Made by a program: the position numbers and the translations under genes. Source: Seonamhaeicola sp. S2-3 (GTDB lineage Bacteria > Bacteroidota > Bacteroidia > Flavobacteriales > Flavobacteriaceae). Taken from it: a DNA stretch of 64,000 nt. The stretch is from the NCBI RefSeq assembly GCF_001971785.1, contig NZ_CP019389.1:3688837-3752836 (forward strand), in the 5' to 3' direction. Below, piece by piece: positions 1-64,000 of this stretch; position 1 is the first letter of the stretch; each line of letters begins with the position of its first letter. Below the pieces are notes generated by a model. The model was given only the letters and a program-made list of their open reading frames with translations. It searched no databases and was not told the DNA's origin.

Positions 1-1144
1 TGGAGTAAGCCGAATTAATGTCAGAACCTGGAAATTTTTCGGCAACAAAATCATTTAATTTTATACTAAAAGGCAACTCTAAAACTTTAGCACCATACTG
101 AAACGCAAAATCTAATCCGCCAACAGAAACCTGTTTAAAAGGTCTGTTCATACCTTTGCCACCAAGTACACCAACACGTTTAGTTTCGCCATTTGTGGTA
201 ACTTTAAATACCACGCCATCTTCATCATTTTTTAGTACTTGAGATTTTTGAACAATATCAAAAACACCTTTTACAACTGGCTTTGGAAACACCATTTGCA
301 TATTACCAATTCTATAAAGCGAACGCAACCTTAAAGGTTGAATACTATCTTTAACCAACGTTCCTTGTTCTTGAGAGGCCATAACCATATAAGTACCATC
401 AAAAGGCGAATCTATAGATAGCGAATCTCCTTGATAATGAATGTTTACAGCACCTTTAGCAGGATTGTTTAAAGTGAATATTACATTGTGTATGCTAGCT
501 TGTTCTCCAACTTTTAAAAAATGATTATGAGGACCACCGCCTCCAGACTCTACAATTTTTAAATATTCTTCACCGTTTTCGTCTGGTATAATATCTTCTT
601 CTGCTCCAACAATAAACTTTTCTAACTCTATGGTTACAGGTTGTTTATTATAATTGGTTTCTACTTTGAAATGGTTGTCTAATCGTTTTGAAAAATCTAC
701 CTCATATTCTAAAGGTAAACGCTGTTGCACACCATTAATTTCATAGTCTCCATCAATGTAAGCTGTTACGTAAGTTTTTTGTGACAGAAACACGTTCTCT
801 GTAGCACCTTCAGCAATAGACATCATGCCTTCAAAGCTCACATATCTTGTTATAAAAGCACCTACAAAAATAAAAATGAAGGCTATGTGTAAAATTAAAG
901 TAGCCCATTTTTCTTTCTTATATAATCTATACCTAAATATATTACCTGCAAAATTTACAACAAACAGCCCCATAATAGCTTCAAACCACCAAGCATTGTA
1001 AATTAAATTTCTGGTATATGGTGTTGGTGATGTATCTTGTCCTGCATCTAAAAATGTTCCTGTAATCATTGCAGCTGCAAAAACAATAAATAAAATACCG
1101 GTAAGACGCGTTGAAAAAAGAATGTTGGCGAGTTTTTTTTGCAT
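1..1144 (-). CDS. Cytochrome c biogenesis protein, CcsB/ResB part (partial, C-terminus outside window)
   Basis: About 381 residues are visible from an ATG at 1144; the gene runs off the left edge. Three membrane segments lie near residues 11-31, 51-70 and 80-99, followed by a long extracytoplasmic domain, the layout of ResB/CcsB. In Bacteroidota this protein is usually fused to a CcsA domain with the haem-handling WWD motif, which would lie beyond the window. System II machinery delivers haem to apocytochromes c outside the cytoplasmic membrane. Its fusion to CcsA is inferred from family habit, not seen. The 133-base gap to the haemoglobin gene holds no further gene. Confidence 0.8.
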   Translation of the reverse strand, partial: MQKKLANILFSTRLTGILFIVFAAAMITGTFLDAGQDTSPTPYTRNLIYNAWWFEAIMGLFVVNFAGNIFRYRLYKKEKWATLILHIAFIFIFVGAFITRYVSFEGMMSIAEGATENVFLSQKTYVTAYIDGDYEINGVQQRLPLEYEVDFSKRLDNHFKVETNYNKQPVTIELEKFIVGAEEDIIPDENGEEYLKIVESGGGGPHNHFLKVGEQASIHNVIFTLNNPAKGAVNIHYQGDSLSIDSPFDGTYMVMASQEQGTLVKDSIQPLRLRSLYRIGNMQMVFPKPVVKGVFDIVQKSQVLKNDEDGVVFKVTTNGETKRVGVLGGKGMNRPFKQVSVGGLDFAFQYGAKVLELPFSIKLNDFVAEKFPGSDINSAYS

Positions 1145-1277
1145 AATAGAGCCTTTTTTAAGGTCGGGCAAATTTACGTATTTAAGTTTATTTTAAAGTG
1201 TTAAAGTTTATATAAAGCTTGAAGCGTAAGGTTGAGAATGTAAAACAAAAAAAATAGAAACCGCCGCTAATTACAGC

Positions 1278-1670
1278 TTACTGACTTTGTCTAGCCTCAA
1301 ATATTTTTAAATAAAGAAACGTACCCATTTTTCTGGCGCGTCGTTTCGCATTTTCGGCATAATCGCCTTCAAATAATTCTTCTATGGTTTGAAACCATAA
1401 GTTTAACCAAATACCAAAGTGTTTTTCTGTTATGGCATTATTATTGGCTTTATCAACTTTAACATGAGTTTCTAATGGGTTTCCGTAGTATCTGGTTTTT
1501 AAAAATAAACTAGATTGCCAAAAATCTGTTAGGTTTTCAAGGTGCGCATCCCAATCTTTAATTGCATCATTAAAAAATGGACCTAAAACAGTATCTTTTC
1601 TAACTTTTTTATAGAATGATGATACTAATAAAAACACATCTTCTCTTGTTTTAATATCTGATTTTTGCAT
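1278..1670 (-). CDS. Group III truncated haemoglobin
   Basis: The 130-residue protein has the length and pattern of the group III truncated haemoglobins typified by Campylobacter Ctb. By alignment from memory, Tyr20 corresponds to the B10 tyrosine that stabilises bound ligand, and His69 in the PLETH stretch corresponds to the proximal F8 haem ligand; the conserved tryptophan-rich segment WLNLWF follows. Such proteins bind O2, NO or cyanide and are linked to NO or peroxide handling. It lies downstream of, and in the same direction as, a DUF-free intergenic space before the cytochrome c biogenesis gene, so both concern haem. A TAnnTTTG box lies only a few bases upstream of the ATG. Confidence 0.88.
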   Translation of the reverse strand: MQKSDIKTREDVFLLVSSFYKKVRKDTVLGPFFNDAIKDWDAHLENLTDFWQSSLFLKTRYYGNPLETHVKVDKANNNAITEKHFGIWLNLWFQTIEELFEGDYAENAKRRARKMGTFLYLKIFEARQSQ

Positions 1671-1675
1671 AGATA

Positions 1676-1683
1676 CAAAGATA
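1676..1683 (-). promoter_or_regulatory. -7 promoter element of the haemoglobin gene
   Basis: Reading the minus strand gives TATCTTTG, a perfect match to the Bacteroidota TAnnTTTG box. It ends only 5 bases before the ATG at 1670, so transcription would begin at or very near the start codon, implying a leaderless or nearly leaderless message. No clear TTG box is visible about 19 bases further upstream. Confidence 0.5.
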
Positions 1684-1729
1684 CATTAATACACTTTTAT
1701 TTACCATAATACTTACTTATTTTAGCAAT

Positions 1730-2488
1730 ATGATTTCAGTAACTATTCTTGGTGCCGGTAATGTGGCAACCCATTTATATAAAGCCTTTAAAAACGCTAA
1801 TAACATTGTTGTAAATCAATGGTATAACAGAAACATTAAAGCTTTAAAAAGTTTTAAAGAAGCGGTTGAAATTACCGATGATTTAAACCAACTTAAAGAT
1901 GCCAATATTTATATTATTGCTGTAAGTGATGATGCTATTGCTAATCTTTCTAAATTACTTCCGTTTGAAAACAAACTAGTTGTGCACACCTCTGGTAGTG
2001 TAAACATTCATGATTTAGACAAAAAAAATAAACGGGGTGTATTTTATCCGCTGCAAACGTTTAGTAAAAATGCAAATTTAGATTTCAGCAACATTCCTAT
2101 TTGTATTGAAACTATTGATAAGGCAGACTACCATGTTTTAAAAGCACTAGCGCTTACCATTAGTAACACTGTTAAAAAAGTAAATAGCGACCAACGAAAA
2201 GTGTTGCATTTAGCTGCAGTTTTTGTAAATAACTTTACCAATCAATTATATCGTATTGGACATGAAATTACAGAAAGTGAAGGTGCAGAATTTGACTTAT
2301 TAAAGCCTTTAATTTTAGAAACTGCTAAAAAAGTTCAAGATTTATCGCCGTATATGGCACAAACAGGCCCTGCTAAACGCAATGACAAAAAAACTATTAA
2401 TAAACACATAAAACTTTTAAAAAACGAACAACACAAGCTAATATATAACTTGTTAACCGAATCGATACAAAAAACACATGGAAGATAA
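1730..2488 (+). CDS. Rossmann-like/DUF2520 oxidoreductase-like protein
   Basis: The 252-residue protein starts with a dinucleotide-binding loop (G8-A-G10-N-V-A13) typical of NAD(P)-binding Rossmann folds. The remainder fits the DUF2520 helical domain, with the segments VHTSGS and FYPLQTFS that recur in the family. The arrangement resembles pyrroline-5-carboxylate reductase and ketopantoate reductase, but the substrate is unknown. The stop codon overlaps the kdsC-like gene by 11 bases, so the two are probably translated together. The family name is from recognition; the reaction is not inferred. Confidence 0.85.
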   Translation: MISVTILGAGNVATHLYKAFKNANNIVVNQWYNRNIKALKSFKEAVEITDDLNQLKDANIYIIAVSDDAIANLSKLLPFENKLVVHTSGSVNIHDLDKKNKRGVFYPLQTFSKNANLDFSNIPICIETIDKADYHVLKALALTISNTVKKVNSDQRKVLHLAAVFVNNFTNQLYRIGHEITESEGAEFDLLKPLILETAKKVQDLSPYMAQTGPAKRNDKKTINKHIKLLKNEQHKLIYNLLTESIQKTHGR

Positions 2489-3008
2489 AAGCTACAAAAA
2501 ATACCTTAAAGAAATTAACACCTTTATTTTTGATGTAGATGGCGTTTTAACCGACGGAAACGTTACCATTATGACCAACGGAGAGATGCTTAGAACCATG
2601 AACATTAAAGATGGTTATGCCTTAAAAACAGCTGTAGATGCTGGCTTTAATGTGTGCATCATATCAGGTGGTTCTAATGAAGGGGTTAGAAAACGGTTAT
2701 CTGGATTAGGAATTAAAGACATTTTTCTAGGCGCACACAATAAAATAGACCAACTAAATGAATACTTAAACAACAAAGCTATTCAATTAGAAAATGTATT
2801 GTACATGGGCGATGATATACCAGATTATCCTGTTATGAAACTTGTTGGTTTACCGTGTTGCCCACAAGATGCCGTACAAGAAATAAAAAATATCTCAAAA
2901 TATATTTCTCATAAAAACGGCGGTAAAGGTGCTGTACGCGATGTTATTGAACAAGTGCTAAAAGTACATGATAAATGGAATGGAAATTTTAATGCTAAAT
3001 ATGATTAG
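2478..3008 (+). CDS. kdsC: KdsC-like 3-deoxy-D-manno-octulosonate 8-phosphate phosphatase (HAD family)
   Basis: The 176-residue protein is a compact HAD phosphatase. The nucleophile motif is D19-V-D21-G-V-L-T-D, and motif III/IV appears as G111-D112-D113-xx-D116. There is no cap domain, as expected for the tetrameric KdsC subfamily. KdsC removes phosphate from KDO-8-P on the way to the lipopolysaccharide inner core. The start overlaps the preceding DUF2520 gene, a common neighbour in flavobacteria. Other small HAD-IIIA phosphatases are the main alternative. Confidence 0.85.
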   Translation: MEDKSYKKYLKEINTFIFDVDGVLTDGNVTIMTNGEMLRTMNIKDGYALKTAVDAGFNVCIISGGSNEGVRKRLSGLGIKDIFLGAHNKIDQLNEYLNNKAIQLENVLYMGDDIPDYPVMKLVGLPCCPQDAVQEIKNISKYISHKNGGKGAVRDVIEQVLKVHDKWNGNFNAKYD

Positions 3009-3069
3009 TTTTACTAGAGTATTTTTATCAAAAAAAGTTTTATGAATTTATGTATTTAAATCTTAAACA

Positions 3070-3975
3070 TTGAACTTTCTAAACCTAATTAGATGGAAAA
3101 ACTTACTTATAATTGCATTTACGCAATTACTAATAAAATATGCCTTTTTAGCATCGTTTGGTATTAACACTGCTTTAAATGAATTAGGTATAGTTATTTT
3201 AATTCTAGCCACTGTTTGCATTGCTGCTGCTGGCAATATTATTAATGATATTTATGATGTTGAAACCGATTTAGTAAACAAACCCAATAAAGTAATTGTA
3301 GGTAAATCTATTTCAGAAAAAAATGCATTTAATCTATTTATTGCTTTAAACATCATTGGGGTTGGTTTAGGGTATTATTTATCTTATTTAGTTGGCAAAA
3401 GTGCTTTCTTTTCAATATTTATAATCATATCGGTTTTACTTTATACATATGCTAGTTATTTAAAACAAACACCTCTAATTGGCAATATAGTTATCTCTAT
3501 TTTAGTTGGCTTAAGTATTTTAATTGTTGGTATTTTTGAATTGCTGCCCAATATAACGCCACAAAATCAGCAATTGCAATTGGTGTACTTTAAAGTTATT
3601 TTAAACTACGCATTTTTTGCATTCATTATAAATTTAATAAGAGAAATAGCTAAAGATATTGAAGACATTGATGGCGACTATAAAGCGGGTATGAACACAC
3701 TACCTATAGCCATTGGTAGAGAACGTGCCTCTAATATCTTATTTGCATTATCATTAATGGCAGTTATTGCAGTGATATATTATGTGGTTTATAAAATTTA
3801 CCAGAATCAAATAGCTGTAATATATTTTTTAATAGCTGTTATAGCACCTCTTATTTATATTTCAATTAAAACATTTAATGCAAAAACTAAAAAGCAGTTT
3901 CATCATATAAGTAACATGCTTAAATTTGTGATGTTATTAGGAATACTTTCGCTACTTTTATACATGTATGCTTAA
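3070..3975 (+). CDS. UbiA-family prenyltransferase (geranylgeranylglycerol-phosphate synthase-like)
   Basis: The 301-residue integral membrane protein has about eight to nine hydrophobic segments. Both Mg2+-diphosphate motifs of the UbiA superfamily are present: N59-D60-xx-D63-xxx-D67 and D196-x-E198-D199-x-D201-x-D203. It transfers a prenyl chain from a polyprenyl diphosphate to an acceptor in the membrane. In flavobacteria this neighbour of maf and kdsC is often labelled geranylgeranylglycerol-phosphate geranylgeranyltransferase; the true acceptor cannot be read from sequence. The start is TTG, because an in-frame TAA lies two codons upstream and no closer ATG exists. Confidence 0.82.
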   Translation: MNFLNLIRWKNLLIIAFTQLLIKYAFLASFGINTALNELGIVILILATVCIAAAGNIINDIYDVETDLVNKPNKVIVGKSISEKNAFNLFIALNIIGVGLGYYLSYLVGKSAFFSIFIIISVLLYTYASYLKQTPLIGNIVISILVGLSILIVGIFELLPNITPQNQQLQLVYFKVILNYAFFAFIINLIREIAKDIEDIDGDYKAGMNTLPIAIGRERASNILFALSLMAVIAVIYYVVYKIYQNQIAVIYFLIAVIAPLIYISIKTFNAKTKKQFHHISNMLKFVMLLGILSLLLYMYA

Positions 3976-4560
3976 AGAAAAACTAAAAAATTACAACATA
4001 ATTTTAGCTTCGGGTTCCCCAGAAGGCAAGCATTTTTTAAAGGTTTAGGATTAGATTTTGAAGTTAGATTAAAACCTGTTAAAGAAGAACACCCAAATAG
4101 ATTAACCCATTTTGAAATAAGCGATTACCTAGCGCAACTTAAAGCACTTCCTTTTAAAGATGATTTAAAAGACAATGATATTTTAATAACCAGTGATACC
4201 ATTGTTTGGCATAATAATGACGCTTTAGGAAAACCACGAAGCAAAGACGAAGCTTTTTCAATTTTAAAGTCATTAAGCAACAATACCCACGAAGTCATTA
4301 CATCGGTTTGTTTCACCAATAAAAACTACAACAAAACATTACACAACATTACAAAAGTAACTTTTAAAGCACTAACCGATGATGAAATATGGTATTACAT
4401 AAACACCTATAAACCTTTTGATAAAGCAGGAGCTTATGGTATTCAAGAGTGGATTGGTGAAATTGGTGTTACAAAAATTGAGGGCTCTTATTTTAATGTA
4501 ATGGGATTACCCGTGCATCTTGTTTACAAAACGTTAAATGATATTGTAGACGCCTTATAA
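3968..4560 (+). pseudogene. maf: maf (nucleotide pyrophosphatase) broken by a single-base frameshift
   Basis: An ATG at 3968 overlaps the end of the prenyltransferase gene and begins a Maf N-terminus reading IILASGSP. At the C run 4017-4020 the frame is lost: the next bases encode the expected RRQAFFKGL only in the +1-shifted frame, and the original frame hits TAG soon after. With one base restored the gene would encode 197 residues through to the TAA at 4558, including the TSDTIVW and KAGAYGIQEW motifs of Maf/YhdE pyrophosphatases, which hydrolyse non-canonical or dTTP/UTP nucleotides. The rest is intact, so this is either a fresh mutation or a sequencing error in a homopolymer. Confidence 0.85.
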
Positions 4561-4590
4561 GTTCGTAAATTTATAATTAAATTTTTTAAC

Positions 4591-5523
4591 ATGAAAAAGG
4601 TTTTAAACCACTACGCTCTTATCATTATATTAGGTTTTACAGTTGCTGTTAACTCTTGCAAGCACACCACCCCAAAAAAAGAGATAGTTGAAAGCCCTGT
4701 AAAACCTAAAAACAATACGGCACAACAATCGCTTTCAAAAGCATTTAAAGATTACTGGTATGCAGGTGAGGCTGAAATTTCATCCTACAAATTAGAACAA
4801 GCTAGGTATGGTGAAATCAGGCAAGGTAATGCTGTACTTATTTATGTTACCGAAGATTTTTTACCTAAAGCACAAGTAAAGGCAGATTCTCAAAACCCAA
4901 ACAATATTTCTATTTTAAAATTAAACACTACTAAATCTTTTAATACAGGTATTTACCCCTATTCAATCATGCAAAGTACCTTTTATCCTGTTTTAAATAA
5001 CCAACATGCCTTAAAGGTTTCTGTATCTATGCAAGAATGGTGTAGCCACAGTTATATGCAACTTAATAACAGAAATGATTTTGATATCACCTTACACTCT
5101 TATTTTGAAGGAGAAGAAGACCAAAATATATCGGTAAAGAAATCCATTTTAGAAAATGAACTATGGACGCAATTGCGCTTAAACCCAAAATCTTTACCAA
5201 CCGGTGTACTGGAAATAATTCCTTCATTTGAATATTTCAGACTTAAACACATTGATATTAAAGCATATAAAGCCAATGCCAAATTAACCAATAATACTTA
5301 TACCATTCAATACCCAAATTTAAACAGAACTTTAGTCATTTATTTTACTCCAGATTTTCCTCATAAAATTTTAGGCTGGGAAGAAACCTTTAAAAGTGGT
5401 TTTGGGGCTAAAGCTAATAATTTAACCACCAAAGCAACCTTATTAAAAACTATAAAGTCAGACTATTGGAATAAAAAAATGAAAGTTCACGAAAATCTTA
5501 GGGATACTCTTCAACTAAATTAA
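4591..5523 (+). CDS. Lipoprotein of unknown function downstream of maf
   Basis: The 310-residue protein has a lipoprotein signal peptide with Cys23 in the VNSC box, so it is likely anchored in the outer or inner membrane. The mature part has no motif I can name. Conserved-looking stretches include KDYWYAGEAEISSY and EWCSHSY, with a glutamate, histidine and cysteine that could be structural. In flavobacteria homologues next to maf have sometimes been labelled Maf-related by position only; nothing in the sequence supports that function. It is followed by a separately promoted channel gene. Confidence 0.75.
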   Translation: MKKVLNHYALIIILGFTVAVNSCKHTTPKKEIVESPVKPKNNTAQQSLSKAFKDYWYAGEAEISSYKLEQARYGEIRQGNAVLIYVTEDFLPKAQVKADSQNPNNISILKLNTTKSFNTGIYPYSIMQSTFYPVLNNQHALKVSVSMQEWCSHSYMQLNNRNDFDITLHSYFEGEEDQNISVKKSILENELWTQLRLNPKSLPTGVLEIIPSFEYFRLKHIDIKAYKANAKLTNNTYTIQYPNLNRTLVIYFTPDFPHKILGWEETFKSGFGAKANNLTTKATLLKTIKSDYWNKKMKVHENLRDTLQLN

Positions 5524-5544
5524 AAATTATAATTATCATCATTG

Positions 5545-5552
5545 TATATTTG
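5545..5552 (+). promoter_or_regulatory. -7 promoter element of the MscS-like gene
   Basis: TATATTTG matches the Bacteroidota TAnnTTTG consensus exactly. The start of transcription would be near 5559, giving a leader of roughly 18 bases to the ATG at 5578. This argues against an in-frame TTG at 5542, which lies inside the promoter. Confidence 0.55.
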
Positions 5553-5577
5553 TTACATACTTTTAAAAACAACAAAT

Positions 5578-6123
5578 ATGTTTTTTGAAACTTATAAAAA
5601 TGAGCTCATTATTTCTGGAATCATACTTGCTTCACTATTTATTATAAGGCTAATTTCTTATTTTACAATAACTAAAGTAGCTAAAAAAAACAATATTAAT
5701 ATTGCCAGAGTTAGGTTAATGAAAAGATATGTTACAGTATCACTACTCTTACTTGCGGTTCTTATAGAAGCCTTTGTTTTTGGAGCAGAATTTAAAGATT
5801 TAGCGGTTATTTTTTCTTCGGTTTTTGCCATTTTAGGTATTGCTTTATTTGCTATTTGGTCCATTTTAAGCAACGTAACATCGGGCATTATTATGTTTTT
5901 TAATTTTCCATACAAAGTTGGAGATAAGATTGAAATACACGATAAAGATTTCCCTATTAAAGCTATTATTGAAGATATTAGAGCCTTCCAACTACATTTA
6001 AAATTAGAAAATGGAGACTTGGTTACTTATCCAAATAACTTAATGCTTCAAAAAGCAGTTACCCTAATTCAAAAAGATGCCATTGATGATATTTCTTCTG
6101 ATGACGGATCAGATTCAGTATAA
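5578..6123 (+). CDS. Small mechanosensitive channel (MscS)-like protein
   Basis: The 181-residue protein has hydrophobic segments near residues 8-26, 48-66 and 71-100, then a short soluble beta domain. The third segment and the following NFPYKVGDKIEI stretch match the pore helix and start of the beta domain of MscS proteins. It lacks the large C-terminal vestibule domain, so it is a minimal version. Such channels open under membrane tension to release solutes. ATG 5578 was preferred because a promoter box lies just upstream. It precedes corA by 31 bases, suggesting an envelope/ion operon. Confidence 0.78.
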   Translation: MFFETYKNELIISGIILASLFIIRLISYFTITKVAKKNNINIARVRLMKRYVTVSLLLLAVLIEAFVFGAEFKDLAVIFSSVFAILGIALFAIWSILSNVTSGIIMFFNFPYKVGDKIEIHDKDFPIKAIIEDIRAFQLHLKLENGDLVTYPNNLMLQKAVTLIQKDAIDDISSDDGSDSV

Positions 6124-6154
6124 TAAAAATTAAATATTTATGTATTTTAACTAA

Positions 6155-7222
6155 ATGGTAAGAAAAAAATTATACCGCTCTAAAAAAAAGTTAGGTCAAG
6201 CTCCTGGTAGTGTAGTTTACACAGGTGAACGACCTAAAGAAAAATTATTTTTAGAAGCGTTTGATTTTACCAAAGACACCTATACTGAAAAACAACTAAC
6301 AAACATTGAAGATTGTTTTGAATATAAACATACAGAAACCGTTACATGGATTAATCTAAACGGATTAAACCACGTTAATGCTATTGAAACTTTAGGGAAA
6401 CACTTTGATATACACCACTTAGCACTAGAAGATATTGTAAACATTTCTCATCGACCAAAGTTAGATGATCATGATTCCTATCTATTTCTAGTTTTAAAAA
6501 TGCTTTATTACAATAATTCTCATAATTTAGTTTCAGAACAAGTAAGTTTCATCCTAGGAAAAAACTATGTATTCTCATTTCAAGAAGCTGAAGGTGATGT
6601 ATTTAACCCCATAAGAGACCGCATAAAAAATGCAAAAGGCAGAATAAGAAGTATGGCTTCAGATTATCTACTTTACACCCTAATTGATGCTATTGTAGAT
6701 CACTATTTTAACGTTATAGAAGTTTTAGGTGATAAAATAGAAGACCTAGAAACCGATGTTTTCACCAACAAATCAAGTGATAATTTAAGTATTCGCATTC
6801 AAGATTTAAAAAGAGAAATTTTAAGAGTTAGGCGTGCCGTTTTTCCGCTTCGCGAAGTTATTTCTAAAATTGTAAAAAACGAAACCAATTTAATTCAAAA
6901 TCAAACCTCAACCTATTTTAAAGATATTTATGACCACCTAACCCAAATTACAGAAAACATTGAGCTTCATAGAGAAATTATTGGTGGGTTAATGAGTATG
7001 TACTTAACAAGTATTAGCAATAAAATGAACGAAGTTATGAAAGTACTTACCATAATGGCTTCTATTTTTATACCACTCACCTTTATTGCTGGCGTTTACG
7101 GAATGAATTTTAAATACATGCCAGAGTTAGAATTTAAATACGGTTACTTTGCTATTTGGGGCTTAATGGTTATTGTTTTTTTAGTGCTATTATTCTATTT
7201 CAAAAGAAAAAAATGGCTTTAG
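6155..7222 (+). CDS. corA: Magnesium/cobalt transporter CorA
   Basis: The 355-residue protein has a large charged N-terminal domain and two C-terminal membrane helices (about residues 298-316 and 328-349). The signature G316-M317-N318 sits at the end of the first helix, as in all CorA/MRS2 channels, with the extracellular loop FKYMPELEF after it. The C-terminus is positively charged (KRKKWL). CorA forms a pentameric Mg2+ channel in the cytoplasmic membrane gated by cytosolic Mg2+. The gene follows the small channel gene closely and is probably cotranscribed. Confidence 0.93.
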   Translation: MVRKKLYRSKKKLGQAPGSVVYTGERPKEKLFLEAFDFTKDTYTEKQLTNIEDCFEYKHTETVTWINLNGLNHVNAIETLGKHFDIHHLALEDIVNISHRPKLDDHDSYLFLVLKMLYYNNSHNLVSEQVSFILGKNYVFSFQEAEGDVFNPIRDRIKNAKGRIRSMASDYLLYTLIDAIVDHYFNVIEVLGDKIEDLETDVFTNKSSDNLSIRIQDLKREILRVRRAVFPLREVISKIVKNETNLIQNQTSTYFKDIYDHLTQITENIELHREIIGGLMSMYLTSISNKMNEVMKVLTIMASIFIPLTFIAGVYGMNFKYMPELEFKYGYFAIWGLMVIVFLVLLFYFKRKKWL

Positions 7223-7367
7223 TTTAGTTACAACAACCTACTTTACTATTCTTTTATCTATGTCACTTTGGCACTTAAAAAAATGCAATAAATACTAGGG
7301 TTTTATTTGGTATATTTTTTGAGTTTACGCCCTTGTTAAAGCATGTATAATTTAAAAATAAAACAAG

Positions 7368-7835
7368 ATGAAAACATTGCAGCTTATACCATTGTTTTGT
7401 CTTTTATTTTTTAATTGTTCAGGACAAAACAAACAAAAACAGGCAGAAGACACTAAAATTAAGCCAGATGAAAACATTACCGTAAATAAAGAATATGATG
7501 AATTTGGCAACTTAATACGTTATGATTCTATTTACTCTTACAGCTATTCTTCAAATGGAAAATTAAGCGATAGCCTCAAACTAAAATTTCAAAAACATTT
7601 TAACAATCATTCTTTTTTTGATGACTCTTTTTTTGATGATTTTTTTGGAAAAGACTCAATTACAGGTGGTTTTTATCCAGAAAACTTTTTCTATAACGGA
7701 TTTAAAAACCATAATAAACACATTGAAAACATGATGAAACGCATGGATTCAATACAACAACTATTTTTTTACGATGAACCAAAAACCCTTATACCCAAAA
7801 CATCAAAAAAAGAGAAAACTTTAAATAAAGTTTAA
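7368..7835 (+). CDS. Small lipoprotein of unknown function, Phe/Asp-rich
   Basis: The 155-residue protein has a lipoprotein signal peptide with Cys17 in the box FFNC. The mature region is rich in Phe, Asp, Lys and Asn, with a repeated FFDD motif around residues 82-95. No catalytic motif or known domain is visible. A hairpin terminator follows at 7875, so it is a single-gene unit. Low complexity makes any functional call unsafe. Confidence 0.65.
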   Translation: MKTLQLIPLFCLLFFNCSGQNKQKQAEDTKIKPDENITVNKEYDEFGNLIRYDSIYSYSYSSNGKLSDSLKLKFQKHFNNHSFFDDSFFDDFFGKDSITGGFYPENFFYNGFKNHNKHIENMMKRMDSIQQLFFYDEPKTLIPKTSKKEKTLNKV

Positions 7836-7874
7836 CTAATACACCCTATTGTTAAATACTGTTAAATAAAGATT

Positions 7875-7900
7875 AAAACCAGTCTTATGGCTGGTTTCTT
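7875..7900 (+). terminator. Rho-independent type terminator after the 7368 lipoprotein gene
   Basis: AAACCAG at 7876-7882 pairs with CTGGTTT at 7891-7897 around an 8-base loop, followed by a T-rich stretch. It separates the small lipoprotein gene from the PIG-L operon. Confidence 0.6.
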
Positions 7901-7904
7901 TGTT

Positions 7905-7912
7905 TATATTTG
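7905..7912 (+). promoter_or_regulatory. -7 promoter element of the PIG-L operon
   Basis: TATATTTG matches TAnnTTTG exactly and lies 21 bases upstream of the ATG at 7934, directly after a terminator hairpin. I see no good TTG box at the expected distance. Confidence 0.5.
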
Positions 7913-7933
7913 AGACTTAGCTAAATAAAAACT

Positions 7934-10459
7934 ATGCGAAAATATTTGCTCCTTTTAGGCTTTGTTATAATTTCTCAAATTAACGTGTTAGCCCAAAAAC
8001 CCGTAACACCATCATCATCAAAAATTTACGAATCTATTCAAAAATTAAATTTTTTGGGTTCTGTATTATATGTTGCAGCACACCCAGATGATGAAAATAC
8101 ACGTTTAATTGCCTACATGTCTAACCACATAAAAGCAAGAACTGCTTATTTATCACTCACAAGAGGTGATGGTGGGCAAAACCTTATTGGCCCTGAAATT
8201 AGAGAACTTTTAGGCGTTATAAGAACGCAAGAACTTTTAGCAGCAAGACGCGTTGATGGCGGCGAACAAATTTTCTCTAGAGCCAATGATTTTGGTTATT
8301 CTAAACACCCCGAAGAAACACTCTCTATTTGGGATAAAGAACAAGTGTTAAGCGATGTGGTTTTAGCCATAAGAAAGTTTAAACCAGATGTAATTATAAA
8401 CCGGTTTGACCATAAAAGAGCAGGTAAAACTCACGGGCATCATACTGCTTCAGCATTATTGAGTATTGAAGCTTTTGATCTTGCAGGCGATAAAAACGCA
8501 TATCCAAACATGTTAAATTATGCCAGTACCTGGCAGCCAAAACGTTTATTTTACAACACGAGTTGGTGGCGCTATGGCAGTCAAGAAAACTTTGATAAAT
8601 TAGACAAAAGCAATATGATAAGTTTTGATATTGGGGTGTATTATCCGCTTAAAGGTTTGTCAAATAATGAAATTGCTGATATTGCCAGAAGCCAACACCT
8701 ATGTCAAGGTTTTGGTAAATTATCACAAAGAGGGTCTCAAAAAGAATATATCGAGTTTATAAAAGGTGAAGCTCCCGAAGGAGATGATATTTTTTCGGGC
8801 ATTGACACTTCTTGGAATCGTATAAAAGGCGGTAAAGCTATTGGAAATATACTATACGAAGTTGAAAACAACTTTAATTTCACAAACCCTTCTACTCATT
8901 TACCACAGTTAATAAAGGCATATAAATTACTTCAAAACATTGATGACCAGCATTGGAAAACAATAAAAACCAAAGAACTGAAACATATTATTGAAATGTG
9001 TGCTGGTTTGTATCTAGAAGCATCTGCATCAACACCTGCAATTGCTGCTAATAACAACGTTAAAATAAACATTGAAGCCTTAAATAGAAGCACCGCCAAT
9101 ATTACACTAAAAAGTATCAAAATTGCGCCTTTAAACCAACAAGAAAATACTGATGTTTCACTTCAAAACAATAAAAAATTCACATATACTTTTAATAGTA
9201 TTATCCCTAAAAATACCGCAACTACCAATCCGTATTGGTTAAATGAAAAAGGTACTTTGGGTATGTATAAAGTTGATGATAAAACCCTTATTGGAAACCC
9301 TGAAACCAAAAGAGCGCTTCAAGCTAATTTTGTGTTAGATTTTGATGGATACACTATTAATTTTGAAAAAGACGTTATTTACCGTTATTCAAAACCAGAC
9401 AAAGGCGAATTGTATCGTCCGTTTGAAATTATCCCCGAAGCATCAGTTAAAATTTCAGAAAAAGTTATCATTTTCAACAATGACAAACAACAAGATGTTT
9501 CAGTAATTGTAAAATCAGGAAGCAATAATTTAGAAGGCTATGTAGAAATTTGTCATCCTGATGGTTGGAGCGTTTACCCTAAAAACCAAAAAGTTTCTAT
9601 AAAACATAAAGGCGAAGAGCAAACCTTGGTGTTTACCGTAATTCCTCCTAAAAATGAAAGCGAAGGTTTTATTAGCCCCATAGTTCATGTTGGAGATAAA
9701 AGTTACACTAAAGAATTGATAGATATAAGTTATGAGCATATTCCTCATCAAACTGTTTTACTGCCAAGTGAAAGCAAAGTAGTACGCTTAGATATTAAAA
9801 AACGAGGTAAAAATATTGCTTATATACATGGTGCAGGCGATGTAGTTCCTGAAAGTTTAGAGCAAATTGGTTATAATGTACGCATTATTAAAACCGAAGA
9901 AATAACAGCCGAATTATTAAGTAATTTTGATGCCGTAGTTGTTGGTATTAGAGCCTACAATACTTTAGATGCGTTAGATTTTAAACAGCAAACGCTATTT
10001 GATTTTGTTGCTAAAGGCGGTAATATGATTGTGCAATACAATACATCGCACAGGTTAAAAACAAAACAATTAGCGCCATATCATTTAATGTTATCACGAG
10101 ATAGAGTAACCGATGAAAACGCCAACGTTACCTTTTTAAACCCAAAACATGAGGTGCTTAACTTCCCCAATAAAATAACACAACAAGATTTTGATGGTTG
10201 GACCCAAGAACGCGGTTTATATTTCCCTAATGCATGGGGAAAAGAATTCACACCTATCCTGTCTATGCATGATAAAAATGAAAGCCCAAAAAACGGAAGT
10301 TTATTAGTAGCTAAACATGGAAAAGGGTATTATATTTATACCGGTTTAAGCTTTTTTAGAGAGTTTCCCGCGGGTGTATCGGGGGCTTACCGCCTCTTTG
10401 CTAACATGCTTTCTTTAGGAAAAAAAGACCTTAAACTTGAAGCTAAATTAAACGATTAA
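7934..10459 (+). CDS. PIG-L/LmbE-family deacetylase with C-terminal extension, secreted
   Basis: The 841-residue protein has a signal peptide (cleavage likely after Ala20). Residues about 40-290 form a PIG-L/LmbE deacetylase domain with the zinc/catalytic motif H50-P-D-D-E54 and a later HGHH cluster near residue 165. The middle holds beta-sandwich-like regions, and the C-terminal 200 residues resemble a glutamine-amidotransferase-like (ThuA-type) fold with the segment VVGIRAYNT. The family removes acetyl groups from GlcNAc-type substrates; this exported, multi-domain type is common in Bacteroidota and its substrate is unknown. A tiny membrane protein and a Na+/solute symporter follow at once, suggesting uptake of the product. 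Confidence 0.85.
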   Translation: MRKYLLLLGFVIISQINVLAQKPVTPSSSKIYESIQKLNFLGSVLYVAAHPDDENTRLIAYMSNHIKARTAYLSLTRGDGGQNLIGPEIRELLGVIRTQELLAARRVDGGEQIFSRANDFGYSKHPEETLSIWDKEQVLSDVVLAIRKFKPDVIINRFDHKRAGKTHGHHTASALLSIEAFDLAGDKNAYPNMLNYASTWQPKRLFYNTSWWRYGSQENFDKLDKSNMISFDIGVYYPLKGLSNNEIADIARSQHLCQGFGKLSQRGSQKEYIEFIKGEAPEGDDIFSGIDTSWNRIKGGKAIGNILYEVENNFNFTNPSTHLPQLIKAYKLLQNIDDQHWKTIKTKELKHIIEMCAGLYLEASASTPAIAANNNVKINIEALNRSTANITLKSIKIAPLNQQENTDVSLQNNKKFTYTFNSIIPKNTATTNPYWLNEKGTLGMYKVDDKTLIGNPETKRALQANFVLDFDGYTINFEKDVIYRYSKPDKGELYRPFEIIPEASVKISEKVIIFNNDKQQDVSVIVKSGSNNLEGYVEICHPDGWSVYPKNQKVSIKHKGEEQTLVFTVIPPKNESEGFISPIVHVGDKSYTKELIDISYEHIPHQTVLLPSESKVVRLDIKKRGKNIAYIHGAGDVVPESLEQIGYNVRIIKTEEITAELLSNFDAVVVGIRAYNTLDALDFKQQTLFDFVAKGGNMIVQYNTSHRLKTKQLAPYHLMLSRDRVTDENANVTFLNPKHEVLNFPNKITQQDFDGWTQERGLYFPNAWGKEFTPILSMHDKNESPKNGSLLVAKHGKGYYIYTGLSFFREFPAGVSGAYRLFANMLSLGKKDLKLEAKLND

Positions 10460-10461
10460 TT

Positions 10462-10572
10462 ATGGCAAAAGAAAACCAACCAAAACAACCTTGGCTTAAA
10501 CTCTACTCTATTGTTTTAATAGCTAATGCCTTTTATTTCATTTTGTTTTACCTAGTCATGAAAGCCTTTTAA
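10462..10572 (+). CDS. 36-residue single-span membrane protein between PIG-L and symporter genes
   Basis: A short ATG-to-TAA frame (36 codons plus stop) begins 2 bases after the PIG-L stop and ends 1 base before the symporter ATG. The product has a charged, proline-containing N-terminus (KENQPKQPWLK) and one hydrophobic helix around residues 13-33. Perfect packing in the operon with no intergenic space argues that it is a real gene. It may be a small subunit or assembly partner of the symporter; this is inference from position only. Confidence 0.65.
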   Translation: MAKENQPKQPWLKLYSIVLIANAFYFILFYLVMKAF

Positions 10573-10573
10573 T

Positions 10574-12283
10574 ATGCAACTAAATTGGATAGATTGGATT
10601 GTTTTAGGCATCACACTATTAGCTATTGTATCCTATGGAACATGGCAAACAAGAGGTAGTAAAAATGTAAAAGATTATTTAAGAGGCGGCAATAAATCAA
10701 AATGGTGGACTATTGGTTTATCGGTTATGGCAACACAAGCTAGTGCTATTACCTTTCTTTCAACACCAGGACAAGCTTTTAATGATGGTATGGGTTTTGT
10801 ACAATTCTACTTTGGGTTGCCTATAGCTATGGTAGTAATTTGTATGGTATTTATCCCCTTATACCACAGACTTAAAGTATATACAGCCTACGAGTTTTTA
10901 GAAAGAAGATTCGATTTAAAAACCAGAGCCCTCACAGCTATTTTATTTTTAATTCAACGTGGGTTAGCTGCGGGCATCACCATTTTTGCTCCTGCTATAA
11001 TTCTATCGGTTGTATTAGGATGGGATTTATTAACTCTAAATATTGTTATTGGGTGTTTAGTAATAATCTACACGGTTTCTGGCGGAACCCGAGCCGTAAA
11101 CGTTACTCAAAAACATCAAATGGTAGTTATCTTTTTTGGTATGCTAACCGCCTTTTTCATTATTTTTAGTAAACTTCCAGAAGATATTACCTTCACAAAA
11201 GCATTAAGCATTGCTGGAGCTAGCGGTAAAATGGAAATCTTAGATTTCTCTTTCAGTTTAAATAACAGATACACCTTTTGGAGCGGTATTATTGGCGGTA
11301 CATTTTTAATGCTTTCTTATTTTGGAACCGACCAAAGTCAAGTGCAACGCTACCTATCTGGTAAATCTGTAAAAGAAATGCAGTTAGGTCTCATTTTTAA
11401 TGGTTTATTAAAAGTGCCCATGCAATTCTTTATTCTGTTGGTGGGTGTTATGGTATTTGTGTTTTACCAGTTTAATGAAGCTCCTGTTAATTTTAATCCC
11501 ACTGCTACTGAAATGATTTTAAATTCTGATTATGCAGACGATTTTAAAGCTCTCCAAGAAGAACAAAAAAGTATTTTTAATGATAAACAGAAAATTATAC
11601 ATTCTTTCATTAACAATACTCATGATAAAGCAGCTCAATATATAGCATTTGCTAATGAGGCTAATGATGATATTAGAAACGAAGCTAAATTACTTATTGA
11701 TAAAGTTGCTAAAGAAAACAATATAAAAGTTGAAAGCAACGATAAAGATTATGTGTTTATTCATTTTATTTTAAATAACCTTCCTCGCGGACTAATAGGG
11801 TTATTATTAGCGGTTATTTTAAGTGCAGCCATGTCTAGTACTGCCAGTGAATTAAATGCATTAGGCTCTACCACAACCATAGATTTATACATTAGAAATA
11901 GTGGTGAAAAAACAGAAAAAGAAAAGGTTAAAGCATCGCGTTGGTTTACATTTATCTGGGGTATTTTAGCCATTGGGGTTGCTTGTGTTGCTAATCTTGC
12001 CGAAAATTTAATTCAGCTTGTAAACATTATTGGCTCTATATTTTACGGTAATGTTTTGGGTATATTTTTATTAGCATTCTTTTTTAAATTTGTAAAAGGC
12101 AATGCTGTATTTATAAGTGCCTTAATTACACAAGTAATTATCATTGCGCTTTATTTTTTAAATGAATATGAAATAATAAATTTGCCTTTTTTATGGCTCA
12201 ATTTTGTGGGTTGTATTATTGTAATTGCCATAGCTTGTTTACTTCAATCGTTTAACTTAAACAACAAAGAAATTGAAAAATAA
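10574..12283 (+). CDS. Sodium:solute symporter (SSS family)
   Basis: The 569-residue protein has about 13 hydrophobic helices in the LeuT-like pattern of the SSS family. The N-terminal region has the typical KDYLRGG and MATQASAITFLSTPGQAF stretches, and later the YFGTDQSQVQRYLS motif characteristic of SSS members. An unusual soluble insert of about 80 charged residues (around 310-395) lies between two helices, also seen in flavobacterial relatives. It should import a sugar- or amino-acid-like solute with Na+. Position behind a secreted PIG-L deacetylase suggests that the product of that enzyme is the substrate (inference). Confidence 0.88.
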   Translation: MQLNWIDWIVLGITLLAIVSYGTWQTRGSKNVKDYLRGGNKSKWWTIGLSVMATQASAITFLSTPGQAFNDGMGFVQFYFGLPIAMVVICMVFIPLYHRLKVYTAYEFLERRFDLKTRALTAILFLIQRGLAAGITIFAPAIILSVVLGWDLLTLNIVIGCLVIIYTVSGGTRAVNVTQKHQMVVIFFGMLTAFFIIFSKLPEDITFTKALSIAGASGKMEILDFSFSLNNRYTFWSGIIGGTFLMLSYFGTDQSQVQRYLSGKSVKEMQLGLIFNGLLKVPMQFFILLVGVMVFVFYQFNEAPVNFNPTATEMILNSDYADDFKALQEEQKSIFNDKQKIIHSFINNTHDKAAQYIAFANEANDDIRNEAKLLIDKVAKENNIKVESNDKDYVFIHFILNNLPRGLIGLLLAVILSAAMSSTASELNALGSTTTIDLYIRNSGEKTEKEKVKASRWFTFIWGILAIGVACVANLAENLIQLVNIIGSIFYGNVLGIFLLAFFFKFVKGNAVFISALITQVIIIALYFLNEYEIINLPFLWLNFVGCIIVIAIACLLQSFNLNNKEIEK

Positions 12284-13247
12284 GGTTATTAACTGGGGCA
12301 TTATTGGCTGCGGAAATATTGCCAATAAATTTGCCAAAGATTTACTTACTATAGAAGATGCAACGTTATACGCAGTTGCTTCTAGAACACAAGAAAAAGC
12401 AGATGCTTTTGCATATGAATATAATGCTAAAAAAGCCTATGCTAGCTATGAAGCATTGGTGAAAGATAATAATATAGATGCTGTTTATATAGCTACTCCA
12501 CACGCACTTCATAAAGAAAACACTTTACTTTGTTTAGAACATGGTATAGCAGTTTTATGCGAAAAACCCTTTGCTATGAATAGCAATGAAGTGAATGAAA
12601 TGATAGCTAAGGCTAAAGAAAAGAACGTGCTTTTAATGGAAGCGCTTTGGACCTATTTTTTACCGCATTACCAATATGTTTTAGATTTATTAAACAATAA
12701 AACTTACGGTGAAATTTTAAAACTTAAAGCCGATTTTGGTTTCTACAGAGCATTTAATAACAATGCGCGCCTTTTTAATAAAAACCTTGGCGGCGGTAGT
12801 TTATTAGATATTGGTATTTACCCTATTTTTTCAGCATTATCAACTTTAGGTATGCCTAAAAATATTAAAGCTGATGCTACTTATTTTGAAAATGGTGCCG
12901 ACTCGTCATGCCGTATGACTTTTAATTACGAAAATGGTGCCACTGCATTGCTAAAAAGTACCTTAGTTGAAGATACCCCAACCGAAGCTACATTTTATTG
13001 CGAAAAAGGAACTATTAAAATTAATTCTATGTTTCATGCGCCTTCTACTGTAACTATAACTTTAAATGGAAAAGATGTTACTAAAGACTTTGGTTATAAT
13101 ACCATTGGCTATAACTACGAAACTATTCATTTTAATGAGTTACTAAGGCAAGGAAAGACCGAAAGTGATGTGATGACATTTGATTTTAGCAGAAACCTTA
13201 TTAAACTACTTGATGATGTTAGAAACATTATTAATCTTCATTATTAA
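12273..13247 (+). CDS. Gfo/Idh/MocA-family NAD(P)-dependent oxidoreductase
   Basis: The 324-residue protein has an N-terminal Rossmann fold with the loop G12-C-G14-N-I-A17 and the hallmark E97-K98-P99 motif. The C-terminal part fits the alpha/beta substrate domain, with the GGGSLLDIGIYP stretch containing the catalytic-region Asp and Tyr. These enzymes oxidise or reduce sugars or cyclitols. The gene starts with TTG and overlaps the symporter by 11 bases, so it is translationally coupled to it and likely acts on the imported compound. The 96-kDa PIG-L protein upstream completes the operon. Confidence 0.86.
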   Translation: MKNKVINWGIIGCGNIANKFAKDLLTIEDATLYAVASRTQEKADAFAYEYNAKKAYASYEALVKDNNIDAVYIATPHALHKENTLLCLEHGIAVLCEKPFAMNSNEVNEMIAKAKEKNVLLMEALWTYFLPHYQYVLDLLNNKTYGEILKLKADFGFYRAFNNNARLFNKNLGGGSLLDIGIYPIFSALSTLGMPKNIKADATYFENGADSSCRMTFNYENGATALLKSTLVEDTPTEATFYCEKGTIKINSMFHAPSTVTITLNGKDVTKDFGYNTIGYNYETIHFNELLRQGKTESDVMTFDFSRNLIKLLDDVRNIINLHY

Positions 13248-13442
13248 CTATTAATTTACTTAAGTAATTTTAAATTCTTTGGTGTGTTGATTAAACATAA
13301 AACGCCATGGAAAAGAATAAATATGTACCATCTACGGTAGTATTATTAAAAATAGCGAAGCTTTTTTAGAAAGTCTGTTGAAGAGATTTTCTTTTTAGAT
13401 GATACTTACTAATATTTTAAAATACCGTTAGCAAACATGCCC

Positions 13443-13524
13443 GCGTTAGGGATTGCAGTGAAAAGCCCACAGTGAGGTACGAACGAGGACTTGTAACGTA
13501 AAGCCCGACCCGATAGGGTAACGC
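13443..13524. ncRNA. Structured intergenic element, possibly Flavo-1-like RNA or repeat
   Basis: A GC-richer segment inside an AT-rich 343-base gap (13248-13590). The outer ends pair perfectly: GCGTTA at 13443-13448 with TAACGC at 13519-13524. Several inner AAAGCCC/GGG segments could form further stems. I recognise this type of sequence as one that recurs between genes in flavobacterial genomes, and it may belong to the Flavo-1 RNA class, but I cannot confirm the covariance model match. The strand is not certain. The first 190 bases of the gap (13248-13440) hold nothing I can assign. Confidence 0.5.
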
Positions 13525-13533
13525 CCAAATTAT

Positions 13534-13566
13534 TACAAAAAAAAGCGCAACGTTAAAAGTTGCGCT
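13534..13566 (-). terminator. Terminator of the DUF2911 gene
   Basis: AGCGCAAC at 13544-13551 pairs with GTTGCGCT at 13559-13566 around a 7-base loop. Read on the minus strand, the hairpin is followed by an uninterrupted run of eight T residues. It lies 25 bases beyond the stop of the gene at 13591. Confidence 0.75.
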
Positions 13567-13590
13567 ATGTTTATTTTAAAGCTACAAAAA

Positions 13591-14439
13591 CTACAGCGCT
13601 CCCCATTCTTTTAGAGAGTCTTGATTCATTTTTATATAACCTTTATTACCTTCTTTTTCTGCTAACTTTAAAGATGCTTTTGCTGCGGCAATGGCTCCTT
13701 TTTTATCTCCTGCCTTGGCATGAATTAAGGCTTGTTTTCTTAAAATCCAAAAACGAGGTTGGTCTTTAGTCATTTCTACAGCTTTATCAATCCATTCCAT
13801 TGCTTTTTCAATGTTTTTGTTAGATTCTAGATAATAAGTTGCTGCTGCATAATAATCGTTAACACTTGGTCCGCCCATTACCTCATTTATACTTGCCAAA
13901 ACGCCCTCATCTGTAGGAACGGTAAATGGTACTGCTACATAGGTTTTTTCCCAAATGAATTCAAGGTGCCCGCCGTTATTGGTAATATTATTAATATCCA
14001 TAGCAAAGGTTTCTACATTAAAAGGAACTGGATACGATTTTGCAGTGGTTTTTAAGGCTACTTTAGTTTCATCCCATTCTTTTGGTACCCCCCAGTTGTT
14101 GGTGTCTTTATAAAAATAAACCTCCCAAGACTCTTCTCCTGGTTTGGTAAATATAGCGTAACTACCCGCTTTTAATGTTTGCCCATCTATGGTAGCATTA
14201 GTACTAAAGGTAATTATTGTATTTTTATTTGCACCTGTACGCCACAGTTCTCCGTAAGGTACTAAACCGCCAAATACTTTTCTTCCTTTTACTCCTGGTC
14301 TAGAATATTCAATAGTAATATCTGTTAAACCTACCTTTTGCTCTAATTTAGCCGTAGGACTAGGTTGTGGTGCTTTTACTTGAGCCTGAACCGAATACAC
14401 GGTAACACATGTGATTAAAAGTAATAGTAATTTTTTCAT
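13591..14439 (-). CDS. Secreted DUF2911 protein with C-terminal TPR-like region
   Basis: The 282-residue protein has a clear signal peptide (cleavage likely after Ala19, VQA-Q). The first two thirds fit DUF2911, with the typical opening IEYSRPGVKGRKVFGGLVP and the GANKNT and YAIFTKPG segments. The last 80 residues form helix pairs resembling tetratricopeptide repeats (YLESNKNIEKAMEWIDKAVEM). The biochemical role of DUF2911 is unknown; these proteins are abundant exported proteins in Bacteroidota. It stands alone, with its own terminator, and is divergent from the TetR-led cluster. Confidence 0.85.
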   Translation of the reverse strand: MKKLLLLLITCVTVYSVQAQVKAPQPSPTAKLEQKVGLTDITIEYSRPGVKGRKVFGGLVPYGELWRTGANKNTIITFSTNATIDGQTLKAGSYAIFTKPGEESWEVYFYKDTNNWGVPKEWDETKVALKTTAKSYPVPFNVETFAMDINNITNNGGHLEFIWEKTYVAVPFTVPTDEGVLASINEVMGGPSVNDYYAAATYYLESNKNIEKAMEWIDKAVEMTKDQPRFWILRKQALIHAKAGDKKGAIAAAKASLKLAEKEGNKGYIKMNQDSLKEWGAL

Positions 14440-14667
14440 TGTTTTAGTTTTTTAATAATTAGGTTTTGCTTGTCTAAAATTAAGGATTATAGCATTGGTT
14501 AATGTTAATAAAAGCTTAAAAGTAGTTGTTTTAAAACGCTTTATAATTGATACATCCTTAACTAGCTTAAATTCAAACAATACAGTATTGATAGTATTTA
14601 AGTGCCTTTTAAGACCATTTATGATAGAATTTACTTATAGTCATATAAATTATTTTGTTTAACTTTT

Positions 14668-14698
14668 TTGGTTATTAATTAAACAAACAGTATATTTG
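14668..14698 (+). promoter_or_regulatory. Promoter of the TetR-led stress cluster
   Basis: TTG at 14668-14670 (within a T run) and TATATTTG at 14691-14698 are separated by 20 bases, matching the Bacteroidota promoter. Transcription would start near 14705, 9 bases before the ATG at 14714. An in-frame TTG at 14696 lies inside the -7 box and is not a plausible start. Confidence 0.65.
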
Positions 14699-14713
14699 AG
14701 TAAATATTTTTTC

Positions 14714-15370
14714 ATGTCTGATAAAAAAAGAATTTCAAAGCAAGATATTATTAAGCAGTTTATGAACTATGTTCTAGAGCATAATGCTAATCCTAATTCT
14801 GTGTATACTTTTGCTAAACTAAATGGCTTTAATGAAGCCGAATTCTACAAGTATTTTGCTTCTTTTGAAGCCATTGAGAAAGATATTTTTGAAACGTTCT
14901 CTACAAATACAATTAAGGTTTTAAATAGTAGTGAAGATTATAATGCTTTTGATGCAAGAAACAAACTATTAAGCTTTTATTACACTTTTTTTGAAAATCT
15001 AACCGCTAACAGAAGTTATATTAAACTTATTTTAAATAAACATAAAAACTCTTTTAAGGGCTTAAAAACACTAAGTGGTCTAAAACAACATTACACAAAC
15101 TATGTGGGTGAATTAGACATACAAACACTAGATGTTAAACAAGAACAGTTAGAAAAACTCCAAGATAGCGCCTTAAAAGAATCGGCGTGGATACAACTTT
15201 TAATAACCATAAAATTTTGGTTAGAAGATACTTCTGTTTCATTTGAAAAAACCGATGTATTTATAGAGAAATCTGTAAACACCACATTTGATGTTTTAGA
15301 TGTAGCTCCATTAAAAAGTGTTATAGACTTGGGTAAATTTCTTTTTAAGGAGCAATTTCAAATGAATTAA
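14714..15370 (+). CDS. TetR/AcrR-family transcriptional regulator
   Basis: The 218-residue protein begins with a helix-turn-helix domain (about residues 8-55) whose segment FAKLNGFNEAEFYKYFASFE matches the TetR recognition helix region, with the usual tyrosine-tyrosine-phenylalanine pattern. The C-terminal two thirds are helical and would bind a ligand and form the dimer. ATG 14714 was chosen because the promoter box covers an upstream TTG. It is the first gene of a run with an ABC1 kinase 7 bases downstream and probably regulates this cluster. The ligand is unknown. Confidence 0.82.
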   Translation: MSDKKRISKQDIIKQFMNYVLEHNANPNSVYTFAKLNGFNEAEFYKYFASFEAIEKDIFETFSTNTIKVLNSSEDYNAFDARNKLLSFYYTFFENLTANRSYIKLILNKHKNSFKGLKTLSGLKQHYTNYVGELDIQTLDVKQEQLEKLQDSALKESAWIQLLITIKFWLEDTSVSFEKTDVFIEKSVNTTFDVLDVAPLKSVIDLGKFLFKEQFQMN

Positions 15371-15376
15371 ACTACT

Positions 15377-16687
15377 ATGAAAACCATTGATAATATACCC
15401 ACATCTAAAATTCAACGAGCAACCAAATTGGTTTCTACCGGTGCAAAAGTTGGTGTAAACTATTTAAAATATTATGGCGATAAAATTGTAAATACCGAAG
15501 AAGAAGCAAAAAAGCGTTTAAATAAAAAAAATGCGTCAGACATTTACAACGGGTTAAAACAATTAAAAGGCAGTGCTCTTAAAGTGGCTCAAATGCTTAG
15601 CATGGAAAAAAGTATTTTACCTCAGGCTTATGTTGAGAAATTCTCTCTAGCCCAGTTTTCTGTACCACCCTTATCGCCTCCTCTAGTTATAAAAACATTT
15701 AAAAAATATTTTGGTAAACACCCCAATGAATTATTTGATACTTTCAATGCAACTTCTGTGAATGCTGCAAGCATCGGTCAGGTGCACATAGCAACTAAGA
15801 ATGGGAAAAAACTTGCTGTGAAAATCCAATATCCAGGAGTTGCAAAAAGTATTGCATCAGATTTAGCCATGGTTAAACCTGTTGCCATGAGTATGTTTAA
15901 TATTAAAGGAAAAGATTCTGATAAATACTTCAAAGAAGTAGAGCATAAACTTATTGAGGAAACCAACTATATTTTAGAGCTGCAACAAAGCAAAGAAATT
16001 GCCTCCGCTTGTACCCACATTAACAATTTAAGATTTCCTGAATATTACCAAGCATTATCTTCTGAACGTATTATTACCATGGATTATATGGATGGCGAAC
16101 ACCTTTCAGAATTTACATTGCACAATACCAATCAAGATACTGCAAATAAATTAGGACAAGCCCTTTGGGATTTTTACATGTACCAAATTCATAATTTAAA
16201 AAAGGTACATGCAGATCCACATCCTGGGAATTTTCTAATTTCTAAAAAAGGTGAATTAATAGCTTTAGATTTTGGGTGCATGAAATCTATTCCGGTTGAA
16301 TTTTACATCCCTTATTTTGAATTAGCAAAACAAAAAAACATTGCTAATCCCGATTTTTTTATAGCTAAACTTCATGAGCTAGAAATTTTAAAAGCTAGTG
16401 ATTCTAAAGAAGAAAAAGAATTTTTTACTAATATGTTTCACGAGATGCTAAGTTTGTTTACCCAACCTTTTCATCAAGAAAATTTCGACTTTTCTAATGC
16501 AGATTTCTTTGGGAAAATCGCACAATTAGGAGAACGCTATTCTAAAAATACCGATTTAAAAAAGATGAATGGTAACCGTGGTTCTAAACATTTCATTTAT
16601 ATAAATAGAACATTTTTTGGTTTGTATAATTTAATGTTCGATTTAAAAGCGCAAAACATCAAAATAAACAACTACTTAAAATTATAA
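15377..16687 (+). CDS. ABC1/UbiB-family atypical kinase (AarF-like)
   Basis: The 436-residue protein has the ABC1/ADCK landmarks: the KxGQ-region helix (K69-V-A-Q72), the alanine-rich loop NAASIGQVH, the lysine AVKIQYPGV, the catalytic HADPHPGNF and the metal-binding LDFG. The usual glycine of KxGQ is alanine here. UbiB-type proteins are ATPases/kinases that support membrane isoprenoid quinone handling. Bacteroidota use menaquinone, so the exact substrate is open. It sits 7 bases behind the TetR gene and 65 bases before a NAD(P)-binding protein gene. Confidence 0.85.
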   Translation: MKTIDNIPTSKIQRATKLVSTGAKVGVNYLKYYGDKIVNTEEEAKKRLNKKNASDIYNGLKQLKGSALKVAQMLSMEKSILPQAYVEKFSLAQFSVPPLSPPLVIKTFKKYFGKHPNELFDTFNATSVNAASIGQVHIATKNGKKLAVKIQYPGVAKSIASDLAMVKPVAMSMFNIKGKDSDKYFKEVEHKLIEETNYILELQQSKEIASACTHINNLRFPEYYQALSSERIITMDYMDGEHLSEFTLHNTNQDTANKLGQALWDFYMYQIHNLKKVHADPHPGNFLISKKGELIALDFGCMKSIPVEFYIPYFELAKQKNIANPDFFIAKLHELEILKASDSKEEKEFFTNMFHEMLSLFTQPFHQENFDFSNADFFGKIAQLGERYSKNTDLKKMNGNRGSKHFIYINRTFFGLYNLMFDLKAQNIKINNYLKL

Positions 16688-16751
16688 TACTTAACAAAAA
16701 TTAAAAATAACGCTACGGATGCAAAAACCCCAAGGCATTAATACAAAATAA

Positions 16752-18182
16752 ATGACTATTCTAGTAACAGGAGCTACCGGCTACATAGGCAAACGCTTAA
16801 TACCTTTGTTATTAAACCAAGGGCATAAGGTGGTTTGTGTGGTTCGCGATAAATTACGTGCCGATAAAAGTTACATAGAAGACCAAAATGTTTTAGTTAT
16901 TGAAGCTGATTTTTTAAACCTTAAAACACTAAAAAACATTCCCCAGAATATAGATGTTGCTTATTATTTAATTCATTCTATGTCAAACTCTTCCAAAGAT
17001 TTTGGGGCTTTAGAAGCACAATGTGCTGTTAACTTTAAAAATTACATAGAAACCACACAAACAAAACAAGTTATATACCTAAGTGGTATAACCAATGAAG
17101 ATTATCTTTCTAAGCATTTACAATCTAGAAAAAATGTAGAAGATATATTAAAATCTAAAAACTATGCTTTAACCATTTTTAAAGCAGGCATCATAGTGGG
17201 TTCAGGGAGTTCTTCTTTTGAAATTATTAGGGATTTAGTTGAAAAACTCCCCATTATGGTAGCTCCAAAATGGTTAGATACCAAAACACAGCCCTTAGCT
17301 GTTAGAGATGTTTTAACCTTTTTATTTAGAGCCGCAGGAAATGAAAACGTATTTAACCAAACGTATGATGTTGTTGGCCCAGAAATAATTACATATAAAG
17401 AAATGTTACTGCAATTTGCCGAAGTACGAGGTTTAAAACGATATATTTTAACCGTACCAGTAATGACGCCTAAATTATCTTCTTACTGGCTTTATTTTGT
17501 AACCTCAACGTCTTACAAGCTAGCCACTACTTTGGTAGCTAGTATGGGCGTACAAATTATAGGTAAACCAAGCAACATTAATACCATTTTAGATGTTAAT
17601 CCAATTACATACAAAGCGGCCGTAAAACTAGCTTTTGAAAAAATTGAGCAAAATAGTATTGTGTCTAGTTGGAAAGATTCTATGGTTAGTAGTGGCAAAT
17701 TAAGAAACCGTTTACACCAATACGTGAATGTTCCCAAATTTGGATGCTTTACAGATTATAAAGAGCGCCCCATCATGAATGCAGAAAAAACCATTAATAA
17801 AATTTGGAGCATTGGTGGAAAAAACGGCTGGTACTACGGTAATTTTTTATGGCGTACTAGAGGCTATATTGACAAACTTTTTGGTGGTATAGGCTTAAGG
17901 CGCGGACGTACTAACCCCAACCAACTAGACGCTGGAGATGCTTTAGACTTTTGGCGTGTTATTTTTGCTAATAAAAAGCAACAAAAGCTGTTGCTATATG
18001 CCGAAATGCGTTTACCCGGAGAAGCTTGGTTAGAATTTAAAATAGAAGAAAATAAACTTAAACAAACAGCAACCTTTAGACCGCGCGGACTTTGGGGCAG
18101 GTTGTATTGGTACTCTGTATGGCCATTTCATGGCTTAATTTTCTCTGGTATGATTAATAAACTGGCATACGTAGAAAATTAA
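16752..18182 (+). CDS. NAD(P)-binding SDR-like protein with C-terminal DUF2867
   Basis: The 476-residue protein starts with an atypical SDR Rossmann domain (G7-A-T-G10-Y-I-G13), continuing to about residue 300 with the YLIHSM and YLSGI segments seen in complex I NDUFA9-like and related proteins. Residues about 320-476 match DUF2867, with the WSIGGKNGWYYGNFLWRTRG and PGEAWLEF stretches. The DUF2867 part may bind a lipid-like ligand; function is unproven. It belongs to the oxidative or membrane-stress type cluster between the ABC1 kinase and glutathione peroxidase genes. Confidence 0.82.
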   Translation: MTILVTGATGYIGKRLIPLLLNQGHKVVCVVRDKLRADKSYIEDQNVLVIEADFLNLKTLKNIPQNIDVAYYLIHSMSNSSKDFGALEAQCAVNFKNYIETTQTKQVIYLSGITNEDYLSKHLQSRKNVEDILKSKNYALTIFKAGIIVGSGSSSFEIIRDLVEKLPIMVAPKWLDTKTQPLAVRDVLTFLFRAAGNENVFNQTYDVVGPEIITYKEMLLQFAEVRGLKRYILTVPVMTPKLSSYWLYFVTSTSYKLATTLVASMGVQIIGKPSNINTILDVNPITYKAAVKLAFEKIEQNSIVSSWKDSMVSSGKLRNRLHQYVNVPKFGCFTDYKERPIMNAEKTINKIWSIGGKNGWYYGNFLWRTRGYIDKLFGGIGLRRGRTNPNQLDAGDALDFWRVIFANKKQQKLLLYAEMRLPGEAWLEFKIEENKLKQTATFRPRGLWGRLYWYSVWPFHGLIFSGMINKLAYVEN

Positions 18183-18262
18183 AGTAGAGCCACCTCTTTT
18201 GCATACAGTTAATTTATTACCAATTAATAATATTATAACTAAATTAAAAAATAATTAAACAC

Positions 18263-18484
18263 ATGGATATAATAAACAAAGCTTTAGAATTTGAACAAAG
18301 AAAATTAAGATCGCTTTCAACAAGTGATCGTGTTAAAATTTCAAGAGAAGCCAAAGCGCTCATTTTAGGTTTAAATCAAATATATAAAGAAAAAAAAGAT
18401 GAGAAAATTATGGATATCATGAAGCGCTTAACCACTATTAAAAGAAAGGTAGAAAAACGATTAAAAGGTCATATATCTATTTAA
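18263..18484 (+). CDS. Small charged helical protein, paralogue of the 21026 gene
   Basis: The 73-residue protein is almost wholly helical and rich in Lys, Glu and Arg. It shares with the product of the gene at 21026 the opening IxKALEFEQRK, the SREx-KALIL segment and the ending KRLxxIKxKxEKRLKG, roughly 60 percent identity by eye. No catalytic motif is visible. The two copies bracket the SDR-GPx-TspO-SRPBCC block, so they may have arisen by duplication with the cluster. Function is unknown; a nucleic-acid- or membrane-associated helical hairpin would fit the composition. Confidence 0.7.
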   Translation: MDIINKALEFEQRKLRSLSTSDRVKISREAKALILGLNQIYKEKKDEKIMDIMKRLTTIKRKVEKRLKGHISI

Positions 18485-18511
18485 GTCAACAAATTAAAAG
18501 ACCGGGATACA

Positions 18512-19195
18512 ATGAGAACAATTATTGTAATTGGCGGAAGCAAAGGCATAGGTAACGCTATAATTACCAAACTTCTTACTTTCTGCAAAGTGATAAACAT
18601 AAGTAGAACATCTCCTGAACTAGCACATAAAAATTTAACTCATTTTAGCTGCGATGTTACTCAGGATGAACTCCCTAATATTAAGAATGCAGATACATTA
18701 ATTTATTGTCCCGGAAGTATAAACTTAAAACCTATTTCTAGGTTATCTATTGATGATTTTAAAAATGATTTTGAAATAAACGTCCTTGGTGCTGTTAAAG
18801 CCATTCAAAAATACTTACCCATTCTTAAAAACGCCTATGCTCCCTCAATTCTCATGTTTAGTACTGTTGCAACTAAACTAGGCATGCCTTTTCATGCCAG
18901 TATAGCTGTGGCAAAATCTGCTGTAGAAGGTTTAGTGAAATCTTTAGGTGCAGAATTAGCTCCCAAATTTCAAATTAATGCCATAGCCCCAACAATTACC
19001 AATACACAATTGGCATCAAAACTACTTAGGAATGACAAGATGATTGAAAATATTAAGAAACGGCACCCTCTTAAAAAATTCTTATCCCCTACTGAAGTAG
19101 CTGATATGGCGCTATTTTTAATATCTGATAAAAATACATCTATTTCTGGGCAAATATTTGAAATGGATTGTGGTATAGTAAGTTTTAAAATTTAA
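18512..19195 (+). CDS. SDR-family protein lacking the usual catalytic tyrosine
   Basis: The 227-residue protein has the classical SDR cofactor loop (G8-G-S-K-G12-I-G14), the CPGSIN element in place of NNAG, and the C-terminal proline-rich NAIAPT segment. Where classical SDRs have YxxxK, the sequence reads HASIAVAKSA: the lysine is present but the tyrosine position is isoleucine, with a histidine further upstream. This subgroup is known among flavobacterial clusters, and may use another proton donor or be a non-standard reductase. It follows the small helical protein gene and precedes glutathione peroxidase by 5 bases. Confidence 0.8.
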   Translation: MRTIIVIGGSKGIGNAIITKLLTFCKVINISRTSPELAHKNLTHFSCDVTQDELPNIKNADTLIYCPGSINLKPISRLSIDDFKNDFEINVLGAVKAIQKYLPILKNAYAPSILMFSTVATKLGMPFHASIAVAKSAVEGLVKSLGAELAPKFQINAIAPTITNTQLASKLLRNDKMIENIKKRHPLKKFLSPTEVADMALFLISDKNTSISGQIFEMDCGIVSFKI

Positions 19196-19200
19196 ATATA

Positions 19201-19734
19201 ATGGATGTACTCAAAACTTTTATAGCCACCCTTGGCAACAAAAAAAAGCCTCATAAACTACCTGTTAATTCTATTTATGATATTAGCATCAATGCTCTTA
19301 ATGGTAGCCCTATAAATTTATCTAAATTTAAAGGAAAGTATATACTGTTTGTTAATGTTGCCTCTAAATGCGGTTTTACACCACAATACCAAGATTTGCA
19401 AAAACTACATGAAACTTACAGCGATAATTTACAAGTTATTGGTGTGCCTTGTAATCAATTTGGAGGACAAGAACCTGGTAATACAGAAGAAATAAAATCG
19501 TTTTGCGAAATTAATTATGGTGTTAGTTTTCTAATTACTGAAAAAATAGATGTTAAAGGAAAAAAACAACACGCTTTATACACTTGGTTAACCCAAAAAA
19601 TTAACAACGGTAAAACAAACTCTAGCGTTAAGTGGAACTTTCAAAAATACTTAGTAGACCCAAATGGTAACTTAATTGATTTCTATTTGCCTTATACCAA
19701 ACCATTAAGTAAAAACATTATTAAACATTTATAA
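19201..19734 (+). CDS. Glutathione peroxidase-family thiol peroxidase
   Basis: The 177-residue protein has the GPx active site: Cys57 in VASKCGFTPQY, the CNQFGGQEP motif and the tryptophan of VKWNFQKYLVD. Cys84 in VPCNQF is a candidate partner, so a thioredoxin-dependent 2-Cys-like mechanism is likely, since most Bacteroidota lack glutathione. It would reduce hydrogen and lipid peroxides in the cytoplasm. The start codon lies 5 bases after the SDR stop, so it is in the same transcript. Confidence 0.92.
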   Translation: MDVLKTFIATLGNKKKPHKLPVNSIYDISINALNGSPINLSKFKGKYILFVNVASKCGFTPQYQDLQKLHETYSDNLQVIGVPCNQFGGQEPGNTEEIKSFCEINYGVSFLITEKIDVKGKKQHALYTWLTQKINNGKTNSSVKWNFQKYLVDPNGNLIDFYLPYTKPLSKNIIKHL

Positions 19735-19754
19735 AAACCAAAAAATATATTGAT

Positions 19755-19934
19755 ATGTTCTCATTTTTTAAAAGAAAATCTAAAAAAGAAAAATTAGAAA
19801 TTAAATTCAAAAAGCTTATGCAAGAATGGCATCAACTATCATCTGTTAATAGAGCTGCTAGTGATGAAACGTATGCAAAAGCCCAATTAGTTGCAGCTCA
19901 AATAAAATCTCTTAAACATGAACAACTTGACTAA
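19755..19934 (+). CDS. Lacal_2735-family small protein
   Basis: A 59-residue product read from ATG 19755, ending 17 bases inside the tspO gene. It begins MFSFFKRKSKKEKLE and continues with the S-x-NR-A-SDE motif (SVNRAASDETYAKA) that I recognise from the short Lacal_2735 family of flavobacteria. It is a charged helical protein, possibly peripheral to the membrane. Function is unknown. Overlap with tspO and tight spacing after glutathione peroxidase mark it as a real member of the operon. Confidence 0.78.
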   Translation: MFSFFKRKSKKEKLEIKFKKLMQEWHQLSSVNRAASDETYAKAQLVAAQIKSLKHEQLD

Positions 19935-20382
19935 ATACATCATTGTTTTTTTAATTATAAATTTTTTAGCCCTTGCCTTAGGTAATTGGCTCATGGCAGG
20001 TGGCCCTCAAAAAGACTGGTATTTATCATTAAACAAAGCACCGTGGACGCCACCTGGGTGGGTATTTGGAGCTGCTTGGTTTACTATTATGGTGTGCTTT
20101 TCAATTTTCATGGCCTATCTATACAAGTTACACCCCAAACCCGAAGTTATTATACTGTTTATTGTTCAGTTTTTATTAAATGTAAGTTGGAATTACGTGT
20201 TTTTTAATAGGCATTTAATAGGGATTGGATTTATTGTAATCCTCATGCTTACCGCTGTTGTAAGTATATTTATGGTATTATACCAGAAAACTTTAGGCAC
20301 CACCACCCTACTCATTATACCTTATTTTATTTGGCTATTAATAGCTTCATCTCTTAATGGCTATATTTTCTTTAAAAATTAA
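19918..20382 (+). CDS. tspO: TspO/MBR-family tryptophan-rich membrane protein
   Basis: The 154-residue protein has five hydrophobic helices and the signature loop K40-A-P-W-T-P-P-G-W-V-F-G-A-A-W-F55, together with the NVSWNYVFF segment near helix 4, both diagnostic of TspO/MBR. TspO binds porphyrins and cholesterol-like ligands and is linked in bacteria to porphyrin degradation and oxidative stress. It overlaps the preceding small gene by 17 bases and is followed 1 base later by an SRPBCC gene, so coupled translation is expected. Confidence 0.92.
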   Translation: MNNLTKYIIVFLIINFLALALGNWLMAGGPQKDWYLSLNKAPWTPPGWVFGAAWFTIMVCFSIFMAYLYKLHPKPEVIILFIVQFLLNVSWNYVFFNRHLIGIGFIVILMLTAVVSIFMVLYQKTLGTTTLLIIPYFIWLLIASSLNGYIFFKN

Positions 20383-20383
20383 C

Positions 20384-20851
20384 ATGAAAATTTACACCCT
20401 ACATAAAACTCAAAAGTTCCCAATTTCAGTTACTGAAGCTTGGGATTTTCTAAGTAATCCAAAAAACTTAAAAACAATAACACCCAATTACATGGGGTTT
20501 CACATTCTATCTGGAGCAGATAAAACCATGTATGCTGGTCAAATAATTCAATATATAGTAACACCTGTATTAGGAATTAAAACCAAATGGATTACAGAAA
20601 TTACTCATTGTAAAGACCAGGTTTATTTTGTTGATGAACAACGTTTTGGCCCTTATGCCCTGTGGCATCATAAGCACTTTTTAAAACCTATTGATGGCGG
20701 TGTTGAAATGGAAGATATCATTGATTATAAACTGCCTTTAGGATTTATTGGCCAACTGTTCCACCCTATTTTAGTAAAACCTAAATTAGAAGAAATCTTT
20801 AATTATCGCCAGAAAAAATTAATAGCATTGTTTGGAGAATACCAAAACTAA
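20384..20851 (+). CDS. SRPBCC-family ligand-binding protein
   Basis: The 155-residue protein has the START/SRPBCC fold signature: an N-terminal beta strand with the VTEAWDFLSNPKNLKTITP segment, then alternating strands and a C-terminal helix (PKLEEIFNYRQKKLIALFG). The ATG at 20384 lies 1 base after the tspO stop and gives the normal family length; an upstream in-frame ATG inside tspO is less likely. These proteins bind hydrophobic ligands in a deep pocket. Its partner in the cluster is likely a lipid or porphyrin-type compound (inference). Confidence 0.82.
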   Translation: MKIYTLHKTQKFPISVTEAWDFLSNPKNLKTITPNYMGFHILSGADKTMYAGQIIQYIVTPVLGIKTKWITEITHCKDQVYFVDEQRFGPYALWHHKHFLKPIDGGVEMEDIIDYKLPLGFIGQLFHPILVKPKLEEIFNYRQKKLIALFGEYQN

Positions 20852-21025
20852 AAATCTGCTACAACATAATTAAGTAATCTATTTAAGTGAATAATTATAA
20901 AAAAAGGTTAAATATTTAATTTCGTACAATAAATACTATAAAAAAACATAAGTTTGGGAAATTTTGTTATATTGTGAAAATACAATAAAATTTATTGTAA
21001 TTAGTATTAATAATTGAAAATGATT

Positions 21026-21244
21026 ATGGAATTGATAGATAAAGCTTTGGAGTTTGAGCAACGCAAACACACTTTTAAAACTACTAGCGAGCGTATTGAA
21101 TCGTCTCGTGAAGTAAAGGCTCTTATTTTAGAAATAAACAATGTTTATAAAGAAAATAAAGATCCTGAACTTATGGACTTAATGAAACGTTTAACAGTAA
21201 TAAAACAAAAAATTGAAAAGCGTTTAAAAGGTAGAAATGTATAA
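21026..21244 (+). CDS. Small charged helical protein, paralogue of the 18263 gene
   Basis: The 72-residue product is highly similar to that of the gene at 18263, including ALEFEQRK, SREVKALIL and the KRLTVIKQKIEKRLKG tail. ATG 21026 was chosen because it aligns with the start of the paralogue; an ATG at 21020 and a TTG at 21014 are in frame upstream. A 170-base AT-rich gap precedes it, so it may have its own promoter, though no exact TAnnTTTG box stands out. A strong hairpin follows. Function unknown. Confidence 0.68.
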   Translation: MELIDKALEFEQRKHTFKTTSERIESSREVKALILEINNVYKENKDPELMDLMKRLTVIKQKIEKRLKGRNV

Positions 21245-21266
21245 ATCAATATACACTTTAACCAAA

Positions 21267-21299
21267 ACAAAACGCCTCAATAAAATTGAGGCGTTTTGT
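21267..21299. terminator. Bidirectional terminator between the 21026 gene and murA
   Basis: A 14-base stem (21267-21280 with 21286-21299, including AACGCCTCAA) with a short loop and T runs on both strands. It serves the convergent ends of the small helical protein gene and murA. Confidence 0.8.
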
Positions 21300-21320
21300 T
21301 TTTAAGTACTTTAAGAATAG

Positions 21321-22631
21321 TTATTCTAAACGTTCAATTTTAGCACCAATAGCACGTAAACGTTCATCTATATTTTCGTAACCTCTATCTATTTGTTCTA
21401 TATTCATTATAGTTGATGTTCCTTTAGCAGATAAGGCTGCAATAAGTAAGGATACACCAGCACGAATATCAGGCGAGGTCATAGTAGTTGCTTTCAAAGT
21501 AGATTTAAAATCATGCCCTATTACAGTAGCTCTATGCGGATCGCACAAAATAATTTTAGCCCCCATATCTATTAGTTTATCTACAAAGAATAAGCGGCTT
21601 TCAAACATTTTTTGATGGATTAAAACGCTACCTCTTGCTTGGGTTGCTACTACCAAAATTATACTTAATAAATCTGGTGTAAACCCAGGCCACGGTGCAT
21701 CAGAAACAGTTAAAATAGATCCATCTATAAAACTTTGTATTTCATAGCCATTGGTATGCGCTGGTATATGAATGTCATCGCCTTGTTTTTCAACGGTAAT
21801 ACCTAATTTTCTAAACACATTTGGTATTAATCCTAAATCATCCCAAGAGACATTGGTAATGGTTAATTCGCTTTTGGTCATTGCCGCTAAACCAATCCAA
21901 CTACCAATTTCAATCATGTCTGGTAGCATGGTGTGCTCTGTACCTCCTAAACTTTCAACACCATCAATAATTAACATATTAGAGCCCACTCCACTAATTT
22001 TGGCTCCCATTCTATTTAGCATTTTACAAAGCTGTTGTAAGTAAGGTTCGCAAGCCGCGTTATATATAGTGGTTTGTCCTTCAGCCAAAACCGCTGCCAT
22101 AACAATATTAGCGGTTCCTGTAACAGAGGCTTCTTCTAGTAACATATAAGTACCTTTAAGTTTTTTGGCTTCTACACCATAAAACTGGTCTTCTTTACTG
22201 TAACCAAATTTAGCTCCTAACTTTATAAAACCTTCAAAATGGGTATCTAACCTACGGCGTCCTATTTTATCGCCACCAGGTTTTGGAATATAACCTCTAC
22301 CAAAGCGTGCCAATAAGGGGCCTACAATCATTATGGAACCACGTAAACCACGACCATCAATTTTAAATTCGTCAGATTCTAAATATTCTAGGTTAAGATG
22401 ATCTGCTTGAAATGAGTAAGTGCCTTTTGAAAGTTTTTCAACCTTAACACCTAATTTTTTTAGCAGATTAATAAGTTTATTAACATCAACAATATCTGGT
22501 ATATTATTAATGGTAACTTTTTCTGGAGTTAGTAAAACAGCACATAAAATTTGTAATGCTTCGTTTTTTGCACCTTGTGGTTGTATGCTTCCTTTAAGCT
22601 GATGACCACCTTCTATTTTAAATACTCCCAT
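21321..22631 (-). CDS. murA: UDP-N-acetylglucosamine 1-carboxyvinyltransferase MurA (Asp-type active site)
   Basis: The 436-residue protein has the EPSP-synthase fold of MurA, with the opening GGHQLKGSIQPQGAKNEALQ and the PDMIEIGSW and DIRAGVSLLIAA stretches. It transfers enolpyruvate from PEP to UDP-GlcNAc, the first committed step of peptidoglycan synthesis in the cytoplasm. In the catalytic loop (KPGGDKIGRR) residue 121 is Asp where E. coli MurA has Cys115. Enzymes with Asp here are known to work and resist fosfomycin, so the host should be intrinsically resistant by target. It follows the DUF4290 gene with 7 bases between. Confidence 0.95.
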   Translation of the reverse strand: MGVFKIEGGHQLKGSIQPQGAKNEALQILCAVLLTPEKVTINNIPDIVDVNKLINLLKKLGVKVEKLSKGTYSFQADHLNLEYLESDEFKIDGRGLRGSIMIVGPLLARFGRGYIPKPGGDKIGRRRLDTHFEGFIKLGAKFGYSKEDQFYGVEAKKLKGTYMLLEEASVTGTANIVMAAVLAEGQTTIYNAACEPYLQQLCKMLNRMGAKISGVGSNMLIIDGVESLGGTEHTMLPDMIEIGSWIGLAAMTKSELTITNVSWDDLGLIPNVFRKLGITVEKQGDDIHIPAHTNGYEIQSFIDGSILTVSDAPWPGFTPDLLSIILVVATQARGSVLIHQKMFESRLFFVDKLIDMGAKIILCDPHRATVIGHDFKSTLKATTMTSPDIRAGVSLLIAALSAKGTSTIMNIEQIDRGYENIDERLRAIGAKIERLE

Positions 22632-22638
22632 GCTTTAA

Positions 22639-23268
22639 TTAATAGCGTTTTCTTTGTCTGTTCTTTTTATGGTGCTTTTTGCCAGAATACTTGGTTTTAG
22701 TTCTTATTAAGCTTGAAGCATCTGATAGATCTTCTTCTGAGTCTCTTAGGTTTATTTTCCCATCAGATAATTCAAATAAATGGTCATATATAACAATATC
22801 TTCAACAGTGTCTTTATTCCAATTTAAAAAACACTTTTTCATGTGGTTAGCAATAGTATAAACCAAGGCTTGTTTAAGTTCGCCTTCTTCCCATGTATTT
22901 GCCACATCAATCATGGTTTTTATATTGTTTCCGTAAAAACGATATTTTGGATGATTTTGTGGGTATTTTAAAGGCTCTGGGCGTTCTGTTAATAATTCTT
23001 TGGTTGGTTTTGTATAGGGAGAATCTACATCTAATTCAAAATTAGACATAATGAACAGCTGATCCCAAAGTTTATGCTGAAAGTCTGGAACATCTCGTAA
23101 ATGAGGTTGCATATTTCCCATTACAGATATAATGGCTTTAGCTAGTTTATTACGTTCTTCTCTATCTTCAACGGTTTTAGCATGGTTTATCATTTTTTGC
23201 ATATGACGACCATATTCAGGAATAATTAAGTGCTCCCGTTCTGTATTGTATTCTAAAGTATTTGTCAA
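22639..23268 (-). CDS. DUF4290-family protein
   Basis: The 209-residue cytoplasmic protein opens with LEYNTEREHLIIPEYGRHMQ, the conserved start of DUF4290, and has the GxNIKTMI and VxIANHMKK segments. The C-terminal 25 residues are basic and low complexity (KKHHKKNRQRKRY), perhaps a nucleic-acid-binding tail. The function is unknown; in Bacteroidota the gene is almost always upstream of murA, as here, so a link to cell-wall synthesis is plausible. No signal peptide or membrane helix is present. Confidence 0.85.
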   Translation of the reverse strand: MTNTLEYNTEREHLIIPEYGRHMQKMINHAKTVEDREERNKLAKAIISVMGNMQPHLRDVPDFQHKLWDQLFIMSNFELDVDSPYTKPTKELLTERPEPLKYPQNHPKYRFYGNNIKTMIDVANTWEEGELKQALVYTIANHMKKCFLNWNKDTVEDIVIYDHLFELSDGKINLRDSEEDLSDASSLIRTKTKYSGKKHHKKNRQRKRY

Positions 23269-23334
23269 AATATTTGTGTGGAATTAAAATTTATGCACGT
23301 AGTTATTTATGCTTTTGCAAAATACAAAAAAATT

Positions 23335-23628
23335 CTAAAGACTTATAACGCCTTCAACTTTTTCTGCAACTTCTTTATACTTTTCTATAACGCTGTTTGG
23401 GTCTCTCATTAATAAATTAACAGATACACTGGTGTATTTACCGTTTTTAGACTCAACCGTATTAATAACAGCGCCCATATTATTAAATATAGCTTCTATT
23501 TTTGCTATTTTTTTAATATCTGATTTTACAATGAATTTATATAAATATTCTGCTGGCCAACTGGTAGTTTCGTAAAGCTGCCCTCTTAATTTATTATAAA
23601 ATTCTTCTGATTTTTGTGATGCTTCCAT
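23335..23628 (-). CDS. DUF493 (YbeD-like) small protein
   Basis: The 97-residue protein has the ACT-like alpha/beta pattern of DUF493, including the segments FYNKLRGQLYETTSWPAEY and NGKYTSVSVNLLMRDPNSV. E. coli YbeD is a relative with no settled function; a regulatory, ligand-sensing role is suggested by its ACT-like fold. It is separated from DUF4290 by 66 bases and may have its own promoter (TATATTTG at 23646-23653 on the minus strand). Confidence 0.82.
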   Translation of the reverse strand: MEASQKSEEFYNKLRGQLYETTSWPAEYLYKFIVKSDIKKIAKIEAIFNNMGAVINTVESKNGKYTSVSVNLLMRDPNSVIEKYKEVAEKVEGVISL

Positions 23629-23645
23629 AGCTATTTTATATGCTG

Positions 23646-23653
23646 CAAATATA
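23646..23653 (-). promoter_or_regulatory. -7 promoter element of the DUF493 gene
   Basis: Read on the minus strand this is TATATTTG, an exact TAnnTTTG match, 17 bases upstream of the ATG at 23628. No convincing TTG box was found further upstream. Confidence 0.5.
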
Positions 23654-23818
23654 CACTTTCATGAATTTATTTTGTTGTTTTTTTAATGTTTCATGTAGGC
23701 TTGGGTTATAAAAATTAGCTTCTCCTTATATTTTGACGATAATTTAAATTACGTAGATTTAAATTCTATTTTTTTTATCAATTGTAAATTCCGATTTTTA
23801 CAGATAAATTATAAGGCA

Positions 23819-24352
23819 TTGAGAGCAAAAAAAGTTGTAATTACAGGAGGGCCTGGAACTGGAAAATCTACTATTATAAATGAACTTATTAAAAGAGGGT
23901 TTTATTGTTTTGAAGAAATATCAAGACAAGTTACCCGAGAGGCTCAAAAAGAGGGTATAGAGCAGCTTTTTTTAACAAACCCATTATTGTTTAGTGAACG
24001 CCTTTTACATGGCAGACACAAACAATTTATTGACGCTTTAAATGCCGATTCTGAGCTTGTTTTTTTAGACCGAGGTGTTCACGATGTGCTAGCCTATATG
24101 GATTTTATTGGTGATACTTATCCGCAACATTTTGTTGATGTATGCAATAACAGCACTTATGATAGTGCCTTTATTTTAAAACCTTGGGAAGCTATTTACA
24201 CTAGCGATAATGAACGTTATGAAAATTTTGAACAGGCATTAAAAATTCACGAACACCTTTTAAACACCTATCAATCTTACAATTACAATTTAATAGATGT
24301 ACCCTTTGGAACTGTAAAAGAACGTACCGATTTTATTCTAAATTCGCTTTAA
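23819..24352 (+). CDS. Small AAA-type NTPase (AAA_28-like)
   Basis: The 177-residue protein has a Walker A loop G10-G-P-G-T-G-K16-S-T near its start and a Walker B-like FLDRGVHDVLAYMDF, matching small P-loop NTPases of the AAA_28 kind. These resemble nucleotide or nicotinamide-riboside kinases. The substrate is unknown. The start is TTG at 23819: the Walker A lysine would be too close to the N-terminus with any later start. The recQ gene starts 6 bases after the stop. Confidence 0.75.
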   Translation: MRAKKVVITGGPGTGKSTIINELIKRGFYCFEEISRQVTREAQKEGIEQLFLTNPLLFSERLLHGRHKQFIDALNADSELVFLDRGVHDVLAYMDFIGDTYPQHFVDVCNNSTYDSAFILKPWEAIYTSDNERYENFEQALKIHEHLLNTYQSYNYNLIDVPFGTVKERTDFILNSL

Positions 24353-24358
24353 TGACTT

Positions 24359-26263
24359 ATGGAGCACCCAATTAACATATTAGAGCGTTATTGGCATTTT
24401 ACTTCTTTTAAAAATAACCAAGAAGCCATTATAGAATCGGTTATTGCAGGAGAAGACACTTTTGTTCTTTTACCCACTGGTGGAGGCAAATCGTTATGTT
24501 ATCAAATTCCAGCGTTAGCAAAAAAAGGTATTTGTATTGTTATTTCGCCACTTATAGCTTTAATGAAAGACCAAGTACAAACCTTAAACAACAAGGGTAT
24601 TAAAGCTTTAGCCATAACAAGTGGTATTTCTCATAACGATTTAGATACGCTTTTAGATAATTGTATTTATGGCAATTACAAGTTTTTATATTTATCGCCA
24701 GAGCGTTTACAACAAGAGTTGGTACAAGATCGTATTAGGCAAATGCATGTAAACCTTATTGCTGTAGATGAAGCTCATTGTATCTCTCAATGGGGTAATG
24801 ACTTTAGGCCTGCTTATAAAAACATTGCACTTTTAAGGCAGCTTCAACCTTCTGTAAATGTTGTAGCTTTAACGGCTTCGGCCAAAACGGAAGTAGTAGA
24901 AGATATTATTAAAGAACTAGATTTTATTCAACCTAAAATCTTTAAACAATCCTTTCTAAGACCCAATATTGGGTACATGGTTTATCATGAAAATGATAAA
25001 TATTACAGGTTAGAAACCATTTTAAAAAAATATACGCAATCATCTATTGTATATGTTAGAAATAGAAAATCTACCTTAGAAATTAGTTCTTTTTTAAATT
25101 CTAAAAACATTACTGCTACTTATTATCATGGCGGACTCTCAAATGCCGAAAAAGAAACCAATATGGCAGCGTGGTTAAATAACCAAAAACAAGTTATGGT
25201 TGCTACAAATGCTTTTGGAATGGGGATTGATAAACCCGATGTAAAAACCGTAATTCATATAAATTTACCCGAAAGTATTGAAAGTTATTTTCAAGAAGCA
25301 GGAAGAGCAGGAAGAAATGGTGAAAAATCTTTTGCTGTTATTTTAAAAAATAATAGCGATTTACAATTAGTTAAAAACCAGTTTTTAAATGTTTTACCTA
25401 CGGTAGATTTTATAAAACAAGTATACCGAAAACTGTGTAATTACTTTCAAATATCATATGGTGAAGGCGCATACACTACGTATGATTTTAACTTTAACAC
25501 CTTTTGTAAAACCTATAAATTTAGTTCTGTTTTATGTTACAATGCCATTCTAATACTAGATAGAAATAGCATTATTAATCTTTCTAAACAGTTTAAAAAC
25601 AAGGTTACTGTACAATTTATTATGTCTAACACTGCTATTTTTAATTATTTAGATCATCATCCAGATTTAAACATCATAGTTAAATCTATGCTTAGAATGT
25701 ATGGCGGTATTTTTGATTACGAAACCAAAATAAATACACTTAAAGTAGCAGAAAAAGCATCGGTTACAGAAGCTACATTAATTAATGCATTACAAAGGTT
25801 AGAAAAAGACCACGTTATTAACCTTAATTTAGCCAAAACAGATGCACAAATAACTTTTATTGAACCTAGGGAAGATGAAAAAACTATTAATAGAATTGCC
25901 CCTACTGTAAAACAACAAAACCATATAAAACAAGGTCAAGTTAAAGCTATCTTAGATTATATAGAAAATGATAGTGTTTGCAAAAGCATGCAACTTCTCT
26001 CCTATTTTGGCGAAAAAGAATTAGCCCCTTGTGGTATTTGTTCCGTGTGTATTTCAACTAAAAAAAAGACCGAAAAAGTTGATTACAACATATTAAAAAA
26101 CCGTATTATTGAACTCTTAGAACAAGGCGATTTATCATCCAGAGCTATCGTTTCAAAATTACATTGCTCTGAAAAAGATTTAAAAACTACATTAAAACTT
26201 TTGTTAGAGCATCATATTATTACAATTACAAAAACAAACACCTATAAATTAAATCCATCATGA
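24359..26263 (+). CDS. recQ: ATP-dependent DNA helicase RecQ
   Basis: The 634-residue protein has superfamily 2 helicase motifs: motif I at G41-G-G-K44-S, DEAH box D137-E-A-H140 in VDEAHCISQWG, the TASA motif III, and motif VI QEAGRAGRNGE. A zinc-binding Cys cluster (CGICSVC) and a winged-helix region follow; the C-terminus carries helical repeats instead of an obvious HRDC domain. RecQ unwinds DNA 3'-5' in repair and recombination. It overlaps the fmt gene by 4 bases (ATGA). Confidence 0.93.
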   Translation: MEHPINILERYWHFTSFKNNQEAIIESVIAGEDTFVLLPTGGGKSLCYQIPALAKKGICIVISPLIALMKDQVQTLNNKGIKALAITSGISHNDLDTLLDNCIYGNYKFLYLSPERLQQELVQDRIRQMHVNLIAVDEAHCISQWGNDFRPAYKNIALLRQLQPSVNVVALTASAKTEVVEDIIKELDFIQPKIFKQSFLRPNIGYMVYHENDKYYRLETILKKYTQSSIVYVRNRKSTLEISSFLNSKNITATYYHGGLSNAEKETNMAAWLNNQKQVMVATNAFGMGIDKPDVKTVIHINLPESIESYFQEAGRAGRNGEKSFAVILKNNSDLQLVKNQFLNVLPTVDFIKQVYRKLCNYFQISYGEGAYTTYDFNFNTFCKTYKFSSVLCYNAILILDRNSIINLSKQFKNKVTVQFIMSNTAIFNYLDHHPDLNIIVKSMLRMYGGIFDYETKINTLKVAEKASVTEATLINALQRLEKDHVINLNLAKTDAQITFIEPREDEKTINRIAPTVKQQNHIKQGQVKAILDYIENDSVCKSMQLLSYFGEKELAPCGICSVCISTKKKTEKVDYNILKNRIIELLEQGDLSSRAIVSKLHCSEKDLKTTLKLLLEHHIITITKTNTYKLNPS

Positions 26264-27207
26264 AAGATTTAAGTATTGTTTTTATGGGAACTCCAGATTT
26301 TGCTGTTGCCACCTTAAAAACGTTAGTAGATAATGATTATAACATTGTAGGGGTAATTACAGCCCCAGACAAACCTGCTGGTAGAGGCAGAAAGCTTAAT
26401 GAAAGTGCTGTTAAAAAATATGCTAAAGAAAACAACCTTAATATTCTGCAGCCTACCAATTTAAAAAGCGAATCTTTTTTAAAAGAACTAAAAGCACTTA
26501 ACGCCAACCTTCAAATTGTAGTAGCTTTTAGAATGTTACCTAAAGTAGTTTGGCAAATGCCCAAATATGGTACGTTTAATTTACACGCCTCGTTGTTACC
26601 AAACTATCGTGGTGCTGCCCCTATTAATTGGGCTATTATTAATGGCGAAACAAAAACGGGTGTATCAACATTTTTTATTGATGAAAAAATTGATACTGGT
26701 GAAATGATTCTTCAAGAAGCCGTTGCCATTGACCCCAAAGAAAATGCAGGTAGTTTACACGATAAATTAATGACTATTGGTAGCCAATTGGTTTTAAAAA
26801 CCGTTGCTTTAATTGAAAATGGCACCGTTAAAACTACACCTCAGGTTGATACCGATGCCATTAAAACTGCTCACAAACTCAATAGAGACAATTGTAAAAT
26901 AAATTGGAATGACACCATTGATAATATTTACAATTTAATACGTGGCTTAAGTCCGTATCCAGCCGCTTGGTGTACACTAATTAATGGTGATGACCAATTA
27001 GATGTTAAAATTTATGAGGTAGAAAAAGAAATAGAACCCCACACTATGGAGGTTGGCAGCATTATTTCAACCAAAAACCAATTAAAAGTAGCTGTTAAAA
27101 ATGGGTATATATTAGTGAAGGAAATAAAACTTCCGGGTAAACGTACAATGCATGTAGGAGCTTTACTAAATGGCTATTCTATAGAAAAAAATGCCAAAAT
27201 GCTCTAA
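26260..27207 (+). CDS. fmt: Methionyl-tRNA formyltransferase
   Basis: The 315-residue protein starts IVFMGTPDFAV, has the FNLHASLLPNYRGAAPINWA motif holding the catalytic Asn/His, and the later NRDNCKINW and GLSPYPAAW segments typical of Fmt. It formylates initiator Met-tRNA with 10-formyl-tetrahydrofolate. The start overlaps recQ by 4 bases, a common arrangement that couples translation. A 188-base gap with a strong promoter separates it from HU. Confidence 0.95.
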   Translation: MKDLSIVFMGTPDFAVATLKTLVDNDYNIVGVITAPDKPAGRGRKLNESAVKKYAKENNLNILQPTNLKSESFLKELKALNANLQIVVAFRMLPKVVWQMPKYGTFNLHASLLPNYRGAAPINWAIINGETKTGVSTFFIDEKIDTGEMILQEAVAIDPKENAGSLHDKLMTIGSQLVLKTVALIENGTVKTTPQVDTDAIKTAHKLNRDNCKINWNDTIDNIYNLIRGLSPYPAAWCTLINGDDQLDVKIYEVEKEIEPHTMEVGSIISTKNQLKVAVKNGYILVKEIKLPGKRTMHVGALLNGYSIEKNAKML

Positions 27208-27311
27208 ACCCTTACTAACAGTGATATTAGAAAAATATCGGTGAAATACACTACCTTTATTAACAAATACCCTAAGTTATTAACAAATATGGGTTTTTCC
27301 CTTGCTATTAC

Positions 27312-27341
27312 TTGCGTGATTACATAATCCGTATAAATTTG
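27312..27341 (+). promoter_or_regulatory. Promoter of the HU gene
   Basis: TTG at 27312-27314, 19 bases, then TAAATTTG at 27334-27341 match the Bacteroidota promoter in both elements and spacing. Transcription would begin around 27348, leaving a leader of nearly 50 bases before the ATG at 27396. Confidence 0.75.
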
Positions 27342-27395
27342 TAGAGGATTTAACAAAATTGTTTAACCAATTTATTAATAATTAAACTTTATATT

Positions 27396-27668
27396 ATGAA
27401 CAAAACAGATTTAATCGATGCTATGGCAGAACATGCAGGAATTACTAAGGCAGCTGCTAAAAAGGCTTTAGAATGTGCTCTTATAGAAATAGAAGGTGCT
27501 TTACAAAAAGGTAACAGAGTTTCTTTAGTTGGTTTTGGTTCTTGGTCAGTTTCTAAAAGAGCTGCTAGAGAAGGAAGAAACCCACAAACTGGTGAGACTA
27601 TCAAAATAAAAGCAAAAAATGTTGTTAAATTTAAAGCTGGTGCAGATTTATCAAACGCTGTAAACTAA
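27396..27668 (+). CDS. HU-family nucleoid DNA-binding protein
   Basis: The 90-residue protein matches HU from end to end: the dimer helices MNKTDLIDAMAEHAGITKAAAK, the GFGSWSVSKRAAREGRNPQTG arm, and the basic C-terminus. It bends and compacts DNA and is usually highly expressed, in keeping with a near-consensus promoter, a roughly 50-base leader and a strong terminator. HU subtype cannot be assigned from sequence alone. Confidence 0.95.
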   Translation: MNKTDLIDAMAEHAGITKAAAKKALECALIEIEGALQKGNRVSLVGFGSWSVSKRAAREGRNPQTGETIKIKAKNVVKFKAGADLSNAVN

Positions 27669-27693
27669 TTAGTTAACAACTTATTATAACATT

Positions 27694-27724
27694 AAAAAGC
27701 CTTCAAATTTTGAAGGCTTTTTTG
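27694..27724 (+). terminator. Terminator after the HU gene
   Basis: AAAAAGCCTTCAAA pairs with the following TTTGAAGGCTTTTT, with almost no loop, ending in a T run. It ends the HU transcript 26 bases after the stop codon. Confidence 0.8.
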
Positions 27725-27794
27725 TTTCACATTGGTAAATAGTTGCTTTTTTAATAAATAAATACTAGATTTAATTACTAAATCATTAAAAAGC

Positions 27795-28358
27795 ATGATT
27801 ACAATAAAGCCCAAAAAAGGAAATTTGTTAATCGCTGAGCCTTCCATAATTGGTGATGTTTCTTTTAATCGTTCTATTGTACTTATTGCAGACTATTCAG
27901 AAGAAGAAGGTTCTATAGGTTTTATTCTAAATAAGCCCTTAGATTATACTATTAATGAACTAGTTCCTGAAATTAAGTCTGATTTTAAAGTTTACAATGG
28001 CGGACCTGTAGAGCAAGACAACCTATATTTTATTCACAAAATACCCGATTTAATACCAAACAGTATTGAAATATCTTTAGGTATATATTGGGGAGGCGAT
28101 TTTAACAAAGTAGCAGAACTTATTGCTAACCAAAGTATAGACGAGAGAGATATTAAGTTCTTTTTAGGATATTCTGGATGGAGTGCCTATCAGTTAGAAG
28201 ACGAACTTAGAGCCAACTCTTGGGTAGTTACTGAAAATATTTATAAAAAGAACATTATAGAAAAAGATTACAAATCTTTCTGGAAAGAAAAAATGTTAGA
28301 ATTTGGTGGTGAATATAGTATTTGGTCTAACGCACCAGAAAACCCAAATTACAACTAA
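27795..28358 (+). CDS. YqgE/AlgH family protein
   Basis: The 187-residue protein has the typical YqgE layout: GNLLIAEPSIIGDVSFNRSIVLI near the start, GSIGFILNKP, the YNGGPVEQDNLYFIH stretch, and FFLGYSGWSAYQLEDEL. Members are widespread and conserved, but the role is unclear; the Pseudomonas homologue AlgH influences alginate regulation. It is convergent with an aminotransferase gene, and the two overlap by 4 bases at their stops. Confidence 0.9.
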   Translation: MITIKPKKGNLLIAEPSIIGDVSFNRSIVLIADYSEEEGSIGFILNKPLDYTINELVPEIKSDFKVYNGGPVEQDNLYFIHKIPDLIPNSIEISLGIYWGGDFNKVAELIANQSIDERDIKFFLGYSGWSAYQLEDELRANSWVVTENIYKKNIIEKDYKSFWKEKMLEFGGEYSIWSNAPENPNYN

Positions 28359-29197
28359 TTTAATCTTATTTTAGCGTTTAACTTCCCTATTATTTCTTTA
28401 GCAACTCCTGTTGAAAACTGTTTCTTTCGGTATTTTGATATTGGCTGAATACCCACAATGACATTGGTAATAAAAATTTCATCAGCTTTTTGAATCTCAA
28501 AAGGCGAAACCGATGCTTCTTCAATTTCATAATTAGGTATTTTACTAAGAATATCTATAATTTGTTTTCGCATAATACCTTTTAAGCAACCATCAGAAAT
28601 TGGTGGGGTTTTAATAACATTCCCTTTTACTAAAAACACATTACCATTTAAGGCTTCTACAACATGTTTATTGGTATTTAAAATTAAACAGTTATTTAGT
28701 TTGTTTTCTTTTGCAAAAATACTACTAACCACATTTAATGCTTTGTTATTAGTTTTTAAGGTTGATAATAAACTTGGAGATAGGTAATAATCTTTAAACA
28801 AATCTACTTCATAAAAATCATCACTTAAGGTGTAAAAATCATCTTCTAAAGGTTTAACAGCTACTACAAAGCTAACATTGTTATTTGATGGTGTGTACAA
28901 ACCTCCTTCCTCTCTAAAAACGGTAAATTTTACTCTAGCAGCAGCCTGCATTAGATTATTTTTTTCTAAAGTTAAAAGCATTTGAGATTCTAAATATTCC
29001 ATAGTAAAATTCATAGGAATTTCCATTCTCATAATTCTCATAGAAGCCATTAATCTAAAATAATGATCTTCTAAAAATAATATTTTACCATGGCTTGCTT
29101 TTATAGTTTCAAAAAGTGCATCGCCATAGGCAAAGCCTCTATTTTCAGTAGAAATAACCTTGTTATTTTCTAAAATAGTACCGTTATAATTTATCAT
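28355..29197 (-). CDS. Class IV PLP-dependent aminotransferase
   Basis: The 280-residue protein has the fold IV pattern: RGFAYGDALFETIKA at residues 21-35, the KTNNKALNVVSS segment with the lysine expected for the cofactor, and the DGCLKGIMRKQI stretch near 205. Family members include branched-chain aminotransferase, D-amino-acid transaminase and aminodeoxychorismate lyase (PabC). The length and lack of IlvE-specific segments favour a PabC-like or unassigned role. It lies 65 bases beyond the START-like gene on the same strand and could be cotranscribed with it. Confidence 0.82.
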   Translation of the reverse strand: MINYNGTILENNKVISTENRGFAYGDALFETIKASHGKILFLEDHYFRLMASMRIMRMEIPMNFTMEYLESQMLLTLEKNNLMQAAARVKFTVFREEGGLYTPSNNNVSFVVAVKPLEDDFYTLSDDFYEVDLFKDYYLSPSLLSTLKTNNKALNVVSSIFAKENKLNNCLILNTNKHVVEALNGNVFLVKGNVIKTPPISDGCLKGIMRKQIIDILSKIPNYEIEEASVSPFEIQKADEIFITNVIVGIQPISKYRKKQFSTGVAKEIIGKLNAKIRLN

Positions 29198-29262
29198 AAA
29201 AAAATCCCATTTTCATGGTTATTGAAAACAGGACAAATATAATTTAATTATATGATTTAAAC

Positions 29263-29655
29263 TTATGCTGAACCTAATACCTGCTTTAAATCTGATATTT
29301 GATTTTCCCAAAGCATTTTAGCTTCGTCAATTTCATCTTCTTCAGCAAAATCTGTTATCATTAAAGATACGTCTTTGGTAATTTCATCAACTTGAATTCT
29401 AATTTCAAAATAATAAGAGGCACCTTCTTCTTCATCGGTTAACCATCTAAATTTAACACGTTCACCACTTTTTTTACTTAACAATTTAGCCTGTTCTTCG
29501 CTATCGTCCCAAATAAATGTAAATAACTCACCACGCGAGTTTACGTTATCTGAGAACCATTCTGACAAACCAGAAGGCGTTGAAATATACTGATACAATA
29601 ACTGCGGCGAAGCCTGAATTGGAAATTCTATATCAAATCTAATTTTATCGTCCAT
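29263..29655 (-). CDS. START/SRPBCC-like domain protein (AHSA1-type)
   Basis: The 130-residue protein has the AHSA/SRPBCC pattern: FPIQASPQLLYQYISTPSGLSEWFSD at the N-terminus, the FTFIWDDSEEQAKLL region and a C-terminal helix. It should bind a hydrophobic ligand or a protein partner, as relatives of Aha1 do. It precedes the aminotransferase gene. The protein is notably acidic. Function is otherwise unknown. Confidence 0.8.
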   Translation of the reverse strand: MDDKIRFDIEFPIQASPQLLYQYISTPSGLSEWFSDNVNSRGELFTFIWDDSEEQAKLLSKKSGERVKFRWLTDEEEGASYYFEIRIQVDEITKDVSLMITDFAEEDEIDEAKMLWENQISDLKQVLGSA

Positions 29656-29742
29656 ATGTACTTTAAAAATTTAACGTTGCCTAATATATACATTAATTGA
29701 TAAGTAGCGTAATTTTTTTAATAATATTTTCTTTGACATATA

Positions 29743-29773
29743 TTTGCTGAGATTAATATTGTTTTTATATTTG
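29743..29773 (+). promoter_or_regulatory. Promoter of tRNA-Met
   Basis: TTTG at 29743-29746, 19 bases, and TATATTTG at 29766-29773 match the Bacteroidota promoter exactly. The upstream element is itself part of another TATATTTG (29739-29746). The initiation point would be near 29780, about 6 bases before the mature tRNA. Confidence 0.8.
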
Positions 29774-29785
29774 CAGCCACAAAAT

Positions 29786-29859
29786 GGCGAGGTAGCTCAG
29801 TTGGTTAGAGCGTCGGATTCATAACCCGGAGGTCTCGAGTTCAAATCTCGATCTCGCTA
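29786..29859 (+). tRNA. tRNA-Met (anticodon CAT)
   Basis: A 74-base cloverleaf: acceptor GGCGAGG pairs with TCTCGCT (with terminal G-T wobbles), D stem GCTC/GAGC, anticodon loop TTCATAA with CAT at 29820-29822, and T arm TCGAG-TTCAAAT-CTCGA. The anticodon stem has an A-C pair next to the loop, as seen in flavobacterial Met tRNAs. The CCA end is not encoded. Whether it is elongator or initiator is judged from the G-T 1-72 pair and is not certain. Its 3' half is repeated at 34902, marking a site of integration. Confidence 0.92.
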
Positions 29860-29941
29860 CAACAGGAAAATCATCTAAAATCAACGGTTTAGTTCACTCT
29901 AAACCGTTTTTTTATGGAAAATATTTTAGATTTAATTATGG
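29817..29941 (+). repeat. Left copy of the tRNA-Met attachment repeat (attL)
   Basis: Begins at ATTCATAACC in the tRNA anticodon loop and ends at 29941 just after the start codon of the next reading frame. It pairs with 34902-35026 at a fixed offset of 5085. Differences between copies: T/C at 29872 versus 34957, and T/C at 29939 versus 35024. This copy restores a complete tRNA. Confidence 0.85.
29883..29913 (+). terminator. Terminator of tRNA-Met
   Basis: AACGGTTTAG at 29883-29892 pairs perfectly with CTAAACCGTT at 29899-29908 around a six-base loop; T7 follows (29907-29913). It is included in the duplicated attachment block, so a copy also stands at 34968-34998. Confidence 0.85.
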
Positions 29942-30219
29942 GACTGTATCGTCCTAGTATCTTTTATATACCTAGTAGTTTATTCCCAAATGCTTCTGAG
30001 AAAGCTAAAGAAGGTTTTAAAGAATTTAGAGTTACAGATGAGCTTGCTGTTTTAAAAATAACAGGAGATATTTCATATGTTGAAAACTGTATTCCTACTA
30101 TAGAACTTCTTAATAAGCAAAACAATTTAGATAATAACATTTTTCAATTACATAAATTTCAAGATCAACTCAAAAAAGATTCTTTTGAATTTATTTTGAA
30201 TAATGTAAGCTTCCCTTAA
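29914..30219 (+). CDS. Hypothetical protein starting inside the attachment repeat
   Basis: A 101-residue product with no recognised domain. Its first 9 codons lie in the att repeat, and the ATG directly follows the terminator T run, so no ribosome site or promoter is seen for this start. The ATG at 29938 (MGLYRPSIFYIP) is an alternative. The rest reads as a plausible mixed alpha/beta protein, with the segment FRVTDELAVLKITGDISYVEN. In the right copy of the repeat the same start reads MENILDLI and then diverges, so the N-terminus is only a shared att sequence. It may be a truncated gene. Confidence 0.4.
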   Translation: MENILDLIMGLYRPSIFYIPSSLFPNASEKAKEGFKEFRVTDELAVLKITGDISYVENCIPTIELLNKQNNLDNNIFQLHKFQDQLKKDSFEFILNNVSFP

Positions 30220-30464
30220 AATCGAACTGTTAATTCCTCCAATTTATTTTCATCGTCTCGTGAAAGATGATATTTTGCTTTTTCTTTTAAATAAAAATCT
30301 AAACTATCTTGCTCTATTGACCAATCAATACTGTTTTTAGAACCACTTCTTATCTCTAGTTCCTCAATAAAAATTGAGAAATCCTGAAGATACTTAGATT
30401 TATTGTTTGGTGAAGAGCAACCAACGAACAAACAAATAACAAGAAAAAAAAATCGATTAATCAT
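30216..30464 (-). CDS. Small lipoprotein resembling DUF6565
   Basis: The 82-residue protein has a lipoprotein signal peptide with Cys16 in the box FVGC. The mature part contains the pattern F-I-E-E, then IDW, an acidic stretch, Y-L-K-E-K-A-K-Y, and D-E-N-K-L-E-E-L, which resembles the short DUF6565-like lipoproteins of Bacteroidota. Convergent with the preceding ORF, with a 4-base overlap of the stop codons. It lies in the tRNA-Met island. Function unknown. Confidence 0.6.
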   Translation of the reverse strand: MINRFFFLVICLFVGCSSPNNKSKYLQDFSIFIEELEIRSGSKNSIDWSIEQDSLDFYLKEKAKYHLSRDDENKLEELTVRF

Positions 30465-30761
30465 AAAAAAATAAACTAAAATTATAATGGTAAAATTAAA
30501 ATTGTGTGTTCTATTTTTTTTACGGCAAACCGTAATTCAATAAAAAGCGTCTCATTTTAGTGCTTTATAAAAACTGTTAAGTTATATTTCTACGCCTCAA
30601 AAAGAACTCGTGTATATAATGTCTCCTCAATCAATTTGTGAATGTCTTTGTTTCTTATTATAAATAGCTGTTTTAGGTGTGAACTCCATATTTAAAACAC
30701 AAAAAACAAGGAATGATACTAATAATAGTTTCATTCCTCTAAAGTAATAGCCAATGGTGAA
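30465..30761. other. Island spacer without a recognisable gene
   Basis: 297 bases of AT-rich sequence. The only structure seen is a small inverted repeat TTACGG (30520-30525) with CCGTAA (30530-30535), too short to be a convincing terminator. No reading frame above 40 codons looks real here. Confidence 0.5.
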
Positions 30762-30926
30762 TTATCCACCTGTATTTGGAGGCGGAGGAGGAATATTCCC
30801 TCCATTACCACAACACGCTTCCTCCCCATCTGAAACTACTCCATCAACTTGATTCCCTTCTGGCGTACAAGAAAATAAGACTATATTAAAAAAGAGCATA
30901 AACAGTATTAAAGATATTTTATTCAT
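30762..30926 (-). CDS. Tiny lipoprotein with Cys-Cys and Pro-Gly-rich tail
   Basis: A 54-residue frame from ATG 30926. It has a lipoprotein signal peptide (box LFSC, Cys20), then an acidic part, a CC pair (residues 38-39) followed by GNGGNIPPPPPNTGG at the end. The Pro/Gly tail is low complexity. No family is recognised. The signal peptide and codon pattern support a real gene, though the short length leaves doubt. It could be a surface-exposed peptide or decoy within the island. Confidence 0.55.
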   Translation of the reverse strand: MNKISLILFMLFFNIVLFSCTPEGNQVDGVVSDGEEACCGNGGNIPPPPPNTGG

Positions 30927-31007
30927 CTTATTTGATTTTTAAAATTTGACAATAGTGCTGCCTGTCGCTTTTTAGCAACAATTTTGTTTCATGACAACAC
31001 ATGAATT

Positions 31008-31104
31008 AAGTAGTAGAGACGTCTCTCTTATGGGAAGTATGAAGCGTTGAAGTAAAGTGCTATGATTACTTCCCAAAAAACATAGCCGCTCCACTTCTCT
31101 ACTT
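31008..31104. other. Densely inverted-repeat intergenic region, possible structured RNA
   Basis: Three nested features occur in about 100 bases of an otherwise gene-free gap (30927-31265). A 12-base palindrome AGAGACGTCTCT sits at 31015-31026. TGGGAAGTA (31031-31039) matches TACTTCCCA (31067-31075). GCTATG (31059-31064) matches CATAGC (31080-31085), and the arms extend to an imperfect 31034-31064 against 31080-31104 pairing. Alternative folds compete with each other. No box or family is recognised. It may be a regulatory or noncoding RNA, a terminator, or the remnant of a recombination site. Confidence 0.4.
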
Positions 31105-31265
31105 CATTAATGAATTGTAAGCTCTTTAAAGATTTATAATTCGAAGACAAAAAAAGAAAGAATAAGCTGTTATGAGTGGAAGTTTAAAGGAAGTAATTAG
31201 GAAAATTGTTTCCTGAACGTTTCCTAGAGATTTTTTGTAGATTTATAGCACTTAAACCAAAACTA

Positions 31266-31952
31266 ATGCACAAAGATGTAGTTATTAAAGCCTTTGAAAA
31301 GGCACAAAAAGACATACCTGGAAAAACGAGTATAACAAATTGCTCTGAGCATATTTCAACAGTTTTATTGGATGAATTACATTATCAAATCAGTGGAAAA
31401 ACTTTAAGAAATTTATATAAGGAAGCTACATCGTCTGGAGAAAACGACATAAACATTAACTCAAGACACATAATAAATTTGTGTGATTATTTAGGATATA
31501 AGAATTACGAGGATTTTTTAAGCCATAACTCATCAAAATGTAATTCTCAAAAACGAAATACTTTTTTTGATTTTTTAAAAAGAAACAAAGCCAGTTTAAT
31601 AATAGGTTTTATTGCTGTTTTGTTAGCTTATTTCATTACTTCTTTTAATAAACAAAGGTGGATGATATGGCAAGATACAGAATATGTAGAAGTTGAATTT
31701 GACACCGAAAAGTACACTCTTTCACAACTAAGAATATACAATACAGATAGAATTGACAACTTTAAAAAAATTGAACCAAATTGTGAAACACAGTTCTTTA
31801 ATGAGAAAAATGAACCCCTTATTTGGTATGGCAAAAATTTTGATGGCACCTACGAATATTTTACCGGACTTGGTAAGCATCCACAAACTGGAAAAACCCT
31901 AAAAGCTATTACTGTTTATATAATACGAAAGTATATTTGTGATACTTATTAA
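31266..31952 (+). CDS. Single-span membrane protein with N-terminal helical domain, unknown function
   Basis: The 228-residue protein has an N-terminal soluble domain (residues 1-90, IKAFEKAQKDIPGK to DYLGYKNYEDFL) whose shape recurs in Bacteroidota proteins of unknown function; a membrane segment (about 110-127); and a C-terminal domain ending GKHPQTGKTLKAITVYIIRKYI, also seen in such proteins. The first domain might bind DNA or another protein and the last face the periplasm, but this is guesswork. ATG 31266 was preferred to an upstream TTG at 31206, since the sequence before it is not protein-like. It is inside the tRNA-Met island. Confidence 0.6.
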   Translation: MHKDVVIKAFEKAQKDIPGKTSITNCSEHISTVLLDELHYQISGKTLRNLYKEATSSGENDININSRHIINLCDYLGYKNYEDFLSHNSSKCNSQKRNTFFDFLKRNKASLIIGFIAVLLAYFITSFNKQRWMIWQDTEYVEVEFDTEKYTLSQLRIYNTDRIDNFKKIEPNCETQFFNEKNEPLIWYGKNFDGTYEYFTGLGKHPQTGKTLKAITVYIIRKYICDTY

Positions 31953-32027
31953 TAAAACTAATACAATTTTAAAAGAATTATTTTTTAGAGATTAAATAAA
32001 ATCTCTTATATTTAAATTAATTTTTTT

Positions 32028-32134
32028 ACTAACAAAAGTGAACACAAAACTGAACTCGTTTAGGGACACGATTTTTAATATAAACCTCTATAAATTATAG
32101 AAAATAAGCTAAATAACTACACTTTTTGTAATTC
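32028..32134 (+). repeat. Left copy of the 107-bp internal island repeat
   Basis: Aligned to 34799-34905 at a constant offset of 2771 without gaps, about 84 percent identity by eye. It includes three 12-bp units (32040-32075) and ends at AATTC. Here the AATTC is followed by the end of the 81-residue gene, and the TAG stop of that gene (32117-32119) lies inside the repeat. The right copy instead abuts the tRNA-derived attachment site, so this copy looks like a former element end now joined to other DNA. Confidence 0.75.
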
Positions 32135-32362
32135 CAACTTTTGCTTTTTGGGTTTATCGGTTTCATAGTCGGTATAGACAATAGTAAAATCACGTTCCAT
32201 ATCATCTAAATCAAAACCATACTCTTCATTCAGCATCAAAATAACCGATTGTAGGTTGTTTTCTTTGGCGCTAATTTTTTTGGGTTGATTTGTGAGCACA
32301 CAGAGTAATTGATTATCCTCTAATACTGTGCTGTCTTTTTTCTCTAATATTTCTATTGCCAT
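32117..32362 (-). CDS. 81-residue ORF, possible N-terminal remnant of a DNA methyltransferase/restriction gene
   Basis: It is the third gene of the AbiE-like operon, 7 bases after the nucleotidyltransferase gene. The product contains a YGFDLDDMERDFTI-like helix-strand pattern that I associate with the N-termini of type I restriction/N-6 methylase proteins, but no catalytic motif is present. Its last codons (LQKV) and stop lie in the 107-bp repeat, so it is probably cut short by the rearrangement that produced the repeat. An intact ancestor would have been much longer. A small third TA-type component is the alternative. Family assignment is weak. Confidence 0.45.
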   Translation of the reverse strand: MAIEILEKKDSTVLEDNQLLCVLTNQPKKISAKENNLQSVILMLNEEYGFDLDDMERDFTIVYTDYETDKPKKQKLELQKV

Positions 32363-32369
32363 TGACTGA

Positions 32370-33212
32370 CTATATTTTTATTTGGTTGTTTATATTTTCT
32401 ATGCTTTTAAAAACCTCTTCATAACTTAAACTCTTATGGGTTTCCAATATTTGATTGATGAGTTTGCTTTCTTCTTTTTTACCCACTTCACTTGAAAGTA
32501 ACTCCTTAATACTTTGTTTAGCTTCTGGATAGTTTTCTAATACCTGATTGATATGAATCCCCAATAGGACAGCTCCACCCTTAACTATGGTATGGTCATC
32601 AGTATAAACTGCTTCAAAATGTTCTAGCGATTCGTCTCGATGGATTTCTAAATAGTTTTGCAGGATAAAAGCGATATCATCGGCATCTTTATTAGTTTTG
32701 TGATTTCGGTCTTTCCATGCCACTATTTTAAGGAGCCCTATACCTGCTAAAGATGCTATTTGGATGTCGATATCCTCATCGATATTAACCTTTAATGCGG
32801 CATCGTTTACTGCAGGAAAGCCAAGTACGGACATTGCGAATTCTTCGTCTGGGGGCCAGAAGATTTTATCATCTTCTTTCATAATATGACCAAAAGGCAC
32901 GATATCTAAATCGAACTTGCCTAAATATTGGAAGCGTTGTTTTTGGTCTGGGTCTTTGGTGAAATTGGGTAGTTGTGTGATGCCTTCTTCAACAGTTTTG
33001 TATTGCTCCCAATCGTTGATGGTGATGGCAATATCCAAATCGTGTGTTAAACGTCCGGAACTTTCATCATGCAACTCCATAATAATATCACGCGCTGTCG
33101 CCCCAATGACAAAAAAGGAAATATCAGATGCCTTGAAATAGTCGGTTAATTCCTGAAGAATAGGCTTTAATAGCGGATGGTTGAATTTTTTACTGGATAT
33201 GCTGTAACTCAT
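32370..33212 (-). CDS. AbiEii/AbiGii-like nucleotidyltransferase (toxin of a type IV-type pair)
   Basis: The 280-residue protein has the polymerase-beta-like nucleotidyltransferase motif: G37-A-T-A-R41-D near the start and H57-D58-L-D60, the metal-binding pair, plus the KDRNHKTNKDADDI segment characteristic of AbiEii/AbiGii proteins. Such toxins modify tRNA or other targets with nucleotides and stop growth during phage infection. The ATG at 33212 (rather than a TTG at 33218) gives a 23-base overlap with the AbiEi-like gene, so translation is coupled. The upstream partner should neutralise it, by transcriptional control or binding. Confidence 0.78.
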   Translation of the reverse strand: MSYSISSKKFNHPLLKPILQELTDYFKASDISFFVIGATARDIIMELHDESSGRLTHDLDIAITINDWEQYKTVEEGITQLPNFTKDPDQKQRFQYLGKFDLDIVPFGHIMKEDDKIFWPPDEEFAMSVLGFPAVNDAALKVNIDEDIDIQIASLAGIGLLKIVAWKDRNHKTNKDADDIAFILQNYLEIHRDESLEHFEAVYTDDHTIVKGGAVLLGIHINQVLENYPEAKQSIKELLSSEVGKKEESKLINQILETHKSLSYEEVFKSIENINNQIKI

Positions 33213-34194
33213 TTTCAAATATTTGATTCGCTATTTCCACATTTCTACCATAGCCGCTATTCATTAAATCGGTATAAATCAATAAGGCTGGCACCGTGCT
33301 TTGATTCCAGTTGTTGTTTTGCCAAAACTTTTGGCGCACTTCCACATTACCTGTTTTATCAGGAACTAAACGCAATGTTTTTGCTATTTCAGGTAATTCC
33401 AGATTGCTATAGATGGTAAATTCTTGCGGTCTTAAATTATCGGTTAGGATGGCTCCTGCAGGCTCACCACCCCAAAGGATCTCACTACCTGTTTGATTTA
33501 AAATTGTGTGACGCCAATTTTGAGCCATATCAGAACCTATAAACTTCATTCGGCTTCTTATAATTCGAGGTTTTAAAACGGTATTGAACTCCACCAACCA
33601 TCGTTCCAAAAGTTCTTCCTTATTTTTAAGTACTCTTTTATCTTTGGTTTTAATCAAATAATTTAATTCTTCCAGTTCTGCCATCACATTACTTACAGAA
33701 CCTAAAGATACGCCTACTTTTTCTGCGATTATTCTGTATGAATCCTGTAAGTTTTCAGGTTCGTTTAACAGATGGAAGATTATTTTAACTCCAGCCTCTT
33801 GAAAGGCTCTAGATTGATTGGTTTTATGCTTAACCCTTCTTTTTTGACCTTCTACAAAAATCATTACATCGTCTTTACTAATAAAAGCGTTGCCAGCAGT
33901 ATCTATATAATTAAAGCCCCTCTCCTTTAGCTGTTTTGCCGCCTCTTTAGATATATATTGTGCAATTAATATAATTGGCTTATTACTTCGATTTCTAATT
34001 TCTTCAAGCTGTGACAGTACCAATCCCTGATTAGAGGTTCTCATAGCTGATTTAGCCTCTACCACAAACTGCATGTTTTTGATATTCAAAATAGCATCAT
34101 ATTTAGCTCTTGAGGTTTCAATATCAATTGGTATATTGATAACGCTCTCCAAATTTGCTACAGCTTGATAAATAAAATCGTTATTGCGATACAT
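33190..34194 (-). CDS. AbiEi-like antitoxin/regulator with PD-(D/E)XK-like N-terminus
   Basis: The 334-residue protein matches the AbiEi-type antitoxin family found beside AbiEii nucleotidyltransferases. Residues about 1-120 hold a pattern D33...E46-x-K48, with flanking strands (FVVEAK, IILIAQY) resembling a PD-(D/E)XK nuclease-like core. A winged-helix segment follows (about 130-195, AGVKIIFHLLNEP to SLGSVSNVMAELE), and then a C-terminal domain of unknown structure with WGGEPAGAILT. It is expected to repress its own operon by binding the repeats upstream and to block the toxin. Whether the nuclease-like part is catalytic is unknown. Confidence 0.72.
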   Translation of the reverse strand: MYRNNDFIYQAVANLESVINIPIDIETSRAKYDAILNIKNMQFVVEAKSAMRTSNQGLVLSQLEEIRNRSNKPIILIAQYISKEAAKQLKERGFNYIDTAGNAFISKDDVMIFVEGQKRRVKHKTNQSRAFQEAGVKIIFHLLNEPENLQDSYRIIAEKVGVSLGSVSNVMAELEELNYLIKTKDKRVLKNKEELLERWLVEFNTVLKPRIIRSRMKFIGSDMAQNWRHTILNQTGSEILWGGEPAGAILTDNLRPQEFTIYSNLELPEIAKTLRLVPDKTGNVEVRQKFWQNNNWNQSTVPALLIYTDLMNSGYGRNVEIANQIFENELQHIQ

Positions 34195-34198
34195 AATC

Positions 34199-34270
34199 TA
34201 TTGTTCATTTATTTTTATCGTTCAGTGACAATGAACATTCAAATATATTGAACATTAAATTAAAAAACAA
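34199..34270 (-). promoter_or_regulatory. Autoregulated promoter of the AbiE-like operon with TGAACA repeats
   Basis: Minus-strand TATATTTG at 34247-34240 and TTG at 34270-34268 (20 bases apart) form a good Bacteroidota promoter. AATGAACA-type repeats surround it: ATTGTTCATT at 34200-34209, AATGAACATT at 34230-34239 and ATTGAACATT at 34248-34257, plus a GTTCA half-site at 34220-34224. The -7 box lies exactly between two copies. The winged-helix AbiEi-like protein is the obvious candidate to bind them. Confidence 0.7.
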
Positions 34271-34798
34271 GGAAAACATAAAGGAAAGCAAACATGGTTA
34301 TATTTCAATACGGAAAAGCGTAAACTAAAGGTCACAAATAATTGAACAAGCTTTTAATTAAATCTTAGGCATCATGTTAATTTCCTGATTGAAATCAAAA
34401 AATTACAATCAACGAATTGCTTCAATAATTTTTCTGAGACCCTAGATGTTTGGGTAATGTGCATATATTTTTTTGCAATCATGCCCCCTTCAAATCCTTT
34501 TGGACACAAAATCTAACATTCCATTTATAATTTTAAGTTGACTTTGTAATTAAACTTGGTCCATACGCCAATTAACAAAATTAATTGAAGAAAGGATAAT
34601 CACCCCATACTAAAACATTTAGGAATGAATTTTATATTATTTTTTTAATCATCCGATTCCATTAATTATTACAAATACATTTTTACTATTATCACCTAGT
34701 ATACCAAAAACCAACTTGTGAAGTAATGGGGCGACAAAAAATCGCAAATTTTGAACAAAAGTAAGCACGTGATTTTATATATTTACTTTTCAAAAAAC
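34271..34798. other. AT-rich island spacer with no gene seen
   Basis: About 530 bases with stops in all frames and no stretch resembling a known gene, terminator or repeat. GAACAAAAG and GCACGTGATTTT near 34752-34775 vaguely resemble the 12-bp units further right. It may be decayed coding sequence such as a lost integrase, but no trace can be read directly. Confidence 0.5.
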
Positions 34799-34905
34799 AC
34801 TAACAAAAGTGAACACAAAACTGAACACGTTTTGGAACACGATTTTCAATACAGACCTCTATAAATTACAGAAAACAAGGCGAATAACTACCCTTTTTGT
34901 AATTC
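34799..34905 (+). repeat. Right copy of the 107-bp internal island repeat
   Basis: Matches 32028-32134. It runs directly into the right attachment copy, with its last bases AATTC forming the start of that block. This is the expected place for recombinase arm-type sites at an element end. Confidence 0.75.
34811..34846 (+). repeat. Three 12-bp direct repeats GAACAC-N6
   Basis: Units GAACACAAAACT, GAACACGTTTTG and GAACACGATTTT follow each other without gap. The degenerate copy at 32040-32075 has GAACAC, GAACTC and GGACAC in the same phase. Regular spacing next to an att core suggests binding sites for a recombinase or an accessory protein. Confidence 0.6.
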
Positions 34906-35026
34906 ATAACCCGGAGGTCTCGAGTTCAAATCTCGATCTCGCTACAACAGGAAAATCATCCAAAATCAACGGTTTAGTTCACTCTAAACCGTTTTTTTAT
35001 GGAAAATATTTTAGATTTAATTACGG
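34902..35026 (+). repeat. Right copy of the tRNA-Met attachment repeat (attR)
   Basis: Contains the 3' part of the tRNA from the anticodon loop, the terminator and 28 bases after it. The 5' half of the tRNA is absent, so this copy cannot make a tRNA. Its sequence upstream is the 107-bp island end. Confidence 0.85.
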
Positions 35027-35029
35027 ATC

Positions 35030-35128
35030 ATGACCAAAAGTTGTGTTTTATGCAAAAATTGTAGTTATTCTAAAGAGAAAGAATTGAATCAAGTCCAAAA
35101 GTTGTGTGTAGATTGTATAAATAGTTAA
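35030..35128 (+). CDS. 32-residue Cys-rich ORF (doubtful)
   Basis: A frame from ATG 35030 encodes C5-xx-C8, C11, and C26-xx-C29, which looks like a miniature zinc ribbon. Both CxxC pairs are encoded by copies of the same DNA repeat (CCAAAAGTTGTGT), so the pattern may be a by-product of repeated DNA. No promoter or ribosome site stands out. Listed because of the pattern only. Confidence 0.25.
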   Translation: MTKSCVLCKNCSYSKEKELNQVQKLCVDCINS

Positions 35129-35279
35129 ATGATTCTCTTAAAAAAGACAACGTATTGAAACTTGCACTAGACACACTAAAAGTTTGTATTGCCTAATAAT
35201 ATTATTGTATTTAATAATCTGTATAGCTATTTTAGGACGGGTCACACTCACTACTCACCACTCACTATTCACTTCTCAC

Positions 35280-35352
35280 TCCTATAGATGTCCTATAGAT
35301 ATCCTATAGATGTCCTATGGATGTCCTATGGATGTCCTATGGATGTCCTATG
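35280..35352 (+). repeat. 11-bp tandem repeat TCCTATRGATG, 6.6 copies
   Basis: Units start at 35280, 35291, 35302, 35313, 35324 and 35335, then a partial unit. The first three read TCCTATAGAT(G/A), the next three TCCTATGGATG. The period equals about one helical turn, and the copies are nearly identical, so the array is recent or maintained. It is not a CRISPR array because there are no spacers. Confidence 0.85.
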
Positions 35353-35626
35353 CTTTACCTATGAGTAAAATTATTGAATTTTCCCAGCTCATAACCAATT
35401 GTTGTGTTTAGGAAAAAATTGGTCATAATCCATACAAATGAAGAATTTCGTTAGTTTTAGTGTGTTTCACTAAATCGAAATTGTTAATTAAAAATTCAGG
35501 TAAAAACAGTTTTAATAGGTTAAGGTAAGTTCTAATACAATAATTTTAAAACTTCAAAACTAAAACGATCTTTATTCACACACAACTTTTGGGGTTAATC
35601 CAAAATAACTAAAAAAATGCAAAAAT

Positions 35627-35655
35627 AAAGGCTGCCTTTTCAGACAGCCTTTTTA
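35627..35655 (-). terminator. Terminator of tRNA-Gly
   Basis: Minus strand: AAAGGCTG pairs with CAGCCTTT around a 10-base loop, followed by a T-rich stretch. It begins 2 bases beyond the tRNA 3' end. Confidence 0.75.
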
Positions 35656-35656
35656 G

Positions 35657-35729
35657 AGCGGGAGACCAGGTTCGAACTGGCGACATTCAGCTTGGAAGGC
35701 TGACGCTCTACCAACTGAGCTACTCCCGC
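35657..35729 (-). tRNA. tRNA-Gly (anticodon TCC)
   Basis: A 73-base cloverleaf: acceptor GCGGGAG/CTCCCGC, D stem GCTC/GAGC, anticodon loop CTTCCAA with TCC at 35694-35696, and T arm GCCAG-TTCGAAC-CTGGT. Discriminator T73, with no encoded CCA. It lies about 0.6 kb beyond the island end and shows no integration. Confidence 0.94.
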
Positions 35730-35740
35730 CTTTGTGGGTA

Positions 35741-35748
35741 CAAATATA
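35741..35748 (-). promoter_or_regulatory. -7 promoter element of tRNA-Gly
   Basis: TATATTTG on the minus strand, with TTTG-like bases (CAAA on the plus strand, 35770-35773) 21 bases upstream. The initiation point would be near 35735, 6 bases before the mature tRNA. Confidence 0.6.
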
Positions 35749-35778
35749 AATAAACTGTTTTATTATATGCAAAAAAAC

Positions 35779-36204
35779 CTACAACTTTTTTAAAAAATGA
35801 AAGCCTAAAATTTTAAAGCCTTCATTAAAATAGAATTTGTGAGAGGCACTATTTGATACATAGGTATTTAGCTCCATAACTTCGTAACCTTTATCGTTTA
35901 CATAATTGTAAATCCAGTCAAAAAATTGCTTCCCCAAACCATTTCCTCTATAACTTTTTTTAATATAAAGATGATCTGGCTCTACACTTCTTCCTGAATA
36001 ATGTCTTGTACAAAACCACAAACCACAAACTCCAACCAATTTTTCATTATCATAAACAACGGCGCATTCATAGTTATTAGAAATCATTTCTGAAAAACGC
36101 TGTTTTAAAATGGTTTTTGAAATTTTGCCTTCATTAAGTTTATAAACCAATGGTACAACAGTGTGTATTTTTTCTTTATCTAGAATTTTAAAGATGTATG
36201 ACAT
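35779..36204 (-). CDS. GNAT-family N-acetyltransferase
   Basis: The 141-residue protein has the GNAT acetyl-CoA loop (YRGNGLGKQFFDWIYNY) and the strand-loop pattern (LVGVCGLWF, DHLYIKKSYRG). It would acetylate an amine, but the acceptor is unknown. ATG 36204 was chosen because the promoter TACATTTG at 36231-36238 lies upstream and leaves the in-frame TTG at 36228 outside the transcript. It stands alone between tRNA-Gly and the M48 protease gene. Confidence 0.82.
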   Translation of the reverse strand: MSYIFKILDKEKIHTVVPLVYKLNEGKISKTILKQRFSEMISNNYECAVVYDNEKLVGVCGLWFCTRHYSGRSVEPDHLYIKKSYRGNGLGKQFFDWIYNYVNDKGYEVMELNTYVSNSASHKFYFNEGFKILGFHFLKKL

Positions 36205-36230
36205 AAACTTATTTTTAAAAAACACCAAAG

Positions 36231-36238
36231 CAAATGTA
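36231..36238 (-). promoter_or_regulatory. -7 promoter element of the GNAT gene
   Basis: TACATTTG on the minus strand matches TAnnTTTG. It lies 27 bases upstream of ATG 36204, giving a leader of about 20 bases. Confidence 0.5.
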
Positions 36239-36343
36239 AGTGACTTTTATTAAAACTAGTGTCTTAATATTACAAACAAACATGATTTATAACTTACACT
36301 AATATATTTTGTAAATTTAGTACCCTAATAGATATTATTAAAT

Positions 36344-37111
36344 ATGAGAGGAAGAAATCTTAAAATTAGATTATTAATAGGTGCTGCTATTGCTATATTT
36401 TTTGTATTAAAAAGATGTAGTCAACGAGAAGTTAACCCATATACAGGACGTACCCAAACTATTTCTATGAACGCCAATGAAGAAATTGCTATTGGCTTAC
36501 AAAGTGCTCCTCAAATGGCAGAACAACATGGTGGTTTATATCCTAACAACGAATATCAAGCATTTGTTGATAATGTTGGTAACAAATTAGTTAATAATAG
36601 TATTGCTAAAGAAACGCCTTATAAATACGAATTTCATTTACTTGCAGATGCAAACACAATTAACGCTTTTGCGCTTCCTGGAGGACAAATTTTTATTACC
36701 TATGCTTTATTTTCTAAACTAGAAAATGAAGACCAATTAGCAGGTGTTTTAGGGCATGAAATAGGTCATGTTTTAGGGAGACATAGTGCAGAACGTATAG
36801 CAGAAAGCGAATACTGGCAAGGTTTAGCAACTGCTGGCTCTGTTGGTGCAGACATGGGAGGTTTAGTTAGCGGTATTGGTCAGCAAACATTACTTACTAA
36901 TGGTAGAGATGATGAATTAGAAAGTGATGATTTAGGAGTACTCCTTATGTTAAAATCTGGGTATAACCCAGAGGAAATGATTGGAGTTATGGAAATTTTA
37001 AAAGCCGCCGCAGGTCCTAACAGAGTTCCTGAATTCCAAAGTACACACCCAGACCCTGACAATAGAATTGAAAAAATAAAAGAAGCTATAAATAAATATA
37101 AAAACCAATAA
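36344..37111 (+). CDS. M48-family metalloprotease (BepA/LoiP-like)
   Basis: The 255-residue protein has an N-terminal hydrophobic stretch (about residues 7-24) that targets it to the envelope, and the zinc motif H138-E-I-G-H142, with the third ligand in ELESDD about 50 residues later. The STHPDPDNRIEKI ending and EVNPYTGRTQ opening are usual for periplasmic M48 proteases that monitor outer-membrane protein assembly. It would cleave misfolded envelope proteins. A strong hairpin follows. Confidence 0.9.
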   Translation: MRGRNLKIRLLIGAAIAIFFVLKRCSQREVNPYTGRTQTISMNANEEIAIGLQSAPQMAEQHGGLYPNNEYQAFVDNVGNKLVNNSIAKETPYKYEFHLLADANTINAFALPGGQIFITYALFSKLENEDQLAGVLGHEIGHVLGRHSAERIAESEYWQGLATAGSVGADMGGLVSGIGQQTLLTNGRDDELESDDLGVLLMLKSGYNPEEMIGVMEILKAAAGPNRVPEFQSTHPDPDNRIEKIKEAINKYKNQ

Positions 37112-37140
37112 AAAAAGCCTCGGTTCCCGGGGCTTTTTTT
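37111..37140 (+). terminator. Terminator after the M48 protease gene
   Basis: AAAAAGCC...CGG pairs with CCG...GGCTTTTT, giving a GC-rich stem with a T run. It begins right after the stop codon. Confidence 0.75.
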
Positions 37141-37181
37141 AGACTAACTAACTCAAAATAATTACATAAAAATTATTATAA

Positions 37182-37586
37182 TTACTTTCTCTTTTTCTTC
37201 TTTAAACTTTCTTTAATAATAGCTGCGGCTTCATTAGCACCATGTAATTCGGCATATTTAAGCGCTGTATAATTTCTATTAGAACATCTCAATTTTAAAT
37301 TAGCTCCCTTTTCAATTAAAAGCTTTAAAATTTCAGTTCTGTTAAATTTTGCTGCATACATTGCAGGAGTCATTCCGTTAGAGCGTTGATTTACATCTGC
37401 GCCTCTTTCAATGAGTTTCTTTACTGTATCAAAATCGCCTTTAGCAATAGATACACAAAAAGAATTTACTTTAAAAAAATACTCAAAAGAACTATTGTTA
37501 TCAATAGTTGAAGTAGCAGAATTTGCGTTAACCGAAACAACGGCAACACACAAAGCAAGTGCGGTGGTAATGATTGTTTTTTTCAT
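37182..37586 (-). CDS. Secreted ankyrin-repeat protein
   Basis: The 134-residue protein has a signal peptide (about residues 1-21) and about three ankyrin repeats, seen from DTVKKLIERGADVNQRS through NRTEILKLLIEKGANLKLR. Such small exported ankyrin proteins are frequent in flavobacteria. The likely role is protein binding in the periplasm. It ends with the basic sequence LKKKKRK. The 250-base gap to gpmI holds nothing else. Confidence 0.85.
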   Translation of the reverse strand: MKKTIITTALALCVAVVSVNANSATSTIDNNSSFEYFFKVNSFCVSIAKGDFDTVKKLIERGADVNQRSNGMTPAMYAAKFNRTEILKLLIEKGANLKLRCSNRNYTALKYAELHGANEAAAIIKESLKKKKRK

Positions 37587-37805
37587 GATGAAAGGTTTTA
37601 ATTTGATTAATATAATTCGTTTCTTGATACACTAAAGAGACGATTATTTTTTGAAATTGTTACACGCTTTCTTTTTTATAACACTTTTTTAACGTTCATT
37701 TTACAAACTATTAACGAAAACGTTTTCTTTAAAAACTTTATGAAAAAGCTAGAAAAATTAAGGTTTTTCAGCGTTTTTTATACACGCTATTAAAGCAAAC
37801 TTCTG

Positions 37806-37813
37806 TATCTTTG
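37806..37813 (+). promoter_or_regulatory. -7 promoter element of gpmI
   Basis: TATCTTTG matches TAnnTTTG and lies 23 bases upstream of the ATG at 37837. An A/T-rich region precedes it but no clear TTG box is visible. Confidence 0.55.
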
Positions 37814-37836
37814 TGTAGTCTTAAAATTTATTAAAA

Positions 37837-39354
37837 ATGAACAAAAAAGTTATCTTAATGATACTAGATGGCTGGGGAAATTCTCCCGATCCAAAAGTAT
37901 CTGCAATAGACCATGCTAATACACCTTTTATAGATGCTCTTTACACCAAATACCCATACGCTACTTTAAGAACAGACGGACTTCATGTTGGGCTTCCCGA
38001 AGGGCAAATGGGAAATAGCGAAGTTGGACACATGAATCTTGGAGCCGGCAGAATTGTATATCAAGATTTGGTTAAAGTTAATTTAGCTGTTGAAAACAAA
38101 ACACTTAACAACGAAAAAGTATTAGTTGATGCTTTTAATTACGCTAAAGAAAACAATAAAAATGTTCATTTTTTAGGTTTATTAAGTGATGGTGGTGTTC
38201 ATTCCCATATTAATCATTTATTAGGGTTAATTGATGCTGCTAACGATTTTGGTATTGAAAACTCTTATGTTCATGGCTTTACAGACGGTAGAGATGTAGA
38301 CCCTAAATCTGGTGCAGGATTTGTAAAACAACTACAAAATCATATTGAAAATACAAACACCCAAATAGCTAGTGTTTCAGGACGTTATTATGCCATGGAT
38401 AGAGATAAACGTTGGGAACGCATTAAACTAGTTTATGACGCGCTAGTAAATGGCAATGGCGTAACTTCAACAGATATTATTGGCAGTATTGAAGAAAACT
38501 ACGCCAATGATGTAACCGATGAGTTTATTAAACCCATAGTAGCCGTTAACAATGATAACAAACCTGTTGCTACTATTAAAGAAGATGACGTGATTATCTT
38601 TTTTAATTTTAGAACAGACCGCGGACGTGAATTAACTGAAGCTTTATCGCAAACTGATTTTCCTGAGCATAATATGAAAAAACTTAAATTATATTATGTT
38701 ACACTCACAAATTATAATGACACTTATAAGAACATTAACGTAATTTTCAATAAAGAGAATTTAACAGAAACTTTAGGTGAAGTTTTAGAAAAAAATAACA
38801 AGAAACAAATAAGAATTGCTGAAACCGAAAAATACCCACACGTAACATTCTTCTTTTCTGGCGGACGTGAAGAACCTTTTAAAGGCGAAAAACGTATTTT
38901 AAGAAACTCTCCAAAAGTTGCTACTTACGATTTAAAACCAGAAATGAGTGCCTATGAATTACGTGATGCTTTAATTCCAGAATTAGAAAAAGGTGATGTA
39001 GATTTTGTTTGCTTAAACTTTGCTAATGGTGATATGGTTGGGCATACTGGTGTTATGGAAGCTGCAATAAAAGCCTGCGAAGCTGTTGATGAATGTGTTA
39101 AAGATGTGGTTACAACTGCTTTAGAAAATGATTACACAACACTTTTAATAGCAGATCATGGTAACTGTGAAACCATGATTAACCCTGATGGTACACCAAA
39201 TACCGCTCATACAACCAACCCTGTTCCTGTTATTTTAATTGATAAAGAATTAACAGAAATTAAAGATGGTATTTTAGGTGATATGGCACCTACCATTTTA
39301 AAACTTATGGGAGTTAAACAGCCAGAAGCTATGACACAACACGCTTTAATATAG
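37837..39354 (+). CDS. gpmI: 2,3-bisphosphoglycerate-independent phosphoglycerate mutase
   Basis: The 505-residue protein has the alkaline-phosphatase-like metal motif (D11 in ILDGWG) and the catalytic serine S61 in GQMGNSEVGHMN, followed by the HGFTDGRD and GRYYAMDRD stretches, and the C-terminal ADHGNCETM metal site. It interconverts 3- and 2-phosphoglycerate in glycolysis with Mn2+. Length and motifs are normal. A terminator follows. Confidence 0.97.
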   Translation: MNKKVILMILDGWGNSPDPKVSAIDHANTPFIDALYTKYPYATLRTDGLHVGLPEGQMGNSEVGHMNLGAGRIVYQDLVKVNLAVENKTLNNEKVLVDAFNYAKENNKNVHFLGLLSDGGVHSHINHLLGLIDAANDFGIENSYVHGFTDGRDVDPKSGAGFVKQLQNHIENTNTQIASVSGRYYAMDRDKRWERIKLVYDALVNGNGVTSTDIIGSIEENYANDVTDEFIKPIVAVNNDNKPVATIKEDDVIIFFNFRTDRGRELTEALSQTDFPEHNMKKLKLYYVTLTNYNDTYKNINVIFNKENLTETLGEVLEKNNKKQIRIAETEKYPHVTFFFSGGREEPFKGEKRILRNSPKVATYDLKPEMSAYELRDALIPELEKGDVDFVCLNFANGDMVGHTGVMEAAIKACEAVDECVKDVVTTALENDYTTLLIADHGNCETMINPDGTPNTAHTTNPVPVILIDKELTEIKDGILGDMAPTILKLMGVKQPEAMTQHALI

Positions 39355-39379
39355 TTACAAACTCCTCATTATATAATTA

Positions 39380-39410
39380 AAAACCTCGCATATTTGCGGG
39401 GTTTTGTTTT
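39380..39410 (+). terminator. Terminator after gpmI
   Basis: AACCTCGCA pairs with TGCGGGGTT around a four-base loop, followed by T residues. Confidence 0.75.
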
Positions 39411-39447
39411 TACCTTAATATCAAAAAATCTCTCATAAAAAATATTG

Positions 39448-39455
39448 TATTTTTG
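39448..39455 (+). promoter_or_regulatory. -7 promoter element of the 39473 gene
   Basis: TATTTTTG matches TAnnTTTG, 17 bases upstream of the ATG. Confidence 0.5.
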
Positions 39456-39472
39456 CGTAAACTCAAGTCTAA

Positions 39473-39874
39473 ATGAATTTCAGCAAACACTTAATTATTG
39501 CAGTAGATTTTGATGGTACCATTGTAGAAGATGCTTACCCTGGTATTGGTAAACCTAAGTTATTTGCTTTTGAAACCTTAAAAAAACTACAAGATAAAGG
39601 CCACAGACTTATTTTATGGACCTACAGACATGGCTCTAAACTTGATGAGGCTGTAAACTTTTGCAAAGAACATGGCATTCATTTTTATGCCGTAAATAAA
39701 AGCTTTCCTGAAGAAAACTTTAATAACGATGTAAGCCGAAAAATTCATGCAGACATTTTTATTGATGACAGAAACTTTGGTGGATTTCCTGGTTGGGGAG
39801 AAATTTACCAACAACTAACAAACACTACGCCTAAACTTCAAAAGAAAAAAGGATTTTTAGGATTGTTTAAATAA
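39473..39874 (+). CDS. HAD-like hydrolase (BT0820-type)
   Basis: The 133-residue protein opens IIAVDFDGTIVEDAYPGIG, with the DxD nucleophile/acid pair (D12, D14), and continues with ILWTYRHG and FIDDRNFGGFPGW, the pattern of short HAD-fold BT0820-type phosphatases. It acts in the cytoplasm on an unknown phosphate. The gene is followed, 44 bases on, by map, which has its own promoter. Confidence 0.8.
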   Translation: MNFSKHLIIAVDFDGTIVEDAYPGIGKPKLFAFETLKKLQDKGHRLILWTYRHGSKLDEAVNFCKEHGIHFYAVNKSFPEENFNNDVSRKIHADIFIDDRNFGGFPGWGEIYQQLTNTTPKLQKKKGFLGLFK

Positions 39875-39894
39875 TCTTTTTTACATATTTAGAG

Positions 39895-39902
39895 TATCTT
39901 TG
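39895..39902 (+). promoter_or_regulatory. -7 promoter element of map
   Basis: TATCTTTG, 16 bases upstream of the ATG at 39919. Confidence 0.55.
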
Positions 39903-39918
39903 CCATTATTTTTGAAGT

Positions 39919-40737
39919 ATGATAGTAATAAAAACTAAAGAAGAAATTGAGTTAATGCGCGAAAGTGCACTAATAGTATCTAAAACATTAGGAGTTTTAG
40001 CTAAAGAAATAAAGCCTGGTGTTACCACTTTACAATTAGACAAAATTGCAGAAGAACATATAAGAGACCACGGTGCAGAACCCGGTTTTTTAGGGTTATA
40101 TGATTTCCCTAACACGCTCTGTATGAGTCCTAATGAGCAGGTAGTTCATGGTATTCCCAATGCAACCCCTTTAGAAGAAGGCGATATTATTTCTATAGAT
40201 TGTGGCGCACTAAAAAATGGATTTTACGGAGACCACGCCTATACTTTTGCTGTTGGAAATATAGATTCTGAAACCGAAAAACTATTAAAAATCACTAAAG
40301 AATCACTATATGTTGGTATTAGAGAATTTAAAGCTAATAACCGCGTTGGTGATGTAGGTTACGCTATTCAACAATACTGTGAAGCCCATGGTTACGGTGT
40401 TGTTAGAGAATTGGTTGGTCATGGATTAGGTAAAAAAATGCATGAAGATCCTGAAATGCCAAACTATGGCAGACGCGGAAAAGGGAAAAAATTTATTGAA
40501 GGTATGGTAGTAGCTATAGAACCTATGATTAATATGGGTACACACCGTATAAAACAACATAGAGATGGTTGGACTATTACTACATTAGATAAAAAACCTA
40601 GTGCACACTTTGAGCATGATGTAGCTTTAGTTGATGGTAAACCAGAACTGCTTTCAACATTTGCTTATATATATGATGCCTTAGGAATTGAAAGTGATGA
40701 AGAAGCCGAATTTAGGCAAGAAGCCCTAGTGCTTTAA
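39919..40737 (+). CDS. map: Methionine aminopeptidase type I
   Basis: The 272-residue protein has the expected metal ligands in SIDCGA, GDHAYTF and GHGLGKKMHEDPEMPN, and later VVAIEPM. It removes N-terminal Met from nascent proteins using two metal ions. The length suits type I. A methyltransferase gene follows 5 bases downstream, likely in the same transcript. The extra C-terminal tail (ESDEEAEFRQEALVL) is common in flavobacteria. Confidence 0.94.
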   Translation: MIVIKTKEEIELMRESALIVSKTLGVLAKEIKPGVTTLQLDKIAEEHIRDHGAEPGFLGLYDFPNTLCMSPNEQVVHGIPNATPLEEGDIISIDCGALKNGFYGDHAYTFAVGNIDSETEKLLKITKESLYVGIREFKANNRVGDVGYAIQQYCEAHGYGVVRELVGHGLGKKMHEDPEMPNYGRRGKGKKFIEGMVVAIEPMINMGTHRIKQHRDGWTITTLDKKPSAHFEHDVALVDGKPELLSTFAYIYDALGIESDEEAEFRQEALVL

Positions 40738-40742
40738 TACCC

Positions 40743-41507
40743 ATGAAAAAACTTTTTAGGCTTGTATTAAACTTAGTACCTAGACCTATTTTAATTAGGT
40801 TAAGTTACCTAGTTAGACCTATTTTAGCTTTCTTTTTAAAGGGAAATAACTTTACTGACCCTATTGATAATAAAGGTTTTAAATCTTTCTTACCGTATGG
40901 TTATGGCAACCAACGTAATAATGTGCTTTCACCCTCTACCCTTTCATTAGAAAGACACAGATTACTTTGGCTATATTTAAAAAATGAAACCAATTTTTTT
41001 ACTTCGCCAAAAAAAGTGCTTCACTTTGCCCCTGAACAAGCGTTTTATAAAAGGTTTAAAAAAATGGCAAATTTAGACTATGTTACTACAGATTTAAATT
41101 CGCCTTTAGCCGATGTAAAAGCCGATATTTGTAACCTTCCTTTTAAAGATAATGAGTTTGATGTTATTTTATGCAATCATGTTTTAGAACATATTCCTAA
41201 TGACACCAAAGCTATGGAAGAGTTATTTAGAGTTTTAAAAGTTGGTGGCATGGGCATCTTTCAAATACCACAAGATTTGTCTAGAAAAACAACTTTTGAA
41301 GACAACAGCATTACCGATAAAAAGGAACGCGCAAAAATATTTGGACAGTATGATCATGTTAGGGTGTATGGACGCGATTACTTTAATAAACTAAGAAGTA
41401 TTGGCTTTAAAGTTGATGAAGTTGATTATACCTCTCAATTTTCAGAAAAAGAAATTGAAAGATATTGTTTAGCTAAAGGAGAAATAATTCCAGTTGTTTA
41501 CAAATAA
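40743..41507 (+). CDS. Class I SAM-dependent methyltransferase
   Basis: The 254-residue protein starts with a basic hydrophobic helix (LFRLVLNLVPRPILIRL), suggesting membrane association, then the VLHFAPEQAFYKRF segment, the D-x-N-S-P pocket region YVTTDLN, and the motif DVILCNHVLEHIPND, typical of class I methyltransferases. The substrate is unknown. Its start is 5 bases behind map; DUF423 follows at 9 bases. Confidence 0.8.
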   Translation: MKKLFRLVLNLVPRPILIRLSYLVRPILAFFLKGNNFTDPIDNKGFKSFLPYGYGNQRNNVLSPSTLSLERHRLLWLYLKNETNFFTSPKKVLHFAPEQAFYKRFKKMANLDYVTTDLNSPLADVKADICNLPFKDNEFDVILCNHVLEHIPNDTKAMEELFRVLKVGGMGIFQIPQDLSRKTTFEDNSITDKKERAKIFGQYDHVRVYGRDYFNKLRSIGFKVDEVDYTSQFSEKEIERYCLAKGEIIPVVYK

Positions 41508-41516
41508 TTTAAAGCC

Positions 41517-41885
41517 ATGACTCAAGATATTATTATTATTACTGGAGCCCTATTTGGTATGCTATCAGTAGTTTTTGGTGCCTTTGGCGCACATGCTTTA
41601 AAGAAAATATTATCTAAAGAGCAATTAAAAAGTTTTGAAACCGGTGTAAAGTACCAAATGTATCATGCGTTAGCACTACTAATGTTAGGTTTTAACTTTA
41701 ATTATTGTACACAAGCTATGTATTGGTGTTTTACTTTAGGCATCATCTTTTTTTCATTTAGCATTTACGGGTTGGTTTTAAGTGATGCTAAAGGAAATAA
41801 GCTTAGGTTGTTAGGACCAATTACACCTTTGGGTGGTTTACTTCTAATTATTGGATGGGTACAAATTATACTTAATCTTTTATAG
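41517..41885 (+). CDS. DUF423 membrane protein
   Basis: The 122-residue protein has four predicted membrane helices, and the FGAFGAHALKKILSKEQLKSFETGVKYQMYHA signature of DUF423. Members are of unknown function. It is convergent with apbE, 2 bases apart at the stops. Confidence 0.87.
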   Translation: MTQDIIIITGALFGMLSVVFGAFGAHALKKILSKEQLKSFETGVKYQMYHALALLMLGFNFNYCTQAMYWCFTLGIIFFSFSIYGLVLSDAKGNKLRLLGPITPLGGLLLIIGWVQIILNLL

Positions 41886-41887
41886 AA

Positions 41888-42868
41888 TTATTCATCAGGA
41901 AATCCATTTAAAGCTAAAGTATCAAAGTCTTTATTTTCATTTTCAAAAATTAAAAACACCTTCAGTTCGGGGTGAGACTTTAAAAATGTTTTTACCTTAT
42001 CAATGCCCATAGCTTTAAAAGCTGTAGCATAGGCATCGGCCGTCATACAATCATTAGCTATAACAGAAACACTTAACAAATTAGTTTTACTTGGGTATCC
42101 GGTTTTGGTATTAATAATGTGAGAGTATCTATTACCATTTTCATCTATCTTAAATTTTCTATAAGTACCTGAAGTAGCCATTGCAGCATCTTTCAATTTT
42201 ATAGCTTTTAAAATAGATTGTTGTCCGTCAAAATGAGGCTTTTCTACACCAAGTGTCCATGGTAATTGTTTTTCAACATTTTTGCCTTTTACTCTAATTT
42301 CTCCTCCAATTTCAACCAAATAATTCACTATGTTTTTACTTTCTAGAAATTCACCTATAACATCAACACCATAACCTTTAGCAATGGCATTAAATTCTAA
42401 ATAAATATTTGGGTTAGTTTTTTCAATTGAATTTTCATGTCTTTGGGTTTTGTTAAAACCAACAAACTGCATTAAACTATCAATTTTTAAACTATCTACT
42501 TTTTTTATGGTATGGTCTGCCCCAAAACTCCATGCATTAACAATATTACCAATAGTAGGATCAAAAGCACCATTGGTTTCATTAAAAATTACTTTAGAGG
42601 CATCATAAACTCTAATAAAATGTGAATCTATTTTAACAATCTCATTTCTATTTAACCTTGAAATATCTGAGTTTGCCTGATAAGTTGATAACGATTTATT
42701 AAGCACATTAAATAAACTATCAAACTCTTGTTGGTAGTTTATTTCAGAATTATATATTACAGAATATGAGGTACCAAATACAGCCCCAGTAATTTTAGTG
42801 TTTTTAGTATTCTTAGCACATGAAGTAATGAACACTCCTAAAAAACAGATAAATACAATTTTCTTCAT
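41888..42868 (-). CDS. apbE: FAD:protein FMN transferase ApbE
   Basis: The 326-residue protein has a lipoprotein signal peptide (Cys17, box ITSC) and the ApbE motif stretch VFGTSYSVIYN at the start, FNAIAKGYGVD in the middle and MATSGTYRKFK near residue 235, with the catalytic-region D-A-Y-A-T-A-F. It covalently attaches FMN to Thr in flavoproteins on the outer face of the membrane. NqrB and NqrC, encoded in this window, are its classical substrates, and the neighbouring 42871 gene is often co-located with it. The operon has both genes 2 bases apart. Confidence 0.92.
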   Translation of the reverse strand: MKKIVFICFLGVFITSCAKNTKNTKITGAVFGTSYSVIYNSEINYQQEFDSLFNVLNKSLSTYQANSDISRLNRNEIVKIDSHFIRVYDASKVIFNETNGAFDPTIGNIVNAWSFGADHTIKKVDSLKIDSLMQFVGFNKTQRHENSIEKTNPNIYLEFNAIAKGYGVDVIGEFLESKNIVNYLVEIGGEIRVKGKNVEKQLPWTLGVEKPHFDGQQSILKAIKLKDAAMATSGTYRKFKIDENGNRYSHIINTKTGYPSKTNLLSVSVIANDCMTADAYATAFKAMGIDKVKTFLKSHPELKVFLIFENENKDFDTLALNGFPDE

Positions 42869-42870
42869 AA

Positions 42871-43248
42871 TTAATTTAGGTGTGTATCTAAAACTTGTAT
42901 TCCGTTGTACTCTAACAAGTATTCTTCATTTAAATATATGGGTAAACTTTCTCCTTTAGGATTTCCCAAACCAACTCCTGCATATAACACTTTAGCCTTA
43001 TGTTCTCTAGCGTGTTTTTTAAAAGATTCCATCCAAACAACATCATAGTTATTAGGATTATCTGGTAGTAACACAGCCTTTACTATAACAAAATAGTACT
43101 GACTATTCTTGTCAATACACACAAATTGTGGGTGTTTTTTTAATTTACTGTTAACGGCTATAAATTCAAAACCACGTTGTTCTAAATCTTTTCCAACATG
43201 ATTCATTGCTAAATTATGCAACTCTTGTTCTGTAAGTGGTTTACTCAT
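42871..43248 (-). CDS. Conserved cytoplasmic protein beside apbE (unknown function)
   Basis: The 125-residue protein has no signal peptide or membrane segment. It shows a mixed alpha/beta pattern with VGKDLEQRGFEFIAVNS and YDVVWMESFKKHAREHKAKVLYAGVGLGN. In flavobacterial records such proteins are often called NqrF-related by position; there is no Fe-S, FAD or NAD motif, so that is not supported here. It starts just ahead of apbE and may assist flavin loading or have another role. Confidence 0.75.
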   Translation of the reverse strand: MSKPLTEQELHNLAMNHVGKDLEQRGFEFIAVNSKLKKHPQFVCIDKNSQYYFVIVKAVLLPDNPNNYDVVWMESFKKHAREHKAKVLYAGVGLGNPKGESLPIYLNEEYLLEYNGIQVLDTHLN

Positions 43249-43337
43249 ACTACAAATTTACATTTTTTAAAAAAAGATGATGACATTTTTATACAGTTTC
43301 GATGTATGGATATAAAACGATATTAAATCTAGTTATT

Positions 43338-44492
43338 ATGAAAACCTTATGCTACACCCTAACACTAATGTTATTATTTTTTTCTTGCGGAGATAAACAA
43401 AATAAGAATGATTTTGCCAATGTTGATTTTGAACCTGAGTCCTTCTTTGATGACGAAATGGTTAATAATTACAAAACTGTTAATAAGGCAAATAAACTAA
43501 CTAATACCCAAAACGCATTAAAAGACTACAAAGTAATGAGTAAACAATTTGGAATTCCTGTTGGGGTAATGCCCATACCAAGAGACTGGAAAGTAAAACA
43601 GAAAAATAAAGAAGGGCTTTTATTTGAATCTGATAATGGTGTAAAAGTTTACGCAGAACGTTTTATCTCATACTTTTATTCAAATAATCAACAACTTAAT
43701 TATTTAACTCAACAAAGCGGAAGACCTATTGCCCCTGTAAAAAATATAAACAGGATAATAAGTGAAGATATTTTACCTTATGCAGAATCTCAAGGAGAGC
43801 AACTAATAAACCAATATCCCCTACCCCAATTAGCACGATTTGATAAGCGCTTTGATAGTTACTTGTTTAAAGGTTTTCCAGAGAACAAACAATATGAGTG
43901 TATGGCTACAGAATGGGTTGATAAAAATGGGGAGAAATCAATTGTTATTATTCGCTATTTTACAAATCAATATCCAACCACTGGGGGAATGGATTGGGGT
44001 TACACTTTAAATGCTATGGGTGCACCTGCTCAAGAATTTGAAACAGCTAAAAAAGCATTCATTAATTCGCTAGTGAATTTTCAAATTAATCCGCAATGGC
44101 TACAAACCAATAACAACTATTATTTACAAAAAACAAGACAAAGTAATACGCAGCATCAACAACGAATGGCTGCCATAAGAGCTCAAGGTGAAGCTAGTAG
44201 AAACATTGGAAATACCTATAGTTCTATTACCGATAGTAGTTTTGAAAGCTGGAAACGTATAAATGCCATGAATAATGCTGGACACTCAAAAACCATAAAC
44301 AATGGTGTTTGGGAACGCACTACTGTAACTAACCCAAATACCTCACAACAATATTATGTAGAAGGACAAAACAATCATTACTGGATGAATAAAAACAATG
44401 AATACATAGGCACTAATAATGCATTATACAATCCCAATATTGATAATTCTATAAACAACCAACAATGGACACAATATGATGTAGAAAATTAA
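43338..44492 (+). CDS. Large lipoprotein of unknown function, Asn/Gln-rich C-terminus
   Basis: From ATG 43338 the 384-residue product has a lipoprotein signal with Cys17 in LFFSC. An upstream in-frame ATG at 43302 would put 12 extra residues before the signal. The middle has the compact domain VGVMPIPRDWKVK ... YECMATEWVDKNGEKS, perhaps a secreted beta domain. The C-terminal 120 residues are rich in Asn, Gln and Ser with tyrosines, a low-complexity linker type. It precedes another lipoprotein gene and the sigma factor by about 0.9 kb. Confidence 0.7.
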   Translation: MKTLCYTLTLMLLFFSCGDKQNKNDFANVDFEPESFFDDEMVNNYKTVNKANKLTNTQNALKDYKVMSKQFGIPVGVMPIPRDWKVKQKNKEGLLFESDNGVKVYAERFISYFYSNNQQLNYLTQQSGRPIAPVKNINRIISEDILPYAESQGEQLINQYPLPQLARFDKRFDSYLFKGFPENKQYECMATEWVDKNGEKSIVIIRYFTNQYPTTGGMDWGYTLNAMGAPAQEFETAKKAFINSLVNFQINPQWLQTNNNYYLQKTRQSNTQHQQRMAAIRAQGEASRNIGNTYSSITDSSFESWKRINAMNNAGHSKTINNGVWERTTVTNPNTSQQYYVEGQNNHYWMNKNNEYIGTNNALYNPNIDNSINNQQWTQYDVEN

Positions 44493-44535
44493 TTAGAGAC
44501 ACATAATATTTAATATTTACCATAAAAATTAAAAA

Positions 44536-45324
44536 ATGAAATCATTAAAAATTTATAGCATTCTAGCCCTACTTATATTACTACTATCATGTAGTTCTGA
44601 TGGTGAAAATGATCAGACAAACAATTTATCAGGTTTTACAACATCAGATAATTGTCCAGAATTGCCTGTAGGCCCTACATCGGCATACTGGGAGTATGCC
44701 AAAGGAAATCCAATTCCTTTAAATAAAGTACCTGTACTTAAAAATCCTCAAGCAGCATTCTCTTATGCTCATAGCAATACGGCGCTACCACCTTTCACAT
44801 TAACACCTCCACAAGGTTATACAGCTTTTGACTATACTAACCCAAATACAAATCCGTTTGGAGTAAATATTATTAGAAACGATGGATCTGTAGTTTGGAG
44901 GTATGTACCAATTTCAACCTACCCCGCCAATTTTACAGATTCTAATATTTTAGATATTGAAATCAATAATGTTACAGCTGCTTTTGGATTTAATGGTAAT
45001 TATACCACACTTTGTGAAGCTACCCCAAAAGTTTTTAGTGAAAATGGTATTGCCAGAGTTTTTAGAGCCAGAACTATACAATTTAATAACACTATAGCAC
45101 TGGTTTGGATTGCCGCCACCTATGTGCAAAGTTTAGGAACTGTAAGTGTTGTTTCCTCTGTATCTGCTGGACCAGTAAATGAATTCGATACCTTAGTTAC
45201 AGACATATTTTTACCCCTTAGTTTTCAGTTGTTAATAAGTGATAGAGATTCTTTATCTGACAGAGATAATGATGGAGTTCCAGATATTTATGATACCAAT
45301 CCAGACAATCCTAACATACAGTAA
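44536..45324 (+). CDS. Lipoprotein with C-terminal calcium-type repeat
   Basis: The 262-residue protein has a lipoprotein signal with Cys19 in LLSCS. Residues about 33-230 form a beta-rich domain (GPTSAYWEYAKGNP to VNEFDTLVTD). The tail DRDSLSDRDNDGVPDIYD matches thrombospondin type 3-like repeats that bind calcium at the cell surface. The preceding gene is also a lipoprotein and the pair may be exported together. The actual role is unknown. Confidence 0.72.
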   Translation: MKSLKIYSILALLILLLSCSSDGENDQTNNLSGFTTSDNCPELPVGPTSAYWEYAKGNPIPLNKVPVLKNPQAAFSYAHSNTALPPFTLTPPQGYTAFDYTNPNTNPFGVNIIRNDGSVVWRYVPISTYPANFTDSNILDIEINNVTAAFGFNGNYTTLCEATPKVFSENGIARVFRARTIQFNNTIALVWIAATYVQSLGTVSVVSSVSAGPVNEFDTLVTDIFLPLSFQLLISDRDSLSDRDNDGVPDIYDTNPDNPNIQ

Positions 45325-45368
45325 TTATTTAAAAATCCATGAACTTAAGATTATTTAAAGATAACTTA

Positions 45369-45399
45369 TTTGTTTCAAAATGAAATAATTGTATATTTC
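45369..45399 (+). promoter_or_regulatory. Promoter of the sigma-TPR-CHAT operon
   Basis: TTTG at 45369-45372, 19 bases, TATATTTC at 45392-45399. The last base departs from the consensus (C for G). It lies 19 bases before the ATG at 45418. Confidence 0.55.
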
Positions 45400-45417
45400 C
45401 CGTGTATAGCTATTAAC

Positions 45418-46005
45418 ATGGGGGATTCTAATAACAAAATTCAATTTACAGAGCATCTTATAGCGCAAATTAGAAAAAACAACTCAGCTACTTTAAAAGA
45501 GTTGTATATATCAAATTACCCCAAAATAGAAAACTTTGTTTTAAAAAATAATGGTAATAAAGATCAAGCAAAAGATGTGTTTCAAGAAGCCTTTATTGTT
45601 TTTTGGAAAAATATAAAAGAGGATAAGTTTACAGTTCAAAATAATTCAAGTTTACATGGTTATTTATACACCATTTCAAAAAATAAATGGATGGATTATT
45701 TACGTTCTAGTAACTATAAAAAAACTGTAAATGAATCAAAAGTTATTGAATTTAGTACTGCTGATGAATATTTAACAGATAAAGATGATGACATTTTAAA
45801 AGAAAAACGATTACACAATATAATGCTTGCTTTTAAAGATTTAGGAGAACCTTGTAATTCATTGTTAAAAATGTTTTACTATGAGAAAAAATCTTTAAGC
45901 CATATAGCAACCGTTTTAAATGTTAAAGAGAATACCATACGAAATAAAAAGTACCGCTGTATGAACACGTTACGCAATATGGTATTAACCCAAAAAAAGA
46001 ATTAA
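45418..46005 (+). CDS. ECF-type sigma factor (sigma-70 family)
   Basis: The 195-residue protein has region 2 (DVFQEAFIVFWKNIK) and a C-terminal helix-turn-helix region 4 (SLSHIATVLNVKENTIRNKKYRCMNTLRN). There is no sigma-1.1 or region 3, as in ECF factors. ATG 45418 was preferred over an upstream TTG because it follows the promoter. The 46007 gene, with a single membrane segment, starts 1 base after the stop, the usual place for an anti-sigma-like partner, and the CHAT protein follows it. It probably directs transcription of this set in response to a signal at the membrane. Confidence 0.83.
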   Translation: MGDSNNKIQFTEHLIAQIRKNNSATLKELYISNYPKIENFVLKNNGNKDQAKDVFQEAFIVFWKNIKEDKFTVQNNSSLHGYLYTISKNKWMDYLRSSNYKKTVNESKVIEFSTADEYLTDKDDDILKEKRLHNIMLAFKDLGEPCNSLLKMFYYEKKSLSHIATVLNVKENTIRNKKYRCMNTLRNMVLTQKKN

Positions 46006-46006
46006 A

Positions 46007-46741
46007 TTGAATAATAGCAAAAACATATCAAAAGAATTAATTGAAACCGTTGAGCGTTACTTAAACAAATCAATGGATAAAACCGAACTACAAGATTTTG
46101 AAAAAAAACTTGAAGATTCAAATTTTAAAACCTTAGTAAATGACATTAAAGAAATAATTCTTGGAATAGAAACCTATGAGTTAAAAGAACAACTCAATGA
46201 GTTTCATAAAGAAATTGATGCAAAACCAAAAACATATATTTCTTCTAAACTTAGGTATTTACATTTAAAAAGAATAGCTGTAGCTGCTGTATTAGTAATA
46301 TCCTTAGGCAGTTTATGGTATTTTACCAGTAATTCTAATACCAGATTATACAATAAATATTTTACACCAGATCCTGGATTACCAACAACCATGAGTAGCA
46401 CTTCTAATTTCGATTTTTATGATGCTATGGTAAATTATAAACATGGTGAGTATAATTTAGCCATTAGTAAATGGAAAACGTTAGCCGAAAAAAAACCTGA
46501 AAACGATACAATTAATTACTTTTTAGGCGCTGCTTATCTTGCCTTAGAAAAAGAAACCGAAGCCATACCTTTTTTAGAAAAAACAGTACAATCTAAATCT
46601 GATTTCTATCTAAAAAATGATGCTTATTACTACTTAGGACTTGCCTATTTAAAAGAAGGCCATACAGAACTAGCAATTAAATACTTAGAGTTAAGTAAAA
46701 ATGAAACTAGTACAGAAATTCTTTCTAAGCTAAAAAAATAA
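46007..46741 (+). CDS. Membrane TPR protein in the anti-sigma position
   Basis: The 244-residue protein has a cytoplasmic N-terminus (about 1-85), one membrane helix near 88-106, and a C-terminal region with tetratricopeptide repeats (KHGEYNLAISKWKTLAEKKPENDTINYFLGAAYLALEKE). There is no classical anti-sigma domain or zinc motif, but its position directly after the ECF sigma factor (start TTG 46007) suggests it controls sigma activity from the membrane, with the TPR part sensing or holding a partner in the periplasm. The CHAT protein gene follows 2 bases later. Confidence 0.72.
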   Translation: MNNSKNISKELIETVERYLNKSMDKTELQDFEKKLEDSNFKTLVNDIKEIILGIETYELKEQLNEFHKEIDAKPKTYISSKLRYLHLKRIAVAAVLVISLGSLWYFTSNSNTRLYNKYFTPDPGLPTTMSSTSNFDFYDAMVNYKHGEYNLAISKWKTLAEKKPENDTINYFLGAAYLALEKETEAIPFLEKTVQSKSDFYLKNDAYYYLGLAYLKEGHTELAIKYLELSKNETSTEILSKLKK

Positions 46742-46743
46742 AA

Positions 46744-49700
46744 ATGTTAAGATTGCTAAAAATACACGGATGGATTGTGTTCATTCTATTACTTAGTGTT
46801 CTTAATATAGGGGCTCAAAATTTAGAAAATAACCTAAAAACAATACACACATTAATTGAATTAGATTCATTACAAAAAGCTGAATCTGTTATAAATTCAA
46901 ATATTGAACATTTAAAAATATCTAAAAAATATCAAGCACTGTCACATTACATTTTTTTAACAGGAAAAATTAATGTTTTAAAAAAAGACTTTGGTAAAGC
47001 AAATTATAACAGTAAAGCACTATTAGGTTATATTACACAGCACTCATCTAATTCAAAAACACTATATCTTTCAAATCTGGAATATTCAAAATTATGCTTA
47101 GATATTGGTAACTTACCTAAAGCCTATGAATTTGCTAAAAAAGCTAAAGTATTTGCTAAAAACACATCAAACCCTAGTTATTTACTAGAAAGTGAGTATT
47201 ATTTAGCCGATTATGGAATGAAATTAGGCCAAATTAATGTTTTAAACAAACATATTAGAAATGCAGAACACATTCTTAAAAACAACCCCAATAAAGAATT
47301 TAAAATAACCGCTAGAGTTTACAATTTATTTGGAGCCCTAATGTTCTTTAACTCTAAACAAGATAGCGCTCTACATTATTTTGACAAAGCCCTAAAATAT
47401 ATTCCAAATTTAGAAGAAAATGCCGAAAATACATTTTATTTACCTGCGGCCATACAGGGCAATATGGCTTTAATAAAACTTAACCAAGGAAAGCCTTCCG
47501 AAGCAAAACCCTTAATTCAATCTTCCATAAAGCTTGCTAAAGAATTTTTAAACAAAACTAAAAACCATCCTTTAGAAAACAGAGTAAAACGAAACTTAAC
47601 TATTGGCTTTAGTACACTTAACGGACTACATTTTGATTTGGGAGATTTTGAAAAAGCCAACCTCTTATCTCAACAAGCCTTTAACTATACTAAAAAACAC
47701 TTTCCTGAAAATTCACAAGAATTCTTTATGGCAGCGTTAACATTTGCCGAAGTAAAAATTAAAAAAAGAGATATTAAACAAGCCTTACATTTTTTAGAAA
47801 TAGCTAAAAATAGTCTAGAAAAAATCCCTGGGGAAAATTTTCAGCTAAAAGCCTTTTTAAATAGTGAATATGCTAATGTATACTACATGAACAAAGAGTA
47901 TGATAAGGCTTTAAAATACAGAGAAGCAAGCCATATTAACTACACAAAATCTAACCCCAACTCACTAGATCCCAATAAATTATACAACACTATGGATTTA
48001 GCAATTTCTTATTCTGAAATAGGGAAAAAAAATAAAGCCATAAAAATAACTAAAGACACTTATAACTATATTTTAACAACAAAAGGTGAACAAGATTATT
48101 TTACCAATGCCTTAATGTTAACATTTTCTAGGATATATTTTAACCTAAAAATGTACCAAAAAAGTTTAAATTGGAGTAACAAAAGTTTAGCTCTTTACAA
48201 TGATAAATCTTCTAACAAAACGATAGATAGAATTTATTTTGATGAAAACAAGGCTGAAATATACCTTTTAAATGCAAAAGCTAAATACCATTTAGCAACC
48301 ACAAAAGATAGTTTATTCCTAAAAAGCCTTTTACCAAGTATTAACAATGCTATTGAAGCGCTTAAAGAACGAAAAACTACAATTACGTCTTTTGATGATG
48401 TAGCTACATTAATAGAAGACAACAAAAAAGTGTTCAATTTTGCAAAAAAAATAAACCTAGAACTATACAACTTAACCCGCAACATTTCTTATTTAGAAAA
48501 CACTATAAACCTTCATGAATCGGCTTTATACAACAGAATTAGAGCTAGGTTAAATACCAATACTAAAATGTCTTTTTCAGGGATACCAAAACATGTTGCC
48601 ACAAGAGAAAAAGCTCTTCTACAATCCTTAAAAAACAAAAATGTTAACGTAGATTCTATAGTCTTTAATACTTACAAATGGCATGCTTTTCTAGATACCC
48701 TTAAAACGCATTATCCAAAGTATTTTAATATGCGTTATGCAATTATTGAAAAACCAATAAACAAATTATATCATAAAATTCCAGAAAACACCACTGTTAT
48801 ACGGTATCTATTTATAGATGAAAATTTATATGCGTTTGTACTTTCTTCTAAAGAAAAAAGTCTTGTTAAATTAAATTCAGATTACCTTGAAGATTCTATT
48901 TTAAAACTGTCTAACAATCAGTTTAATATTGAAACTACAAACACAAAATTATTTAAATTATACCAACAACTTTGGCAACCCATAAAAAACAAAGTAACTA
49001 CAGATAACGTTATAATTATTCCTGATGGTTATTTATTTAATTTAAGTTTTGAAAGTTTAACTCCTATTAAAATACAAACATTTAAAGATTTAGCTACAAA
49101 CAGCCTTTTAGCAAAACATAATATATCATACAACTACAGCTTATTGTTAGTAGATAAAGACAAAAAAACAGTTGATTATAGTAAAGATTTTATAGCATTT
49201 GCTCCAGAGTTTAATTCAAAAATGAAAAAAAACTACAGTATCACAATTACAGATTCTATTTCTATTGATAAAACCTATTTAAGCCTATTACCACAGCCTT
49301 TTAGTGTAGATTTAGCCAAAGAATACTCTAATTTTTTTAATGGCGATTATTTTATAAATGAAAATGCCTCTAAACAAGTATTCAAAAACAAAGCCAACGA
49401 ACATAAAATTATTCATATAGGTACACATGCAGAATCTAACAATATAACACCAGAATTGTCTAGATTAATTTTTGCAAAAACCAACGAAAACCAAGATAAT
49501 TCATTATATACATACGAAATTTATAACGAAAGTTTAAACTCTAATTTAGCTATTCTAACGGCTTGTGAAACAGGAAAACCAACATACCAAGCAGGTGAAG
49601 GCATGATATCTCTTGCACATGCTTTTAACTATGCTGGTAGTGAAAGCATTTTAACCAGTTTATGGAAAATAGATGAAAAATCTAGTGCAAAAATTGTGGA

Positions 49701-49941
49701 ACTCTTTTTTAAAAACATCAAAAAAGGAATGCCCAAAGATTTAGCTCTTAAAAAAGCTAAACTTAACTACATTGCTAATGCCAAAGGCAGAACAGCATCT
49801 CCCGAATATTGGGGTGGTTTAGTTCTTATAGGAGATACAACTCCTATACTTTTAAACTCAAGTTCAAACCTTTTGTATTGGGTACTTACAATTGCTCTTT
49901 TGTTATTAATTATAGTAATTGCTTTACGCCTAAAAAAATAA
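46744..49941 (+). CDS. TPR-CHAT (caspase-like) protease with C-terminal membrane anchor
   Basis: The 1065-residue protein has a signal peptide, a long helical-repeat (TPR) region from about residue 30 to 640, then a CHAT domain with the catalytic pair His895 (HIGTHAES) and Cys941 (LTACETG), and a membrane helix near 1042-1062 with a short tail RLKK. CHAT domains are caspase-like peptidases; in bacteria they are activated by other proteins, such as TPR-type sensors. The enzyme would act outside the membrane. Location after an ECF sigma factor and membrane TPR protein suggests a signal-triggered protease system. Confidence 0.85.
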   Translation: MLRLLKIHGWIVFILLLSVLNIGAQNLENNLKTIHTLIELDSLQKAESVINSNIEHLKISKKYQALSHYIFLTGKINVLKKDFGKANYNSKALLGYITQHSSNSKTLYLSNLEYSKLCLDIGNLPKAYEFAKKAKVFAKNTSNPSYLLESEYYLADYGMKLGQINVLNKHIRNAEHILKNNPNKEFKITARVYNLFGALMFFNSKQDSALHYFDKALKYIPNLEENAENTFYLPAAIQGNMALIKLNQGKPSEAKPLIQSSIKLAKEFLNKTKNHPLENRVKRNLTIGFSTLNGLHFDLGDFEKANLLSQQAFNYTKKHFPENSQEFFMAALTFAEVKIKKRDIKQALHFLEIAKNSLEKIPGENFQLKAFLNSEYANVYYMNKEYDKALKYREASHINYTKSNPNSLDPNKLYNTMDLAISYSEIGKKNKAIKITKDTYNYILTTKGEQDYFTNALMLTFSRIYFNLKMYQKSLNWSNKSLALYNDKSSNKTIDRIYFDENKAEIYLLNAKAKYHLATTKDSLFLKSLLPSINNAIEALKERKTTITSFDDVATLIEDNKKVFNFAKKINLELYNLTRNISYLENTINLHESALYNRIRARLNTNTKMSFSGIPKHVATREKALLQSLKNKNVNVDSIVFNTYKWHAFLDTLKTHYPKYFNMRYAIIEKPINKLYHKIPENTTVIRYLFIDENLYAFVLSSKEKSLVKLNSDYLEDSILKLSNNQFNIETTNTKLFKLYQQLWQPIKNKVTTDNVIIIPDGYLFNLSFESLTPIKIQTFKDLATNSLLAKHNISYNYSLLLVDKDKKTVDYSKDFIAFAPEFNSKMKKNYSITITDSISIDKTYLSLLPQPFSVDLAKEYSNFFNGDYFINENASKQVFKNKANEHKIIHIGTHAESNNITPELSRLIFAKTNENQDNSLYTYEIYNESLNSNLAILTACETGKPTYQAGEGMISLAHAFNYAGSESILTSLWKIDEKSSAKIVELFFKNIKKGMPKDLALKKAKLNYIANAKGRTASPEYWGGLVLIGDTTPILLNSSSNLLYWVLTIALLLLIIVIALRLKK

Positions 49942-49971
49942 AAACTATTTTTTTTTTGTAACTTACACTGT

Positions 49972-50418
49972 ATGAAAACCACTCCACGATTTGAAAAAGT
50001 CATTAAAAAGCTTTATAAAGCTTTTCATAACAACACCTTAAATCCTGAGTGTTGTAAGCAATGTGCTGTTGGAAATATTTTAGACAATACCGATAGCTGG
50101 AAACATTTATCAGACTTTCATGGAAGTATTACTTTAAATTACGTTGGAAAAGTCAATCAAAACTTAGGAAGAAAGTTTAATGGTTACACGCCCTGTGAAT
50201 TATTACAAATTGAGGCTACATTTTTAAAAGCTTGTGGGTATGAGTTGCCTCTTCATTTTAAAAACAAAAAACCAGAAAACCCTTGTGATAAAGACACGCT
50301 CTTTAAAGGCTTGTCAGAAGTTATTACATTATTATGCAAGCTTGATAATATTCCAAACGTAATGGATTATCAGAAACTTTTTAAACCTAAAACTGAACTT
50401 CATCCTGTTATTTTTTAG
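49972..50418 (+). CDS. Conserved Cys-containing protein, often mislabelled NqrF-related
   Basis: The 148-residue protein has no signal peptide. It carries the cluster CCKQCAVG (residues 27-31, C27/C28/C31), with further Cys later, and the stretch GSITLNYVGKVNQNLGRKFNGYTPCELLQIEATFLKACGYELPLH. I recognise this as a flavobacterial family often placed next to nqr genes. No Fe-S ferredoxin or flavin motif is visible, so the NqrF label is doubtful. It may bind a metal or assist Nqr assembly. It precedes the nqr operon tail to tail. Confidence 0.75.
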   Translation: MKTTPRFEKVIKKLYKAFHNNTLNPECCKQCAVGNILDNTDSWKHLSDFHGSITLNYVGKVNQNLGRKFNGYTPCELLQIEATFLKACGYELPLHFKNKKPENPCDKDTLFKGLSEVITLLCKLDNIPNVMDYQKLFKPKTELHPVIF

Positions 50419-50487
50419 GTCTTCACTAAAATTAAAATTATTAAAAAAAGGTATGTACTAGTATCTCTAAAAAATATTAAAACTTAA

Positions 50488-50520
50488 TAAAAAAACCAAC
50501 TCAAATTGAGTTGGTTTTTA
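50488..50520. terminator. Bidirectional terminator between the 49972 gene and nqrF
   Basis: A long inverted repeat (AAAAACCAACTC / GAGTTGGTTTTT) with a short loop and T runs on both strands, serving convergent genes. Confidence 0.8.
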
Positions 50521-50558
50521 TGTTTATATATGCTGTAATTTAGCATAAAATTTATTGT

Positions 50559-51872
50559 CTATCCTCCAAAGTCATCAAACCTAATGTTCTCATCTGGGAT
50601 ACCAAAATCTTCTCCCATTTTCTGAACCGCTTTATTCATTAAAGGAGGTCCACAGAAATATAATTCAATATCTTCTGGAGCTTCATGATGATTCAAATAA
50701 TTATCAATCACACAATTGTGAATAAATCCAACAAAACCATCGCCTTCTTCATCATTGATATCTTTTTTAACTTTCCAATTATCTTCAGGTAAAGGCTCTG
50801 ATAAAGCTAAGTAAAACTTAAAGTTAGGGAAATCTTTTTCTAACTCTCTAAAGTGTTCAATGTAGAACAATTCACGTTTAGAACGACCACCATACCAGTA
50901 CGTTACTTTACGCCCAGTTTTTACAGTTTTAAACAAATGGTATAAGTGTGAACGCATTGGAGCCATACCAGCACCACCACCAACATATAACATTTCTGCA
51001 TCACTTTCATTTATAAAGAACTCACCATAAGGACCTGAAATAGTCACCTTATCTCCTGGTTTCCTAGAGAAAATATACGACGATGCTATACCTGGGTTTA
51101 CATCCATCCATCCATTTTTATTTCTATCCCATGGTGGAGTTGCAATACGTACGTTAAGCATAATTTCACGTCCTTCAGCTGGATAAGAAGCCATAGAATA
51201 AGCACGCTCAACTACTTCATCATTTTTCATTACCAATGGCCAAAGACCAAATTTATCCCATTCTGCTTGAAATTTATCTGGTGTTTCGTGCTCTTCGGGA
51301 TGTGCTGTAATATCTATATCAGAATACTTTATTTCACAAGGAGGAATTTCAATTTGAATATACCCTCCTGCTTTATAGTTCATATCCTCAGGAATTTCTA
51401 CAACAAACTCTTTAATAAATGATGCTACATTGTAGTTTCTTACAACAGTTGCTTCCCACTTTTTAATACCAAACACTTCTTCTGGAATGGTTATATTCAT
51501 GTCTTGTTTTACCTTAACTTGACATGCTAATCTAGCACCTTCTTGTAATTCTTTTCTACTAAAATGAGGGGTTTCAGTTGGTAAAGCTTCACCTCCACCA
51601 GATAACACATGACATTCACACTGAATACAGGTTCCACCTCCACCACAAGCAGATGGTAAAAATATTTTTTGGTTACCTAAAGTAGATAATAAGGTTCCTC
51701 CTGAAGGAACTTCTATTTCTTTTTCACCATTGATAGTAATCTTTACAGGGCCAGATGGTGCTAATTTTTGTTTTACAAATAATAACAAGCCTACCAACGC
51801 TAAAGTTAAAACTAAAAACGCCGCTACTGTTGCTAAAATTGTTCCTAATGTACTTGCTGCTAATAATATCAT
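50559..51872 (-). CDS. nqrF: Na+-translocating NADH:quinone reductase subunit F
   Basis: The 437-residue protein has an N-terminal membrane helix (about 9-33), a 2Fe-2S ferredoxin domain with Cys76, Cys82, Cys85 and Cys117, an FAD domain with RAYSMAS, an NADH-binding loop [11 protein letters not shown], and the C-terminal RFDDFGG. NqrF takes electrons from NADH on the cytoplasmic side and passes them to NqrC/NqrB. It is the last gene of the operon, 1 base downstream of nqrE. Confidence 0.96.
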
Positions 51873-51873
51873 G

Positions 51874-52599
51874 TTATTCTACTACTTTTATTGTGTTATC
51901 AGCGATATCCTTTTTAACTTCTTCCTTTTTTGCATCTTCATCTGCCAATACCGTATTCTCTTCTTTAGGCTCTTCATCTCCTCCGGTTAGCATGCCTCCA
52001 AAACTCATAAAACCGATAGCCATTAACCCAGTTATTATAAATGTAATTCCTAATCCTCTTAATGCTGGTGGTACGTTAGAATATCTTATTTTCTCTCGTA
52101 TAGCTGCAATAGCAAGAATTGCTAAAAACCAACCAATACCAGAACCTAAACCATAAACTGTTGCTAAACCAATGGTTGGAATTTCACGAGATTGCATAAA
52201 TAAAGATCCTCCTAAAATGGCGCAGTTTACAGCAATAAGCGGTAAGAAGATACCAAGTGAATTATATAGTGATGGAGAGAATTTCTCAACTATAATTTCC
52301 ACTAATTGTACCATTGTTGCAATAGTAGCAATAAACATAATAAAAGAAAGGAAACTTAAATCATAATCTGCATATTCTTCTCCTAACCATTTCCCTAAAG
52401 CGCCTGGTTGTAAAATATACTGATCTAATAACCAGTTTAAGGGTACCGTAACTAATAAAACAAATATTACCGCAGCACCAAGACCAACTGCTGTTGATAC
52501 TTTTTTTGATACAGCAAGGTAAGAACACATTCCTAAGAATGTTGCAAATACCATGTTATCAATAAATATTGATTTGAAAAATAATTCTAAATATTCCAT
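51874..52599 (-). CDS. nqrE: Na+-translocating NADH:quinone reductase subunit E
   Basis: The 241-residue protein has six membrane helices, and the TNCAILG-like [16 protein letters not shown] motif, in which the conserved Cys takes part in a 2Fe-2S centre with NqrD. There is an acidic C-terminal extension (about residues 207-241, [10 protein letters not shown]...). NqrE and NqrD form the membrane core. The gap of 79 bases to nqrD is the largest in the operon. Confidence 0.94.
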
Positions 52600-52678
52600 A
52601 TTCTATAAGTCTTAAGTTTTCAGTTTACAGTATTAATAGTTTTCTACCTATTGTTAACTGTTATACTGCTAACTATTT

Positions 52679-53326
52679 TTAATGATCTTCTATTAATGCT
52701 TTATTTCTAGAACGTTGTACCCAAATAATAATTCCTACAACAATTAACGCCATTGGAGCTAATAACATAAACCCGTTATTCTCATAACCTGTAGCGTACA
52801 ATCCTGTTTTTGCAATTGGGTCTCCTAAAACTTTAAATCCTAATAAAGTTCCAGAGCCTAACAACTCTCTAAAGAACCCTACAATAATTAAGATGATTCC
52901 ATACCCTAATGCATTACCAACACCATCTAAAAATGATTTCCAAGGGCCATTTCCTAAAGCAAAAGCCTCAAAACGTCCCATTATAATACAGTTTGTAATA
53001 ATTAATCCAATAAAAGCTCCTAACTCTTTACTTAATTGATAAGAGAATGCTTTTAACACTTGGTCTACAATAATTACTAAAGCAGCAACTACGGTTAGCT
53101 GTACAATAATTCTAATTTTTGATGGAATAATATTTCTTATTAATGAAATAACCACATTACCTAATCCTAATACAAAAATCACAGAAACAGTCATTACAAT
53201 TGATGCTTTCAATTGTGCTGTAATTGCTAATGCTGAACAAATACCAAGTACCTGAATAGTAATTGGGTTATTGTCTGCTAAAGGATCTAAAATTAACTTT
53301 TGATCTTTTTTTGATAATAGTCCCAT
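52679..53326 (-). CDS. nqrD: Na+-translocating NADH:quinone reductase subunit D
   Basis: The 215-residue protein has six membrane helices and the ITNCIIMGRFEAFA motif, the Cys matching the one in NqrE. It opens KKDQKLILDPLADNNPITIQVLGICSALAIT, usual in the family. The gene starts 3 bases after nqrC. Confidence 0.95.
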   Translation of the reverse strand: MGLLSKKDQKLILDPLADNNPITIQVLGICSALAITAQLKASIVMTVSVIFVLGLGNVVISLIRNIIPSKIRIIVQLTVVAALVIIVDQVLKAFSYQLSKELGAFIGLIITNCIIMGRFEAFALGNGPWKSFLDGVGNALGYGIILIIVGFFRELLGSGTLLGFKVLGDPIAKTGLYATGYENNGFMLLAPMALIVVGIIIWVQRSRNKALIEDH

Positions 53327-53329
53327 AGA

Positions 53330-54079
53330 TTAGTTTTTTAAAGTGTTAAAATAAGGTACATACAATTTAAGTTCAGACTTTATCATTGCAGCAACACCGT
53401 CTCCAGTAATGGTTGCTCCAGCAATAGCATCTACCTCATTATCTGTTTTATCTTTATTTAAAGGATCTCCGTTACTTTTAGAAATTGCAATTCCTACAAA
53501 GTTTCCAGAGTCATCTTTTAAGTGCTCTCCAATAAAATCATCCATAAAGAAACGTTCTTTAATATTGGCTCCTAAACCAGCTGTTTCACCTTTATGATCA
53601 AAGTAAGCGCCTTGAACAACCATATCAGCATCCATTGCAATATAAGCCCATACAGCATCCCAAAGTCCTTTCCCTCTAATTGGTGCTACATAATAAGTTT
53701 TACCATCTTTTTCACCCACAAATAAAGGTAAACGTCTTTCAAGACCTTCTTTTGCATTAGATTGCTCTTTCTTTACATCAATTAAATACGCTTGATCATC
53801 TTCTACAACCTTAGTTCCTTCAGTAATTACTAATTGTTTTGTAATATATTTTTGAAATTGCTCTCCTACAACATCATCTGCAACAAAAATAGCACTACTT
53901 TCGTCGTTTTCATTTACTCCCATAGCGTAAAGGATGTTTTGTTGCTTTTCAATACGCTTATTTTCATCAATCTTTGGTCTTAATGAAGACGCCACAAACG
54001 CTAGTAAAGCACCTACTACTATTACCATTCCAATGGCAAATAGTACTGTATATACATTTGAATCTGTTTTATTACTCAT
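53330..54079 (-). CDS. nqrC: Na+-translocating NADH:quinone reductase subunit C
   Basis: The 249-residue protein has an N-terminal membrane helix (about 9-29) and a periplasmic FMN domain. The attachment motif reads DAIAGATITGD, with Thr225 as the residue expected to carry FMN by phosphoester bond, as in other NqrC. The FMN would be loaded by ApbE, encoded at 41888. The start is 3 bases from the end of nqrB. Confidence 0.94.
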   Translation of the reverse strand: MSNKTDSNVYTVLFAIGMVIVVGALLAFVASSLRPKIDENKRIEKQQNILYAMGVNENDESSAIFVADDVVGEQFQKYITKQLVITEGTKVVEDDQAYLIDVKKEQSNAKEGLERRLPLFVGEKDGKTYYVAPIRGKGLWDAVWAYIAMDADMVVQGAYFDHKGETAGLGANIKERFFMDDFIGEHLKDDSGNFVGIAISKSNGDPLNKDKTDNEVDAIAGATITGDGVAAMIKSELKLYVPYFNTLKN

Positions 54080-54082
54080 AGC

Positions 54083-55291
54083 CTAAGCAGTTTTAGCTTT
54101 TAAACGTTTCATTCTTTTCTTAACATTTCCTTGAACCACATAATGATCAATAGTTGGTGCAAATACATTCATTAATAGTATTGCTAACATAACGCCTTCT
54201 GGGTATGCAGGGTTGAAAACACGTATCATAATTGAAATAAACCCAACTAAGAAACCATAAATCCATTTTCCTTTATTAGTTTGCGATGCAGTAACAGGAT
54301 CTGTAGCCATAAACACTGTACCAAAAGCAAAACCACCAATTAATAAGTGATGCCACCAAGTTGTGCTCATTAAGCCGTAAAACTTGCTACTTTCTGTTAT
54401 AACACCAGCATCTACAACCCAATTAAAAATTAATCCCATTGCTATAGCACCTAAACAAGATGACAGCATGATTCTCCAACTACCAATTTTAGTGAAGATT
54501 AAAAATAAACCTCCTAATAGTATTAGTAAGGTTGATGTTTCACCAATAGAACCAGGTATAAACCCAAGAAACATATCCATAACACTATAACCAACATCAT
54601 TATTTTGAGCTAAAGTACCTAAGATAGTTTCTCCAGAAATAGCGTCTGGTGTTCCTGCTCTTTCTACTGCTTCATGTACCCAAACTTTATCTCCACTCAT
54701 CCAAGTAGGATAGGCAAAGAATAAAAATGCTCTTATGGTTAAGGCAGGATTTAAAATGTTCATTCCTGTACCTCCAAATACTTCTTTACCAATAACAACT
54801 CCAAAAGCAACTGCTACTGCTAACATCCAAAGTGGAATATCTATGGGTACAATAAGAGGCACTAACATTCCAGTTACTAAATACCCTTCTTCTACTTCAT
54901 GTCCTTTTATTATGGCGAATAGAAATTCTATTCCTAAACCAACTCCGTAGGATACAATTATTAATGGCAAAATTTTCCAGAAACCAATTGAAAAATTAGC
55001 CAATGTCCAAAATTCTGAACTAAAGAAACCTGAACTAGCAGCCTGAATTTCTCCAATAGCTAAACTATGCTGATAACCAGCATTAAACATACCAAAGATT
55101 AAACACGGTACCATAGCCATAATTACAGTATTCATGGTACGTTTTAAATCATCAGCAGCTTTTATATGAGTACCTCCGTGTGTGGTCTCATTTGGTAAGA
55201 ATAAAAATGTATGAATGGCCGAAAATGCTGGTAGCCATTTTTTATTTTTATTTTTCTCTTTAAAATTATGCAAGTTTTGTTTTAAGCCCAT
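54083..55291 (-). CDS. nqrB: Na+-translocating NADH:quinone reductase subunit B
   Basis: The 402-residue protein has about ten membrane helices and the FMN attachment site DAISGETILGT, with Thr222 as the likely acceptor; the usual SGAT reads SGET here. It holds riboflavin and contributes to the Na+ path. It opens KNKNKKWLPAFSAIHTFLFLPNETTHGGTHIKAADDLKRTMN, typical of NqrB. It abuts nqrA with a 1-base overlap. Confidence 0.94.
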   Translation of the reverse strand: MGLKQNLHNFKEKNKNKKWLPAFSAIHTFLFLPNETTHGGTHIKAADDLKRTMNTVIMAMVPCLIFGMFNAGYQHSLAIGEIQAASSGFFSSEFWTLANFSIGFWKILPLIIVSYGVGLGIEFLFAIIKGHEVEEGYLVTGMLVPLIVPIDIPLWMLAVAVAFGVVIGKEVFGGTGMNILNPALTIRAFLFFAYPTWMSGDKVWVHEAVERAGTPDAISGETILGTLAQNNDVGYSVMDMFLGFIPGSIGETSTLLILLGGLFLIFTKIGSWRIMLSSCLGAIAMGLIFNWVVDAGVITESSKFYGLMSTTWWHHLLIGGFAFGTVFMATDPVTASQTNKGKWIYGFLVGFISIMIRVFNPAYPEGVMLAILLMNVFAPTIDHYVVQGNVKKRMKRLKAKTA

Positions 55292-56646
55292 TATCCTATT
55301 TCTTTAAGCATTAAGTCTAAACCTTCTCTTATAATCTTTTGATGTGGTTGTTTAGACACACATACAAATTCTGTTAACGCAAAATCTTCGGGTGCAACTT
55401 CGTACATTCCTAAAGCTTCCATCTCGTCTAAATCTTTATACATACATGCTTTTAAGATTTGTAACGGATAAATATCTAACGGGAAAACCTCTTCATAAGC
55501 ACCAGTAACAACAAATGCTCTGTGTTCTCCATTAGTATTGGTATTTAAATCGTATTGTTTTTTAGGATTTAACCAAGAGAAAGTTAAAGCTCTAGATGTT
55601 GATACTTTATTAAAGATTGGTTTTGTCCAACCAAAAAACTCATAATCATCACCTTCTGGAATCACAGAAATAACATTGCTATAATAATCTAACGCTCCAT
55701 CTGGTTTAATTTCTTTTCCACTTAATACGTTTCCAGAAATAATTCTAGCATTAGAATCTTTAGAGATACCTTTATCATAAATTAAAGTAGAAACTTCACT
55801 TCCAATTTTGGTAACTAAGTATCTAGGAGCTTCAATTTCAGATCCTGCTAAAGCTACTATACGTTCTGCGTTAAACTTTCCTGTTAATAGCAATTCGCCA
55901 ATTATTACTAAATCTTGAGCGTTAACTGTCCAAACAACCTCTCCTTTATTTATAGGATCTACTTTGTTAATTAAAGTACCTACATTACCAGATGGATGCG
56001 GACCAGACACTTTGTGAATAGTAACACCAGTAAGTGTTGCCAAAGGCGAATTAGAATTTTTACCTATAGAAATATGAACAGCTCCATCGGTAAGTTTACC
56101 TAAGGCTGTAACTGCTGCTTGCAATTCTGCTTCTTTACCTTGTAATGTAAAGTCTAAATCGGCTGCTAATGGTGCACTGGCATACCCAGAAACAAAAATA
56201 GCTTTGGGAGATTTATCTGGATTTGCAATAACATCATACGGACGTTGTTTTACAAATGGCCAACACCCCGAAGCTAATAAATGTGCTTTAACATCATCTG
56301 CTTTGGCTGCATTTACATCAATCTTACCATTGTCTTGGTAGGTTTGTGTTTTATCTACCTGAATTTTAATAGCTAAAATTCGCCTTTTTTCACCACGTAC
56401 AATTTCTGTTATTTCACCAGATACTGGAGAAACAAATTTTACATTTTCGTTAGATTTATCGTAAAAAACAGCTTCACCTGCTTTTACTTTAGCTCCAACT
56501 TTTAAAATCAATTTTGGAATAACGCCGTGGAAGTCCTCTGGTCTAATGGTACAAAAATTGCTTACTATAGCTGTATCTAACTTTTTTTCAGCTGTACCTT
56601 TAAGATTTATGTCTAGACCTTTTTTAATACGAATGTCGTTTGACAT
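55291..56646 (-). CDS. nqrA: Na+-translocating NADH:quinone reductase subunit A
   Basis: The 451-residue soluble subunit opens IRIKKGLDINLKGTAEKK and continues with the PEDFHGVIPKLILKVGAKVKAGEAVFYDK lipoyl-like region and GPHPSGNVGTLI, the typical NqrA signature. It binds ubiquinone-like quinone on the cytoplasmic side. It is the first gene of the operon, preceded by a promoter near 56685-56700. Confidence 0.95.
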   Translation of the reverse strand: MSNDIRIKKGLDINLKGTAEKKLDTAIVSNFCTIRPEDFHGVIPKLILKVGAKVKAGEAVFYDKSNENVKFVSPVSGEITEIVRGEKRRILAIKIQVDKTQTYQDNGKIDVNAAKADDVKAHLLASGCWPFVKQRPYDVIANPDKSPKAIFVSGYASAPLAADLDFTLQGKEAELQAAVTALGKLTDGAVHISIGKNSNSPLATLTGVTIHKVSGPHPSGNVGTLINKVDPINKGEVVWTVNAQDLVIIGELLLTGKFNAERIVALAGSEIEAPRYLVTKIGSEVSTLIYDKGISKDSNARIISGNVLSGKEIKPDGALDYYSNVISVIPEGDDYEFFGWTKPIFNKVSTSRALTFSWLNPKKQYDLNTNTNGEHRAFVVTGAYEEVFPLDIYPLQILKACMYKDLDEMEALGMYEVAPEDFALTEFVCVSKQPHQKIIREGLDLMLKEIG

Positions 56647-56684
56647 ATTTTTTTTTATTGAAATTAGTTGTCTAAAAATCGCAG

Positions 56685-56700
56685 CAAAAGTACAAATTTA
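56685..56700 (-). promoter_or_regulatory. Overlapping -7 elements of the nqr operon
   Basis: Minus-strand sequence reads TAAATTTGTACTTTTG: two adjoining TAnnTTTG matches (56693-56700 and 56685-56692). The upstream one gives a start near 56686, the other near 56678, both about 30-40 bases before ATG 56646. Confidence 0.55.
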
Positions 56701-56807
56701 ATATGCAGTTTTCACAAAAAATTATGCAGAAATTTTCAACCTTTAACATAACTTAAATTTTAGGCATTAAATTTGATTATATTTACACCTCATAGAATTT
56801 AATTTAT

Positions 56808-58052
56808 ATGAAAATTATTCCAATTTTTATACTCGCACTCTCACTTCAAGTAGCTAATAGTCAGGTTAAAGAAATTAATCCTCCAGACTATATTAAAACC
56901 ATTAACTTTAAAGGAGATACAGACCAAACACAATTACCTGTTTTAAAACTTGATGAATACTTAGTATTAGAATTTGATGCCTTAAACGGAAACGAAGAAG
57001 ATTACTATTACAAAATACAGCATTATAATTTTGATTGGACACCTTCTGCTTTGGCTAAATCTGAATATTTAGGTGGATTTGACAACCAACGTATAAGAGA
57101 TTATCAAAACTCATATAACACCCTTCAAATTTATTCTCATTATAAGCTCACCATTCCTAATCAGTTCACTAAACAATTAAAAAAATCTGGAAACTATATT
57201 ATAAGTATTTTTAATAACGATGGTGAACTTGTTTTTACCAGAAAATTTATGGTTTATGAAGACAAAGTTGATGTTGGTGTTACTATAAAGCGCACTAGAG
57301 ATATTCAGTACATACAAGAAAAACAACGTGTTGAAATAATTATTTCACCAAGTTCTATTCAGTTAAACAATCCTATGCAAACTGTAAAAACACTAGTAGT
57401 ACAAAATAATAATTTAAACTCTGCTATTGTAGGCTTAAAACCGCAATACACCATTGGTACTCAACTTATATATAGATATGATAAAGAATCTAGTTTTTGG
57501 GGTGGTAATGAGTATTTGTATTTTGAAAATAAAGATATTAGATCTGCCAGTAACGGTGTACAAAGTATAGATTTACAAGACTTATATCACAATTACCTAT
57601 TTACCAATACCCAGCGTAGTACTAAACCATACACCTACAACCCAGATATTAACGGAAACTACTTAATTACTAATGTAAATGATGTTGATGTAAGCATTGA
57701 ATCAGATTATGCTTGGGTACATTTTTCATTTAAACCCAATCCAGATTTCAATACCAACGCTTCAGTTTTTATTTATGGTAACTTTAATAATTATGCTTTA
57801 AATGAAAGTAATAAAATGACTTACGATGCTCAAAGAGGCATTTACACTGGGTCTTTATTACTAAAACAGGGTTTTTACAACTATAAATACGTAACCTTAG
57901 ATAACGATATTATTAATGAAGGTGCCATTAGCGGCAACTTTTACCAAACCGAAAACAACTATAAAGTTTTAGTGTATTATAGAGATTTAGGAGGTAGATA
58001 CGACAGAATTATAGGGCTAGGTGAAGCTAGTTCTGTTAACATAAGCAATTAA
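56808..58052 (+). CDS. T9SS plug protein (DUF5103)
   Basis: The 414-residue protein has a signal peptide (about 1-19) and the NPPDYIKTINFKGD opening, the YYYKIQHYNFDWTPSALAKSEYLGGFDNQRI stretch and VHFSFKPNPDFNTNASVFIYGNFNNY, which I recognise as DUF5103, now described as the plug protein of the type IX secretion translocon (SprA). It would close the translocon from the periplasm. T9SS exports adhesins and enzymes and drives gliding in Bacteroidota. It lies divergent from nqrA with 160 bases between. Confidence 0.85.
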   Translation: MKIIPIFILALSLQVANSQVKEINPPDYIKTINFKGDTDQTQLPVLKLDEYLVLEFDALNGNEEDYYYKIQHYNFDWTPSALAKSEYLGGFDNQRIRDYQNSYNTLQIYSHYKLTIPNQFTKQLKKSGNYIISIFNNDGELVFTRKFMVYEDKVDVGVTIKRTRDIQYIQEKQRVEIIISPSSIQLNNPMQTVKTLVVQNNNLNSAIVGLKPQYTIGTQLIYRYDKESSFWGGNEYLYFENKDIRSASNGVQSIDLQDLYHNYLFTNTQRSTKPYTYNPDINGNYLITNVNDVDVSIESDYAWVHFSFKPNPDFNTNASVFIYGNFNNYALNESNKMTYDAQRGIYTGSLLLKQGFYNYKYVTLDNDIINEGAISGNFYQTENNYKVLVYYRDLGGRYDRIIGLGEASSVNISN

Positions 58053-58098
58053 AAGCTGTATTTTAACTATTATTTTAATTACAGCTATTAAAAAACAC

Positions 58099-58106
58099 TA
58101 TTTTTG
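58099..58106 (+). promoter_or_regulatory. -7 promoter element of apaG
   Basis: TATTTTTG matches TAnnTTTG, 30 bases upstream of the ATG at 58137. Confidence 0.45.
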
Positions 58107-58136
58107 TTTTAAATATATTGTATATCAATAATTAAG

Positions 58137-58523
58137 ATGGTACAACAAGTAACAAAAGGCATAAAGATTTCAGTAGAAACTACCTACGAAGGCTCATTTT
58201 ATAGAAATTATAAAATACAGTATGCTTTTGGTTATAAAGTAACCATTGAAAACCAAAGTAAAGACTCTGTACAATTACAATCACGCCATTGGGAGATTCT
58301 AGACGCACTAAATAACGAAGAAATTGTTGATGGCGAAGGTGTTATAGGCAAAAAACCCGTTTTAGAACCAGGAGAATCTCACACTTATACATCTGGCTGT
58401 TTGTTAACTTCTCCGTTTGGTGCCATGCAAGGATATTTCACCATGGTTAACTTTACCACTACTAAAAAGTTTAATGTAGACATCCCTACTTTTAAACTAA
58501 GCGCACCATTTGCTATTAATTAG
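58137..58523 (+). CDS. apaG: ApaG/DUF525-domain protein
   Basis: The 128-residue protein has the immunoglobulin-like fold and the signature KVTIENQSKDSVQLQSRHWEI and YTSGCLLTSPFGAMQGYFTMV of ApaG. The E. coli homologue is linked to Co2+ resistance and Mg2+ efflux. Length is standard. The role in Bacteroidota is uncertain. It stands alone after the T9SS plug gene. Confidence 0.9.
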   Translation: MVQQVTKGIKISVETTYEGSFYRNYKIQYAFGYKVTIENQSKDSVQLQSRHWEILDALNNEEIVDGEGVIGKKPVLEPGESHTYTSGCLLTSPFGAMQGYFTMVNFTTTKKFNVDIPTFKLSAPFAIN

Positions 58524-58671
58524 ACTATAATACTAAGTAGACTGAAAAGTATTAAATATTTTATAGTGTACTATTAATAAACTTACTTAGAACTAAATTT
58601 TAAGTTAAATGTATTTTTATAGAATTTTAATTGGATTTCACCTTTAATTAAGATTGATTACACACTCCATT

Positions 58672-59286
58672 CTACCTCTTTTTTCTACCAATATAGCGTA
58701 TAACATTTGCTACTCCGTTATGATAATCTCCCTCATTAAGTTCAATTTCTTTTTGTTCTAAAAGAAGAGTTTCAAAATTAGCAAACATAGTAGTCATTTC
58801 TTCTTTTGTAAATAACATATTTACGTCTGCAGGCCCGCCAACGTTTGGATTTTTTTCGCGATAAGACAAGTTTTTAACACTAAATCCTTCTAAAATAATA
58901 TAACCATTGGGTTTTATCAATTTTGAAAGCTTTTGATGTAATTCTTTTTTATTTTTAGGAAAATGAGCATAAATTAAAGCTAATAAATCAAAACTATGAG
59001 GTTTAAAATCTAATTGATGTAACTCTCCTACTTTATAATCAATTTGAACATTTTCATTATTTGCTAACTTTTCGGCCTTATTTTTCCCTTCTACGCTTAT
59101 ATCAAATGCGGTTACTTTAAGGCCTTTTTTAGCTGCATAAACAGCATTTCTACCTTCACCTTCTGCGGGCAGTAATATTGTACCTTTAATTTTTAGTTTA
59201 TTTATGCTTTCTTTAAAAAATTGATTAGGCGCTGTTCCGTAAGCAAATTCCTTTTCTTTATATCTGTTGTTCCAAAAAGCTTCCAT
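58672..59286 (-). CDS. Class I SAM-dependent methyltransferase (TehB/thiopurine-type)
   Basis: The 204-residue protein opens WNNRYKEKEFAYGTAPNQFF and has the SAM motif ILLPAEGEGRNAVYAAKKGLKVTAFDIS, with the LALIYAHFP and IILEGFS segments. This resembles the small TehB/TPMT-type methyltransferases. The substrate may be a metalloid, thiol or small molecule. It starts 30 bases from the end of the Fur-family gene and may be cotranscribed with it. Confidence 0.8.
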   Translation of the reverse strand: MEAFWNNRYKEKEFAYGTAPNQFFKESINKLKIKGTILLPAEGEGRNAVYAAKKGLKVTAFDISVEGKNKAEKLANNENVQIDYKVGELHQLDFKPHSFDLLALIYAHFPKNKKELHQKLSKLIKPNGYIILEGFSVKNLSYREKNPNVGGPADVNMLFTKEEMTTMFANFETLLLEQKEIELNEGDYHNGVANVIRYIGRKKR

Positions 59287-59316
59287 TATAATTTTTATGT
59301 TTTATAGAACAAAATT

Positions 59317-59691
59317 TTAACCACAATTTTTACATACCCCAGTAATAACACAGTTTATATTTTCAATCAAATATCCTTTTGGAACTGAAAAATCTACTTT
59401 GTCAGGAAGACACTCTATGGTATTACATAGCCTACATTTAAAATGAAAATGCTGGTGCAAAGGCTCCGTTTTCTTTCTAGTACCGCCTAATGCAAAATAC
59501 TGCTTACCATCTTCAGCTATAACTTTATGTAAAATACCATCTTCACAAAAACGATTTAAAACCCTATAAATCGTAGCCCTATTAATATCTATGGTAATTT
59601 CCTGTTCTATAGCGTCTTGACTCATAGCTTTCCCCGCACGGGTTAAAACTTGTAAAACAGCTTCTTTAGTAGGAGTATTTCTGCGTTTCAT
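59317..59691 (-). CDS. Fur-family metal regulator, likely Zur-like
   Basis: The 124-residue protein has the winged-helix Fur N-terminus with the recognition helix DINRATIYRVLNRFCEDG, and C86-xx-C89 and C120-xx-C123 for structural zinc, plus the histidine cluster HQHFHFKC. ATG 59691 is preferred to an upstream in-frame codon. It is divergent from a His/Cys-rich protein gene and a TonB receptor; the shared gap has a 19-base inverted repeat, so it probably represses both ways in response to a metal such as zinc. PerR/Fur alternatives cannot be ruled out. Confidence 0.8.
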   Translation of the reverse strand: MKRRNTPTKEAVLQVLTRAGKAMSQDAIEQEITIDINRATIYRVLNRFCEDGILHKVIAEDGKQYFALGGTRKKTEPLHQHFHFKCRLCNTIECLPDKVDFSVPKGYLIENINCVITGVCKNCG

Positions 59692-59706
59692 TTTAATGCG
59701 ATTAAT

Positions 59707-59725
59707 TTGCAATAATTTATTGCAA
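59707..59725. promoter_or_regulatory. Zur/Fur-type operator
   Basis: TTGCAATAATTTATTGCAA, a 9-1-9 inverted repeat with perfect arms, lies between the Fur-family gene and its divergent neighbour. Partial copies TTGCAATAAT (59731-59740) and TTGCAAA (59758-59764) lie nearby. The length and symmetry fit the regulator encoded next to it. Confidence 0.72.
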
Positions 59726-59729
59726 CACC

Positions 59730-59760
59730 TTTGCAATAATATAAATTAATAATATCTTTG
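59730..59760 (+). promoter_or_regulatory. Promoter of the divergent TonB-receptor operon
   Basis: TTTG at 59730-59733, 19 bases, TATCTTTG at 59753-59760: a perfect Bacteroidota promoter. It overlaps the TTGCAA partial repeats, and the full operator ends 5 bases upstream, so repression by the Fur-family protein would block polymerase entry. Confidence 0.78.
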
Positions 59761-59839
59761 CAAAACATATAAGAAGTTCAATATAACATTTAACTCCTTA
59801 TAATATCTTTTAGTAGATGAAGCCTGTTTTTTTATTGTA

Positions 59840-60148
59840 ATGAAAACTAATAGTATAAAAAATAGTATTACCTTTTTCTTCCTTATCCTTTTTCTTTCGG
59901 TAAAAATGGGAGGTCTTCATGCTTTAACCCATGAAGACGATAAAGATCATGCTGCTCATTGTGCTATTTGTGACAGTGTTACCACGCTTAATCTAACCCC
60001 TATTTTTATTCCAGATACTACTGATTTTATTATCACACCTATAGAGTTAGTTTTATATAAAGAGGTAAAAACAGAATACTATTTTATAGTTTCTAGTAAC
60101 ATTACTTCTAACCAACTATTTTCCAGACCACCACCTACATTACTATAA
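59840..60148 (+). CDS. Small exported His/Cys-containing protein
   Basis: The 102-residue protein has an N-terminal hydrophobic segment (about 8-22) and then a metal-binding-looking stretch with His27, His31, His37, His40, Cys41 and Cys44 (LTHEDDKDHAAHCAICDSV). The C-terminus (ELVLYKEVKTEYYF to RPPPTLL) is soluble. It is first in the divergent, putatively zinc-responsive operon, before a TonB receptor, so it may be a metal-binding accessory. No family is recognised. The 192-base gap to the receptor gene has only a palindromic stretch around 60199-60232. Confidence 0.6.
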   Translation: MKTNSIKNSITFFFLILFLSVKMGGLHALTHEDDKDHAAHCAICDSVTTLNLTPIFIPDTTDFIITPIELVLYKEVKTEYYFIVSSNITSNQLFSRPPPTLL

Positions 60149-60340
60149 GTTCTACTATACGTTTTTATCAGCAAATACAACCTTACCTAGATAGGTAGTA
60201 CATTACAATATAATCTATTGTACTGCACTCCTCTAGCTATAAATAGGTTTAGAAAGTTGTACTACTTATAAATCACAAAGTATAGTGGTTATTACAGTTC
60301 GTTAATATTAACCTGTATTCAAACCTTATAGTATCTCATT

Positions 60341-62710
60341 ATGTTTTACAAAATACTGAGCATATGGCTATATTTTAGCTTAAGCTCTATGCTGTTTGCA
60401 CAAGAAACCTATCAAATAAAGGGAACTGTGCAAAACATCAACACCTTACTACCTATTGATGGAGCTACCATTATTAGCAAGGGCCTACATACAATAACTT
60501 CGGCTTCTGGAACATTTCTTATAGAAAATGTAACTGCAGGCACATATTCTTTATCTATTTCTCATATTAGTTACACCCCAAAAACTATTACAGTTACTGT
60601 AGGTCCAGAAATGAAACCGCTTGAAATATTCTTAAACGAAAAAACTACAACACTCCAAGCTATTGAAATTAAAGGGAAGACTAAAAAGAGAAGCTATAAA
60701 GAATCTCCTGTAGTATCTCAATTGGTTAGCAAAGATTTTATGATAAAGAATAGAGAAAATAGTTTGATGCAAACCTTGAGTAAAATCCCAGGAGTAAGCA
60801 CTATAAAAATTGGCTCTGGGCAGTCTAAACCAGCAATTAGAGGTTTGGGATTTAACAGAGTGGTGGTGGTGCAAAATGGTATAAAACACGAAGCCCAACA
60901 ATGGGGAAACGATCATGGTTTAGAAATAGACCAATATGGTATTGAAAACATTCAAATTGTAAAAGGTCCTGCCTCTTTAGTGTATGGCTCAGACGCTATT
61001 GCTGGAGTGGTAGACATCCAACCCAATAAAATACCTTCTGAATATTCTTTTAATGGAGAAGTAAACCTTTTAGCAGAAAGCAATAACGACCTAGTGGGCA
61101 TTTCTGCAGGATTACAAAGCCGAAAAGAAAAATGGTTTTATGGCGGACGCTTAACTTTTAGAGATTATGCCGACTATAAAGTACCTACAGACAAAATAAA
61201 TTACGAAAGCTATATTTTTGAACTTCATGATAATAATTTAAGAAACACCGCAGGAAGGGAAGCTAATGCTAGTTTTAGTATAGGGTACACAACCAATCGT
61301 ATTACTTCAGAAACAACTATAAGTAATGTAAATGCTAAAAATGGCTTTTTTGCCAATGCCCATGGTTTGGAAGTACGAACCTCTTCTATAGATTATGATA
61401 ATTCTAACCGAGACATTGATCTCCCTTATCATAAGGTCAATCATTTTAAGGTTACTAATAATACTTCCATCACGGTAAATAATCACAGTATTCATATCGA
61501 TTTGGGCTTTCAAAATAATATACGAGAAGAACGTTCCGAACCTAGTGCACATGGATATATGCCCAAACCTTCTAACACCAAAGAACGTAGCTTTCACAAA
61601 AACACATTTTCCTTAAATATTAAAGATGCCTTTAAACTAAAGGAGCAACACAATATTGTTGCTGGGGTTAACATGGAATTTCAAGATAACACTATTGGCG
61701 GCTGGGGGTTTTTAATACCAGAATACCAACGGTTCTCTATAGGAGCCTTTGCTTTTGACCAATTTGAAATCCATTCTAACTTACACCTTTTAGCAGGTAT
61801 TCGTTACGATTATGGACAAATACATAGCCAATCGTATTATGATTGGTATCGCTCTACGGTCAACAATTCCGATGGTTCTACCTCGTATGTATATCTGCAA
61901 AGAGCACAAAACAAAACCTTGAATTTTGCAAATATCAGTACCTCGGCGGGGTTGAGTTACTTGCTTAAAAACACCACGTTTAAGTTTAATGTAGGAAAGA
62001 GTTTTAGAATGCCATTGGCCAACGAGCTAGCTTCAGATGGCGTGAATTACCATATGTACCGTTATGAAAAAGGAAACCTCGATTTGGATCCCGAAGAGTC
62101 CTATCAATTCGATATCGATATAGACCATACCACAAAATATTTTAGTTTTGGCATTAGTCCTTTTGTCAATTTTTTCGAAAACTTTATTTATTTAAATCCT
62201 ACAGCAAATTATTACGAAACCTTACAGATTTACGAGTACACCCAAAACAAAGTATTTCGAGCTGGAGGTGAATTGAGAGCTAGTACCAGTATTATTAATA
62301 ATGTAGAATTAGAGGCCTCTGCAGAATACGTGTATTCTAAGCAAACCAGTGGTCCAAAAGAAGGTTTTACCATTCCGTTTTCACCTCCATTATCTGGTTT
62401 GGTATCTGCTAGTTACCAATTAAAAAATCTATTCTTTTTAAAACAACCGCTATTTACCGCCGATTACAGAATTACAGCTAAACAAGATAAAATTGTACCA
62501 CCCGAAGAAGCAACCAGTGGTTATCAGGTTTTAAATATGTCTCTATTAACCCAAATAGAACTCTTTAAAACAAATTCGCCTTTAGAAATAAAGTTTAAGC
62601 TCAATAATGTCTTTGATACAAAATATTATGACCATACCAGCTTTTACCGCTTAATAGATGTTCCTGAGGCTGGAAGAAATATTTCCATAGCATTAACACA
62701 AAACTTTTAA
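60341..62710 (+). CDS. TonB-dependent receptor, ZnuD-like (metal uptake)
   Basis: The 789-residue protein has a signal peptide cut after Ala20, a carboxypeptidase-like regulatory domain (residues 22-105), a plug (about 115-235, with KPAIRGLGFNRVVVV and VKGPASLVYGSDAIAGVV), and a beta-barrel to the end with the aromatic C-terminus. The plug pattern with HGLEIDQYGIENIQIVKGP resembles the zinc receptor ZnuD. Its position with a Fur/Zur-like regulator and His-rich lipoproteins suggests zinc uptake across the outer membrane; substrate is inferred. Confidence 0.85.
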   Translation: MFYKILSIWLYFSLSSMLFAQETYQIKGTVQNINTLLPIDGATIISKGLHTITSASGTFLIENVTAGTYSLSISHISYTPKTITVTVGPEMKPLEIFLNEKTTTLQAIEIKGKTKKRSYKESPVVSQLVSKDFMIKNRENSLMQTLSKIPGVSTIKIGSGQSKPAIRGLGFNRVVVVQNGIKHEAQQWGNDHGLEIDQYGIENIQIVKGPASLVYGSDAIAGVVDIQPNKIPSEYSFNGEVNLLAESNNDLVGISAGLQSRKEKWFYGGRLTFRDYADYKVPTDKINYESYIFELHDNNLRNTAGREANASFSIGYTTNRITSETTISNVNAKNGFFANAHGLEVRTSSIDYDNSNRDIDLPYHKVNHFKVTNNTSITVNNHSIHIDLGFQNNIREERSEPSAHGYMPKPSNTKERSFHKNTFSLNIKDAFKLKEQHNIVAGVNMEFQDNTIGGWGFLIPEYQRFSIGAFAFDQFEIHSNLHLLAGIRYDYGQIHSQSYYDWYRSTVNNSDGSTSYVYLQRAQNKTLNFANISTSAGLSYLLKNTTFKFNVGKSFRMPLANELASDGVNYHMYRYEKGNLDLDPEESYQFDIDIDHTTKYFSFGISPFVNFFENFIYLNPTANYYETLQIYEYTQNKVFRAGGELRASTSIINNVELEASAEYVYSKQTSGPKEGFTIPFSPPLSGLVSASYQLKNLFFLKQPLFTADYRITAKQDKIVPPEEATSGYQVLNMSLLTQIELFKTNSPLEIKFKLNNVFDTKYYDHTSFYRLIDVPEAGRNISIALTQNF

Positions 62711-62755
62711 CATCAATAAATAATTATTAAACAAAAACCATTAAAATTAATTTTT

Positions 62756-63529
62756 ATGAAAACAAATCTGAAATTTTTAACCATTATCGCCTTTTTAGGA
62801 GTCTTTTTAAACTCTTGTAGCAGTGATGACGATGGAGGCTCTCTTAACGCTCCTGTAATTAGTGATTTTGAGTATGGAGAAGGAAGCTCTCACTCTACCG
62901 ACCAAGTAGCTTATAAAGGTTCTGATATTCATATTGAAGCCGATATCAATGCAGAAGCTGTGGTAAGTAGTATTACACTTTCTATTCATGCCCACGATTT
63001 AACTCCAAGTGATGGTGAAGAAGATTGGGATTTTGAACAAGTGTTTACCGATGAAAAATATTTGGTAATTAACCCAACATTCCACGAACACATTGATGTG
63101 CCTACCGATATACCAGCCGGCGAATACCATATAGAATTATTGGTTACCGACGAATTGGGTAATAGCACTGAAGTGGATGGGCATATACAAATTCTAGACC
63201 CTATTACTTTAAGCGATTTTTCTATAGATGAAACTGCCGTTAGAGGCGATGACTTTCATACTGAATTTGCTATAGAAGCTGTTAATGGCATTCATAACAT
63301 TACCGTAGATGTACATGCACACGGACTAACGCCTGCTGAAGGAGAGGAAGAGTGGGATGAAGAATTCGATTTTTCAGAAGATTACCACGAGGAAACTTCT
63401 GTAGAATTCCATGAGCATATCGAAATACCTGCTACTGCTCCTGTTGGGGAGTACCATATTATCTTTACTGTTGAAGATGAAAATGGTAATACCGCAGAAT
63501 ACGAAACTCATATTGATATTACAGCTTAA
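62756..63529 (+). CDS. DUF4625-type His-rich lipoprotein, two repeats
   Basis: The 257-residue protein has a lipoprotein signal with Cys21 in LNSC. The mature part contains two similar domains (about residues 35-148 and 150-257), each with a HAH motif (H78-A-H80; H187-A-H189), a DLTPS/GLTPA-GEE stretch, a FHEHI motif and GEYHI. The spacing of HAH and HEH suggests a metal-binding site per domain. It sits behind the ZnuD-like receptor and may capture the metal at the cell surface. Function is inferred. Confidence 0.78.
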   Translation: MKTNLKFLTIIAFLGVFLNSCSSDDDGGSLNAPVISDFEYGEGSSHSTDQVAYKGSDIHIEADINAEAVVSSITLSIHAHDLTPSDGEEDWDFEQVFTDEKYLVINPTFHEHIDVPTDIPAGEYHIELLVTDELGNSTEVDGHIQILDPITLSDFSIDETAVRGDDFHTEFAIEAVNGIHNITVDVHAHGLTPAEGEEEWDEEFDFSEDYHEETSVEFHEHIEIPATAPVGEYHIIFTVEDENGNTAEYETHIDITA

Positions 63530-63543
63530 TTAAAATAACTACT

Positions 63544-63572
63544 CCGCATAGTTCTGTATAAGGACTATGCGG
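63544..63572 (+). terminator. Hairpin between DUF4625 genes
   Basis: CCGCATAGT at 63544-63552 pairs with ACTATGCGG at 63564-63572. There is no long T run on the plus strand, so it may be a weak terminator or processing site rather than a full stop of transcription. Confidence 0.5.
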
Positions 63573-63590
63573 TATTTAAACCTTTTGAAA

Positions 63591-64000
63591 ATGAAATTCC
63601 CTGCTAAATATTTTCACCTATTATTTTATGCACTTGTACTTGTATCATGTTCTAGCAACAATAGTACAGATATAGACGAAGAAAAACCAACAATTACCAT
63701 TGATTACAACGAAGGCTTCCCTCAAGGTTGCCAACAACTTGTAAGAGGAGAAACCTATGCTTTTCGTGCTATGGTTACCGACAATAAAGCTTTGGCTTCC
63801 TATAGTTTAGATATCCACAACAATTTTGACCACCATACCCACGACGACCAAGAGGAAACATGTGATTTAGACCCTATAAAACAGGCCGAAAACCCTTTTG
63901 TCTTTATGGAAAATTACAGCATAGAAGAAGGAGTAACCAGTTACGAAATAAACATTAGCTTAACCATTCCTGAGGACATCGATACTGGAGATTACCACTG
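63591..64000 (+). CDS. DUF4625-type lipoprotein (partial, C-terminus outside window)
   Basis: The visible 136 residues start with a lipoprotein signal (Cys20 in LVSC) and continue with a domain carrying DHHTHDDQEETC, the His/Asp-rich region of DUF4625, and IPEDIDTGDYH at the edge. It is similar in plan to the upstream lipoprotein and probably part of the same metal-responsive operon. The window ends mid-gene, so the C-terminus cannot be assessed. Confidence 0.75.
   Translation, partial: MKFPAKYFHLLFYALVLVSCSSNNSTDIDEEKPTITIDYNEGFPQGCQQLVRGETYAFRAMVTDNKALASYSLDIHNNFDHHTHDDQEETCDLDPIKQAENPFVFMENYSIEEGVTSYEINISLTIPEDIDTGDYH

Follow-up and report, generated by a model that had tools for sequence, protein, structure and literature searches.

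A decayed, probably composite integrative island at a tRNA-Met gene of Seonamhaeicola sp. S2-3

Genes and repeats at the tRNA-Met locus

The window, the whole 64,000-nucleotide stretch of Seonamhaeicola sp. S2-3 DNA that was analysed, carries an intact tRNA-Met (CAT) gene identified by ARAGORN (29786..29860, + strand), which is the attachment site. Copy 1 of a repeat, D2 (29817-29941), begins within the anticodon loop of this tRNA and recurs at 34902-35026 with 123 of 125 nt identical, confirming the two mismatches of the initial annotation; these are T/C at 29876 and 29939. When the 7-kb region is shuffled by mononucleotide 200 times, no shuffle contains even a repeated 20-mer. The final ~25 bp of both copies correspond to the start of an integrase gene (int). 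An element-type intrinsic terminator, recognized by folding and by alignment with relatives, lies immediately 5' of the int ATG in copy 1 (29881..29913, + strand), and the segment 29860-29925 folds with a z-score of -5.27. The left-end sequence of the window reads as the terminator followed by ATGGAAAATATTTTAG.

The int start continues directly into a 101-aa fusion ORF (29914..30219, + strand), comprising ~8 int codons and a second gene, orf2, which normally lies 3' of int in relatives. The int start is identical to that of relative G006 at 23 of 25 nt, and the fusion ORF matches orf2 of G006 in tblastn (43% over 95 aa, E 4e-16), placing the fusion at int codon 8. In the protein collection, orf2 homologues at E <= 1e-4 are limited to the G006 protein itself. 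The cargo that follows includes two small lipoprotein-like ORFs on the minus strand, one from the ORF list with no family found (30216..30464) and one recurrent (30762..30926), together with a recurrent 228-aa protein (31266..31952, + strand, frame open from TTG 31206). The latter has homologues of 32-56% identity in G003, G025, G035, G011, G018, G030, and G062, and four of these genomes (G011, G030, G003, and G025) also carry the smaller recurrent ORF.

The remaining genes are read as the remnant of a MADS defence locus. MAD2, the MADS methyltransferase, is recognized by its N-terminus (NF047738 / PDLC03318) and is truncated to 78 of ~680 codons plus 3 foreign codons (32117..32362, - strand); over those 78 aa it is 91-94% identical to four intact genes. 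It is accompanied by an AbiEii-type nucleotidyltransferase (32370..33218, - strand, PF08843, 32.8 bits) and an AbiEi-type antitoxin/regulator (33190..34194, - strand, PF09952, 85.2 bits), two genes that stand together ahead of MAD2 in 33 of 62 loci. The block 32130..34323 (- strand) shares 89% identity with the Gelidibacter sediminis MADS locus, in which MAD2 and MAD5 score above the NCBIfam cut-offs. Intact loci of 88-89% identity in G. sediminis, Y. aromativorans, and one MAG keep the gene continuous across the point where it breaks in the window, and comparison with them places the deletion junction at 32130..32134, where GAATT (minus strand) is common to MAD2 and the edge of the att core.

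A further internal repeat, D3, absent from the initial annotation, occupies 32028-32134 (D3a) and 34799-34905 (D3b), with 95 of 107 positions identical (89%). D3b adjoins D2 copy 2, and D3a is internal, joined to MAD2 codon 78. Beyond the second att core, alignment with relatives identifies an element-type terminator and the first ~8 int codons, assigned to another element, C (34966..35023, + strand), interrupted by a dispersed repeat with inverted ends (35025..35606) that has 38 matches in its own genome, itself counted. The remainder of element C was not found in the candidate ancestral right flank (G000:2926000-2944471), and no int match occurs genome-wide.

Attachment cores, arm sites and the integrase family

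Six relatives (G003, G005, G006, G011, G030, and G034) carry a 441-457-aa integrase (Int) immediately after tRNA-Met and an element-type terminator, a tyrosine integrase of ~450 aa. These intact integrases right behind the same tRNA support the proposal of site-specific integration at tRNA-Met. They also stand against the idea that the 3' part of the tRNA was merely duplicated in tandem, as a segment and with no mobility involved, a reading that would account for two near-identical blocks and is contradicted by the DNA 5' of copy 2, a right end common to islands of other genera; we regard it as extremely improbable. In all six relatives of the same genus, tRNA-Met and tRNA-Gly lie apart, which leaves no clean empty-site comparison.

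Matches to the right ends of relatives delimit the att core from the anticodon loop to the tRNA 3' end (copy 1, 29817..29862, + strand), and repeat comparison delimits copy 2 (34902..34947, + strand). The core matches over 46 bp in G003 and 53 bp in G006 and G030, with right-end identity starting at TTCATAA in the latter two. The att core would thus span only about 46-53 bp, the remainder of each D2 copy being read as the left end of an element, with its terminator and first 8 int codons, in place of the long 125-bp core first proposed. That one island had an unusually long core of ~98-125 bp and lost its integrase by internal deletion is accordingly an improbable reading, despite the 98% identity of the two blocks and the right ends of G034 and G005, whose match to the window covers ~97-98 bp and extends through the terminator. 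The block holds int codons, for which there is no reason in attB; several relatives have other terminators at that place, lacking the window-type left end (e.g., G001, G002, G012, G023, and G025); and the second, internal right end D3a would be left unexplained. The core may nevertheless be longer in some lineages, as in G034 and G005. The near-identity of the two left ends exceeds what independent elements would give, so that one has to suppose either that the elements were recently related or that gene conversion took place.

D3 likely represents the right end of an element with integrase arm sites, as D3-type right ends stand next to a tRNA-type core in G006, G030, and G034. Repeat and motif comparison assigns D3a (+ strand) to the right end of an element A, with degenerate putative arm sites and the core lost, and D3b (+ strand) to the right end of an element B, with putative arm sites intact (GTGAACAC / TGAACACG / GAACACG). 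In G034, an element-type terminator comes after the right end, and then ATGTCTTTATT as in that genome's own int start, which looks like accretion in a relative also. The arm motif is alike at both ends of the relatives' elements, GAACAC in G006, G011, G030, and G034 and GCATAC in G003 and G005, the two ends of G005 sitting on separate contigs. In intact relatives, the putative left arm sites lie at int codons ~10-30, where codon choice is uniform: His is CAC in 15 of 15 cases vs 19 of 69 elsewhere, and Tyr is TAC in 16 of 16 vs 65 of 188 elsewhere. These patterns suggest that in elements of this kind the integrase gene itself likely contains some of the recombination signals. The window retains att cores at both island ends and putative right arm sites; putative left arm sites were not found at its left end, likely because they are located within the int coding start, which was deleted.

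Generalizing from these elements, we lean modestly toward the view that left arm-type sites lie inside the first ~30 int codons throughout a large integrase family of flavobacteria, which counts 1989 proteins at E <= 1e-20. The protein start EHDLEHDLEH would be a translated att site, int would be inseparable from its own signal, and a deletion of the int start would also take the left arm and lock the island, making such relics a regular product of the family. A search of literature titles and abstract openings returned no description of this tRNA-Met island family or of arm sites in an int start.

As initially annotated, no recombinase is readable between the D2 copies. Among the seven island ORFs scanned with Pfam (smaller and overlapping ORFs being left out), only AbiEi_2 and AbiEii exceed the cut-offs, with no recombinase and no relaxase. 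Phage_integrase (PF00589) matches seven places in the genome and none within the window, and two Ints of the matching family give no window match at E below 1. One tRNA-Met-family Int finds matches in 19 of 98 genomes and none in the whole own genome (G000), and a PDB sequence search with Int returns nothing at E <= 0.01. The suggestion of a non-autonomous satellite, mobilised by the integrase of another resident element, draws on the two retained cores, on the arm cluster left intact in D3b, and on the seven Phage_integrase matches. It fails to find support in a genome where the tRNA-Met-family integrase is not detected, with a left end devoid of arm sites and genes broken at both joints, and is very unlikely.

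Proposed history of the island

Region 29786-35026 is likely a decayed composite of tRNA-Met-specific integrative islands, formed by serial insertion and then deletions. It displays two left ends (core, terminator, int start) and two right ends, the joint between the int start and orf2, a MAD2 gene that stops at codon 78, precisely at the beginning of a right end, and a dispersed repeat breaking the second int start. The surviving ends likely reflect tandem accretion followed by deletions, and the island likely preserves parts of two or more DNA elements, probably three, contrary to its description as one 5.1-kb element. Its description as decayed is supported: int is lost, its start runs into the gene behind it, and the genes of the MADS defence system are truncated.

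Elements of one tyrosine-integrase family probably entered the same tRNA gene one after another. Int would exchange strands in the anticodon loop (TTCATAA), with each incoming element rebuilding the tRNA 3' half and supplying its own terminator and int. Going outward from the tRNA, the inferred arrangement starts with element A, made up of left end, cargo, and D3a. The core, left end, and int of B, all lost, would have come next, ahead of what is left of element B (MADS-locus remnant, D3b), and the left-end stub of element C would come last. Integrase genes were likely lost through later deletions. The deletion fusing int codon 8 to orf2 would also have taken the left arm sites. A second would have brought the right end of A up against MAD2 at the GAATT microhomology, which lies at the edge of the crossover; the joint could have arisen through illegitimate recombination or through the action of Int at a pseudo-core. 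The latter route, a variant compatible with the composite history, would cross the lost right-end core of A with a pseudo-core (TAATTC) in MAD2, deleting the left part of B. The joint does lie at the left edge of the anticodon-loop crossover, but the 5-nt microhomology suffices without Int and the case is single, leaving this route a minority possibility.

The surroundings of MADS loci bear on the origin of element B. In the 62 MAD2 loci, taken as stretches of 4 to 12 kb, and in four wider stretches surrounding two of these loci, neither a family Int nor the 12-nt core in exact form nor paired GAACACG arms occur; a looser scan (9-nt core; GAACAC or GCATACG pairs) yields nine 9-nt core matches and no arm pairs. 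Two own-genome stretches (L186 and L187) give no match in the same core, arm, and Int scan. D3b is consequently the one feature placing the parent of element B in the island family. One of the 9-nt core matches is the ordinary tRNA-Met of Flavobacterium notoginsengisoli (L165), 1.7 kb from MAD2.

The relic is predicted to be unable to excise alone, while either core would still be open to insertion by an incoming family integrase; loss between the 125-bp repeats would require homologous recombination. The early remark that the long core could still recombine is thus only partly likely to hold: the cores and one right arm cluster are kept, but attL lacks arm sites. Read as a composite, the odd-looking att repeat becomes a legible record of accretion and deletion, and the island shows a MADS defence island in decay at a hotspot. 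If arm sites do lie in int, both ends of many flavobacterial islands could be found from sequence only, with a simple reason for the locking of int-less islands at the tRNA-Met site.

Comparison with known systems

The island resembles MADS in its MAD2 N-terminus and AbiEi/AbiEii pair and differs in the absence of a full-length MAD2 with its partners: only 78 MAD2 codons are present, and MAD5 and the rest are missing. It also parallels the CIMEs (cis-mobilizable elements) and the tandem accretion described for Streptococcus, classical CIMEs being reported to measure 1.2-13 kb (PMC7563491, PMC5704250). As in those accounts, att-flanked DNA has its recombination genes deleted, and further ends are stacked at one target. 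The ORF scan, PF00589, and family-Int searches agree on the loss of recombination genes, and relatives keep int-orf2 intact where the window joins the int start to orf2, indicating derivation by deletion. The likeness as drawn here covers the att cores and the loss of recombination genes. Unlike CIMEs as described there, the island has also lost its left arm sites, and no functional element is stacked alongside. In the Streptococcus survey, same-superfamily IMEs are reported never to occur in tandem, and the most decayed elements lie farthest from the target gene (PMC7563491); the stacked ends of one family here, decayed beside the tRNA, run contrary to that rule as reported.

Among flavobacterial elements, the 10K genomic island of Riemerella anatipestifer is described with a tyrosine integrase beside a tRNA and a 53-bp att repeat, the tail of which looks like a terminator hairpin; it differs in its tRNA-Arg target, in the presence of the integrase, and in its reported integration and excision (PMC6764341). 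ICECleSHZ29 of Chryseobacterium shares insertion in a tRNA-Met-CAT of Flavobacteriia and is, by its description, a 75-kb conjugative element with a 17-bp repeat at the tRNA 3' end, short of the anticodon loop (PMC12561888). Recombination sites overlapping the integrase gene region are likewise described for prophage KplE1 (PMC2951348) and Mx8 (PMC6070905). In the account of KplE1, attL overlaps the int promoter, whereas the putative arm sites of the island family fall in the first ~30 int codons; in that of Mx8, attP lies within int, and integration creates a new int 3' end. The island is ordinary in kind, a CIME-like relic, and the putative arm sites in int are the interesting part.

Repeat anatomy and element ends

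The 125-nt direct repeat reported by the initial annotation is confirmed, with 29817-29941 (copy 1) and 34902-35026 (copy 2) differing at two positions, and copy 1 begins inside the anticodon loop of the intact tRNA-Met(CAT). A second direct repeat, D3, pairs 32028-32134 (D3a) with 34799-34905 (D3b) at 95/107 identical positions, the end of D3b coinciding with the start of copy 2. The annotation had also taken the core to be 125 bp long, a length that is not supported: in the right ends of relatives, agreement with the window core extends for only 46 bp in G003 and 53 bp each in G006 and G030, and in the last two it starts at TTCATAA, the anticodon loop. Right ends in G034 and G005 match the window over 97-98 bp at lower identity, running through an element-type terminator. 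The rest of each 125-nt copy beyond the core is an element left end, comprising a terminator and the start of int, the gene for the ~450-aa tyrosine integrase (Int) of a tRNA-Met island family. The terminator is strong (folding z -5.27), and the left-end segment ATGGAAAATATTTTAGATTTAATTA shares 23/25 positions with the G006 int start and 10-18/25 with five other int starts. In copy 1, the reading frame of the int start runs on into orf2, which in relatives comes after int (43% over 95 residues, E 4e-16); the frame in copy 2 reaches 26 nt before a dispersed repeat with inverted ends interrupts it.

D3, read as an element right end, holds in series GTGAACAC, TGAACACG and GAACACG. When up to three mismatches are allowed, the sole occurrences of the 21-nt motif GTGAACACAAAACTGAACACG in the window are those in D3a and D3b (0.00 expected); the motif has the same position in front of the core in G006 and G030, and G034 shows it in weaker form. 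In G011, two right ends (L072:18406-18500 and L075:3062-3130) carry the same arms, next to a core that diverges from tRNA-Met beyond ~12 bp and is possibly another attachment site.

Integrase family and putative arm sites within int

Among 29 tRNA-Met loci surveyed in relatives (L002-L030), the exact scanned core motif is present in 26, one of which (L027) stops right after it, and absent from G020, G021 and G028. The scanned terminator pattern is followed directly by ATG in eight of the 26 (G003, G004, G005, G006, G011, G030, G034 and G035), six of which open an Int of 441-457 aa; in G004 and G035, the start behind tRNA-Met looks decayed. A similar terminator and ATG, outside the scanned pattern, occur in G007 and G017, where no family Int was found behind tRNA-Met, and G008 has a diverged Int after tRNA-Met, preceded by a different terminator. 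The Ints of G006 and G034 score marginally under the Pfam Phage_integrase cut-off of 27.1 (25.9 and 26.6), and the former matches the integrase family phrog_1 at 6e-28. At E <= 0.001, Int matches, part of them weak, were found in 19 of 98 genomes (the Seonamhaeicola sp. S2-3 genome counted among the 98), with none in the S2-3 genome itself; the protein collection holds 1989 family relatives at E <= 1e-20. Genome G069 carries five Int-family matches at several places, making it suited to a study of accretion.

In intact elements, the repeats carried by D3 recur behind the left core, where they form int codons ~10-30 (NEHDLEHDLEHDLEH in G006). The arm motif type agrees between both ends, being GAACAC in G006, G011, G030 and G034 and GCATAC in G003 and G005, with the G005 ends on different contigs and the G011 right end being the one with the departing core. 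Single GAACACG or GCATACG matches also occur elsewhere in 6/11 scanned stretches of relatives, and once elsewhere in the window, at 45963. Tandem [EA][HY]xx is found within the first 50 residues of 118/120 Ints (the best 120 of 1989), versus 9/720 control windows. Across nine distinct int genes with an FSxPKIYxAxGD-type motif, every N-terminal His codon is CAC (15/15, versus 19/69 in the rest of the gene) and every N-terminal Tyr codon is TAC (16/16 versus 65/188), a bias with p about 1e-7 that is nominal because the genes are related. Without the gene in L046, the counts are 15/15 versus 16/59 for His and 13/13 versus 55/169 for Tyr; counting L046 from an upstream ATG instead introduces one CAT, originating in the att core. 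Two genes outside the motif were left out of the count: the second Int gene of G003 (L095), in which the tandem motif is present (AYVSEYESAYD), and the diverged gene of G008 (L097), which is without it and has one TAT ahead of PKIY. Such constraint at silent positions suggests that the int start carries a DNA signal, which we infer to consist of putative Int-binding sites.

Cargo and the MADS remnant

Between copy 1 and D3a lie two small lipoprotein-like ORFs and a 228-aa protein (31266-31952), which likely spans the membrane and for which no Pfam family was found. Among the available loci, the latter has homologues in seven relatives (G003, G011, G018, G025, G030, G035 and G062), at no more than about 2 kb from the right end in G030 and G011, and in 4/7 the small lipoprotein gene lies nearby on the opposite strand.

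Between D3a and D3b lie AbiEi, AbiEii and 78 codons of MAD2, the methyltransferase gene of the methylation-associated defence system (MADS). The segment 32130-34323 is 88-89% identical to loci of Gelidibacter sediminis, Yeosuana aromativorans and one Flavobacteriaceae MAG, 86% to Jejuia pallidilutea, where MAD2 is frameshifted near its start (L152:6001-6235), and 74% to Gramella jeungdoensis. In intact loci, MAD2 continues across the position of the window joint, where AAGTTGGAATT meets ACAAAAAG and GAATT is common to the MAD2 side and the core edge. G. sediminis MAD2 scores 827 bits (NCBIfam cut-off 720) and its MAD5 425 bits (cut-off 400). An 81-aa piece of the remnant is matched in 5/299 family genomes, the S2-3 genome among them. 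Of 62 MAD2 loci (L115-L176), 33 have the AbiEi-AbiEii pair immediately upstream of MAD2 and three more have AbiEi without AbiEii; the pair may accompany MADS in Bacteroidota. Because tRNA-Met in Flavobacterium notoginsengisoli (L165:4185-4259) lies 1.7 kb from MAD2, MADS may use the tRNA-Met hotspot in other genomes too.

Flanks, a likely breakpoint and probable accretion

The S2-3 genome is a single contig of 3.75 Mb. In all six same-genus relatives, tRNA-Gly and the right-hand genes lie on a different contig from tRNA-Met or, in single-contig G003, far off. Since the DNA before tRNA-Gly in G001 and G006 corresponds to 2944471-2949719 of the S2-3 genome, some 775 kb away, the stretch 35027-35621 likely contains a chromosomal rearrangement breakpoint; no part of a third element was found at that distant locus. 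The island is absent from all 97 other genomes searched, the longest outside match being about 720 nt at 68%. The dispersed repeat (35025-35606), with inverted ends GGATCATGACCAAAAGTTGTG, has 38 matches in the S2-3 genome, itself included, and DNA beside the copy at position 164009 reads like what we take to be a transposase gene start. Within the repeat, 35280-35352 is a short tandem array with an 11-bp unit of TCCTATAGATG type.

Because a single tRNA is associated with two left and two right ends from the same family, the region is best read as at least two, probably three, elements accreted there, followed by deletions. Loss of int would have removed the left arm sites as well, so a family Int is predicted to be incapable of excising the relic, while the cores could still take insertions. 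The relic is ordinary in kind and well resolved in detail, the observation of putative arm sites within int being its main point of interest. The relic resembles the known pattern of cis-mobilizable elements (CIMEs) and accretion (PMC7563491, PMC5704250). PMC7563491 reports no tandem arrangement of IMEs from one superfamily among the genomes it covers, and places the most heavily decayed elements at the greatest distance from the target; the relic departs from both the tandem and the decay-distance rules described there.
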